36,937 nucleotides of DNA from Gemmatimonadota bacterium. Its GTDB lineage: Bacteria; Gemmatimonadota; Gemmatimonadetes; Gemmatimonadales; Gemmatimonadaceae. Below, piece after piece: positions 1-36,937 of the stretch. The stretch covers positions 1 through 36,937 of the forward strand of contig QHUA01000118.1 in NCBI GenBank assembly GCA_003221805.1, given 5' to 3'. Position 1 is the stretch's first letter. Every line of letters begins with the position of its first letter. Both the position numbers and the translations under genes were made by a program. Under the pieces are notes generated by a model, which was not told where the DNA came from, did no database searches, and was given only the letters and a program-made list of their open reading frames with translations.

Positions 1-303
1 ACGAGCGCCGGCCGTCAGTCGTTGGCGAAAGTCGAAGAAGGAACGGTCGAGGGCGAGGATCTGAGCGGCCGCATCGAACGATCAGTCCGCGATGCCAACG
101 ATATGATTTCGCACATGACTCAACGTCTGGCCGAGGTGTCGCACGGTACAGCGGGCTTCTCGCGCGCGATGCATGGTGTCGCGGTGTCGAGCGAGCACCA
201 GAGCAAGGCCCTCTCCGAAATCGCCGCCGTGGCGAGCGCGATGACCGACGCCGCCGGTCGTATCTCGGAGCTGGTCGGAACCTTTAAGCTCGGCGGCAGC
301 TGA
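1..303 (+). CDS. Methyl-accepting chemotaxis protein, C-terminal fragment
   Basis: The reading frame is open from base 1, so the gene begins outside the window and the TTG at 22 is not its start. The visible ~100 residues are an amphipathic helix with the pattern of the C-terminal arm of a chemoreceptor signalling coiled coil: an RIERSVRDANDMI stretch, then SEHQSKALSEIAAV, then the closing ISELVGTFKL typical of the last turn before the stop. Such receptors bind CheA/CheW at a hairpin tip that lies upstream and is not visible here. No CheB/CheR-docking pentapeptide is present at the C-terminus. It ends 20 bp inside the convergent glycosylasparaginase gene. It could also be a chemoreceptor-like domain of a hybrid sensor. 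Confidence 0.75.
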   Translation, partial: TSAGRQSLAKVEEGTVEGEDLSGRIERSVRDANDMISHMTQRLAEVSHGTAGFSRAMHGVAVSSEHQSKALSEIAAVASAMTDAAGRISELVGTFKLGGS

Positions 304-1405
304 CCTCAGGCATCATCGGGCGCTGTGCCCGCGAGTACTTGAAGGCCATCGGCACGAGCCGGGCACCACTGGCGTCGGCGACGGAAAATTGTCCGCCCTC
401 GTACGCGGAAGCAGCTCCGAACCGTCCATCTTTCGCCAAGGCGTAGAACTCGAGATCGAATAGCGGCCGGCCGTTGCGGTCGAGGAGTCGAGGCTCGGTC
501 AACGCGACGACTCTCTCGATCGTGCGTAGGCACGCTTGCTCGGGCGTCATCCCCTGGCGCATGAACTCCACGATCAGGAACGCGCCACACACCTTGATGT
601 TCGCTTCACCGCGGCCGGTCGACCCGGCCGCGCCGACGGTGTTGTCGCAGTACTGACCGGCGCCGACGAGCGGCGAATCGCCGACTCTGCCCGGCAGCTT
701 CCATGCGCGCCCGCTCGTCGTCGTCACCGACGAGATGTCTCCGCGCGAGTTTACCGCGTTCATGTTGATGGTGCCGGTCGTGAATTTCACGTGGAGCGGA
801 TCGTCGTACGCCACTTTGTCCGCCGGCGGCGGGGTGCCGGGATTGTCGAGCCAGTTGTCGTTCGGGTTGAGGCACGCCTTCCAGCGCAGCCAGTCCTGCC
901 GGCTTTTTTCGGTGAGAAGGTTTTGCTCCTTGAATCCCATCTCCAGGGCGAACTTTTTGGCGCCGGGCCCGACCAACAGGATGTGATCCGTGTAGTCCAT
1001 TACCGCCTTGGCGACATTCGACGGCGTCGCGATGTCCTGGAGCGCGGCAACGGCGCCGGCGCGTTTGGTGGGACCGTGCATGCACGAGGCGTCCAGCTCG
1101 ACGACGCCCTCCTCGTTGGGCAATCCGCCGAGGCCCACCGCCTGGTCATCGGGATCGAGCTCCTCGATGTTGACGCCGGCGATGATGGCGTCGAGGGTGT
1201 CGGCGTTCTGCTTCGTGATCATGTCGTAGGCGCGGGCGACGCCGCGGATGCCGTTGGCGGAGGCGACGACGACAGGCGGCCCTGCAAAATCGCCGACGCG
1301 ATCGCCACTGCGCTCGAGAATCTCCGCGCGCGCTGGGCGGTGGAGCGTCAGGCCAGCAGCAGTTGCTGCACCGATGCCGATGAATTCTCGTCTAGTAACT
1401 GTCAC
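284..1405 (-). CDS. Exported N4-(beta-N-acetylglucosaminyl)-L-asparaginase family (Ntn-hydrolase, T2)
   Basis: A 373-residue glycosylasparaginase-type amidohydrolase that would release aspartate from asparagine-linked substrates. The N-terminus has a Tat signal (TRREFIGIG, then AATAAGLTLHRPARA), so export to the periplasm in a folded state is predicted. The autoproteolysis site is TGTINM: Thr212 after Gly211 aligns with the mature beta-subunit N-terminal Thr of the family. Downstream SSVTTTSG and GRVGDSPLVGAG (about 225-250) match the substrate-binding block of bacterial glycosylasparaginases. The start is a GTG at 1405, chosen because GGAGG lies 7 bases upstream; an ATG inside that spacer opens only a very short frame. 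It follows the truncated asparaginase remnant on the same strand and is divergent from the aspartase, which would use its product. Strict substrate (glycoasparagine or free asparagine) cannot be told from sequence. Confidence 0.88.
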   Translation of the reverse strand: MTVTRREFIGIGAATAAGLTLHRPARAEILERSGDRVGDFAGPPVVVASANGIRGVARAYDMITKQNADTLDAIIAGVNIEELDPDDQAVGLGGLPNEEGVVELDASCMHGPTKRAGAVAALQDIATPSNVAKAVMDYTDHILLVGPGAKKFALEMGFKEQNLLTEKSRQDWLRWKACLNPNDNWLDNPGTPPPADKVAYDDPLHVKFTTGTINMNAVNSRGDISSVTTTSGRAWKLPGRVGDSPLVGAGQYCDNTVGAAGSTGRGEANIKVCGAFLIVEFMRQGMTPEQACLRTIERVVALTEPRLLDRNGRPLFDLEFYALAKDGRFGAASAYEGGQFSVADASGARLVPMAFKYSRAQRPMMPEVSCRRA

Positions 1406-1421
1406 TTTTCATCCTCCGCTA

Positions 1422-1610
1422 AAAGACAACTGCCTGCTGGGCGCTGACCGCTTCTATCGCCGATCGCTAACCGCTGCCTACGACGGGACAGATCGCGTGG
1501 CGTGACAGCAAAGGCGTTGTTCGTCAGAGCGTTGCGAAGATCTGTCTAGTCGTTTGCAGCGGTAAGCGCTTAGCGCAAAAGCGGTCAGCGCTCAGCAGGT
1601 AGTTGTCTTT
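1422..1610. repeat. Heptad-word inverted repeat element (copy A)
   Basis: Two arms, about 1422-1494 and 1539-1610, are reverse complements over about 73 bp with roughly four in five positions matching, separated by about 44 bp. Each arm is itself a run of degenerate 7-mers: the right arm reads AGCGGTA, AGCGCTT, AGCGCAA, (A)AGCGGTC, AGCGCTC, AGCAGGT. The left arm shows the complementary words (GACCGCT, GATCGCT, AACCGCT). It lies between the truncated asparaginase remnant and the GTG start of the glycosylasparaginase, so its transcript would form a long hairpin in the leader of the latter. Function unknown. Confidence 0.75.
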
Positions 1611-1633
1611 GTGTTTGGGAAAGCAGTGTTTCT

Positions 1634-1894
1634 TTAATCCTTGTAAATCTTTACAGTGCCGCGCTCCAGAATCTCGTATCCGGTGTGCAGCGCAATCGTC
1701 AGAGTGTCGATGTACGCTTTCTCCACCGCCGGCGTCATGCGGGATCGAAGGATGGTCCCGGCGCCACCGTGGATCACCATTACGTACGTAGGCGCAGATG
1801 CTGCTTGTGATTGAGCGACAGAGGAAAGACCGAGGGACAGCAGGGAGACGGAGAGGCCGGCACACGCGGCCAGTCGGAGAAAATGGCGGGTCAT
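1634..1894 (-). pseudogene. Truncated isoaspartyl peptidase/L-asparaginase (IaaA-like) remnant
   Basis: An 86-codon frame that keeps only the start of a plant-type asparaginase/isoaspartyl peptidase. A signal peptide (AACAGLSVSLLSLGLSSVA, ending AQSQA) is followed by VMVIHGGAGTI, the family's hallmark N-terminal motif, and the following helix up to GYEILERG. The frame then diverges into TVKIYKD and stops. Family members run about 300 residues and carry the nucleophilic Thr near residue 180, so this copy lacks the active site and the whole beta subunit. The truncation lies about 20 bp from the heptad element 1422-1610. It is co-directional with the related hydrolase at 284-1405, so an older pair of asparaginase-type genes probably decayed. 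Expression as a short peptide is possible but nothing supports it. Confidence 0.7.
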
Positions 1895-1988
1895 ATTCGG
1901 ATTGGACGGGGGATGCTTTGCCGCCCGCAGCCACTAGCGGGCGCGTGCCTTCAATAAGGTATGGGGTCTTTATAGCTTCCCGCTACGC

Positions 1989-3464
1989 ATGAAATCCCCA
2001 CGCCCTTCCCGTCTCAGAAAGCTGCGTCTCGAAGCGGCGGAGGGACCGCGTGTCGATCTGTCGGGACCGACGCGTCGGGAGCACGACCTGCTCGGAGAGC
2101 GAGATGTACCCGCCGGCGCTCTCTATGGAATCCAGACACTGCGCGCAATGGAGAACTTCTGCATCTCGGGAATCGAGCTTCGTGAATTCCCGACTCTGGT
2201 CGCCGCGCTCGCCACCGTGAAAGAAGCAGCCGCGTTGGCCAATCTCGAGCTGAGGCTCATCGATCGCGAGATCGTCGACGCGATTTCGCAGGCGGCGGGC
2301 GAGATCAGAGACGGGCTGCACCACGACCACTTCCGCGTCGACATGATTCAGGGCGGAGCCGGAACTTCGTCCAACATGAACGCCAACGAAGTGATGGCCA
2401 ACCGCGCGCTCGAGATCCTCGGCAAAGCGCGCGGGCAGTACGACATCGTTCATCCCAACAATCATCTCAATCTGAGCCAGTCGACGAACGACGTCTATCC
2501 GACGGCGGTGAAGCTCGCGCTTCATACCAGTATTTCCGATCTGCAACTGGCGATGATCGCGCTGGCAGCCGCATTTCTCCACAAGGGCGAAGAGTTCGCG
2601 GCGTTCATCAAGATGGGACGGACCCAACTCCAGGACGCCGTCCCGATGACTCTCGGTCAGGAGTTCAACGCCTTCGCGCATACCATGCTCGAGGACGTCG
2701 ATCGACTCGGCGAGGCGCAGGCGCTGATCCGCGAGATCAACATGGGGGCGACGGCGATCGGCACCGGTATCAACGCTGCACCGGGATACGCCGAGAGCGT
2801 GCGGCGACACCTGGAGCACATAACGGGACTGCCGCTGATTACAGCGCCCGATCTAGTCGAAGCGACGGCTGATACCGGTGCGTTCGTGCAGCTCTCCGGA
2901 GTTCTTAAGCGCTGCGCGGTGAAGCTCTCCAAGATCTGCAACGACCTGCGACTACTCAGCTCAGGCCCGCGCGCCGGACTTGGCGAGATCAATCTCCCCC
3001 CAATGCAACCAGGCTCTTCGATCATGCCCGGCAAGGTGAATCCCGTCATTCCCGAGATGGTGAACCAGGTCTGCTTCGACATCATCGGCGGCGACGTCAC
3101 GGTGACGATGGCGGCAGAGGCGGGGCAGCTCCAGCTCAACGTCTTCGAGCCGATCATAGCATTCAGACTGCTCAGCGGAATGACATACCTCGCGCGCGCC
3201 TGTAAAATCCTGCAAGACCGCTGCATCGAGGGAATCACCGCGAATCGCGAGCGGATGCAGAGCTTCGTCGAGCAGTCGGTTGGCGTCATCACCGCGCTCG
3301 TACCCGTGCTTGGCTACGAGACGACCAACGAGATCGCGAAGGAAGCGCTGCAAACTGGGCGGGATGTTTACGACATCGTTTGCGAGCGCGGACTCATGAC
3401 GCGAGACCAGCTCGACCGTCTGCTAAACCCGGAAGCGATGACGGCGCCGCGGCGCACGGAATAA
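1989..3464 (+). CDS. aspA: Aspartate ammonia-lyase
   Basis: A 491-residue member of the aspartase/fumarase superfamily. The order of conserved blocks is GTSSNMNANEV (about 125-135), HLNLSQSTNDVYPTA (159-173) and the signature GSSIMPGKVNP (342-352) with the catalytic serine loop. NPVIPEMVNQVCF directly after the signature is the aspartase form rather than the fumarase form, so deamination of aspartate to fumarate is the likely reaction. About 30 residues precede the usual start near REHDLLGERDVPAGALYG, so the true start may be different, but I see no better in-frame start and no good Shine-Dalgarno sequence before 1989. It is divergent from the asparaginase-type genes, giving an asparagine-to-aspartate-to-fumarate route. 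Cytoplasmic, tetrameric in known relatives. Confidence 0.9.
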   Translation: MKSPRPSRLRKLRLEAAEGPRVDLSGPTRREHDLLGERDVPAGALYGIQTLRAMENFCISGIELREFPTLVAALATVKEAAALANLELRLIDREIVDAISQAAGEIRDGLHHDHFRVDMIQGGAGTSSNMNANEVMANRALEILGKARGQYDIVHPNNHLNLSQSTNDVYPTAVKLALHTSISDLQLAMIALAAAFLHKGEEFAAFIKMGRTQLQDAVPMTLGQEFNAFAHTMLEDVDRLGEAQALIREINMGATAIGTGINAAPGYAESVRRHLEHITGLPLITAPDLVEATADTGAFVQLSGVLKRCAVKLSKICNDLRLLSSGPRAGLGEINLPPMQPGSSIMPGKVNPVIPEMVNQVCFDIIGGDVTVTMAAEAGQLQLNVFEPIIAFRLLSGMTYLARACKILQDRCIEGITANRERMQSFVEQSVGVITALVPVLGYETTNEIAKEALQTGRDVYDIVCERGLMTRDQLDRLLNPEAMTAPRRTE

Positions 3465-3570
3465 CCTTACGCGTCACTCGAAAATTCTGCGCGTGTGAGA
3501 GAAATCGGGGCGGCTCTTGCCCTCCCACATCGACTCGTCGAGAGTTAGCTTGTACGTGCAAAATCCGGGA

Positions 3571-3619
3571 AAAAGAGCAGTCAATAAACCCGTGACACCT
3601 CTTGCACAACTGCTCTTTT
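3571..3619 (+). terminator. Inverted repeat between aspA and ctaC
   Basis: AAAAGAGCAGT (3571-3581) and ACTGCTCTTTT (3609-3619) are perfect 11-bp reverse complements with a 27-base loop. The 3' arm ends in four Ts, so it may be a weak intrinsic terminator for aspA. The large loop and A/T-rich stem make it poor as a terminator. It lies 70 bp before the ctaC start and could equally be a regulatory site for the oxidase operon. The rest of the 3465-3688 gap holds nothing I recognise. Confidence 0.4.
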
Positions 3620-3688
3620 ATCGTGCGTAGCTTCACCCCGGCGAAGGTGGAACACTCCCAACACGACGAGAACAGGATTTCCTTCCGC

Positions 3689-5134
3689 ATGAAAGGTTCC
3701 GACCGCCTCCGGCGGCTTGCATGCTACGCCGTGATCGCCGCGCTCGCCGTCGCGGCGGTATCCTGCAACGAAGCGCATCCCAACACCACGCTGGTCCCGC
3801 ACTCCGATTTCGGCCGCGAGATCGATTTTCTGTGGAACCGTCTTCTTCTCCTCGGCACGATCGTATTCATCCTCGTCGAGGGGGCGCTGGTTTACGTCGT
3901 TTTCAAATATCGGCGGAGAGAGAATCAGGGTACTCCCCCACAGACCCACGGCAGCACCAAGCTGGAGATCGCCTGGACGCTGATCCCGGCGGTCATTCTG
4001 GTTTTCATCGCCGTGCCGACGGTGAAGACGATCTTCATCACCCAGGCGCAGGCGGCGCCCGGCTCGCTCAACATCGACGTCACCGGCCACCAATGGTGGT
4101 GGGAATTCAGATATCCCGAGTACGGAGTCACCACGGCGAACGAGATCTACATTCCGGTCGGGCGCACCGTGAATTTCAGACTTCGCTCGGCCGACGTTAT
4201 TCACTCGTTCTGGACTCCGCAGCTCGGTGGCAAGCGCGACGTCGTGACGAACCGCACGAACTACCTCTGGTACACGCCCGACAGCTCGATCGCGAGTAGC
4301 GTCTGGAACGGATTCTGTGCCGAGTACTGCGGCTCGTCGCACGCGAACATGCGCTTCAGGGTTTTCACCGTCACGCAAGCACAGTTTGATTCGTGGATCG
4401 CCGGCCAGAAAATGCCGGCGAGATTCGGCGCCGTCGCCGGGCCGACACCTCCGGCGGGCGGCCAGATCCCGCCGCCAATGGAAGCGCCGGGCATGAGCGT
4501 TCCTGCCGGCGCGAATGCGCCGTCGCAGACGGCACAGGGCGCCGCACCAAGAATCGCGCGGCAAAGTTCAGGGACCCAGGCGCCCGGCGGTGCGCAGCCC
4601 GCAATTCCGCGTCCGCAAACTCCGGCAGCAAATCCAGGCGCACAGACCAGCGTCGGTGGCGTGACTCCATCAACTGGTGCAGCTTCGATTCCAGGAGCAC
4701 TTCCAGCCGGATACATCTTTCCCCGCGCGAACATTCCTGATTACGCCATTCCACATACGCCGATTCCTGCCGATCTGAAATTCACTGCCGGCCTTACGGG
4801 TAGTGCTGCGCGCGGCAAACAGGTCTTCTCCGGCGCCGCGTGCATCGGGTGCCACTCGATTGCGGGCAACCCGGCGGCGATGGGTGTGCTTGGTCCCAAT
4901 CTCACCCACGTCGGATCGCGCAGTATTATCGCGGCCGGCCGCTATCCCAACACCGCGGCATATCTCGCGCTCTGGATCAAGAACGCGCGCAAGATGAAAC
5001 CCGATGTGTTGATGCCGACGCTCGGCATGGACGAATACGATCCTGTTCTCAAAGCGAAAGTCACATCTGCCAACGGCGGACTAACCGATCAGCAGATTGC
5101 CGACATCGTTGCTTACCTCACTGCACTGAAGTAA
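3689..5134 (+). CDS. ctaC: Cytochrome c oxidase subunit II with fused cytochrome c (caa3 type)
   Basis: This subunit accepts electrons at the CuA centre of the terminal oxidase. With the ATG at 3689 the 481-residue product starts with a lipoprotein signal ending AAVSC (Cys26). An ATG-less extension back to 3602 is open but would bury that signal. Two membrane helices follow (about 50-72 and 96-113). The CuA ligands are His172 (VIHSFW) and Cys210, Glu212, Cys214, His218 and Met221 in CAEYCGSSHANM. Residues about 245-360 form a Pro/Ala/Gly/Thr-rich linker of over 100 residues. The C-terminal domain has a haem c site, CIGCH (385-389), with Met442 or Met447 as distal ligand. The fused haem domain makes this a caa3-type enzyme that carries its own cytochrome c. 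First gene of a five-gene operon. Confidence 0.95.
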   Translation: MKGSDRLRRLACYAVIAALAVAAVSCNEAHPNTTLVPHSDFGREIDFLWNRLLLLGTIVFILVEGALVYVVFKYRRRENQGTPPQTHGSTKLEIAWTLIPAVILVFIAVPTVKTIFITQAQAAPGSLNIDVTGHQWWWEFRYPEYGVTTANEIYIPVGRTVNFRLRSADVIHSFWTPQLGGKRDVVTNRTNYLWYTPDSSIASSVWNGFCAEYCGSSHANMRFRVFTVTQAQFDSWIAGQKMPARFGAVAGPTPPAGGQIPPPMEAPGMSVPAGANAPSQTAQGAAPRIARQSSGTQAPGGAQPAIPRPQTPAANPGAQTSVGGVTPSTGAASIPGALPAGYIFPRANIPDYAIPHTPIPADLKFTAGLTGSAARGKQVFSGAACIGCHSIAGNPAAMGVLGPNLTHVGSRSIIAAGRYPNTAAYLALWIKNARKMKPDVLMPTLGMDEYDPVLKAKVTSANGGLTDQQIADIVAYLTALK

Positions 5135-5147
5135 CCGGAGACCAGAC

Positions 5148-7001
5148 TTGGCAACCACTGCAATCCGAACCCCGGCGTATGGCGCCGAGTATCCCGGTGA
5201 GCACGGCGGGCTCTATAGCTGGCTGGCCACCGTCGATCACAAGCGGATCGGCATCCTCTACCTCTACACCGCGCTCGGCTTCTTCATTTTCGGCGGACTC
5301 GAAGCGGTGGTCATCCGCGCCCAACTCGGTGCCCCGAATCAGCACCTCGTCTCGGCCGAGTTCTATAATCAGTTATTCACGATGCACGGGACGACCATGA
5401 TCTTCCTCGCGATCATGCCGCTCTCGTCAGCCTTCTTCAACTTCTTGATCCCATTGCAGATTGGCGCGCGCGACGTCGCCTTCCCGCGTCTCAATGCGTT
5501 CAGCTACTGGGTGTACCTCTTCGGCGGATTGTTCATCACCCTCCCGATCTTTTTCGCCGTCGCGCCGAACGGAGGCTGGTTCGGCTACGCACCGCTCACC
5601 ACCAAGGCCTATTCGCCCGGGCTCAACATCGACTTCTGGGTCATCGGTCTGCAGATCCTCGGCGTATCGTCGCTGGCGGCAGCGTTCAACTTCCTGACTA
5701 CGATCATCAATCTGCGCGCGCCCGGCATGACGCTCATGCGCATGCCGATGTTCACCTGGATGGCGTTCGTAGTACAGGTGCTGCTGGTGCTGGCGTTCCC
5801 GGTCATCACCATCGCGCTGGTTTTCCTGCTATTCGATCGATTCTTCGGCACCAACTTCTACAACACCGTCAGCGCGGGGGCCGACCCGCTGCTCTGGCAG
5901 CATCTCTTCTGGATTTTCGGACACCCCGAGGTCTACATCCTGGTTCTGCCGGCATTCGGCCTTGTGTCCGAGGTGATACCTGTCTACTCCAGGAAGCCGC
6001 TATTCGGATATCCGGTGATGGTCTATTCAGGAATCCTCATCGCAGTGCTCGGCTTCGGCGTTTGGGCCCATCACATGTTCGCCGTAGGAATGGGACCGAT
6101 TGCTGACACGTTCTTCGGCCTGACTACGATGCTCATCGCCATTCCGACCGGAGTGAAGATCTTCAACTGGATCGCGACGATGGCGCAAGGCGCAGTCCGT
6201 TATACCACGGCGATGTTGTTCGGCGTCTCGCTCGTCGGACTGTTCACCATCGGCGGCATCTCGGGGATCATGCACTCTTCGCCACCAGCCGATCTACAGC
6301 AGACGGACACGTATTTCATCGTCGCGCACTTCCACTACGTGCTGTTCGGCGGCTCGATCATGGGAATCTTCGCCGGCATCTATCACTACTTCCCGAAGAT
6401 CACCGGCAGAATGCTCGACGAGAAGCTGGGCAAATGGCATTTCTGGCTGATGTTCATTGCCATGAACCTCACGTTCTTCCCAATGCATTTCTCGGGGATG
6501 CTCGGCATGCCGCGCCGCATCTACACCTACGATGCCGGCCAGGGCTGGGACCTCTACAACGCGATGTCCACCATCGGCGCCATGATTTTCCCGATCGCCA
6601 TGCTGTTCTTCATCTACAACTTCTTCAAGAGTCGGAGGAGCGGTGAGATTGCCGGCTCGAATCCGTGGGGAGCCGGCACTCTGGAGTGGAGCATTCCCAG
6701 TCCGCCGCCCGAGTACAACTTCGCCAAGATTCCGACCGTGACCACTCGCTATCCGCTCTGGGAAGGCAAGGAACCGGATCACGAGAGCGCGCGCATCAAC
6801 GCGCAGGAAGGAAAGACGCCGCACGAGCTGGGGATCATCATTCCGTACAGCACCATGAAGCCGCTCTTGGTGGCGGCCGGACTGATAATCATGTTCTGCG
6901 GATTGATCTGGTCGCACGTGCTCCTCGCCGTCGGTGCTGGCACGCTGATTCTTTCTCTTTACAGCTGGCTCCTGAGCCCGCTCGAGCCGGAGCATTCCTA
7001 G
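5148..7001 (+). CDS. ctaD: Cytochrome c oxidase subunit I
   Basis: The 617-residue catalytic subunit reduces oxygen to water and pumps protons. The start is TTG at 5148, supported by GGAG 7 bases upstream and by the MAT opening shared with subunit III. Visible ligands are His80 for haem a (FTMHGTTM), His259 with the cross-link Tyr263 (FGHPEVY), His308/309 for CuB (WAHHMF), and His394/His396 (HFHYV) for haems a3 and a. Glu261 in HPEVY and the ARDVAFPRLN loop indicate the D proton pathway, and Lys337 (IPTGVKIF) the K pathway, so this is an A1-type haem-copper oxidase. About 12 or more membrane helices are visible. It lies 13 bp after ctaC and one base before ctaE. Confidence 0.97.
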   Translation: MATTAIRTPAYGAEYPGEHGGLYSWLATVDHKRIGILYLYTALGFFIFGGLEAVVIRAQLGAPNQHLVSAEFYNQLFTMHGTTMIFLAIMPLSSAFFNFLIPLQIGARDVAFPRLNAFSYWVYLFGGLFITLPIFFAVAPNGGWFGYAPLTTKAYSPGLNIDFWVIGLQILGVSSLAAAFNFLTTIINLRAPGMTLMRMPMFTWMAFVVQVLLVLAFPVITIALVFLLFDRFFGTNFYNTVSAGADPLLWQHLFWIFGHPEVYILVLPAFGLVSEVIPVYSRKPLFGYPVMVYSGILIAVLGFGVWAHHMFAVGMGPIADTFFGLTTMLIAIPTGVKIFNWIATMAQGAVRYTTAMLFGVSLVGLFTIGGISGIMHSSPPADLQQTDTYFIVAHFHYVLFGGSIMGIFAGIYHYFPKITGRMLDEKLGKWHFWLMFIAMNLTFFPMHFSGMLGMPRRIYTYDAGQGWDLYNAMSTIGAMIFPIAMLFFIYNFFKSRRSGEIAGSNPWGAGTLEWSIPSPPPEYNFAKIPTVTTRYPLWEGKEPDHESARINAQEGKTPHELGIIIPYSTMKPLLVAAGLIIMFCGLIWSHVLLAVGAGTLILSLYSWLLSPLEPEHS

Positions 7002-7002
7002 C

Positions 7003-7677
7003 ATGGCAACCTCAGTAGCGCACACCAGCGCGCCGACGCACCACCACTACACGACGCTCGGTCTCGACAGCCGGAAGGTCGCCATCTGGGCCTTCATCGG
7101 CTCGGAGTGCATGCTCTTCGTCTCACTGATTTCGACGTACCTGATTTACAAGGGACGAAGCGTCATCGGACCGTTCCCGCACGAGTCATGGACGGATCCG
7201 AGCACGGGTCAGGTGTTGAAACCGATTCTCAACATCCCGGTGACTTCGGCATCCACTTTCGTGCTGCTGATGTCTTCGCTGTTCATGGTGCTGGCGCTGG
7301 CAGCAGTGCAGAACAAGGAGCTGCCGAAGCGCACGCGCGGCGAGCGGATCCTCGGCAACTCGAAGCTGTGGCTCTTCATGACGGCGTTAGCGGGAACGAT
7401 CTTCCTCAGCTTCCAGGCGTTCGAGTTCACTTCGTTCGTACACGAAGGCCTGTCGATCAGACGAAATCTGTTCGGATCGACGTTCTTCACCCTCACCGGT
7501 TTTCACGGCGCCCACGTGACCGCCGGCGTGCTCTGGCTCGTCACGCTGCTGGCGATCGACTATCGCCGCGGACTGGGCTCGCGGGATTCGCTGCTCGTCG
7601 ACATCTGTGCCTTGTACTGGCACTTCGTCGACGTCGTCTGGATCGTGATCTTCACCCTCGTCTATCTACTCAGGTAA
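7003..7677 (+). CDS. ctaE: Cytochrome c oxidase subunit III
   Basis: A 224-residue membrane subunit of the terminal oxidase. It shows the family blocks KVAIWAFIGSECMLFVSL near the N-terminus, GFHGAHVTAGVLW (about 165-180) and the C-terminal YWHFVDVVWIVIFTLVYL. The extra loop around residues 50-75 (PHESWTDPSTGQVLKP) lies between helices. ATG at 7003 is one base after the ctaD stop, and GGAG lies about 10 bases upstream inside the ctaD end, so translation is probably coupled. Subunit III has no redox centre; in known oxidases it stabilises the proton-pumping core and lines the oxygen path. Confidence 0.95.
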   Translation: MATSVAHTSAPTHHHYTTLGLDSRKVAIWAFIGSECMLFVSLISTYLIYKGRSVIGPFPHESWTDPSTGQVLKPILNIPVTSASTFVLLMSSLFMVLALAAVQNKELPKRTRGERILGNSKLWLFMTALAGTIFLSFQAFEFTSFVHEGLSIRRNLFGSTFFTLTGFHGAHVTAGVLWLVTLLAIDYRRGLGSRDSLLVDICALYWHFVDVVWIVIFTLVYLLR

Positions 7678-7687
7678 CGGCGGAAAG

Positions 7688-8053
7688 ATGGATACTCATG
7701 CCATGAACGTTCCCGATTCCGCGGAAGCCGCTTTACACGCGCCGACCGGAGAGGTTGAGCACTCCCATCCGACCTGGTCCATATACTGGAAGGTCGCAAC
7801 CATCCTCACGATCATCACGGTCGCCGAGGTCTGGGCCTACTATATCCCCTCGTTCGTCGCGTCACGCGGGTTCGTTCCGACGCTGCTGATTCTGTCGGCG
7901 CTCAAGTTCACGATCGTGGTGATGTTCTACATGCACCTGAAGTACGATCACAGAATCTTCCGGGTGCTATTCACTGGCCCGCTTCTCATCGCCGCGCTGA
8001 CACTGCTGGCGCTGATGTTCCTCTTCGGACACCTGTACATCAAAGTCATGTAG
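7688..8053 (+). CDS. ctaF: Cytochrome c oxidase subunit IV (caa3 type)
   Basis: A 121-residue protein with three membrane helices (about 34-52, 58-79 and 89-113) and the compact prokaryotic COX IV pattern, including KFTIVVMFYMHLKYDHRIF. A GGCGGAAAG just before the ATG is a plausible ribosome site. Position between subunit III and the assembly factor, with 10 bp and 2 bp spacing, fits the usual ctaCDEFG order. The hydrophilic N-terminus rich in His and Glu is not conserved in the family as far as I know. It is a structural subunit thought to help assembly or stability of the oxidase. Confidence 0.9.
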   Translation: MDTHAMNVPDSAEAALHAPTGEVEHSHPTWSIYWKVATILTIITVAEVWAYYIPSFVASRGFVPTLLILSALKFTIVVMFYMHLKYDHRIFRVLFTGPLLIAALTLLALMFLFGHLYIKVM

Positions 8054-8055
8054 GT

Positions 8056-8830
8056 ATGTTGGTCCTGGCACTGCTTCATCCGATCGCCAATCTGAGCTGG
8101 TGGCGATGGTCGGTTCATCCGAGTACGGTCATCGGCATCGCAGCACTCGGCGGGCTCTACGTCTGGGCGTCCGCGAAGATTCGCCAGCAGCCAACCACCG
8201 GTCAGAAGATCTATTTCCTCTCAGGGCTGGTGGTGATGTTCGCATCGCTGAATGGCCCCATTCACGATCTCAGCGACGATTATCTCTTCAGCGCCCACAT
8301 GGTGCAGCACCTGCTACTGACGCTCGCCGTGCCGCCGCTCCTTCTCGCCGGAACACCGGGCTGGATGCTTCGTCCGGTTTTGACAAAGCGATACATCGCG
8401 CCGATCGCGCACTTTTTCACACGGGCTCCGATAGCGTTCGTCACGTTCAACCTCACCATTGATCGAGCATCTGATGTTCATGACCGGGGCGGTGCTGATG
8501 TGGTGGCCGCTACTCAGTCAGCTGCCGGATTTTCCGCGGCTCGCCTATCCGGGACAGATGCTTTACAGCTTTCTGATGAGCATTCCGATGTCGATTATCG
8601 CGATCTACATCGCGATGGCCGACCACGTGTTGTATCCGGCGTACAGCGCGGCACCACGCGTTCTGCCGCTCACTCCGCTCGAGGATCAGCTCCTCGGCGC
8701 GTTGATCATGTGGATTCCTGGCGGAATCATCTTCATGATCATCATGACGGTGGTGTTCTTCAAATGGAACGCCCGCGGCGAAGACTCGACCGCGGGCGCG
8801 CAGGTGGACTGGAAGCCGTCGACGGCCTAG
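8056..8830 (+). pseudogene. ctaG: caa3 oxidase assembly factor CtaG, frameshifted with internal deletion
   Basis: The N-terminal half (frame of 8056) runs through HPSTVIGIAALGGLYVW, GPIHDLSDDYLFSAHMVQHL and GTPGWMLRP to APIAFVTFNLTI. It is then out of frame. The C-terminal half continues in another frame from about 8462 as IEHLMFMTGAVLMWWPLL to GIIFMIIMTVVFFKWN. Both halves match the CtaG family, which delivers copper to CuB in caa3 oxidases. In relatives about 20-25 residues, including a WHxPxxY-type segment, lie between the FN and EHL motifs, and these are missing here. So the lesion is a deletion of roughly 60-65 bp that also shifts the frame, not a single-base slip. The 5' frame runs on to 8967 without homology. 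The stop (8828-8830) overlaps the convergent gene's stop. Confidence 0.8.
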
Positions 8831-9327
8831 TCGTCGGTTCCCTCAAGCTCTCGCTTGAGCTGATGATCGAGCTTCGGGTGCTTTCGCCACAAGTACCACA
8901 GCATCAGCGACGATGCCAGCAGATTGGCGATGAAGATCTGCACCCAGGACATTTGTCCGAGAGCTGATTGCGCGAACGCCGCTGCGATCATGTAGAAACC
9001 CAGCGTCATCATCACGAAAGCGACGAGCAATCCGGCGAGAATCCCCGGCGTCCGCTCCGCCTGATGAACGATGACGGTCAGCAGAATCCCGACGATGAAG
9101 AACGCCACGTAGTGGAACACCGTGTAGCCCAGCACCTGGGTGAACGCGGTATCGCCCATCATGTTCTTGCCGAGGATGCTGACGACGCCCTTGCCGAGGA
9201 AGATCGGCGTGTAGAATGGATGGCCGGCGATGGTGTCGACGATGAGGAACCACACTGCGATCGCCGTCGCGCCGATGAAACCGGTGATGATGCCCTCACG
9301 CAAGAAGTTGTGCGGCCGCTCAGCCAT
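8827..9327 (-). CDS. Small four-helix membrane protein, unknown function
   Basis: A 166-residue protein I do not recognise. ATG at 9327 is chosen because AGAGGA lies 6 bases upstream; the frame is open further upstream but without a better start. Hydrophobic segments lie near residues 10-28 (ITGFIGATAIAVWFLIVDT), 62-84, 90-112 and 124-142. A charged tail (RKHPKLDHQLKRELEGTDD) closes it. The loop between helices 1 and 2 (GHPFYTPIFLGKGVVSILG) looks structured. It is convergent with ctaG and their TAG stops share the CTAG palindrome. A role near the oxidase is possible only by position. Confidence 0.7.
   Translation of the reverse strand: MAERPHNFLREGIITGFIGATAIAVWFLIVDTIAGHPFYTPIFLGKGVVSILGKNMMGDTAFTQVLGYTVFHYVAFFIVGILLTVIVHQAERTPGILAGLLVAFVMMTLGFYMIAAAFAQSALGQMSWVQIFIANLLASSLMLWYLWRKHPKLDHQLKRELEGTDD
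8842..8859 (+). terminator. Hairpin after the oxidase operon
   Basis: CTCAAGC, a 4-base loop TCTC, and GCTTGAG form a perfect 7-bp stem 12 bp after the ctaG stop, inside the 3' end of the convergent gene. No T-tract follows on either strand, so intrinsic termination is doubtful; it could act as an RNA 3'-end stabiliser. Confidence 0.25.
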
Positions 9328-9514
9328 CGGTATCCTCTCGTGCGGTGGGATGCAACTCTGTTTCCGAGGAAAATACCCAACCCGTCGATATATTCCTAGC
9401 GAACTTCCAACGCGGCGCCGGCTGTGAGTGCGTCGCAACCATGGCACCGTTCTCGCCACTCGATGCCGTTCCGCTCCCCTCGTTCATTCAGTTTCAGACG
9501 CTCACCGCTCGACA

Positions 9515-11059
9515 ATGTTCTCTCGTAAAATTCGCATCGCCATCCTCTGCGCGCTCACCGCTTGCGCCGCAGCTCCTGCTATTCTCGAGTCACAGACTCC
9601 AAGGCGAACGACGACGAGGCGTCGAGTAAGAAGGCCAAACCGTAACCGGCCGCCCGTCGTTCCCGCGGTTGCCTACAGCACCACGCGCAGCACAGACGAC
9701 CTCGCTTCGACGCTGAGCAGCCTCGCCGGGAGAATCAGAAGTGGAATGTGGGGAGGCATGGTGGTTTCGCTGACGCGTGGCGACACTCTTTACGCCTACA
9801 ATGCCGGCGAAGAGATGCTGCCGGCGTCGACGATGAAGCTGCTGACGAGCGCCATCGCCCTGGACAGATTCGGTCCCAACTACCAGTTCAGCACCGATGC
9901 CCTGCGCGACGGAGTAGTCGGCTCGGATGGAACTCTCACCGGCAATCTCTACATCCGCGGGGACGGCGATCCCGCTCTCTCAGGAAAATTTCTTCCCGGT
10001 GGCCCCTCTGCGCCCATGAATCGACTGGCCGACCTGGTGGCGCAGAAAGGAATCAGGCACATCACCGGCAGCGTCATCGGCGACGCGACCGGATTCGACG
10101 AGCAAAAAGTTCCTGAAGGCTGGTTGTCCCGCTACCTCCAGGCGGGCTACGCAGCGCGAGTCTCGGCGCTTTCCCTCAACGAGAATCTCGTTGCCGTCGC
10201 GGTCACGCCGACGACACCGGGAAAACCCGCGATGGTCGCGCTCGAACCTTCCAGCAGCGCGATTCAGGTCATCGCCAACGTCCGCACAGTTGCCGGCGGC
10301 GGCGCTCGACTTGGATTCCGGAAGCAGGGCAACGGGACGATCGTAGCGAATGGATCGATCGGGTCGCGCACCGGAACCCGACGCTACGTCTACATCGTCG
10401 AGGATCCGGCGAGCTTCACGACGGGCGCCTTCAGAAACGCGCTGGTCGCCCGCGGCATCAAAGTCGATGGCGACATCCAGCTCGGAAAGACTCCCGCCAG
10501 CGCGGTAAAAGTGGCCAGCCTCGCCTCGCCGCCGCTCGCCAGCATGATCGCGGCGATGAACCGCGAGAGCATCAATCATTATGCTGAGCTGCTTTTTCGT
10601 AACGCCGCCCGCGGCCCCGATCGAAACGTCACCGGCAGCGTCGCCACCGCCAGCGCTCTGCTCGATCAATTCTTTGCCTCCAAGGTCGGGGCCGACACGA
10701 CGCGTCTTGTTTTTGCCGATGGCAGCGGCCTCTCCATCCTCGATCGGGTAACCCCCCGAGCTCAGGTACAACTGCTGGGGTACGCCCACCACGCGTCTTG
10801 GGGTCCCTGGCTCCACTCATCCCTGCCGGTGGCAGGCGATTCCGAACTGCTCAGGCGCCGCATGCGAAACACCCCCGCCGAGGGCAACCTCCACGCCAAG
10901 ACGGGCACGACCAACGACGTGATTGCGTTGGCCGGATACGTAACGGCGGTAAATGGTGAGGTGCTGGCCTTCTCCTTCCTCTACAATGGCCGGGACCGCT
11001 GGATCGCCAAGTCGATGATCGACGTGATGAGTGAAACTCTCGCCAGCTTTGGCAGGTAG
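9515..11059 (+). CDS. dacB: D-alanyl-D-alanine carboxypeptidase/endopeptidase, PBP4 (S13) family
   Basis: A periplasmic penicillin-binding protein that trims or cleaves peptidoglycan cross-links. Starting at ATG 9515 the 514-residue product has a signal peptide (RKIRIAILCALTACAAAPAILES) and then a basic stretch RRTTTRRRVRRPNRNR. The three active-site motifs are present: SxxK as Ser105-Thr-Met-Lys108 in PASTMKLL, SxN as SIN in NRESINHYAELL, and KTG in HAKTGTTND. The large insert between the first two motifs is typical of class C low-molecular-mass PBPs. An upstream in-frame start at 9428 would bury the signal. The 9328-9514 gap holds no recognised site. A stem-loop follows the stop directly. 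Confidence 0.9.
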   Translation: MFSRKIRIAILCALTACAAAPAILESQTPRRTTTRRRVRRPNRNRPPVVPAVAYSTTRSTDDLASTLSSLAGRIRSGMWGGMVVSLTRGDTLYAYNAGEEMLPASTMKLLTSAIALDRFGPNYQFSTDALRDGVVGSDGTLTGNLYIRGDGDPALSGKFLPGGPSAPMNRLADLVAQKGIRHITGSVIGDATGFDEQKVPEGWLSRYLQAGYAARVSALSLNENLVAVAVTPTTPGKPAMVALEPSSSAIQVIANVRTVAGGGARLGFRKQGNGTIVANGSIGSRTGTRRYVYIVEDPASFTTGAFRNALVARGIKVDGDIQLGKTPASAVKVASLASPPLASMIAAMNRESINHYAELLFRNAARGPDRNVTGSVATASALLDQFFASKVGADTTRLVFADGSGLSILDRVTPRAQVQLLGYAHHASWGPWLHSSLPVAGDSELLRRRMRNTPAEGNLHAKTGTTNDVIALAGYVTAVNGEVLAFSFLYNGRDRWIAKSMIDVMSETLASFGR

Positions 11060-11095
11060 ATATATTCAAAGGGTAACCCCTTTGAAAACATATAT
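11060..11095 (+). terminator. Stem-loop after dacB
   Basis: TTCAAAGGG (11065-11073), loop TAAC, CCCTTTGAA (11078-11086) is a perfect 9-bp stem. ATATA at 11060-11064 and TATAT at 11091-11095 can extend it. It begins at the last base of the dacB stop region. No clean T-tract follows (ATATATTT), so efficiency is uncertain. Confidence 0.55.
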
Positions 11096-11122
11096 TTAGC
11101 GTGGTAGGAAAAAGCCCTCACT

Positions 11123-11138
11123 TGGCATTTTTCCTGCA
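11123..11138 (+). promoter_or_regulatory. Possible sigma-54 type promoter
   Basis: TGGCATTTTTCCTGCA has the TGGCA block and the GG-to-GC spacing of 10 bases that sigma-54 requires; the -12 block is CTGC instead of TTGC. It lies about 47 bp before the ATG at 11185. No enhancer-binding protein gene or activator site is seen, so this may be chance. Confidence 0.25.
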
Positions 11139-11184
11139 CGCCACCAATGCATACCGCGTGTTGAAACCGCGTGAGGTCATAGAT

Positions 11185-11538
11185 ATGTCTTATCGCACTT
11201 TCGTGGACAAAGACGGCTCCTACTGGCAGGTCTGGGACTCGCAGCCGACAAAGGTAGAGCGGCGGGTCGCGATCGAGGACCGTCGACGTCCAAGATTCTT
11301 ATCGTGGCACGGCGAAGAGCGCCGCCGGGGCGGTCCGGATCGGCGCACCATGACTCAGCGCCGCATCACTCTCTCCGAAGGCTACGGCGCTGGTTGGCTG
11401 ACCTTTGAATCCCTGAGCGAGAAACGCCGCCTGACTCCTATTCCTTCACGTTGGGAAGATTTGTCGCAGGGTGAGCTCCGAAGCCTTTGCGAGAAGGCAA
11501 AGCGCATCGCCCGCACCGAAGGGATGAGCCCCACCTAA
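11185..11538 (+). CDS. Small RR-rich conserved hypothetical protein
   Basis: A 117-residue soluble protein with no family I can name. ATG at 11185 is preferred over the open frame upstream because GAGG lies about 10 bases before it and the MSYRTFVDKDGSYWQVWD opening looks like a genuine N-terminus. That opening is aromatic-rich. It is followed by three basic clusters (VERR, EDRRRPRF, EERRRGGPDRRTMTQRR), and a segment GWLTFESLSEKRRLTPIP then a C-terminal helix. No signal peptide or membrane segment. Proteins with a similar opening seem common in Gemmatimonadota; this is memory, not a search. The basic patches could bind nucleic acid, but that is inference. Confidence 0.7.
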   Translation: MSYRTFVDKDGSYWQVWDSQPTKVERRVAIEDRRRPRFLSWHGEERRRGGPDRRTMTQRRITLSEGYGAGWLTFESLSEKRRLTPIPSRWEDLSQGELRSLCEKAKRIARTEGMSPT

Positions 11539-11586
11539 AAAAACCACCCCCAGCCGACTCCTGGCGAGAAGAGCCGACTGGGGGTG
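11538..11586 (-). terminator. Intrinsic terminator of the lipoprotein gene
   Basis: CACCCCCAG (11545-11553) pairs with CTGGGGGTG (11578-11586). The stem extends inward through CCGACTC/GAGCCGA with two mismatches, leaving a loop of about 10 bases. On the minus strand a run of seven T residues follows (A residues 11537-11543 on the plus strand), so it terminates the gene ending at 11628. Both arms contain the direct word AGCCGACT. Confidence 0.8.
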
Positions 11587-11627
11587 CGAAGCGGATTCGT
11601 TCTGGGTGCGCCGACGAGGTCCGCTTC

Positions 11628-12575
11628 TTAGTCGTGACAGTCCACGCCCTCACCCACTAGCGAGAGTGTTCCGGTCTTCGTGGTGCCGTCCTGCGTAATG
11701 CTGATCTGAGCCGTGCTCGTTCCGTTGAAGGTGATGACTTCGCGGCGTGAGGACATCGTCGAAGTCTGGCCACTCGACGTCACCGTCGCCTGCATCGACC
11801 GCACGATTGTGCCGGCGGTCGGGAAAGTGGGTCTTCCGTTCTGAAGCGGGATGATCACGCCGGTCGCAGTATCACCGGCGACGCGCGTCGAAGTAAAGTG
11901 AACCCCATCTTCATTGGTGCCCGAGGTGTTCTCGGTGCCACTCGCAGTTCCGTTGACTGTCCGCTGCGTGCTTCCGGAAGCGAGTCCGGCAACAGTGATG
12001 TCGCTCTTGCTGTTGACAGTGCTCGTGTCTGCGCCGTCGTGGTGAACCCTCGTTCCGGTGACCGTCGTCTGCGCGTTGACGGTGTTGGTCTTGGCGGTGT
12101 CGAATGCCTGCTGTACGGCGCCCGACGCATCGAGATACGAGAAGGATCGGGTGATGGTGAGTCCGCGACGTGTTACGGCGGGGCAGTCAACTCGATTGTC
12201 AGTCGAAGAGAATGCGCAGGGCGAAGGCGAATCGTCGTCGCGAAGATTGCCGAAGGGGCCTCTGCCGAAGCCGAGCCCGAACAAAATGCGACCTCTGAAG
12301 ACGTCGGCGATGCCGCCGCCCATCAGACTGGTCCAGCCCGGTCCTCTGTGGTGCTCGCTATCCTCGCCGTCGGAGTGTTCGCTCCCCGGAGCGAAGCCGG
12401 CGTTGGTGTCGGAATTCCCGACGAAGGTCGTGTTGATCTGGTCGAAGCTGACTGGCGCGGTCGCCAGCGCGGATGCCGCCAGTGCTGAAGTGACCGGTGT
12501 GGTCGTGCTATCGGAACAGGCGGCGGCAATCACGCCGGCACCGGCAATGAGAAGGAAACCGAGAATCTTTTTCAT
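11628..12575 (-). CDS. Predicted lipoprotein, unknown function
   Basis: A 315-residue lipoprotein with signal MKKILGFLLIAGAGVIAAAC and lipobox AAAC (Cys20). ATG at 12575 has GGAGAGG about 5 bases upstream, which decides the start over an upstream frame opening. Residues 60-110 carry an acidic/His stretch (EHSDGEDSEHHRGP) and a Gly/Phe-rich segment (GRILFGLGFGRGPFG). The rest is Thr/Ser-rich and probably beta-stranded, with many TT, TS and GT pairs, and ends VGEGVDCHD. Two further cysteines (in SPCAF and VDCPA) could form a disulphide. I do not recognise a domain. It lies downstream of the ECF sigma gene on the same strand with a terminator-like hairpin between, so it may be a separately transcribed target of that sigma factor. 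Confidence 0.75.
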   Translation of the reverse strand: MKKILGFLLIAGAGVIAAACSDSTTTPVTSALAASALATAPVSFDQINTTFVGNSDTNAGFAPGSEHSDGEDSEHHRGPGWTSLMGGGIADVFRGRILFGLGFGRGPFGNLRDDDSPSPCAFSSTDNRVDCPAVTRRGLTITRSFSYLDASGAVQQAFDTAKTNTVNAQTTVTGTRVHHDGADTSTVNSKSDITVAGLASGSTQRTVNGTASGTENTSGTNEDGVHFTSTRVAGDTATGVIIPLQNGRPTFPTAGTIVRSMQATVTSSGQTSTMSSRREVITFNGTSTAQISITQDGTTKTGTLSLVGEGVDCHD

Positions 12576-12630
12576 GTGCCTCTCCAAGATTTTTGTTGCG
12601 AGCTCTTCCGGTTTTCGCAAACCGTCCTGG

Positions 12631-12656
12631 AAAACGAGACACGCGTGATTCTCGTT
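12631..12656 (-). terminator. Hairpin with T-run between sigma gene and lipoprotein gene
   Basis: AACGAGA (12633-12639) and TCTCGTT (12650-12656) form a 7-bp stem whose loop holds the palindrome CACGCGTG. Read on the minus strand the stem is followed by TTTT, 30 bp after the sigma stop. It would end or attenuate transcription before the lipoprotein. Confidence 0.5.
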
Positions 12657-12685
12657 ACCCTACACCTCCCCGGGCCTGACCGGTC

Positions 12686-13267
12686 TTAGCCGCCAACCTC
12701 CCGCTTTCTGACGTTTCGAGGAAGCCATTGATCGAGTCGCTGGCGCAGCTCGGCCAACGCCTGACCCATCCGCTTTTCGACCGTTTTTACCGAAATCTCC
12801 AACGCGACGGCGATCTCAGCGTACTTGAGACCCTGGTCGCGGCTTAGCAGAAACACTTCTCGGCATTTCTTCGGCAACCCATCGATTGCAGCGCGGACGG
12901 CCTGCTCCAGCTCGGTGCCGAGCACCTCGTCTTCGGCCGACGGCGCGCTCGGCGCGTCGATCGCCGCGATTGCTGCTTCGCGCGCGACAATGCGCTGGTG
13001 ACGAACGTGATTGAGCGCTCGATTGCGCGTCGATCGCAACAGATAGGCGCGAAAGGTTTGCTCGACCTGCAACGTCTCACGCCTGCGCCACAGCTCCAGC
13101 ATTACTTCCTGCGCAACTTCCTCGGCCAGCGCATGCTCACGGACGACTGACTCAGCCATCCGCACGAGGTGTGCGTAGTGGGTGCGGAAGACAGTGTCGA
13201 AAGCGCTTTCGTCTCCTGCCCGAATTCGCTGCTGTAGCGCCCGCTCGCTCGCGTCGTTCGTGTCCAA
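12686..13267 (-). CDS. ECF-type RNA polymerase sigma factor (FecI-like)
   Basis: A 193-residue sigma-70 family protein with only regions 2 and 4. Region 2 spans about 25-95 (FRTHYAHLVRMAESVV, then EEVAQEVMLELWRRRE and FRAYLLRSTRNRALNHVR). A variable linker follows (about 100-125). Region 4 spans about 130-180 (LPKKCREVFLLSRDQGLKYAEIA and a KTVEKRMGQAL recognition helix). The start is TTG at 13267; no ATG lies between it and region 2, and no Shine-Dalgarno sequence is clear. It is transcribed away from the FecR-like gene only 37 bp apart, whereas FecI-FecR pairs are usually co-directional. It should direct polymerase to a small regulon, probably including the TonB receptor. Confidence 0.9.
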   Translation of the reverse strand: MDTNDASERALQQRIRAGDESAFDTVFRTHYAHLVRMAESVVREHALAEEVAQEVMLELWRRRETLQVEQTFRAYLLRSTRNRALNHVRHQRIVAREAAIAAIDAPSAPSAEDEVLGTELEQAVRAAIDGLPKKCREVFLLSRDQGLKYAEIAVALEISVKTVEKRMGQALAELRQRLDQWLPRNVRKREVGG

Positions 13268-13304
13268 GTAGGGTGGCGTTTGGTTCAGGTGTCTGTCTTA
13301 TTAA

Positions 13305-14378
13305 ATGAATATGTCGAATCCTGACGGGGGTTCCGCCAAGATCAGTCCCGACGAGTGGGAGCGCATCGCCCGCTACGTAACGGGCGAAGCTGGTCCGGGC
13401 GAGGCCGAGATCACCAAGCGGTGGGTGGAAGCTGATCCTCATCGCGTCGAGATCGTGCGGCTGCTCGAGTCCATCGTCAGGAACGTAGAGCGCGACGACT
13501 CGTCTGCTACCGCAATGGATGTAGAAAGTGCCCTCACCAAGGTGAAGGCGCGGTTCGGCGAGGCGAAGGTGATCCCGTTCAGTCAGCGCCACGTCGAGGC
13601 GGAATCGCGTCGCACGTTGATTGCGCTCGTCAAAGTGGCGGCAGCGGCGGTCATCATCGTCGGCGGCACCGTGCTTTGGCAACGCCTGCGGCTCTCGGAG
13701 TACAACTCCAACGGTCAGACTTTCGCGACCTCGGTTGGAGAGCGCAGGCAGGTCGTGCTGACAGACGGCACCCAGGTGCTGCTCGGTCCGACCAGCCGAC
13801 TGGTGGTTGCAAAAACAGGGAATAACGACCTCCGCCTGGTCACCCTCGACGGAATTGCCTACTTCAGTGTCGTGCACGATCCGTCGCATCCGTTTACGGT
13901 GAAAGCGGGGGCGATCAGCATCCAGGATGTCGGGACGGCCTTCGCCGTGGAAAGCGATGACAGTGCTGGCACGCGCGTGGCGGTTGATTCGGGCTCCGTG
14001 GCGATCGGAGCAGCGGATCAGAAGCACAGTCGCGGGGCGGTACTCAACGCCCGGGATCGCGCTATCGTAGATGCTCAAGGGGTTGTCTCGGTTGAGAGAT
14101 CAGCTGTTTCCGAAGACGACCTTGCCTGGATTCAGGGACGGCTTGTTTTTCGCGATGCTCCGCTGATCCTTGTTGGTGCCGAACTTTACCGCTGGTATGG
14201 AGTAAGGCTACGAGTGGCTGATTCGTCCCTGGCGAATCTGCACCTCACTGCATCTTTTTCTGGTGAGCCAGTCGATCGGGTTCTCAATGTCATTGCGCTC
14301 TCACTCGGTGCTCGCATCGAGCGGCAGGGAAACGTCGCCATTCTCTACCGGGCTCCGGCGTCTGGAACACACCCGTAG
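13305..14378 (+). CDS. FecR-like anti-sigma/signal-transducing membrane protein
   Basis: A 357-residue inner-membrane regulator. The cytoplasmic N-terminus (1-103) carries the WERIARYVTGEAGPGEAE segment typical of FecR sigma-binding domains. One membrane helix follows (about 105-125, LVKVAAAAVIIVGGTVLW). The periplasmic part has the FecR beta domain (about 135-250, with VGERRQVVLTDGTQVLLG and DVGTAFAV) and a C-terminal segment with ALSLGARIERQGNVAILY like the DUF4974 region. The TonB receptor's STN domain is the expected partner. Start at 13305; an in-frame ATG at 13311 is an alternative and neither has a good ribosome site. Its last ~115 bp overlap the receptor frame. Confidence 0.88.
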   Translation: MNMSNPDGGSAKISPDEWERIARYVTGEAGPGEAEITKRWVEADPHRVEIVRLLESIVRNVERDDSSATAMDVESALTKVKARFGEAKVIPFSQRHVEAESRRTLIALVKVAAAAVIIVGGTVLWQRLRLSEYNSNGQTFATSVGERRQVVLTDGTQVLLGPTSRLVVAKTGNNDLRLVTLDGIAYFSVVHDPSHPFTVKAGAISIQDVGTAFAVESDDSAGTRVAVDSGSVAIGAADQKHSRGAVLNARDRAIVDAQGVVSVERSAVSEDDLAWIQGRLVFRDAPLILVGAELYRWYGVRLRVADSSLANLHLTASFSGEPVDRVLNVIALSLGARIERQGNVAILYRAPASGTHP

Positions 14379-16878
14379 CGGTCGCGTACTTCTCCCAGCA
14401 TCGCGCGTTTCGCTCGCGATCGCGCTTTCTATTGCGTCGCTGACATTCACGCCCGCGGCGGACGCTCAGTCCTGCTCGACATCGAGTGATTTGCTGGCGT
14501 CCCTCGCCAACTGGAACGCGCCGCTCGACCGAATGGTTTCGCTTCATGCACGCGACATCTCGCTGCGCGATGCTCTCGATCGGATCTCTTCGGATGCGCG
14601 GATCAAACTGTCGTACACGTCGGAAACAATTCCGCTCGATAACAGAATCTGCGCGGTGTTTGACTCCGTTCCATTAGGAGAAGCACTCGGACTGCTGCTC
14701 AAAGGAACGACGGTTCTCCCGGTGTCGGCCGGTGGTGAACATGTCGTTCTCATGCCGTCGCAGACGCCGGGCGCGAATCAGGGTATACCGCGAATGCTCG
14801 ACCGCGTTGTCGTCACCGGTAGTACGATCGAGGCATCCGCGCGACCGCTTACAGTGGCGATGAACGTCGTCAGTGGCGCCCAACTCTCGCATTACGCCGA
14901 AGGAAATCTCGGGCAGGCGTTGAGTGACGCGGTGCCTGGCTTGTGGGTGTGGCAGAGCGGCCCGACATCGCTGCTCGCTCACTATGGAAGCATCCGCGGC
15001 ACCAGCTCGTTCGGCGCCAGCTATCCCAAGGTCTATGTCGACGGGATCGAGCTCGCCAATCCGCTGCTCGTCACCCAGTTCACTCCCGAGACCGTGGAGA
15101 GGATCGAGGTGATTCGCGGACCGCAGGGCGCCGCTCTCTACGGAACGGACGCCATTAGCGGCGTGATCAACATTGTAACGCGTCACGATGGATCGAACGG
15201 CGGACCGAGCACGGTGGTACGCTCGGCGGTTGGCGCCGCGTCGAGTGCATATGTGCCGCGTTCGGCCATCACTCAGGATCACGCGGTCACCGTGCGTGAG
15301 GGATCGAACGCGCAATCCGGCAGCGCCAGCTTTACGTCGGGCGGTGTCGGTGAATACTTGCCCGGTGCTTTTGCGCGGCACGCTACCGGCAGCGCCGGTT
15401 TTCGGATCGTCCGCTCGAAGTTGATCGCTACGGCGATGGGAAGAATTTTCGCCAGTGAGTCCGCCGATCCGACGAGCCCGCTCTTCCGTGACTCAGTCAG
15501 CGCGGCACGGGCAGGACTGGTCGTGCCACAGTCGGTGCAGGAGTATACGGTGGGCGCCACGGCGACGATCGTGCAGAGCGACCGCTGGACGCACTCGATC
15601 GTGGCCGGATTCGATGGCAGCCGGCTCACGAATCTCGCCGACTATCACACACCGCTTCCCTCAGCGTCCGCGCCCGATCTCGGCAGCGCCGGCGGCAACG
15701 CCAATCTGACGTCGCTGCGAATCAGCAGCGTCGCCAAGCTGGGCGATCCTGAAAACCTGGCAACGACGCTGACATTCGCTGCGGAAAACTCGATGCTCGA
15801 CTTCAAGGCGCAGGCGGATACGGTGTCGACGCAGCCGACGACTGCTGCACTCTCATCTGCGGTTGTGCGCAGATGGACGACTGGCGGCGTGGCGCAGGCG
15901 AACATCGGTTGGCGCGATGCCGGTTACGTCACGACCGGGCTCCGCGTAGAGCGCAATGAATCACTCGGCAGCGACGCCAATGTCTCCGTGCTGCCGATGC
16001 TTGGCGTCGCGGGCCTGCGCGATATCGGTCCTGTGACCGTGAAATTGCGTTCGGCATACGGGCGCGGAATCAGGCCGGCGACGACTCCCATTCGCGAGAC
16101 CGCGTGGTTCGATCCGCGCCGCGAAGCTCAGCTCGTCGACTTGGCGCCCGAGCAGCAATCGGGAATCGAGACGGGGATGGATCTCTACGTCGGCAAGGTA
16201 TTCGGATTTCAGGTGACTCGCTTCGACCAGCTTGCTTCGGGACTGATTCAGCGCGTTGCGTACGCCGCCCCGGAATCACACGCCGAGGGCCCATCCACCG
16301 GATGGTACACTCCGCCGCAGCAGCCGTATGCGCCCGCTGATCGCCACATCTCGTATTTGCTGCAGAACGTCGGACAGATCACCAATCGCGGCTGGGAATT
16401 GAAGAGCGATCTCAATCTTGGCACGCTGGCCCTCAGCGGGACATTCTCGACGGTGGACAGCCGAGTGAGACGAGTCGCGACGAACTACATCGGAGATCTG
16501 CGGGTCGGTGACCGGATGCTCGAGGTACCGTCAAAGACTGGCAGTCTCTCGGCGGCGTGGACCGGAGGCGGCTGGACCAGTTTCCTCGTCGCGTCGCGAT
16601 CGTGGGACTGGATCGATTACGATCGTGTAGCACTCGCGGGCGCGTTCTCGAATTCGACTCAAGCGGACGCCCAGCTCGTCGGACAGCAGCTGCGCAATTA
16701 TTGGCTGAATTACAGCGGCGTGACGCGCCTGCGCGCTTCAGTCGGGCGGAATTTGTTCCGCGGGCTGTCGTTCACGTTGAGTGGAGAGAATCTGCTCAAC
16801 CGGCAGCATGGAGAGCCGGACAACATTACGGTTGTTCCAGGGCGTACGGTGAGCTTCGGGTTGCGGGCGGTTATGTAG
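14263..16878 (+). CDS. TonB-dependent outer-membrane receptor with STN signalling domain
   Basis: An 871-residue frame (if started at GTG 14263) for a ligand-uptake and signalling receptor. The possible starts (14263 GTG, 14287 ATG, 14293 TTG, 14308 GTG) all overlap the FecR stop, so translation is probably coupled; the true N-terminus is unresolved. The signal peptide is VSLAIALSIASLTFTPAADAQ. The STN domain follows (LHARDISLRDALDRI to LLLKGTTVLPV), then the plug with VVVTGS, DAVPGLWVWQSGP and the ERIEVIRGPQGAALYGTDA motif with GVINIVT. A long beta-barrel follows, closing with TFTLSGENLLNRQH and a terminal aromatic-type strand (VSFGLRAVM). The ligand is unknown: no siderophore, cobalamin or glycan gene adjoins it. 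Confidence 0.92.
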   Translation: MSQSIGFSMSLRSHSVLASSGRETSPFSTGLRRLEHTRSGRVLLPASRVSLAIALSIASLTFTPAADAQSCSTSSDLLASLANWNAPLDRMVSLHARDISLRDALDRISSDARIKLSYTSETIPLDNRICAVFDSVPLGEALGLLLKGTTVLPVSAGGEHVVLMPSQTPGANQGIPRMLDRVVVTGSTIEASARPLTVAMNVVSGAQLSHYAEGNLGQALSDAVPGLWVWQSGPTSLLAHYGSIRGTSSFGASYPKVYVDGIELANPLLVTQFTPETVERIEVIRGPQGAALYGTDAISGVINIVTRHDGSNGGPSTVVRSAVGAASSAYVPRSAITQDHAVTVREGSNAQSGSASFTSGGVGEYLPGAFARHATGSAGFRIVRSKLIATAMGRIFASESADPTSPLFRDSVSAARAGLVVPQSVQEYTVGATATIVQSDRWTHSIVAGFDGSRLTNLADYHTPLPSASAPDLGSAGGNANLTSLRISSVAKLGDPENLATTLTFAAENSMLDFKAQADTVSTQPTTAALSSAVVRRWTTGGVAQANIGWRDAGYVTTGLRVERNESLGSDANVSVLPMLGVAGLRDIGPVTVKLRSAYGRGIRPATTPIRETAWFDPRREAQLVDLAPEQQSGIETGMDLYVGKVFGFQVTRFDQLASGLIQRVAYAAPESHAEGPSTGWYTPPQQPYAPADRHISYLLQNVGQITNRGWELKSDLNLGTLALSGTFSTVDSRVRRVATNYIGDLRVGDRMLEVPSKTGSLSAAWTGGGWTSFLVASRSWDWIDYDRVALAGAFSNSTQADAQLVGQQLRNYWLNYSGVTRLRASVGRNLFRGLSFTLSGENLLNRQHGEPDNITVVPGRTVSFGLRAVM

Positions 16879-16988
16879 GGATTGCGAATCGCTAACTGAT
16901 TGCGAGCTACGAACTGGCTGCGAACTACGAACCTACTGCGAGCTGCGAACCGACGGCGAACTGCGAGTTGAATTAAGAACTGGCTGTA
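16879..16988. repeat. Heptad-word repeat element (copy B)
   Basis: The whole gap between two convergent stops is made of degenerate 7-mers of the form TGCGAAC/TACGAAC/TGCGAGC. They come in pairs with a 4-base spacer, giving a period of 18: TGCGAGC TACGAAC TGGC, TGCGAAC TACGAAC CTAC, TGCGAGC TGCGAAC CGAC, GGCGAAC TGCGAGT. No gene or T-tract is present. Words in the element at 18228-18339 are the approximate reverse complement. Confidence 0.75.
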
Positions 16989-17405
16989 TCAGTGTTCCGC
17001 CAGTACGAAGATCGCGGTGAGAGCCAGTAGAAAGTATGGGACGAGGGCCGCTGCTCCCGCGTAGTCTTTCGAGACGCGCTGGCCAAAGAAAAGGGCGATC
17101 AGGTTGATCGCGGCGATCAGTGCGCCGAAAAACGCGACGGTGGCGTTGCGGGTGATGAGGAGCAGAATGCAGCCGACGGCGCTCAGTGCGCCGGCTGACA
17201 CCTCGAGGATGGTGACGACGAGGAGCATCGGACCGACAGTTCCACCCAGTGGGCTCTTGGCGAAGTGTTCATCGAGGTAGGCGCGGTTCCCCTTGCGGTC
17301 GATCACTTTGTCCAAACCCGACTGCAGGAACAGCACGGCAAGGATCGCCGAGACAAGAATTTGCAGGATATACAACGCCCATTCGGGTGAGCGCAGATTT
17401 GGCAT
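16989..17405 (-). CDS. DoxX-like membrane protein
   Basis: A 138-residue protein from ATG 17405, preferred over the longer open frame to 17525 because the upstream part is Cys/Arg-rich with no homology. It has four hydrophobic helices (about 8-28, 53-72, 77-95 and 110-133). The first ends in LFLQSGLDKVIDRKGN, a pattern of the DoxX/DoxD family, in which a short membrane protein works near thiol or quinone redox partners. No partner gene adjoins it. No Shine-Dalgarno sequence is apparent. The family assignment rests on the first helix and overall size and is moderate. It is flanked, together with the YkuD-type gene, by two heptad elements in opposite orientation. Confidence 0.65.
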   Translation of the reverse strand: MPNLRSPEWALYILQILVSAILAVLFLQSGLDKVIDRKGNRAYLDEHFAKSPLGGTVGPMLLVVTILEVSAGALSAVGCILLLITRNATVAFFGALIAAINLIALFFGQRVSKDYAGAAALVPYFLLALTAIFVLAEH

Positions 17406-17465
17406 GCAGCTATTGTAGCACGAGCAGGCAGAGACTGTCCAACACCCGAGTCTCAAAATGACAGG

Positions 17466-18227
17466 ATGAGCGCGTACAAACGAACGTCTGGCGTTGGACT
17501 TCTGGCAGTATTTTGCACGTGCCACGTTGGGCCGTCGGTCCAGCCCCGCGCTGAAATCGACGCCTCGCGCCAGCTGGTGGTAGTCGTCACCCCGACTTGG
17601 ACGTCGACGGCAGGGATAATGACGCGCTTCGAACGCGCGGGTGGTGCATCAGCGTGGAGTCGCGTCGAATCAGCGGTTCCAATTGTCGTAGGGCGCACCG
17701 GACTGGCGTGGGGCGTTGGGTTCGATGACGCCTCCGCCGCTGGCCCGCACAAGAGCGAGGGTGACGGCAAAGCGCCGGCGGGAATTTTTCCTCTCGACAC
17801 CGCCTTCGGCTTTGCGCCCGCCGAGTCAATGCTCCAAGTGCGCCTGCCCTACGTGCAGCTATTCCCAAGCACCGACTGCGTAGACGACACGGCGTCAATT
17901 CACTACAACACCGTCGTCGACAAATCCCGCGTTTCGCGTGTCGATTGGAACAGCGCCGAGCACATGCGGCAGATAAATCAGTACGAAATCGGCGTCATCG
18001 TCGGCTACAACGCCTCGCCACCGCTCAAGGGACGCGGCTCGTGCATTTTTCTGCACATCTGGAACGGCCCCGATTCCCACACCGCCGGCTGCACCGCATT
18101 CGACGAAACAAAACTGCGCGCAGTGCTTCAGTGGCTCGATCCGACGAAGAATCCGCTGCTAGTGCAGCTAACCAGCGATGCCTACACCCAACTAAGCACC
18201 AAGTACGGACTCCCCACGTTGAATTAG
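17466..18227 (+). CDS. L,D-transpeptidase family (YkuD-type) exported protein
   Basis: A 253-residue protein with a short hydrophobic N-terminus (GVGLLAVFCTC) that may be a lipoprotein or secretory signal. The catalytic region has HKSEGDGKAPAGIFPL (about 95-110) and the active-site block His197 (IFLHIWN) to Cys209 in SHTAGCTAF, spacing as in YkuD cysteine transpeptidases. These enzymes make or modify 3-3 cross-links in peptidoglycan or attach proteins to it. The AGCTAF form departs slightly from the usual HGC. The start at 17466 has ACAGG directly next to it, an unusually close ribosome site, so a different start is possible. It is divergent from the DoxX-like gene. Confidence 0.82.
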   Translation: MSAYKRTSGVGLLAVFCTCHVGPSVQPRAEIDASRQLVVVVTPTWTSTAGIMTRFERAGGASAWSRVESAVPIVVGRTGLAWGVGFDDASAAGPHKSEGDGKAPAGIFPLDTAFGFAPAESMLQVRLPYVQLFPSTDCVDDTASIHYNTVVDKSRVSRVDWNSAEHMRQINQYEIGVIVGYNASPPLKGRGSCIFLHIWNGPDSHTAGCTAFDETKLRAVLQWLDPTKNPLLVQLTSDAYTQLSTKYGLPTLN

Positions 18228-18339
18228 TTAGTCCGCAGCTCGCAGCTGTTAGTAACCAATCCGCAGTTAGTCCCCCATCCGCAATTAGTCAGCAGTCCGA
18301 AATGCCGTTGGTCCGCACTCCGCAGTCCGCACCAGACCG
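18228..18339. repeat. Heptad-word repeat element (copy C)
   Basis: This fills the gap between convergent stops. Clear 7-mers are TCCGCAG CTCGCAG CTGTTAG, then TCCGCAG TTAGTCC, and near the end TCCGCAC TCCGCAG TCCGCAC. Intervening words (TTAGTAACCAA, CAATTAGTCAGCAG) are more degenerate. The TCCGCAG/CTCGCAG words are close to the reverse complement of the words in 16879-16988. No coding or T-tract. Confidence 0.72.
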
Positions 18340-19485
18340 TTACCGCATCTCGCGGATCATCACTCCCCGCTGGGCCAGCTCGCGAATGTACTTCTCCGCT
18401 GGTATGGCTTCATCTGGCGTGAATACCCCGGCTTTCCCAATCTCTCCCCTTACTTGCATCTGGCCCGTGATCGATAAAGAGTAGCCAGTCGACCGTTCCA
18501 TCGCGCTGATGCCATTGTCTTCGTCGTAGTAATCGACCATCTCCCAGCCGATGCGCTTCGGCTTCCCGGCTTTCTTTCCCTCGGCGAAGACGCGCAACGC
18601 GACGAGATCCTGGGCGTTGGGCTTGGTCAGTCGCGGACCCATCGCCGCCACGACGAGATCGCGCGGAACAACCTTCATTCCTTTCACGTCAACTGCTTTG
18701 AGCTCCAACAGCCCGAGCTCCCGGATCGCTTCCATGATCCGCGCGTGTCCGGGATAGCGAAGCGTCTTGTATTCCATGGTCGGAATTTTTCCTTCATAGC
18801 GGAACGCCATCGTGGAGAGACCGCCGGCGGTATGGAATCCCTCGAGCTCGCCCAGCGAGCCGCCGAAGTACACAGGCTCGATCTCCGACAACGCTTTCAT
18901 CTGCCTGCGCTTACCCTTGCGCAGCACCCATGACAGCGTCGTGTAGTAATCGAGCACGCCCTCGAGCGAATAAACGATCTGATAGTTGAGCGGCGGCTCG
19001 GGATGCTGCGGCAACCCGCCGACAAAAATGCGCACCGAATCGACGGTGTCGAGCTGTTTGATCGCGTGCTCGGCAAGGATGTTCACCATCCCCGGAGCCA
19101 GTCCACAATCGGGAATGACGGTGATGTTTTTCTTCTTCGCTTCGGCGTCGAGAGTCTGCTGCTTGAAGACGATCTCGGTATTGCCGCCGAGGTCCGAGAA
19201 GTGGACGCCCGCCTGAACGGCCAGCGCTGCGAGCTCGTAATTGAAGTAGTAAGGGATTGCGCTCATCGCCGCGTCAGTCTCGCGCATCAGCGCCAACACG
19301 GCTTCCTTGTCGCGGACGTCGAGCGGCGTGAAGATCAAACGCTCGCCGGAGTACGGCGCGAGGAACTGCGGCAGGTGGCCGGTATGCAGATCGGCCAGCC
19401 TGACTTCCTTCACTTCCGGATTTTGGAGGAGATCATAAGCACACGCGGAGCCCTGCAGCCCCGCGCCGAGTACTAGCATTCGCAT
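18340..19485 (-). CDS. Saccharopine dehydrogenase/lysine 6-dehydrogenase-like oxidoreductase
   Basis: A 381-residue cytoplasmic dehydrogenase. The N-terminal Rossmann fold starts MRMLVLGAGLQGSACAYDLL (GxGxxG variant GAGLQG). The next blocks fit the saccharopine-dehydrogenase family: DAAMSAIPYYFNYELA, AGVHFSDLGGN and IPDCGLAPGMVNILA. The C-terminal half holds the substrate domain with VGGLPQHPEPPLNYQIVYS and EGFHTAGGLSTM. This size and these motifs resemble bacterial lysine 6-dehydrogenase more than the two-domain saccharopine enzymes, but the amino-acid substrate cannot be fixed. The ATG is 12 bases after a GGAG; the second ATG six bases on is an alternative. No other lysine gene is near. Confidence 0.85.
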   Translation of the reverse strand: MRMLVLGAGLQGSACAYDLLQNPEVKEVRLADLHTGHLPQFLAPYSGERLIFTPLDVRDKEAVLALMRETDAAMSAIPYYFNYELAALAVQAGVHFSDLGGNTEIVFKQQTLDAEAKKKNITVIPDCGLAPGMVNILAEHAIKQLDTVDSVRIFVGGLPQHPEPPLNYQIVYSLEGVLDYYTTLSWVLRKGKRRQMKALSEIEPVYFGGSLGELEGFHTAGGLSTMAFRYEGKIPTMEYKTLRYPGHARIMEAIRELGLLELKAVDVKGMKVVPRDLVVAAMGPRLTKPNAQDLVALRVFAEGKKAGKPKRIGWEMVDYYDEDNGISAMERSTGYSLSITGQMQVRGEIGKAGVFTPDEAIPAEKYIRELAQRGVMIREMR

Positions 19486-19552
19486 TACTTGTGGATCTCC
19501 AGGGTTTGGGCTGGACTCGCTCTTGCAAATTTATTGACGGCGGTTGTTTCCC

Positions 19553-19571
19553 GTCACCCCGCGGGCGTGAC
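19553..19571. promoter_or_regulatory. Palindrome in a divergent intergenic region
   Basis: GTCACCCCGCGGGCGTGAC is a near-perfect palindrome (GTCAC/GTGAC around CCCGCGGG). It lies between the divergent dehydrogenase and CoA-binding genes, 44 bp before the latter's ATG. A TTGACA follows at 19572-19577 but no good -10 is seen. An operator is possible. Confidence 0.3.
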
Positions 19572-19614
19572 TTGACACGCTCACGACACAGTCATTTGCA
19601 TTGTCGAGTAGACG

Positions 19615-20094
19615 ATGAGCCACCAACTAGAGCAGAGCATGACAACCCAAACCGACGGCGCAAACTGGCGCGATCATCTGATCGAATCGCCCGCCCAGAT
19701 AAAGAATCTTCTCGACAGCACTCACCGAGTGGCCGTGCTGGGTATCAAGCCGGATCGCGCACAACCAGCCTTCTACGTTCCCGAGTACGCGGAGAATGCG
19801 GGAATGGAGATCGTTCCGGTGCCGGTTTACTACAAAGAGTTGACGGAGATGATGGGGAAGAAAGTCTACCGCAAGCTCGTCGACGTCCCCGGCGAGATCG
19901 ACATGGTAAACGTCTTCCGCCGGCCGAAAGACATCCCGCCGCACGTTGACGATATCATTGCCAAAAAGCCGAAATCAGTCTGGTTCCAGCTGGGGATCCG
20001 CAACGACGAGGCTGCCGAGAAGCTGGCGAGAGCGGGAATTGACGTCGTCCAGGATCGATGCTTGTTGGTGGAGCTCCGTCGGCTCGGGAGATGA
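19615..20094 (+). CDS. CoA-binding domain protein (YccU-like)
   Basis: A 159-residue single-domain protein of the CoA-binding Rossmann family. Visible landmarks are TRVAVLGIKPDRAQPAFYVPEY-like residues (about 37-58), the VPVYYKELTEMMGKKVYRKL stretch, DMVNVFRRPKDIPPHVDDI and a C-terminal GIDVVQDRCLLVEL, where DRCL is the conserved family cysteine region. Family proteins bind CoA or CoA-thioesters; the function is not settled. ATG at 19615 or ATG at 19639 are both possible because the first residues are not conserved. Its stop abuts the stop of the convergent lipoprotein pseudogene with no gap. Confidence 0.82.
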   Translation: MSHQLEQSMTTQTDGANWRDHLIESPAQIKNLLDSTHRVAVLGIKPDRAQPAFYVPEYAENAGMEIVPVPVYYKELTEMMGKKVYRKLVDVPGEIDMVNVFRRPKDIPPHVDDIIAKKPKSVWFQLGIRNDEAAEKLARAGIDVVQDRCLLVELRRLGR

Positions 20095-21091
20095 CTACCA
20101 AGTGACGGTGTATACCACCGGCGCGATAGCCATTCCATTCGGATCCGGATTCGATTTTGGCGCGAGCGCGATGATGTAGCGTCCCCCCGCGGTCGCGGCC
20201 AATGCGATCCCGGCACCGACGATGCGTTGCGCGGCTGTCGTTCCGGGAGCCGTTGGAGTCTGCGTGATCGTGATCACTCCACGCTCACTGAGAATGTTGA
20301 AGGCCTGATTTCCGCGCTCGATCTTGATCGGCGGGGCCTGGGTCATATCGATTGGCACCGATCGATCGAGCGTCGGTCCCATCGTGAATCCACGTCTGAC
20401 TCGGCTCGTTGTCCTCGGCGCGGCCGGGATTGTTTCCCAAAGCCAGCGTCGAGCCATCGGTAGTCCAACGCACGCGCCAGCCCCGGGCAATGGGGAATAG
20501 TCTCGGTGCCGAGCTGTCGGCAGCGGATTGCAGGCGGGGATTGTCCGGAATGTGAATCACGCCGGGCTGGGCGACAGCGCGCGCCATCGACATTCCGCTC
20601 GAGGCAAACGATCCAGCGCGCAGAGTGGCGGTGTCGATCGACGTGCGACGCGAAACGTCGGCGATGAGATCAGTCCCAGTCCCTTCCCCGCGAACGACGC
20701 CATAGGCGCGACCGAAGCCGATCCACTTCCAGTCGGGCGAAGGCTCGACGTCCCACACACTGTCCATCTGCGTCTGGAATCCGCGCGTCTCGTCGCCGAA
20801 GAAGAAGCCATTAGGCACCGGCTCGTTCTCGACGCCGCCCGGATCGGCAACCACCAGGACGGATTTCCTGTCGGGCGAAAACGCCCACAGCACGCGCTCC
20901 GCCATTCCCGTCGAACCGCGATTCACCGGAGTGACGGTGATCACCGGGCCAGCGGAAGTGGTATCAGCGCTGGTTTGTTTTTTCGACGAGTCGACGATGC
21001 AGCCGGAGAGAAGGAGCGGGATGAGGAAAAGCGGGAAGAGGGAAGCGGGAAGAGGGAAGAGGGGCCGGCGAAATCGGGGGGAATTGAGCAT
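20095..21091 (-). pseudogene. PD40/WD40-like repeat lipoprotein, frameshifted by a 4-bp duplication
   Basis: From ATG 21091 the frame encodes a lipoprotein signal ending LLLSGC, then beta-propeller-like blocks: WAFSPDRKSVLVVADPGG, PSPDWKWIGFGRAYG and RWTTDGSTLALGNNPG. It continues to WIHDGTDARS, then leaves frame and ends at 20285. The other frame (20095 side) continues plausibly as VPIDMTQAPPIKIERGNQ to the end. At the junction the strand reads CGATCGATCG; removing one ATCG copy (20359-20369) rejoins DARS to VPIDMTQ exactly. So a 4-bp tandem duplication broke an otherwise continuous gene of about 330 codons. The signal-peptide codons lie in a heptad repeat (21010-21083). Function unknown; propeller lipoproteins often bind proteins or glycans. 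A sequencing error is also possible. Confidence 0.72.
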
Positions 21092-21197
21092 TGGCGGAGT
21101 GGCGAACGTGGAGCGCCAGTACGACGAGAGCGCCAGGGTTGAGCGCAAAAGCTAAACCGTTTTCACCCCTCCCGCTTCCCTCGTCCCTCGTCCCGCC
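21010..21197. repeat. Heptad-word repeat element (copy D), partly coding
   Basis: The left arm (about 21018-21066) is GCGGGAA GAGGGAA GCGGGAA GAGGGAA, with neighbours GCGGGAT and GAGGGGC. The right arm (about 21168-21194) is TCCCGCT TCCCTCG TCCCTCG TCCCGCC, its reverse complement in kind. The right arm ends at the stop of the diguanylate cyclase gene. The left arm encodes, on the minus strand, the hydrophobic signal peptide of the PD40 lipoprotein (LFPLPASLFPLFLIPLLL). Confidence 0.72.
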
Positions 21198-21198
21198 G

Positions 21199-22335
21199 TC
21201 AAACGCACACCAGGTTCCGTCCGCCGGCCTTGGCGCGGTAGAGCGCGCGATCGGCGCAGTCGAGGAGATCTTCCGCCGTCTCGACCTTCGCCTCGGGGAA
21301 ATCGGCCACGCCGATACTGACCGTGAGCTGCAGCGGCTCGCCCTTCCCGATGTCGAATGGATGCGCCTGGATCTTGTCCCGCAATCTCTCGGCGAAGGCA
21401 ATCGCACCAGCCTCACCGGTCTCCGGAACGGCGATCACGAATTCATCGCCGCCGTAACGCGCGACTGAATCGACACTGCGCGCGGTGCGAGCGAGCAATA
21501 GCGCCACTTCAACCAGCACCTGGTCGCCGGCGAGATGACCGTACGTGTCGTTGACATCCTTGAACTCGTCGACGTCGATCATCAGGATGCTGAGCGGCGC
21601 GTTGTACCGACGCGTACGCTCGACTTCGGTGCCGAGCTGCGCCAGAAGCGCACGGCGATTGAGCAGCTGGGTCAACGGATCGGTGCGCGCCAGGGCCTCG
21701 AGGCGAAGGTTGTCCGCCTGCGTCACTTCCACCATGTGAGCGCGGCGCATCGCATTCATGGCGCTCTTTACTACTGTCTCGGCGAACTCGACGTCGGCTT
21801 CGTTCAGCGAAGGCTTGTCCGCCGTGCGACGGAGCAGGAACACGCCAGTGCGATCGAGATCGAGCCGGAATGGCAGCGCGATGATCGAGCGCACCGAGAT
21901 CACGCTGCCATCTTTTTCCCACGCTTCGCGAAGGATCTTGTAGGCTGCCGAGTGCCAGATGTCGGGTATCAACACCGGCTGCTCGCTCGCCAGCGCCGCT
22001 TCAATTTCCGGATACTTGTCCAGCTCGACCTGCAGATTCTCGAGCTGAGGATCTTCGTGGGCCGAGGCGACGGTTCCCATCTGGTCGCCCTTTTTGGCAA
22101 AGATCACCGACGAGTGGCTCAGATTGAGCGCGCGAGCGAGACGGCGCGCCAGCATGTGGAACAGCTCGCCCATCGACAGCGAGCCCATGACGTCGTGCAG
22201 AATGTCCACCAGCGCACCGCGCGCCGCAGCTTCATCGAGCAGCCGCTGCACCTCGGCTTCCGCTTTTCGCAGAGCCGTGCGCAGTTTATCGATTTCTTCG
22301 AGCTGCGGGTTAGACGCGGTCCGCTTGGTCTTCAT
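21199..22335 (-). CDS. GAF-GGDEF diguanylate cyclase
   Basis: A 378-residue soluble enzyme making the second messenger c-di-GMP from two GTP. An N-terminal coiled coil (about 11-38) leads into a GAF-like sensory domain (about 40-195, with [13 protein letters not shown] and [11 protein letters not shown]). The GGDEF domain follows (about 212-378): [29 protein letters not shown] and the active site RYGGDEF (295-299). RSVD at 286-289, five residues before it, is an intact inhibitory I-site, so product feedback is expected. Its ATG (22335) overlaps the gyrA TGA in an ATGA junction, so translation is probably coupled to gyrA. No membrane segment; the GAF ligand is unknown. Confidence 0.92.
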
Positions 22336-24857
22336 TCGTCGTCGGTGAGAGCCTCGACCGGCTCTGTGTCGGGGGCGGGAGCACCATTTTCGGCGCCTTC
22401 CTCTTCATCGTCGGGTACAACGCGCGCCACTGCGGTTACGAGATCGCCCTCGTCCAGATTGACGAGTTTGACCCCCTGCGCGATACGACCCGTGACCCTC
22501 ACCTGGGAGACCGAGCTGCGGATGATCACACCATGTTTTGTGATGATCATGATTTCGTCGGCAGGCAGAACTTCCATCAGGGCAACGACATCACCCGTTT
22601 TCTCGGTCCTGTTGACCGTGATAATGCCCTTCCCGCCACGTTTCTGAACCCTGTAATCGGCAATATTTGAGCATTTCCCAAGACCGCGCTCGGTGACGAC
22701 CAGCAGCGTCGCATCACGCTTGACGACGACCATTCCAATCACGGAATCGCCCTCGCGAAGCTCGACGCCTTTTACGCCGTGGGTGTCGCGGCCCATCTCG
22801 CGTACGTCCTGCTCGTGGAATCTCACCGAGAGGCCATGGCGCGTGGCGAGGACGATGTCGTTCGTTCCGCTCGTCACCTGCACGTCGATCAGCTCGTCGT
22901 CCTTCTCGATCTTGATCGCCTTGATCCCTGTCTGGCGAACGTTGGAGTACTCGGACAACGCCGTCTTCTTCACCGTGCCGTTGCGGGTGCAGAAGAGCAG
23001 GAACTGCGTATCTGTGAATTCACGCACCGGAACCATCGCTTTGATCTGCGTCTCGGGTGAGACGTTGATCAGGTTGACGATCGGCTTGCCCTTGGATGCG
23101 CGACCGGCCTGCGGGACTTCGTAGACCTTGAGCCAGAAGCACCTGCCATCCTCAGTGAAGCAGAGGATGTAGTCGTGCGTCGAGCCGATGAAGAGACGCT
23201 CGATGAAATCCTCGTCCTTCAGTGAGGCTCCCGCCAATCCGCGGCCCCCGCGACGCTGCTTGCGATAAGTCGAGACCGAAGTGCGCTTGATGTAGCCGGA
23301 GTGGGAGATGGTGATGACCATGTCCTCTTCGGCGATCAGGTCCTCGATCGTGAACTCGCCCTCGTCGCTGGTGATCTCCGAGCGGCGCTCGTCGCCGTAC
23401 TTGTCGGCGACCGTCTGCAACTCGTCGCGGATGATCTTCATGCGGCGCGGCTTCGATGCGAGGATATCTCTCATTTCCTTGATGAAGCTGCGCACCTCTT
23501 TCAGTTCTTCCTCGAGCTTTTCAATCTCGAGACCGGTAAGCTTCGCCAGGCGCATGTTGAGGATCGCCTCGGCCTGACGCTCAGTGAGCTTGAATCGCTT
23601 CTGCAGCTGCGTGCTCGCTGCGGGAGTATCGGCAGCGGCACGAATGAGCTTGATCACCGCGTCGATGTTATCGACGGCGATCTTGAGGCCCTCGAGGATG
23701 TGCTCCCGCTCGAGCGCCTTGTCGAGCTCGAACTGTGTCCGACGGACGACGACTTCGTGGCGGTGGTCGATGTAGTGCTGCAGCACATCCTTGAGCGGCA
23801 TCACCTTCGGCACCAGCTGGCCCGTATGCGAGTCCGGGACGAGCGCCAGCATGATGACGCCAAACGTCGACTGCATCGCGGTGTGCTTGTACAGCTGATT
23901 CAGTACCACCCGCGGAATCGCGTCGCGCTTCAACTCGAGCACGATGCGCATTCCATCCTTGTCCGACTCGTCGCGCAGATCGGCGATACCCTCGAGCTTC
24001 TTGTCGCGAACGAGCTCGGCGATGTCCTGCACGAGCTTCGACTTGTTGATCTGATAGGGAAGCTCGTTGATCACGATCTGGGATTTGTTCGAGCTCTCCT
24101 TCTCTTCGATTACCGCCCGCGCCCGCATGACGATTCGTCCGCGGCCAGTCTCCTGGTAGTCCTTGATTCCCGCGCGGCCGTAGATGTAGCCGCCGGTCGG
24201 GAAGTCAGGTCCTTTGATGAGCTTTCTGATCTCGCCCGGCGTCATCTCCGGATTATCGACCATGGCGATGATAGCGGCGACGACCTCGCGGAGATTGTGT
24301 GGCGGGATGTTCGTCGCCATGCCGACTGCGATGCCCGACGAGCCGTTGACGACGAGATTCGGAATCGCTGACGGCAGAACCTTCGGCTCCTGGAGGCGAT
24401 CGTCGAAGTTCGGGGCGAAATCGACGGTGTTCTTGTCGATGTCGGCCAGCATCTCCATCGCAATGCGGGTGAGTCTCGCCTCGGTGTAGCGGTACGCTGC
24501 CGCGGGATCGCCATCGACCGAGCCGAAATTTCCCTGACCATCAACGAGCGGATAGCGCAGCGAGAAGTCCTGCACCATGCGCACGAGCGCGTCGTACACC
24601 GACGTATCACCATGCGGGTGATACTTGCCGAGCACGTCGCCGACGACCGTCGCCGACTTCTTGTAGGGTCGACCCGGAACGAGTCCGAGCTCGTTCATCG
24701 CGTAGAGCACGCGGCGGTGTACGGGCTTCAGTCCATCGCGCACATCAGGAAGTGCGCGGGAGACGATGACGCTCATCGAATAATTGATGAACGATTCTTT
24801 GATTTCTTCGTGAATGAGGCGCGGGAGAATGCGCTCTCTGTTGTTCGGAGCCGTCAT
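22332..24857 (-). CDS. gyrA: DNA gyrase subunit A
   Basis: An 841-residue type II topoisomerase subunit that cuts and rejoins DNA to introduce negative supercoils with GyrB. The winged-helix and tower region begins at [24 protein letters not shown]-type sequence. The quinolone-pocket segment reads [13 protein letters not shown], with Thr85 and Asp89 at the E. coli 83 and 87 positions. The catalytic tyrosine is Tyr124 in YRYTEARLT. The GyrA box QRRGGRG (534-540) identifies gyrase rather than topoisomerase IV. The C-terminal tail is acidic ([10 protein letters not shown]). gyrB is not in the window. The start at 24857 lacks a clear ribosome site. A -35/-10 pair is seen at 24943-24971. Confidence 0.97.
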
Positions 24858-25163
24858 TAAATCAGCTGTCTGCTAACGGGGATCGGTTGGGAGGCCGGTG
24901 GGCGGTGGGAGTGCAGTGAAAGCCTCCATCATTGATAACCGAAATGTAGCGTTTCGGCGCGTTGAAATCAACCAAATCAATCGGCCGTAAGTAACGATGC
25001 GATAAGCGCTTAGGTATTTGAAAAGCTCATCGGTAGTTTACGACATGAGAGAGTCGAAAAAATGTGAGCGGTTCAAGCTCAGCAGTAGCAATGCGTTGCC
25101 TTATTTGGGCGGGTTGGGGATGGTGTTAGTTTGCCTTTCTTTCCATTCCATGAAGGAATCGCG
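24858..25163. other. Divergent intergenic region between gyrA and the YCII/DGPF gene
   Basis: 306 bp without a gene. Next to gyrA lies a short G-rich stretch with 7-base words (GTGGGCG, GTGGGAG), weaker than the heptad elements elsewhere. A candidate gyrA promoter is at 24943-24971. A small hairpin TGAGC/GCTCA (25065-25081) resembles a tRNA T-arm by chance only. AAGGA at about 25153-25157 serves the DGPF gene. I see no clear promoter for that gene. Confidence 0.5.
24943..24971 (-). promoter_or_regulatory. Candidate sigma-70 promoter for gyrA
   Basis: On the minus strand TTGATT (24971-24966), a 17-base spacer, then TACATT (24948-24943) match a vegetative promoter with four or five positions in each box. 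It would give a leader of about 80 nt before the gyrA ATG. No sequence-specific regulator site is evident. Confidence 0.45.
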
Positions 25164-25565
25164 ATGAAGTTCATGGTACTGATCTACAACGATCCCGAAC
25201 TATTGGCTGCCTTGCCTGAGCGCGAGTTCGACGAGACGATGCGCGGCTGTCTCGAACATGCCGACGAGCTCCAGGAACAGGGATACCTGATCGAGTCACA
25301 GCAGCTCGAGCCGCCATCGACGGCGAAATCGATTAGGGTCCGCAACGGCAAGATGACCACGATCGACGGCCCGTTTTCGGAAACGAAGGAAGTGCTCGGC
25401 GGATTCAATCTTATCGAAGCCGAAAATATCGAGGAAGCAATGCGAATCGCCCTCGAGTTTCCCTGGGCGGAGACAGGTTGTATCGAGGTCCGCCCGGTGC
25501 GCGATATTCAGGCAGTGGCGAAGCGGGTGGGAGCGAAAGGAGCTCCGGTAGCAGCGCGGCGATAG
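25164..25565 (+). CDS. YCII-related (DGPF domain) protein
   Basis: A 133-residue protein of the YCII/DGPF family. Landmarks are the N-terminal MKFMVLIYNDPE, a middle TTIDGPFSETKEVLGGFNLIEA with the name-giving DGPF, and EFPWAETGCIEVRPVRDI near the end. The fold is a small ferredoxin-like dimer with a possible catalytic His/Asp pair in other members; the reaction is not known. ATG 25164 is chosen because AAGGA is 6-7 bases upstream. Relatives commonly sit beside an ECF sigma gene, but here none does. Its TAG is followed immediately by the heptad element 25566-25723. Confidence 0.88.
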   Translation: MKFMVLIYNDPELLAALPEREFDETMRGCLEHADELQEQGYLIESQQLEPPSTAKSIRVRNGKMTTIDGPFSETKEVLGGFNLIEAENIEEAMRIALEFPWAETGCIEVRPVRDIQAVAKRVGAKGAPVAARR

Positions 25566-25723
25566 AGCGGGAAGCGGGAAGCGGGAAGCGGAAGGTAGTA
25601 ACGGATAAACGGGAAACGGATACGGGGAACGGTAGGCGCGCTTCCAGCTACCCGTTATACGTAACCGCTACCCGTAATAGGTCGCCCGTTGTCCGCTTCC
25701 CGCTTCCCGCTTCCCGCTTCCCT
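25566..25723. repeat. Heptad-word palindrome (copy E), filling a convergent gap
   Basis: The element occupies exactly the space between two convergent stop codons. The left half is CGGGAAG repeated three times, then CGGAAG, GTAGTAA, CGGATAA, ACGGGAA, ACGGATA, CGGGGAA, CGGTAGG. The right half is CTTCCAG, CTACCCG, TTATACG, TAACCG, CTACCCG, TAATAGG, TCGCCCG, TTGTCCG, then CTTCCCG three times and CTTCCCT. The outer words are exact reverse complements and the inner words degenerate, so a hairpin of about 75-bp arms is possible. It could work as a bidirectional transcript end, but it has no T-tract. Confidence 0.85.
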
Positions 25724-26650
25724 CTAGTTGTTGCCGGCGGGCGCCTTCTCGTCGAGGAACGGAATCACCGTCGCCGCCAACGCGGGCGCAGCAAAAATCG
25801 TGTAGTGCGTCAGGCCGGGAAGAATCGCCAGGCGCGACTTCGGCTGACCCGATCCGTCCCAACCACCATCGCGCTGGCCGCCGCCGAGTAGTCCGAACAT
25901 CTCGACTGCGTGCGACGGCGGAAAAATGTCGGCGTCTCCGGCGACGATCAGAGTGGTTGCGGTGATGCCGCGGATTTGCTGCGAGAGGTCGAAGTCGGCC
26001 TTCATCGCGTCGCCGATTTTGCTCAGCAGTCTTCCCCAATCCTGTGGGCGCGGGGCCAGGCTGGCGTATAGCTGATACATCGGCGTCTGCTTCATCGCTT
26101 CCGCGGCCTGGGCGCTCACCTGCCCCTGCTGGGCGAGAATATCCGGATAGAATCCGTTCCGTCTGAACGGAGTCGAGACGACGACCAGCTTGCCGACAAC
26201 TTCGGGATGTCTGATCGCGGTTTGCAGAGCGACGCCGCCGCCGAGTGAGTATCCCATCACGTCGGGACGCTCGAGCTTGAGATACTTGATCAGCGCCGCG
26301 ATGTCATCGGCCATGTACTCCACACTGAGCGGGCGATCGATGTCGGCAGTGCGGCCATGGCCCTGCAGATCGACGGCGATGACCTGGTGATTCGCGGCCA
26401 GCGCGGTGAGGTTGGGCCCGAACATCTCGATGGCGCCGAGTCCGCCATGGAGGAGAACTAGCGGGCGGCCTTTGCCGTGGATCTCGTAATAAAGCTTGAT
26501 CCCGTTGACGTCGGCGTAGTGTCCTTCCGCTTTCTTGCCCGATCCGCCCCACGAACCTGCGCCCTGGGCGTCCGCGTTCGCTGGGGCGGCAATGATGGCC
26601 GCTGCGGCAAGAACGCTCGTGATGTTGGTAAGTCTCGATATTGAACGCAT
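25724..26650 (-). CDS. Exported alpha/beta hydrolase
   Basis: A 308-residue periplasmic or secreted hydrolase with a signal peptide (SVLAAAAIIAAPANADAQ). The fold is shown by VNGIKLYYEIHGKGRPLVLLHGG with the oxyanion HGG (68-70), VIAVDLQGHGRT, and the nucleophile elbow GYSLGG (Ser135). The acid is in VAGDADIFPP (about 245-254) and the catalytic His in PGLTHYTIF near the C-terminus. The triad is complete. Relatives include esterases, epoxide hydrolases and haloperoxidase-like proteins, so the substrate is open. ATG 26650 has GGAG nine bases upstream. It is separated from the DGPF gene only by the heptad palindrome. Confidence 0.88.
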   Translation of the reverse strand: MRSISRLTNITSVLAAAAIIAAPANADAQGAGSWGGSGKKAEGHYADVNGIKLYYEIHGKGRPLVLLHGGLGAIEMFGPNLTALAANHQVIAVDLQGHGRTADIDRPLSVEYMADDIAALIKYLKLERPDVMGYSLGGGVALQTAIRHPEVVGKLVVVSTPFRRNGFYPDILAQQGQVSAQAAEAMKQTPMYQLYASLAPRPQDWGRLLSKIGDAMKADFDLSQQIRGITATTLIVAGDADIFPPSHAVEMFGLLGGGQRDGGWDGSGQPKSRLAILPGLTHYTIFAAPALAATVIPFLDEKAPAGNN

Positions 26651-26744
26651 CAGTCGGTCTCCATTTCGGGTTTGGTTGTTCTAGTGAGGCGACGAACGAC
26701 GTGGGCCGAAATCGACACGAAGCGAGCGCAAAGTACGCCTGAGA

Positions 26745-27224
26745 TCAGGCATCAATGGGGTGGCGTCGTTCGGCGGATAGAGGGAGCAGCGATTGCACCG
26801 CCGCAACGATGTCATCGATAGCCAGCGGCCGCGAGAGTATGCGCTGCCACGGACCGGGTGGCGCCGCGATCGTCGCGCGTGCTATGAGAATGGACGCTGC
26901 GCCGTGTGTCTTGATTAGCGCGTCGACCGGAGCTTCACTCTCATCGAGAGCGTCCTGATCGACGATGATCAGTTTGACGTCGCCTCGCGCCGGATCCCTG
27001 GCCGGAATTCTCGTCGCTGCGCTCACATTGCGCGTTCCCACGGCGTCGTAGCCGACCTCGCGCAGCGCCGCGCGCAATAACGCCCGACGCCACTGATTGG
27101 GCAGCACGATCAGGACCCGTGGCGGAAACTCCTTGCTCGTCAGGGCGCCACTCCGAATACAGGGCTTCCAGCTTTGTCGCGCGATACCGCCGGGCTGAAC
27201 GGTCCCAGCTCTTGACGTCGCCAC
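26745..27224 (-). CDS. Degenerate receiver-like protein
   Basis: About 120 residues of receiver-like fold: RVLIVLPNQWRRALLRAAL, then VKLIIVDQDALDE with an acidic residue at the usual phospho-acceptor place, SILIARATIAAP, and a C-terminal RPLAIDDIVAAVQSLL where the conserved Lys-Pro is replaced by Arg-Pro. The early acidic pair of true receivers is also missing, so phosphorylation is doubtful. There is no output domain. The start is unresolved: GTG 27224 (GGAG four bases upstream) overlaps the upstream gene by about 85 bp, while GTG 27107 would cut the first strand. The frame is open up to 27431 but that part is only the other gene's shadow. It probably shares a transcript with the lipase-maturation-factor gene. 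Confidence 0.6.
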   Translation of the reverse strand: MATSRAGTVQPGGIARQSWKPCIRSGALTSKEFPPRVLIVLPNQWRRALLRAALREVGYDAVGTRNVSAATRIPARDPARGDVKLIIVDQDALDESEAPVDALIKTHGAASILIARATIAAPPGPWQRILSRPLAIDDIVAAVQSLLPLSAERRHPIDA

Positions 27225-28642
27225 CAGGCTCCAGTTTTCCTCTTCGTGGCGAGGTCGGTGAACCAGTACTGCCACAGCATCGTTCTCACCATCTCTGGTA
27301 GCCTGCCATTGAAAGGATCTCGGCGAAATAACCCGAGCACGTCCGGATTTCCCTCCAGCAATCGCTCTTGCGTTAGGACAACCCACGGGTTCGCCTGCCA
27401 CGAATTGAGCGACGCGAACCAGAGATTCCACTCGAAGCGGGGCTGATAGGGAGCGTAGAAACCCGGTCGTTCGTTGGGATCCTGTGGTTTGTAGCGGAAC
27501 GGATACGCGATCCAGCTCGCTCCGTCGTTGCTTCCCTGGAATTCGATCTCGTATCTCGCGGGCGTCATCACCGCAAACAGTCCGTACGCGTTGGCGATTC
27601 TGAATGGAGAGAGCAGTCGATACGGCAGCGCGAGAACCGAACCAGATCCTCCTATGAAAAACGCAACGACCGTCGTGTAGAGCGCGACGCCAAGGATTGC
27701 TGACTCCACTCGCCGATAGATCCTGAATCGCGGCGTAAGCTCGCGCGGAATCGACTGCGCGACTGGAAACCCGACTCTCGCGAAAAAGCGGTCATCCAGG
27801 AGAAGGATTCCCAGAACGAGAACCAGATAGTTGAGAAAGGCATAGTTGGCGGTGGAGATGATGCTGACCTGCAGCGCAGTGAGTACGAAGAACACAGGAA
27901 TCCGAACTCGACGCGGTAGAAATACCGCCCACACCAGCGCCAGCTCCGCCAGAAACGTGAACGCCACCGCGCCGGCGTGAAACCAGTGCGGCAGCTGTTC
28001 GACGTACCATCCCAACCACGACGGCAGCGGACCGTTCTGATAGTAGTTGTCCATCGCCGTGAAATTCCGCCACGTCGGATCGCCGCTCAGAATCTTTACC
28101 AAACCGGATTCGAAATAGATCCGGAACCACTCCCAGCGCAGCATGAACAGGCTGAAACGCGACGGCGGATCGGTCGCGCCGAGTCCGGGGCGCGATCCGC
28201 GGGGAGCAAAGAACCAGGAGAGAAATCCTGCCTCGAGCAGCATCCCGTCCGACTGGTACGACGAGAAATCCTGTAGGGCGCCGATACAGGAGAGGAAAAC
28301 CAGAGTACATAGCGCAATCGTCCATTTCGGCCGGAAGTTGAACACCAGCAGAATCGAGGCGATGAGACCGGCGACGACGACCAGCGTGAGCGCGAAATCC
28401 GACGCGTTGATCCAGAACAGCGTCGGTGCGAACCACACTCCCTCCAGTTGACCGAGCTGCGAGCTTACTTGGTGGAGATAATAGTCGGCGGGGAGAACGC
28501 CGCGCTCGCCGATCAACCCGTGGATCTGGAAAGCGAGCGAGTAAAACGCGGAGAAGAAAATCAGGCCGAGCGCGCGTAGGAAGAGCCAGCGCGCCCAGAG
28601 ATAACTATCGGCCGATTTGTCGAGTGATCGTGGATCCGTCAT
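27140..28642 (-). CDS. Lipase maturation factor family membrane protein
   Basis: A 500-residue polytopic protein homologous to the LMF1/LMF2 family (in animals, ER factors for lipase folding). Family landmarks are FSAFYSLAFQIHGLIGERG, DFSSYQSDGMLLEAGFLSWFF, LRWEWFRIYFESGLVKILSGDPTW (the conserved YFESGLVK block near 180-200), GPLPSWLGWYVEQLPHWFH and the C-terminal soluble part with YEIEFQGSNDG and PYQPRFEWNLWFA. At least nine hydrophobic segments are visible. The bacterial role is unknown; maturation or folding of exported enzymes is inference. No lipase adjoins it, though an exported alpha/beta hydrolase gene lies about 500 bp downstream. ATG 28642 has no clear ribosome site. Confidence 0.9.
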   Translation of the reverse strand: MTDPRSLDKSADSYLWARWLFLRALGLIFFSAFYSLAFQIHGLIGERGVLPADYYLHQVSSQLGQLEGVWFAPTLFWINASDFALTLVVVAGLIASILLVFNFRPKWTIALCTLVFLSCIGALQDFSSYQSDGMLLEAGFLSWFFAPRGSRPGLGATDPPSRFSLFMLRWEWFRIYFESGLVKILSGDPTWRNFTAMDNYYQNGPLPSWLGWYVEQLPHWFHAGAVAFTFLAELALVWAVFLPRRVRIPVFFVLTALQVSIISTANYAFLNYLVLVLGILLLDDRFFARVGFPVAQSIPRELTPRFRIYRRVESAILGVALYTTVVAFFIGGSGSVLALPYRLLSPFRIANAYGLFAVMTPARYEIEFQGSNDGASWIAYPFRYKPQDPNERPGFYAPYQPRFEWNLWFASLNSWQANPWVVLTQERLLEGNPDVLGLFRRDPFNGRLPEMVRTMLWQYWFTDLATKRKTGAWWRRQELGPFSPAVSRDKAGSPVFGVAP

Positions 28643-28688
28643 CGCCGAGAGTTGCTCGCAATCAGCGAGCTACTCCACGGCGACTAAG

Positions 28689-29471
28689 CTAATCGATCGT
28701 GTCCAGATTCTGGTTTGGCGCGAACAGATAGACCATTGCCCCATTGGCGAGCTCGGGCAGCACGCGCGCGGCCCGCTGTTCTTCCATCGCCGGGCAGCCT
28801 TCGCTCCGTCCGGCTTTCGTCGACGTCACATAAGGAGCGCCGTGCGCCACGACCCCGCGCGCACGCGCATTGTCGTTGAGACCCGCAGTCACACCCTGGA
28901 GTCGAAGGCCGACCGAGCTGTAGGCCTGACCTCCGGTGTGACCGGTGAACTGATACAAGCTCTGCGCGAGGTACAATCCGAGTGATGTCATCGCGCTACC
29001 GGATGCGTTGGAGAAGCGCGTCGGTACACCGTACTGCGACGTCGACGATCCGCGACCGTGCGCAACCGTGAAGGGGCCCTCGAGAATCTGAAGCGTGCTC
29101 ATGTTGAACACGTAGCCACGCGGCTGGGTGCTCGGCAATCCGTAATCGACAAAGTAAAGAAGTGGCTTCTTCACGTCGGTCGGATGAGCATTCAGATACG
29201 CGAAATAGCTGTGAAAAGCGGTCTCCAGCGCCTTGGGGTGACTCAGCGGACGCACTGCTGACGTCAAAGCTTCCAGTGCGGCGGTTATCTTCGACGAGAG
29301 CGCATCATCACTGGTGTTGTTGGGCGCGTCAGTTGGACTGGCTGTCGCGATAGGTGATGTCGCAGCAGCGAGAACAGAACCGGCGTTGTCCGATCCACGA
29401 ACGACACGCGCGCCAACGCACACGAAAGCGAGTGTGGCAATGAGACCGTTTTTCAGATATTTGTGTCGCAA
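28689..29471 (-). CDS. Murein L,D-transpeptidase catalytic domain protein (YkuD_2 type)
   Basis: A 260-residue exported protein. The start is TTG 29471, decided by GAGAGGAG five bases upstream; a longer frame to 29552 has no ribosome site. The signal (KNGLIATLAFVCVGARVVRG) is followed by a Ser/Thr/Ala-rich linker. The catalytic domain (about 85-250) has LYFVDYGLPSTQPRGYVFN, the HGRG turn, and His210 (VVAHGAPYV) plus Cys226 in AGRSEGCPAM, the SxGCP active site. It belongs to the family of YkuD relatives that may act on murein. It is the second L,D-transpeptidase-like gene here and belongs to another subfamily than the one at 17466. The 29472-29637 gap holds divergent upstream sequence. Confidence 0.85.
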   Translation of the reverse strand: MRHKYLKNGLIATLAFVCVGARVVRGSDNAGSVLAAATSPIATASPTDAPNNTSDDALSSKITAALEALTSAVRPLSHPKALETAFHSYFAYLNAHPTDVKKPLLYFVDYGLPSTQPRGYVFNMSTLQILEGPFTVAHGRGSSTSQYGVPTRFSNASGSAMTSLGLYLAQSLYQFTGHTGGQAYSSVGLRLQGVTAGLNDNARARGVVAHGAPYVTSTKAGRSEGCPAMEEQRAARVLPELANGAMVYLFAPNQNLDTID

Positions 29472-29600
29472 TATTACTCCTCTCGGTAACTGGAAAGTGC
29501 GGGGGATGCGTTGACTGCGAGAGACGACTAGACGCTCTCGTAGTGACCTCATCAGTTGTACTGCTGAGCTGCAGAATTTCGCAGCGTTTTACACTACCAA

Positions 29601-29615
29601 TCTAATAAGATTAGA
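29601..29615. promoter_or_regulatory. Palindrome upstream of the DUF763 gene
   Basis: TCTAATAAGATTAGA is a perfect 6-bp inverted repeat with a 3-base centre. It lies 22 bp before the DUF763 ATG and about 130 bp from the divergent gene's start. It is A/T-rich against the local GC, which suits a protein-binding site. Its regulator is unknown. Confidence 0.4.
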
Positions 29616-29637
29616 CGATCCCACAATAAATTTGTTT

Positions 29638-30723
29638 ATGGCCCAACGCACTGGCAGCGCTACACTTCCGCTACATGGCGGCAAGGCTCCGCGGTGGCTC
29701 TTTGACCGTATGGCTCAGCTGGCTCCAGAGATAGCTGATGCCATCGTCCTCGAGCACGGCCGCCCCGAATTTCTGAAGCGGCTATCGGACCCGTGTTGGT
29801 TCCAGGCCTTCGGCTGCGTGCTCGGATTCGACTGGCACTCGAGCGGGGTGACCACCACCGTCTGCGGCGCCCTCAAAGAGGGTCTCGCCAAGCGCGGCAA
29901 TGAACTGGGCGTTTTCGTTGCCGGAGGTAAGGGGAAAGTGTCGCGTCGAACACCTCACGAGCTCCTCGACTACGGCAATCGCACCGGCATCGACGGCGCG
30001 CGGCTCGCCTACAACAGCCGCATGGCGGCGAAGGTTGATTCGGCCGCGATCCAGGATGGCTTCGGCATCTACCACCACAGTTTCTTCGTCACCAGCGAGG
30101 GTGAGTGGGCGGTCGTCCAGCAAGGCATGCGCGGAAACGATGGCACCGCGCGGCGATACCACTGGCTCGGCTCGCAAGTCTCCGATTTCGTGAATGAGCC
30201 GCACGCCGCCATCGCCAGTGACAAATCCGGTCAGCTCGTACTCAACATGGTCGCCGGTGAATCCGCTGGCGCGAGAACAGTCTCCGCCGAATTCGCGCGA
30301 CAGGAGCCAAGAGTGGTCGACAAGGAGATCGCGCGCGTGATCACGATGGCGTTGCCGACGCGTCATTGGGTCGACATCAAGCAGGACATCAATCCGGCCC
30401 ACCTGCGGAAAGTGATGTTGAGCACCTACGAAGCGAATCCTCAGAATTACGAGCAGCTGCTCGCCATTCCTGGCGTCGGGCCCAAATCGGTGCGAGCGCT
30501 GGCACTCATCGCCGATGTCGTCTACGAATCGCCGGCGAGCATGCGCGATCCGGCGCGATTCAGCTTCGCGCACGGCGGCAAGGATGGGCATCCTTATCCG
30601 GTGAATCGCGCTGTGTACGACCAATCGGTTGAATGGCTGCGAGACGCGGTCGCCAAGGCGCGCATCGGACATAGTGAACGATTGAAGGCCCTGCGAAGGC
30701 TGGCGGACTGGCAGAAGGGTTAA
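29638..30723 (+). CDS. DUF763 family protein with helix-hairpin-helix motif
   Basis: A 361-residue protein of the uncharacterised DUF763 family. ATG 29638 matches the usual family opening (RTGSATLPLHGGKAPRWLFDRM). Landmarks are CGALKEGLAKRGNELGVFVAGGKG, YHHSFFVTSEGEWAVVQQGM, a middle helical part with LPTRHWVDI, and a helix-hairpin-helix LLAIPGVGPKSVRALALIADV (about 280-300), which usually contacts DNA or RNA backbone. The end has PYPVNRAVYDQSVEWL. The family is also common in archaea and thermophiles. There is no co-directional neighbour within 160 bp, so it probably has its own promoter. DNA handling is inference from the HhH only. Confidence 0.87.
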   Translation: MAQRTGSATLPLHGGKAPRWLFDRMAQLAPEIADAIVLEHGRPEFLKRLSDPCWFQAFGCVLGFDWHSSGVTTTVCGALKEGLAKRGNELGVFVAGGKGKVSRRTPHELLDYGNRTGIDGARLAYNSRMAAKVDSAAIQDGFGIYHHSFFVTSEGEWAVVQQGMRGNDGTARRYHWLGSQVSDFVNEPHAAIASDKSGQLVLNMVAGESAGARTVSAEFARQEPRVVDKEIARVITMALPTRHWVDIKQDINPAHLRKVMLSTYEANPQNYEQLLAIPGVGPKSVRALALIADVVYESPASMRDPARFSFAHGGKDGHPYPVNRAVYDQSVEWLRDAVAKARIGHSERLKALRRLADWQKG

Positions 30724-30814
30724 CTAATTAAGCCACAGCCGCTTGCAGGCATCAGTTTTGTGACCTTTGAGACGTCAAACGTTTGCCATAGTTCGGCTCA
30801 AATTGTAACGTCGC

Positions 30815-30835
30815 TTTGCAAGCTGAGCTTGCAAA
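30815..30835. promoter_or_regulatory. Perfect palindrome upstream of the Cache-GGDEF gene
   Basis: TTTGCAAGCT, one base, then AGCTTGCAAA is a perfect 10-bp inverted repeat with a 1-base centre. It lies 52 bp before the ATG of the diguanylate cyclase gene. The size fits a dimeric repressor or activator site. The word CAAATTGT occurs on both sides (from 30799 and 30832). Confidence 0.45.
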
Positions 30836-30873
30836 TTGTTCCAGCGGAAGGTGGGTAGCTCATCGACAGGTAA

Positions 30874-30889
30874 ATCGTCTTTAGACGAT
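30874..30889 (+). promoter_or_regulatory. Hairpin overlapping the start codon of the Cache-GGDEF gene
   Basis: ATCGTCT, TT, AGACGAT forms a perfect 7-bp stem whose 3' arm includes the first two bases of the ATG (30888-30890). In the mRNA it would cover the start codon and could limit initiation. The upstream GGAAGGTGGG (30846-30855) is over 30 bases away. It matches no riboswitch I know. Confidence 0.4.
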
Positions 30890-32633
30890 GCCCGTACCCA
30901 CATCCGAACCCGGAACGATTAACGCCGCCCAGCCCGCGACGAATACTACGCCGCGCGCTCGCGCGAAATTTCCCCTCCCCTTCCCGCGCCTCGAGAGCCT
31001 GCGTAGCAGAATTCTCGCGTTCGCGGTAGCGGCAGCTTTGCTTCCGGCCGGCACAATGTTGGGCGTCTTCTACTCGCAGAATCGCAGCGCCCTCGAGAAA
31101 AAAATCAACGAGGATCTCCTCTCCGGCAGTGCGCAAAGCGCGCGCGCAACGGGCGTCTGGCTGAGAGAGCGTCTGTACGATCTGCGCGTCTTTGCCGGAT
31201 CCGACGAAGTCGTCATTACCCTCGATCACGGCGCGCGAGTCATGTCGCCATCAGCATCGCCCACCCAGGGAAGACTTCGCGATTATCTCGTTTCGCTCCA
31301 CGAAAGATTCAGCGATTTCGAGAAGCTGATGGTGCTCGACCTCGACGGAAAGGTCATCGCCACCAGCGCGCCGGAAGTAACAAAAGTCCCACTGCCTCCC
31401 GACTGGCAGCAAACGCTCAAGTCCGACAACCAGATCGTCGGCGACGCGTACTGGGATCCTGTATCTAAACGGGCAAAGCTGATCGTCGCCGTCCCGGCAC
31501 AACGCGCCGACGGACGACTGCTCGGCGCTTTTGCCGCCGAGCTCAATCTGGCTCCGGTGCAGATGCTGCTGCGCTCCTTTGCGCCGGACAGCACTGGTGC
31601 GATCCATCTGGTCAACACGAAGGGTGCCCCGATCGCCAGCTCCGACGGTGTATCGGAAGGTTTGATAAAGAGTCCGCTCCCTCCCGGCACGATGAAGAAG
31701 CTGCGGGAGCGCGCGCGAGCGCCGTTCGAGTACACGAGCTTCTGGAAGCGCGACGTGATCGGAACTCTCGAGTACGTCCCGCAGGTGAGCTGGGCAGTCA
31801 TCGCCGAAATTTCTGCTGAAGCCGCGTATCTACAGGTACGTCGTTTCCGTGACGTCGCACTGGGAGTCATCGTATTCCTGCTTGTCGCCGTTACTCTCGC
31901 GGCGTACCGACTCGGTCGACTGATTTCGCGTCCTCTCGATCGACTCACCAAAGCTGCCGGCGAAGTCGCAGCTGGAGATCTCACCGTAGATTTGCCGCCT
32001 GCTCCGGGTGGCGGCGAGGTTGGCTATCTCACCGACGTCTTCAATCACATGGTCTATCGCCTGCGCGATGGACGCGCCGAGCTCGACCGGGTGAACGAGA
32101 CACTGCGCAAGAAGAACGAAGAGCTCGAGCTCCTTTCCACTACCGACAGCCTGACGGGCCTGTCGAACCATCGCTCGCTGATGCAGCGTCTCGACGACGA
32201 AGTCACGCGCTTCAAGAAGGACAAGCGCGGCTTCTCGGTTCTCGTCGGCGACGTCGACCACTTCAAGCAGTACAACGACGCATTCGGGCATCCCGCGGGC
32301 GACGAAGTGCTGCAGACGATCGCCGAGATCATGCGCGACTCGACGCGCAAGGTGGACTGCTGCGCTCGTTACGGCGGTGAAGAATTCGTCATCGTCCTGC
32401 CCGATACGTCGGCCGCCGATGCGCTGGACACGGCCGAGCACATTCGCGCGCGTGTCGCCGCCAAGAAATTCAGCGGTCGCAAGATGACGCTCAGCATCGG
32501 CGTCGCCACTTTCCCCGAAGATGCTGATGACGCCGAGGCGATCATCGCCGTCGCCGACGAAGCTCTATATCAGGCGAAAAGAGAAGGGCGCGACCGTACG
32601 GTGCGCGCCCACAGACTCAAGAAAACGGGTTGA
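30888..32633 (+). CDS. Membrane Cache-HAMP-GGDEF diguanylate cyclase
   Basis: A 581-residue sensor cyclase. A Pro/Thr-rich cytoplasmic N-terminus precedes TM1 (about 41-60). The periplasmic part (61-320) looks like a Cache sensor, with the helical NRSALEKKINEDLLSGSAQSA segment and strands EKLMVLDLDGKVIATS and VSWAVIAEIS. TM2 is about 323-341. A HAMP region follows (about 342-395), a coiled coil to 415, then GGDEF with TTDSLTGLSNHRSL, DVDHFKQYNDAFGH and the active site RYGGEEF (496-500). RKVD at 487-490 is an intact I-site. It should make c-di-GMP in response to a periplasmic small molecule. The start region carries palindromes. It ends 5 bp from the convergent SH3 lipoprotein stop. Confidence 0.93.
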   Translation: MPVPTSEPGTINAAQPATNTTPRARAKFPLPFPRLESLRSRILAFAVAAALLPAGTMLGVFYSQNRSALEKKINEDLLSGSAQSARATGVWLRERLYDLRVFAGSDEVVITLDHGARVMSPSASPTQGRLRDYLVSLHERFSDFEKLMVLDLDGKVIATSAPEVTKVPLPPDWQQTLKSDNQIVGDAYWDPVSKRAKLIVAVPAQRADGRLLGAFAAELNLAPVQMLLRSFAPDSTGAIHLVNTKGAPIASSDGVSEGLIKSPLPPGTMKKLRERARAPFEYTSFWKRDVIGTLEYVPQVSWAVIAEISAEAAYLQVRRFRDVALGVIVFLLVAVTLAAYRLGRLISRPLDRLTKAAGEVAAGDLTVDLPPAPGGGEVGYLTDVFNHMVYRLRDGRAELDRVNETLRKKNEELELLSTTDSLTGLSNHRSLMQRLDDEVTRFKKDKRGFSVLVGDVDHFKQYNDAFGHPAGDEVLQTIAEIMRDSTRKVDCCARYGGEEFVIVLPDTSAADALDTAEHIRARVAAKKFSGRKMTLSIGVATFPEDADDAEAIIAVADEALYQAKREGRDRTVRAHRLKKTG

Positions 32634-32638
32634 CCTAG

Positions 32639-33346
32639 TCAGGGTCTGGCGACGAGAGTCCGGTGAATCCACCCGGATCGTCCCGTGCTATCATCAGTGA
32701 TGCGAATCCACTCGTCGGCGTAGGAATACGCCGTAATCGAGCTGTTGGCGTCAGCCGAGAATGAGACAGAGAAGTTGGTCCCCGGTCCTTCGCGTACGTT
32801 GCCCTTGGTCGTCGTCTTGAGCTTGATGGGAACCGCGAATAGAGTTTCGCCCGGACGAGCTTCCTGGTTGTTCATCCCGAGGCGTCCGCGGTAGGAAGAG
32901 GCGACGGTCTTCGCCTGGTTCGCGAGGTAGAGCGCACCACCGTAGTTCTGTTTGTCGAACTCGGTGGAGCTCTGTCTGACGAGTCTCGTCACCTGGGTTA
33001 CTTCCGGCGGCGGATCCTGCGACGTGCTGGTTTTCAACGTCTGCAGTATCACCTCGGCCTCGGCCATCGCTGATGCGGCCTGCGCTCTGCTGGCGACTGA
33101 TTGGAGTTTAGCCATCGCGCGCACGACTTCGGCGCGGGTGTCTTCGAGTCGCGATTGCAGATCTTCGATTTGCGCATCACGGGCCATTAGCTGGAGCTCG
33201 AGCCGCGCGGCGCGCCTGTCCACCTCGGGGTCGCGGACAACGACGGTATCGCGAACGATTTTCACCGCCGGCGGCGGTGCCGGTTTGCTCTGCGAGCAGG
33301 CGGCGGTGATTCCTGCGCAGGCGAGAACTAGGTAGGTATAGCGCAC
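32639..33346 (-). CDS. SH3-domain lipoprotein with coiled coil
   Basis: A 235-residue lipoprotein: signal YTYLVLACAGITAAC with the cysteine at 17. A periplasmic coiled coil follows (about 40-105; RRAARLELQLMARDAQIEDL, AMAKLQSVASRAQAASAMAEAEV), then a helical region with NYGGALYLANQAK. The C-terminus is a bacterial SH3 domain (about 168-235; TTTKGNVREGPGTNFSVSF and DEWIRITDDSTGRSGWIHRTLV). Such domains bind peptidoglycan or peptides. GTG is the start at 33346; AAGGA lies 8 bases upstream. Its role is probably envelope scaffolding; the substrate is unknown. Confidence 0.87.
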   Translation of the reverse strand: MRYTYLVLACAGITAACSQSKPAPPPAVKIVRDTVVVRDPEVDRRAARLELQLMARDAQIEDLQSRLEDTRAEVVRAMAKLQSVASRAQAASAMAEAEVILQTLKTSTSQDPPPEVTQVTRLVRQSSTEFDKQNYGGALYLANQAKTVASSYRGRLGMNNQEARPGETLFAVPIKLKTTTKGNVREGPGTNFSVSFSADANSSITAYSYADEWIRITDDSTGRSGWIHRTLVARP

Positions 33347-33462
33347 TGAGGAGGTCCTTATCGTTGGGAAGGGGCGGCTCGGAGGTGTGCCCCTTACCCC
33401 GCTAACGAATGAGGCGGCCCAGAGTCACATTCAACCGCTCGCTTCCCGCTCCTGACCCCAAT

Positions 33463-34596
33463 ATGACGCGCGTAACGACGGCTTTTCTGGCTGCGGTGTC
33501 GGTGCTCTGCTCGGCTTCCGGCCAGGCCCAGGCCGGATCGGGAGTGCCGGCGGCAGGGTCGTGGATGTTCGGCCCGTTCGAGAAGCCAACCGCCGTGAAT
33601 CCGATCATCGCGCCGAGCGCATCGGCGACATTCATGTCGCCGATGACCGATAGCGTCGTGCGCTGGGAAGAGCTGGCGACGTTCAACCCGGCGGCAGTGG
33701 TGAAGGACGGCAAGGTCTTCGTGCTCTATCGCGCCGAAGACGCCTCGGGCAAAAAGGAGATCGGCTTTCACACTTCCCGGATTGGTTTGGCCGAGAGCAG
33801 CGACGGTTTGCGATTCACCAGACGGCAGACGCCGGTGCTCTACCCGGACAAGGACGCGCAGGCTCGGTACGAGTGGACCGGCGGGGTCGAAGATCCACGA
33901 GTCGTGGAATCCGGGGATCACACCTACGTTCTGACGTACACGCAGTGGAATCGCGATGTACCGCGACTCGCGATCGCGACCTCTAGGGACCTGGTGCACT
34001 GGACGAAGCACGGCCCGGCGTTCGCCAAAGCAGAGAGCGGGAAGTATCTGCGGATGGATACGAAATCGGGCGCGATCGTGACGAGAGTCGAAGGCGATCA
34101 TCTCATCGCGACGCGAGTGAACGGGAAGTACTGGATGTACTTCAACGTGCCCGACATCATGATCGCCACGTCCGACAATCTCATCGACTGGACGCCGCTC
34201 GCCGACTCCGACGGAAAGATTCTCAAAGTTCTGTCGCCGCGGCCGGGTTACTTCGATTCCTGGCTGGTCGAGGCAGGACCACCGGCGATCATGACCGACC
34301 GCGGAATCGTGCTCCTTTACAATGCCGGGAACAGCGGCCAATTCGGGCGGCCCGATTTGCCGCAGAAAGTTTATACCGGCGGTCAGGCTCTATTCGACGC
34401 CAGGAATCCGATCAAGTTGATCGCGCGAGCCGACGAGCCTTTCATCAGGCCGACGGAAGACTACGAGAAGACGGGCCAGTACAGGGAAGGAACGACGTTT
34501 ACCGAAGCGCTGATTCCATTCAAGGGTCGATGGTTTCTCTATTATGGCACTGCTGATTCGAGGGTGGGCGTCGCCGTTTGGACTCCGCCTCGGTGA
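33463..34596 (+). CDS. GH130 family glycoside phosphorylase/hydrolase, exported
   Basis: A 377-residue five-bladed beta-propeller enzyme of family GH130, which acts on beta-mannosides by phosphorolysis or hydrolysis. ATG 33463 gives a signal peptide (VTTAFLAAVSVLCSASGQAQA); an earlier in-frame ATG at 33409 would bury it. The catalytic Asp is Asp144 in TGGVEDPRV. Other landmarks are FNPAAVVKDGKVFVLYRAED, a TYTQWN strand, WMYFNVPDIMIATSDNLIDW and GIVLLYNAGN, and a C-terminal GRWFLYYGTADSRVGVA. A secreted form with free phosphate scarce outside the cell suggests hydrolysis, but I cannot check the phosphate-binding residues. The TGA overlaps the next start as GTGA. Confidence 0.88.
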   Translation: MTRVTTAFLAAVSVLCSASGQAQAGSGVPAAGSWMFGPFEKPTAVNPIIAPSASATFMSPMTDSVVRWEELATFNPAAVVKDGKVFVLYRAEDASGKKEIGFHTSRIGLAESSDGLRFTRRQTPVLYPDKDAQARYEWTGGVEDPRVVESGDHTYVLTYTQWNRDVPRLAIATSRDLVHWTKHGPAFAKAESGKYLRMDTKSGAIVTRVEGDHLIATRVNGKYWMYFNVPDIMIATSDNLIDWTPLADSDGKILKVLSPRPGYFDSWLVEAGPPAIMTDRGIVLLYNAGNSGQFGRPDLPQKVYTGGQALFDARNPIKLIARADEPFIRPTEDYEKTGQYREGTTFTEALIPFKGRWFLYYGTADSRVGVAVWTPPR

Positions 34597-35054
34597 AGCA
34601 GAACGAGGTGGAGATTCCGCTGCGCATCACGCTGTATCGTGTGCCTCCAGGAGTACGCTTCGCGCTACAGAAAGGAAAGTCCGACGCGAAGGGCAACGCC
34701 GAGCTGGTGCCGCCGTCGCGTATGGATGCGACTTCGCTGTCGTTCTTTTTTTCGGTGCGGGTCGCGCAATCCAAACCCGGCGCATCGCCGCGATTCCTCG
34801 GCGAGTTCACCCAGGGTCCGCCCGATAAACGATTCGTGTACGTGAATTCGGGAAGGAGCGCGGGACAGCCCGATACGCTGTGGGATCGACGGGCAAAGAT
34901 TCCGCTGACGACGATCACCCCGGCGTTGATCGACGAGGTGCGATCTGCCCCGAACAAGGTGCTCGCCATCGAGATCGAGGGTAAAGGGCGGGATGGCGGG
35001 CCGGTGTGCGCGAGTCTTTTGTCGTCCACACAATGGCGAACTGTTCCGAAATGA
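34593..35054 (+). CDS. DUF5990 family protein
   Basis: A 153-residue protein of the DUF5990 family, with [20 protein letters not shown], then [31 protein letters not shown] and [15 protein letters not shown] as the conserved blocks, closing with [12 protein letters not shown]. No signal peptide, so cytoplasmic. GTG 34593 overlaps the GH130 stop by 4 bases, a coupling junction, and is preferred over TTG 34578. Its own TGA overlaps the next gene's ATG in ATGA. Function unknown; the operon suggests a tie to sugar or glycan handling. Confidence 0.85.
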
Positions 35055-36600
35055 TCAGAGTGCGCGGCGCGGCGCTGGGCATCTCGTTCGCTCTGATTCT
35101 CGGCGGTTGCTCGAACCGCGCCGTTTCGAAAGTCGCGACCGGGGTGACTCTCAATCAGAGCATCTGGTGGCGCGACGGAGTTTGCTACGAAGTCTTCGTC
35201 CGCTCGTTCTACGATTCCGACGGCGACGGCATCGGCGACCTGCGCGGACTCACGGCTCGACTCGACTACATCAACGACGGAAACCCAGCGAGTACCCATA
35301 GCCTGGGTGCCAACTGCATCTGGCTGATGCCGATCGACAAGTCGATGAGTTATCACGGATACGATGTGGTCGATTATTACCACGTCGATCCACGGTACGG
35401 GACTGACGATGATTTTCGGAATCTGGTGACGGAGGCGCATAAGCGCGGGATCCACGTCATCGTCGATTTCGTTCCCAATCACACCGGCAGCCAGAACCCC
35501 TGGTTCCAGGCGGCGCTGCACGATCCGCGCAGTCCATACCGCGATTGGTACCGCTGGTCGAAGACCCGCACAAGTCACCGGTTCGCGACGAGTACTACTA
35601 CGGTGTCTTCTGGCATGAGATGCCGGACCTGAATTACGAGAACCCTTCGGTGCGCGCTGAAATGCAAAAGGTTCTGACGTACTGGCTGAAGGAAATGCAC
35701 GCCGATGGATTTCGATTCGATGCTATTCCTTATCTGGTGGAGGACGGGGATGTCCTCCAGCATTCGCGCGGGACGCACGACGTGCTACGTCAATTGGGCA
35801 GCGCAGTGCGGACGCAGGCCCCGCAGTCGTTCACAATCGGCGAGATGTCCGACGAGTCGCCGGATGTGATGGCGACTTACTATCCCGACCAGCTCGATTC
35901 GTACTTTGCATTTGCGGTGGCGAGGGCGACGATGCAGGCTGCTGCAACCGGCGAGGCGCTTGGATTCTTCAAGGCGGTCGCTGTGGCGAATGAGAAGTTT
36001 CCGAGCGGACGCTGGTCACCGTTTCTCACCAATCACGATCAGCCACGAGTGATGACAATGCTCGGCGACGCGGCCAGGGCGCGAGTCGCGGCGAGCACGA
36101 TGTTGATGCTGCCGGGGATGCCGTTCGTGTACTACGGCGAAGAAATCGGGATGGTCGGGCCCAAGCCCGATGAGCCTTGGGAATCGCTGCAAGCGGATTG
36201 GAAAACGAAGAACGTGGCAGCTCAGGATTCGAGTCCGCGTTCCCTACTCAATCACTATCGCAAGCTGATTCAACTGCGAAACGCGCATCCAGCGCTGAAT
36301 CATGGATCGCTCGTGCTGTTGGGGACAATGGATACGACTGGAACGATCGTAACCTGGCTACGATCCTGGCAGGATGAAGCTTTCCTGATCGTCGTCAATT
36401 TTGGCCCGCGTGAGAGCGAGGCTTATATGGAGAGGCTACCGCACTCGCTGCCGGCGGGGAGGGAGTACCGCTTGGAGTCTGCTTACGCCGATCCCGTCAA
36501 CGCGTGCGCCGGTTATATGTATCTCAATGGAACCCACTCGCTTTTCGTCAAGAAAGTGAAGGCGCGCGGGTTTTGTGCGCTCCGGATTCGCCCTCGCTAG
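35051..36600 (+). pseudogene. GH13 alpha-amylase family lipoprotein, frameshifted with deletion
   Basis: The 5' part from ATG 35051 (overlapping the DUF5990 stop) encodes a lipoprotein signal ([12 protein letters not shown]) and the first GH13 half: [35 protein letters not shown] and region I as DFVPNHT. After DWYRWSK the frame fails and would stop near 35632. The rest continues in another frame from about 35565: [22 protein letters not shown], region II nucleophile FRFDA (RFD), acid/base Glu in TIGEMSD, and NHDQPR. All catalytic residues of GH13 are therefore present across both frames. Relatives have about 14 residues (a WGQ-type stretch) between these parts, so a deletion of roughly 40 bp with a shift is likely. 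If real, the enzyme is dead. Confidence 0.82.
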
Positions 36601-36663
36601 GCCCAGCCTCCACGGCGCCACTAATTGGGGCGCGACTAACTGGGTCCGTCTACACGTCTGAAG

Positions 36664-36712
36664 GGACGCGTTGCGGGTTGCGGGAAGCACCGTTCCCTGT
36701 TCCCCGTCAACT
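36664..36712. repeat. Short heptad-word palindrome (copy F)
   Basis: The words are GTTGCGG GTTGCGG GAAGCAC CGTTCCC TGTTCCC CGTCAAC. The left half (GTTGCGGGTTGCGGGAA) resembles the reverse complement of the right half (GTTGACGGGGAACAGGGAA). It lies after the GH13 gene and about 100 bp before the next start. The remainder of 36601-36810 holds nothing I recognise. Confidence 0.6.
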
Positions 36713-36810
36713 GCGGTGCGAACTTGTCGGCCCGCCCATCAGAAACTGCATGCGTGTGCCTGGGGTCAAACGATTGCGAATAATTGACATCCGCTCGACA
36801 TGCTTCAGAG

Positions 36811-36937
36811 GTGAGCGACTTTCGGAAGCTTGACGTTTGGCGCACAAGTCACGCCCTCGTGCTGAACGTTCATGCAGCTATCAAGAAAATCCACGGCTCT
36901 GATTACCTGTCGCTAAAGAGCCAAATGCTGCGAGCAG
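36811..36937 (+). CDS. Four-helix-bundle (S23 rRNA-intervening-sequence type) protein, 5' part
   Basis: The frame from GTG 36811 runs to the window edge without a stop and encodes about 42 residues: SDFRKLDVWRTSHALVLNVH, then AAIKKIHGSD and a YLSLKSQMLRA helix. The FRKLxVWxxxHxLxLxVY pattern followed by LxSQMxRA is the signature of the four-helix-bundle family first found in 23S rRNA intervening sequences of some bacteria. Usual length is about 120 residues, so two thirds lie outside the window. Such proteins occur as standalone genes with unknown function. The GTG start has AGAG directly next to it and no other start is available. No rRNA sequence is around it. Confidence 0.72.
   Translation, partial: MSDFRKLDVWRTSHALVLNVHAAIKKIHGSDYLSLKSQMLRA

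Follow-up and report, generated by a model that had tools for sequence, protein, structure and literature searches.

Results

The DNA analysed here (the window) is a 36,937-nucleotide stretch of contig QHUA01000118.1 from a Gemmatimonadaceae draft genome of 3.14 Mb (GCA_003221805.1, hereafter G000). Within it, an ORF for a YCII-related protein (PF03795; Pfam E value 5e-20) at 25131-25565 on the plus strand converges on an ORF for an alpha/beta hydrolase (PF00561/PF12697; E value 3e-17) at 25724-26650 on the minus strand. The element is the whole of the 158 bp between them, 25566-25723, and runs exactly from one TAG stop codon (25563-25565) to the other (25724-25726), as the preliminary description had it. 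Its left arm opens with perfect heptads (AGCGGGAAGCGGGAAGCGGGAAGCGG; 25566-25591, plus strand), seen in the sequence and by TRF, whose G-rich strand is the sense strand of the left gene, and continues with drifted heptads (ACGGATA, ACGGGAA, ACGGATA, CGGGGAA) at 25592-25635. Close to the palindrome dyad lies GCGCGC (25636-25641), and similar GGAAGCGCGCTTCC centres occur at other G000 loci. The right arm, on the minus strand, comprises drifted heptads at 25642-25692 and perfect heptads at 25693-25723, which read AGGGAAGCGGGAAGCGGGAAGCGGGAAGCGG immediately 3' of the hydrolase TAG. The outer words given originally, three copies of CGGGAAG on the left (25568-25588) and three of CTTCCCG on the right (25696-25716), are both exact.

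The element as a whole has a lag-7 identity of 0.616, whereas dinucleotide shuffles give 0.259 ± 0.036 (p = 0.0002, the smallest value obtainable with 5000 shuffles). The drifted inner part alone gives 0.483 against 0.249 (p = 0.0002), and its left and right halves, tested separately, each give p of about 0.005; local values are 0.54 at 25597-25638 (0.31 shuffled) and 0.46 at 25645-25690 (0.25 shuffled). The reported period-7 drift of the inner words is thus significant, but the strict register is broken in places by 6- and 8-mers. As a single RNA strand the element folds at -93.7 kcal/mol (z -7.1), and its continuous stem is confined to the outer ~28 bp. The gap contains no T run despite this strong hairpin, and the earlier view that it is not a normal U-tract terminator holds. 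No Rfam model matched at its gathering score anywhere in the window. In the best congener matches examined, no YCII gene was found next to the one for the hydrolase, and these matches therefore offer no orthologous empty site for 25566-25723.

Two other convergent gaps of the window carry other dialects: 16879-16988 (GCGAACT, TACGAAC; z7 = 4.6; TRF period 18) and 18228-18339 (GTCCGCA, TTAGTCC; z7 = 4.7; TRF periods 18 and 7), both built of period-7/18 words. Words of the GCGAACT and GTCCGCA type recur in several other gaps and in the relative G020. A GGGAAGC/GGGAAGA heptad array also occurs within a minus-strand coding sequence (20285-21091); it occupies 21015-21063 and, read as TTCCCGC/TTCCCTC, codes for the hydrophobic stretch of what looks like a lipoprotein signal peptide (FPLPASLFPLFLIPLLLSGC). 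At 1406-1633 is a long imperfect palindrome starting AAAGACAACTGCCTGCTGGGCGCTGACC (fold z -13.6), the end sequence of which occurs 18 times in G000, in several cases in inverted pairs with a spacing of about 165 bp; this is a separate palindromic repeat family.

The element is one two-armed copy of a genome-wide intergenic family of heptanucleotide arrays, here (GGGAAGC)n. The 21-mer of three perfect CGGGAAG units has 89 matches in G000, overlapping registers counted, at about 37 places, and the reversed control 21-mer has none. The preliminary description of a single convergent palindrome was therefore incomplete, and the family also includes single arms and arrays in co-directional gaps; the convergent gap appears filled because two stop-anchored arms meet there. 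We sampled 40 further G000 regions picked around arrays, in which array density is therefore unrepresentative; gene calls came from a hexamer model of our own making, which gives approximate starts and exact stops. Forty-one of 48 arms are intergenic, six lie within called genes and one is at a contig end, and at least 10 inverted pairs besides this element stand in convergent orientation in the sampled part. In these regions, intergenic lag-7 identity declines from convergent gaps (0.357) through co-directional (0.304) to divergent ones (0.264), with echoes at lags 14 and 21; when gaps with GGGAAGC arrays are removed, a weaker signal persists, z exceeding 3 in 23% of convergent versus 1% of divergent gaps, and the other two convergent gaps of the window, with their different words, contribute to it. 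At locus L152, a heptad array (3691-3876) lies between ligD-like and ku-like genes, a bacterial end-joining pair named from N-terminal sequences only.

The arms of G000 sit at gene ends and run inward with fixed polarity, drift in phase 7 and occur singly or as inverted pairs. Of the stop-side arms, 22 of 25 start 0-8 nt past the stop codon with the G-rich strand sense, and, read on the G-rich strand, an arm lies a median of 6 nt from its 5' gene but 136 nt from its 3' gene. Many arms are single, and some lie upstream of start codons, where the distance from the gene is larger. The fraction of stop-side arrays within 10 nt of the stop is 50-94% in five genomes, versus 25-44% under random placement. 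Arrays occupy 31 of 138 convergent gaps (22%), 52 of 534 co-directional gaps (10%) and 8 of 197 divergent gaps (4%; p = 1e-4 and 4e-7), and array frequency ranks the gap classes identically in the relatives G013 and G033, which were sampled mostly as contiguous stretches. G-rich sense polarity near stops is 29:2 in G000, 11:2 in G033 and 10:5 in G022, and is reversed (2:8) in G013. Most G000 arms carry at least three perfect units followed by further CGGG; moving off the gene, identity to CGGGAAG per unit falls through 1.0, 1.0, 0.96, 0.80, 0.69 and 0.55 to 0.3, the first two values being set by the search pattern, and the decay often passes via CGGGTTA and CGGGTAA.

Searching 61 relatives with the degenerate pattern CGGG-N3 revealed strong, genome-specific words: CGGGACT in G033, GGGTAAC and GGGCAGC in G013, and GGGAATC in G022 and G020. 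These same words had zero matches in many sister genomes. The same architecture is also built from words without GGG (GCGTGGA, GGCATCA, GACTCGT, GGCTGAT, GAACTGC). The excess of period 7 that the preliminary description had expected of relatives is present in their genomes. G000 has 52 arrays at period 7 versus 0-3 at periods 5, 6 and 8-12, and G022 has 35 versus 0 at other periods, while periods 8-12 occur besides period 7 in G033 and G013. In a plasmid collection, the G033 element matches only the two megaplasmids of Gemmatirosa kalamazoonensis KBS708, and because it matches solely that organism's among plasmids, we infer that G033 is KBS708 (Gemmatirosa below). An assembly artefact, which the preliminary description had raised, is rejected: the same architecture is found in complete megaplasmid records of an isolate (both G. 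kalamazoonensis megaplasmids) and on a relative's chromosome. A phage origin is likewise rejected: among 2.9 million viral contigs, just 15 contain three units. GGGAAGC arrays in other phyla grade into neighbouring heptad words, and their inverted partners are rare (1 of 113). Two loci in relatives have unusual arrangements. L307 of G022 holds about nine mixed-word heptad clusters within 8 kb (8700-16400), far denser than elsewhere, and L264 of G033 (15223-15435) has GGAGCGT in one arm and GAGCGCA in the other, words that are akin but not identical, on the two sides of a stretch of ~150 bp that may be coding.

Orthologous gaps display different states within the genus. The L158 gap lies between threonine-aldolase-like and dnaE-like genes (named by eye from N-termini), and congeners with about 75-83% DNA identity in its flanks present it in four states. 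In G005, G010, G011 and G014 this gap is 67-75 bp and contains no heptads; in G009 it is 74 bp, its stop-side end consists of four heptads (one changed) and the remainder is shared ancestral sequence; in G016 and G017 it holds inverted pairs of other words, and in G000 a GGGAAGC pair. The L169 gap presents a similar picture; in G009 and G016 it holds palindromes that are unrelated. It is thus at the edge next to the stop that arrays appear, and they vary among members of the genus. Replacement of a conserved terminator hairpin by the array looked promising by eye and was rejected: the array-less orthologous gaps have no strong hairpin at the same place and fold no better than shuffles (z -2.0 to +0.3). 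U-tract terminators were found in 12 of 102 convergent gaps without arrays and 1 of 27 with arrays (p = 0.3), a comparison that is uninformative because such terminators are rare in G000 convergent gaps anyway.

Are the two arms a unit, or do they merely meet? Convergent gaps are occupied at both ends in 12 cases, versus 2.5 expected if the ends were independent (p = 9e-6). Loop lengths in the inverted pairs of Gemmatirosa are 4-31 nt plus one of 89 nt, and all 18 pairs have same-word arms (11 of one word, 7 of the other, none mixed), an outcome with a probability of about 1e-5 under independent assortment by our own arithmetic. Compensatory evolution of the two arms was tested in G000 and was not found: arms match each other no better within a locus than across loci (permutation p = 0.74 and 0.64), which gives no hint of per-locus selection for pairing in that genome. 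In G022 the two arms of one gap often differ in word. In one genome at least, the palindrome is a genuine unit, as the same-word Gemmatirosa pairs and the excess of double occupancy indicate, and locus-by-locus maintenance of pairing is not visible in G000.

Discussion

Which known repeats does this family most resemble? The preliminary description named the STRR heptamers of cyanobacteria as the nearest concept. STRR words differ from the heptads of the element, and we know of no stop-anchored inverted pairs described for STRR. Heptameric repeats were nonetheless the right comparison. In the work cited in PMC4692102, STRR of heterocystous cyanobacteria (Calothrix) appear, as here, as intergenic heptanucleotide tandem repeats. 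Closer still, and the closest known kind, are the heptameric G-rich repeats GGGAATC of Xanthomonas and GGGGA(C/T)T of Nostoc (Rehm et al. 2015; consensus GGGNATC/GGGANTN; PMC4692102), which are dispersed, intergenic, have their G-rich strand 0-50 nt past stops on the coding strand, form 70-75 inverted pairs per Xanthomonas genome and have no function assigned. Like these, the present family has a tandem 7-nt unit with a G3 tract in at least two copies (CGGGAAG three times on both arms of the element), is dispersed (about 37 places) and mostly intergenic (41 of 48 arms), starts its G-rich strand near the 5' neighbouring ORF and includes inverted convergent pairs. Unlike them, its unit GGGAAGC does not fit either consensus (GGGAATC itself occurs in the relatives G020 and G022), its anchoring is tighter (mostly 0-8 nt), and the Gemmatimonadota words are many, some of them GGG-less or of reversed polarity, with a decay ladder leading off the ORF.

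The TAACTGA heptamers of Beggiatoaceae, Cyanobacteria and Bacteroidetes (MacGregor 2015; PMC4679880) are also intergenic 7-nt direct repeats with a patchy distribution over phyla and no assigned function, in two to six copies in BOGUAY, but they consist of one fixed word, lie mostly just upstream of starts and have almost no inverted pairs. We found no description of such repeats in Gemmatimonadota in a limited collection of open literature on Gemmatimonas heptamers and tandem repeats.

What might explain the observed period, stop anchoring and turnover of the arrays, and the coupling of their arms in one genome? The explanation that we favour, with middling confidence, is that the element is a slippage-born, fast-turnover heptad hairpin that starts at stop codons and probably provides a two-way 3'-end structure, the step of termination being one that we infer. 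Arrays would be born and lengthened by 7-nt slippage, a process proposed by Mrazek (as cited in PMC4692102 and PMC4679880), and would turn over fast. They would fill non-coding DNA until they reach coding or promoter sequence protected by selection, which would place their edge at the stop. Paired arms would arise as a unit, probably through strand switching across a hairpin, which would give them the same word. If transcribed, the palindrome would present the same long stem just past the stop in both convergent transcripts, and this stem is most likely tolerated, and perhaps useful, as a bidirectional 3'-end structure other than a U-tract terminator. It could act as a polymerase roadblock, as an exonuclease barrier or in factor-dependent termination. 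Several results weigh against this explanation: the lack of locus-specific matching between arms in G000, the many single arms and the start-side arms, the differing words at the two ends of many G022 gaps, and the weak folding of array-less orthologous gaps.

A simpler account, possible though distinctly less probable to us, is that the arrays are functionless products of slippage, that stop anchoring marks only the onset of purifying selection and that inward-running arms yield palindromes by meeting. It agrees with the lack of arm co-evolution inside G000 loci, the commonness of single arms, the occupation of start-side edges, the free variation of words among sister genomes and the fast change in presence and absence at orthologous gaps. 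However, it does not readily accommodate the occupation of both ends of convergent gaps (12 versus 2.5) or the 18 of 18 same-word Gemmatirosa pairs, and random filling alone leaves the strand polarity near stops (29:2 in G000) unexplained.

G-quadruplex formation has been put forward for the Xanthomonas and Nostoc heptamers, and GGGAATC and GGGGAYT oligonucleotides form the structure by CD (PMC4692102). Here four GGGAAGC units would supply four G3 tracts with 4-nt loops in RNA or DNA just past the stop, and most arms have the three or more perfect units, then more CGGG, from which the tracts could be drawn; the GGGAAGC arrays may thus form G-quadruplexes, as far as their composition tells. As the cause of the family this is improbable, because the GGG-less words build the same architecture and the G013 sense strand past the stop is C-rich (8:2), so that a G-quadruplex is not the shared principle.

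More speculative, and in our view quite unlikely, is a dedicated, word-independent process by which many bacteria would build 7-nt arrays from the edges of ORFs inward, each lineage with its own word. Examples would be replication machinery that works in a 7-nt register, or a polymerase or reverse transcriptase that extends exposed 3' ends by heptads. If this were true, heptad palindromes would be a telomere-like repair scar, not ordinary microsatellites. Under another proposal, G-rich heptads would be added enzymatically to the 3' ends at intergenic breaks, both ends being healed in a telomere-like manner. This would explain why arms run inward from both edges of ORFs regardless of gene orientation, why perfect units lie nearest the old end and why arms are single as well as double. 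We consider it very unlikely: no enzyme has been identified and there is no direct evidence of breaks, words vary inside one genome and polarity is opposite in G013.

Spread as a REP/REPIN-like mobile palindrome by a RAYT (Y1) transposase is the least credible reading and is largely refuted: REP and REPIN are likewise dispersed, many-copy extragenic palindromes able to form hairpins, and a loop core (GCTGCGGAC) in 4 of 11 sampled Gemmatirosa GGGACTC elements (one with a single change) suggests copying, but REP/REPIN have a conserved core and a cognate RAYT (PMC2817692, PMC8266576), whereas here most loops are unrelated, array length is variable, the heptad word alone is common to loci (as the preliminary description recognised in setting REP aside), and the transposase family PF01797, present in 21 of 61 relatives, is absent from the heptad-rich genomes G000, G013, G017, G020, G022 and G033, for which reason RAYT mobilisation is rejected.

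The preference of bacteria for 7-nt repeats, on record since 2007, is still without explanation (discussed in PMC4692102 and PMC4679880). The Gemmatimonadaceae are a clean system for this problem, with differing words in sister species, gaps that are empty in one genome and filled in another, and strict stop anchoring, and a cultured relative, Gemmatirosa kalamazoonensis, is dense in perfect heptad hairpins. In this family the period, which is constant, can be separated from the sequence, which is free; this argues against a purely G-quadruplex cause and points to a machinery that makes the period.
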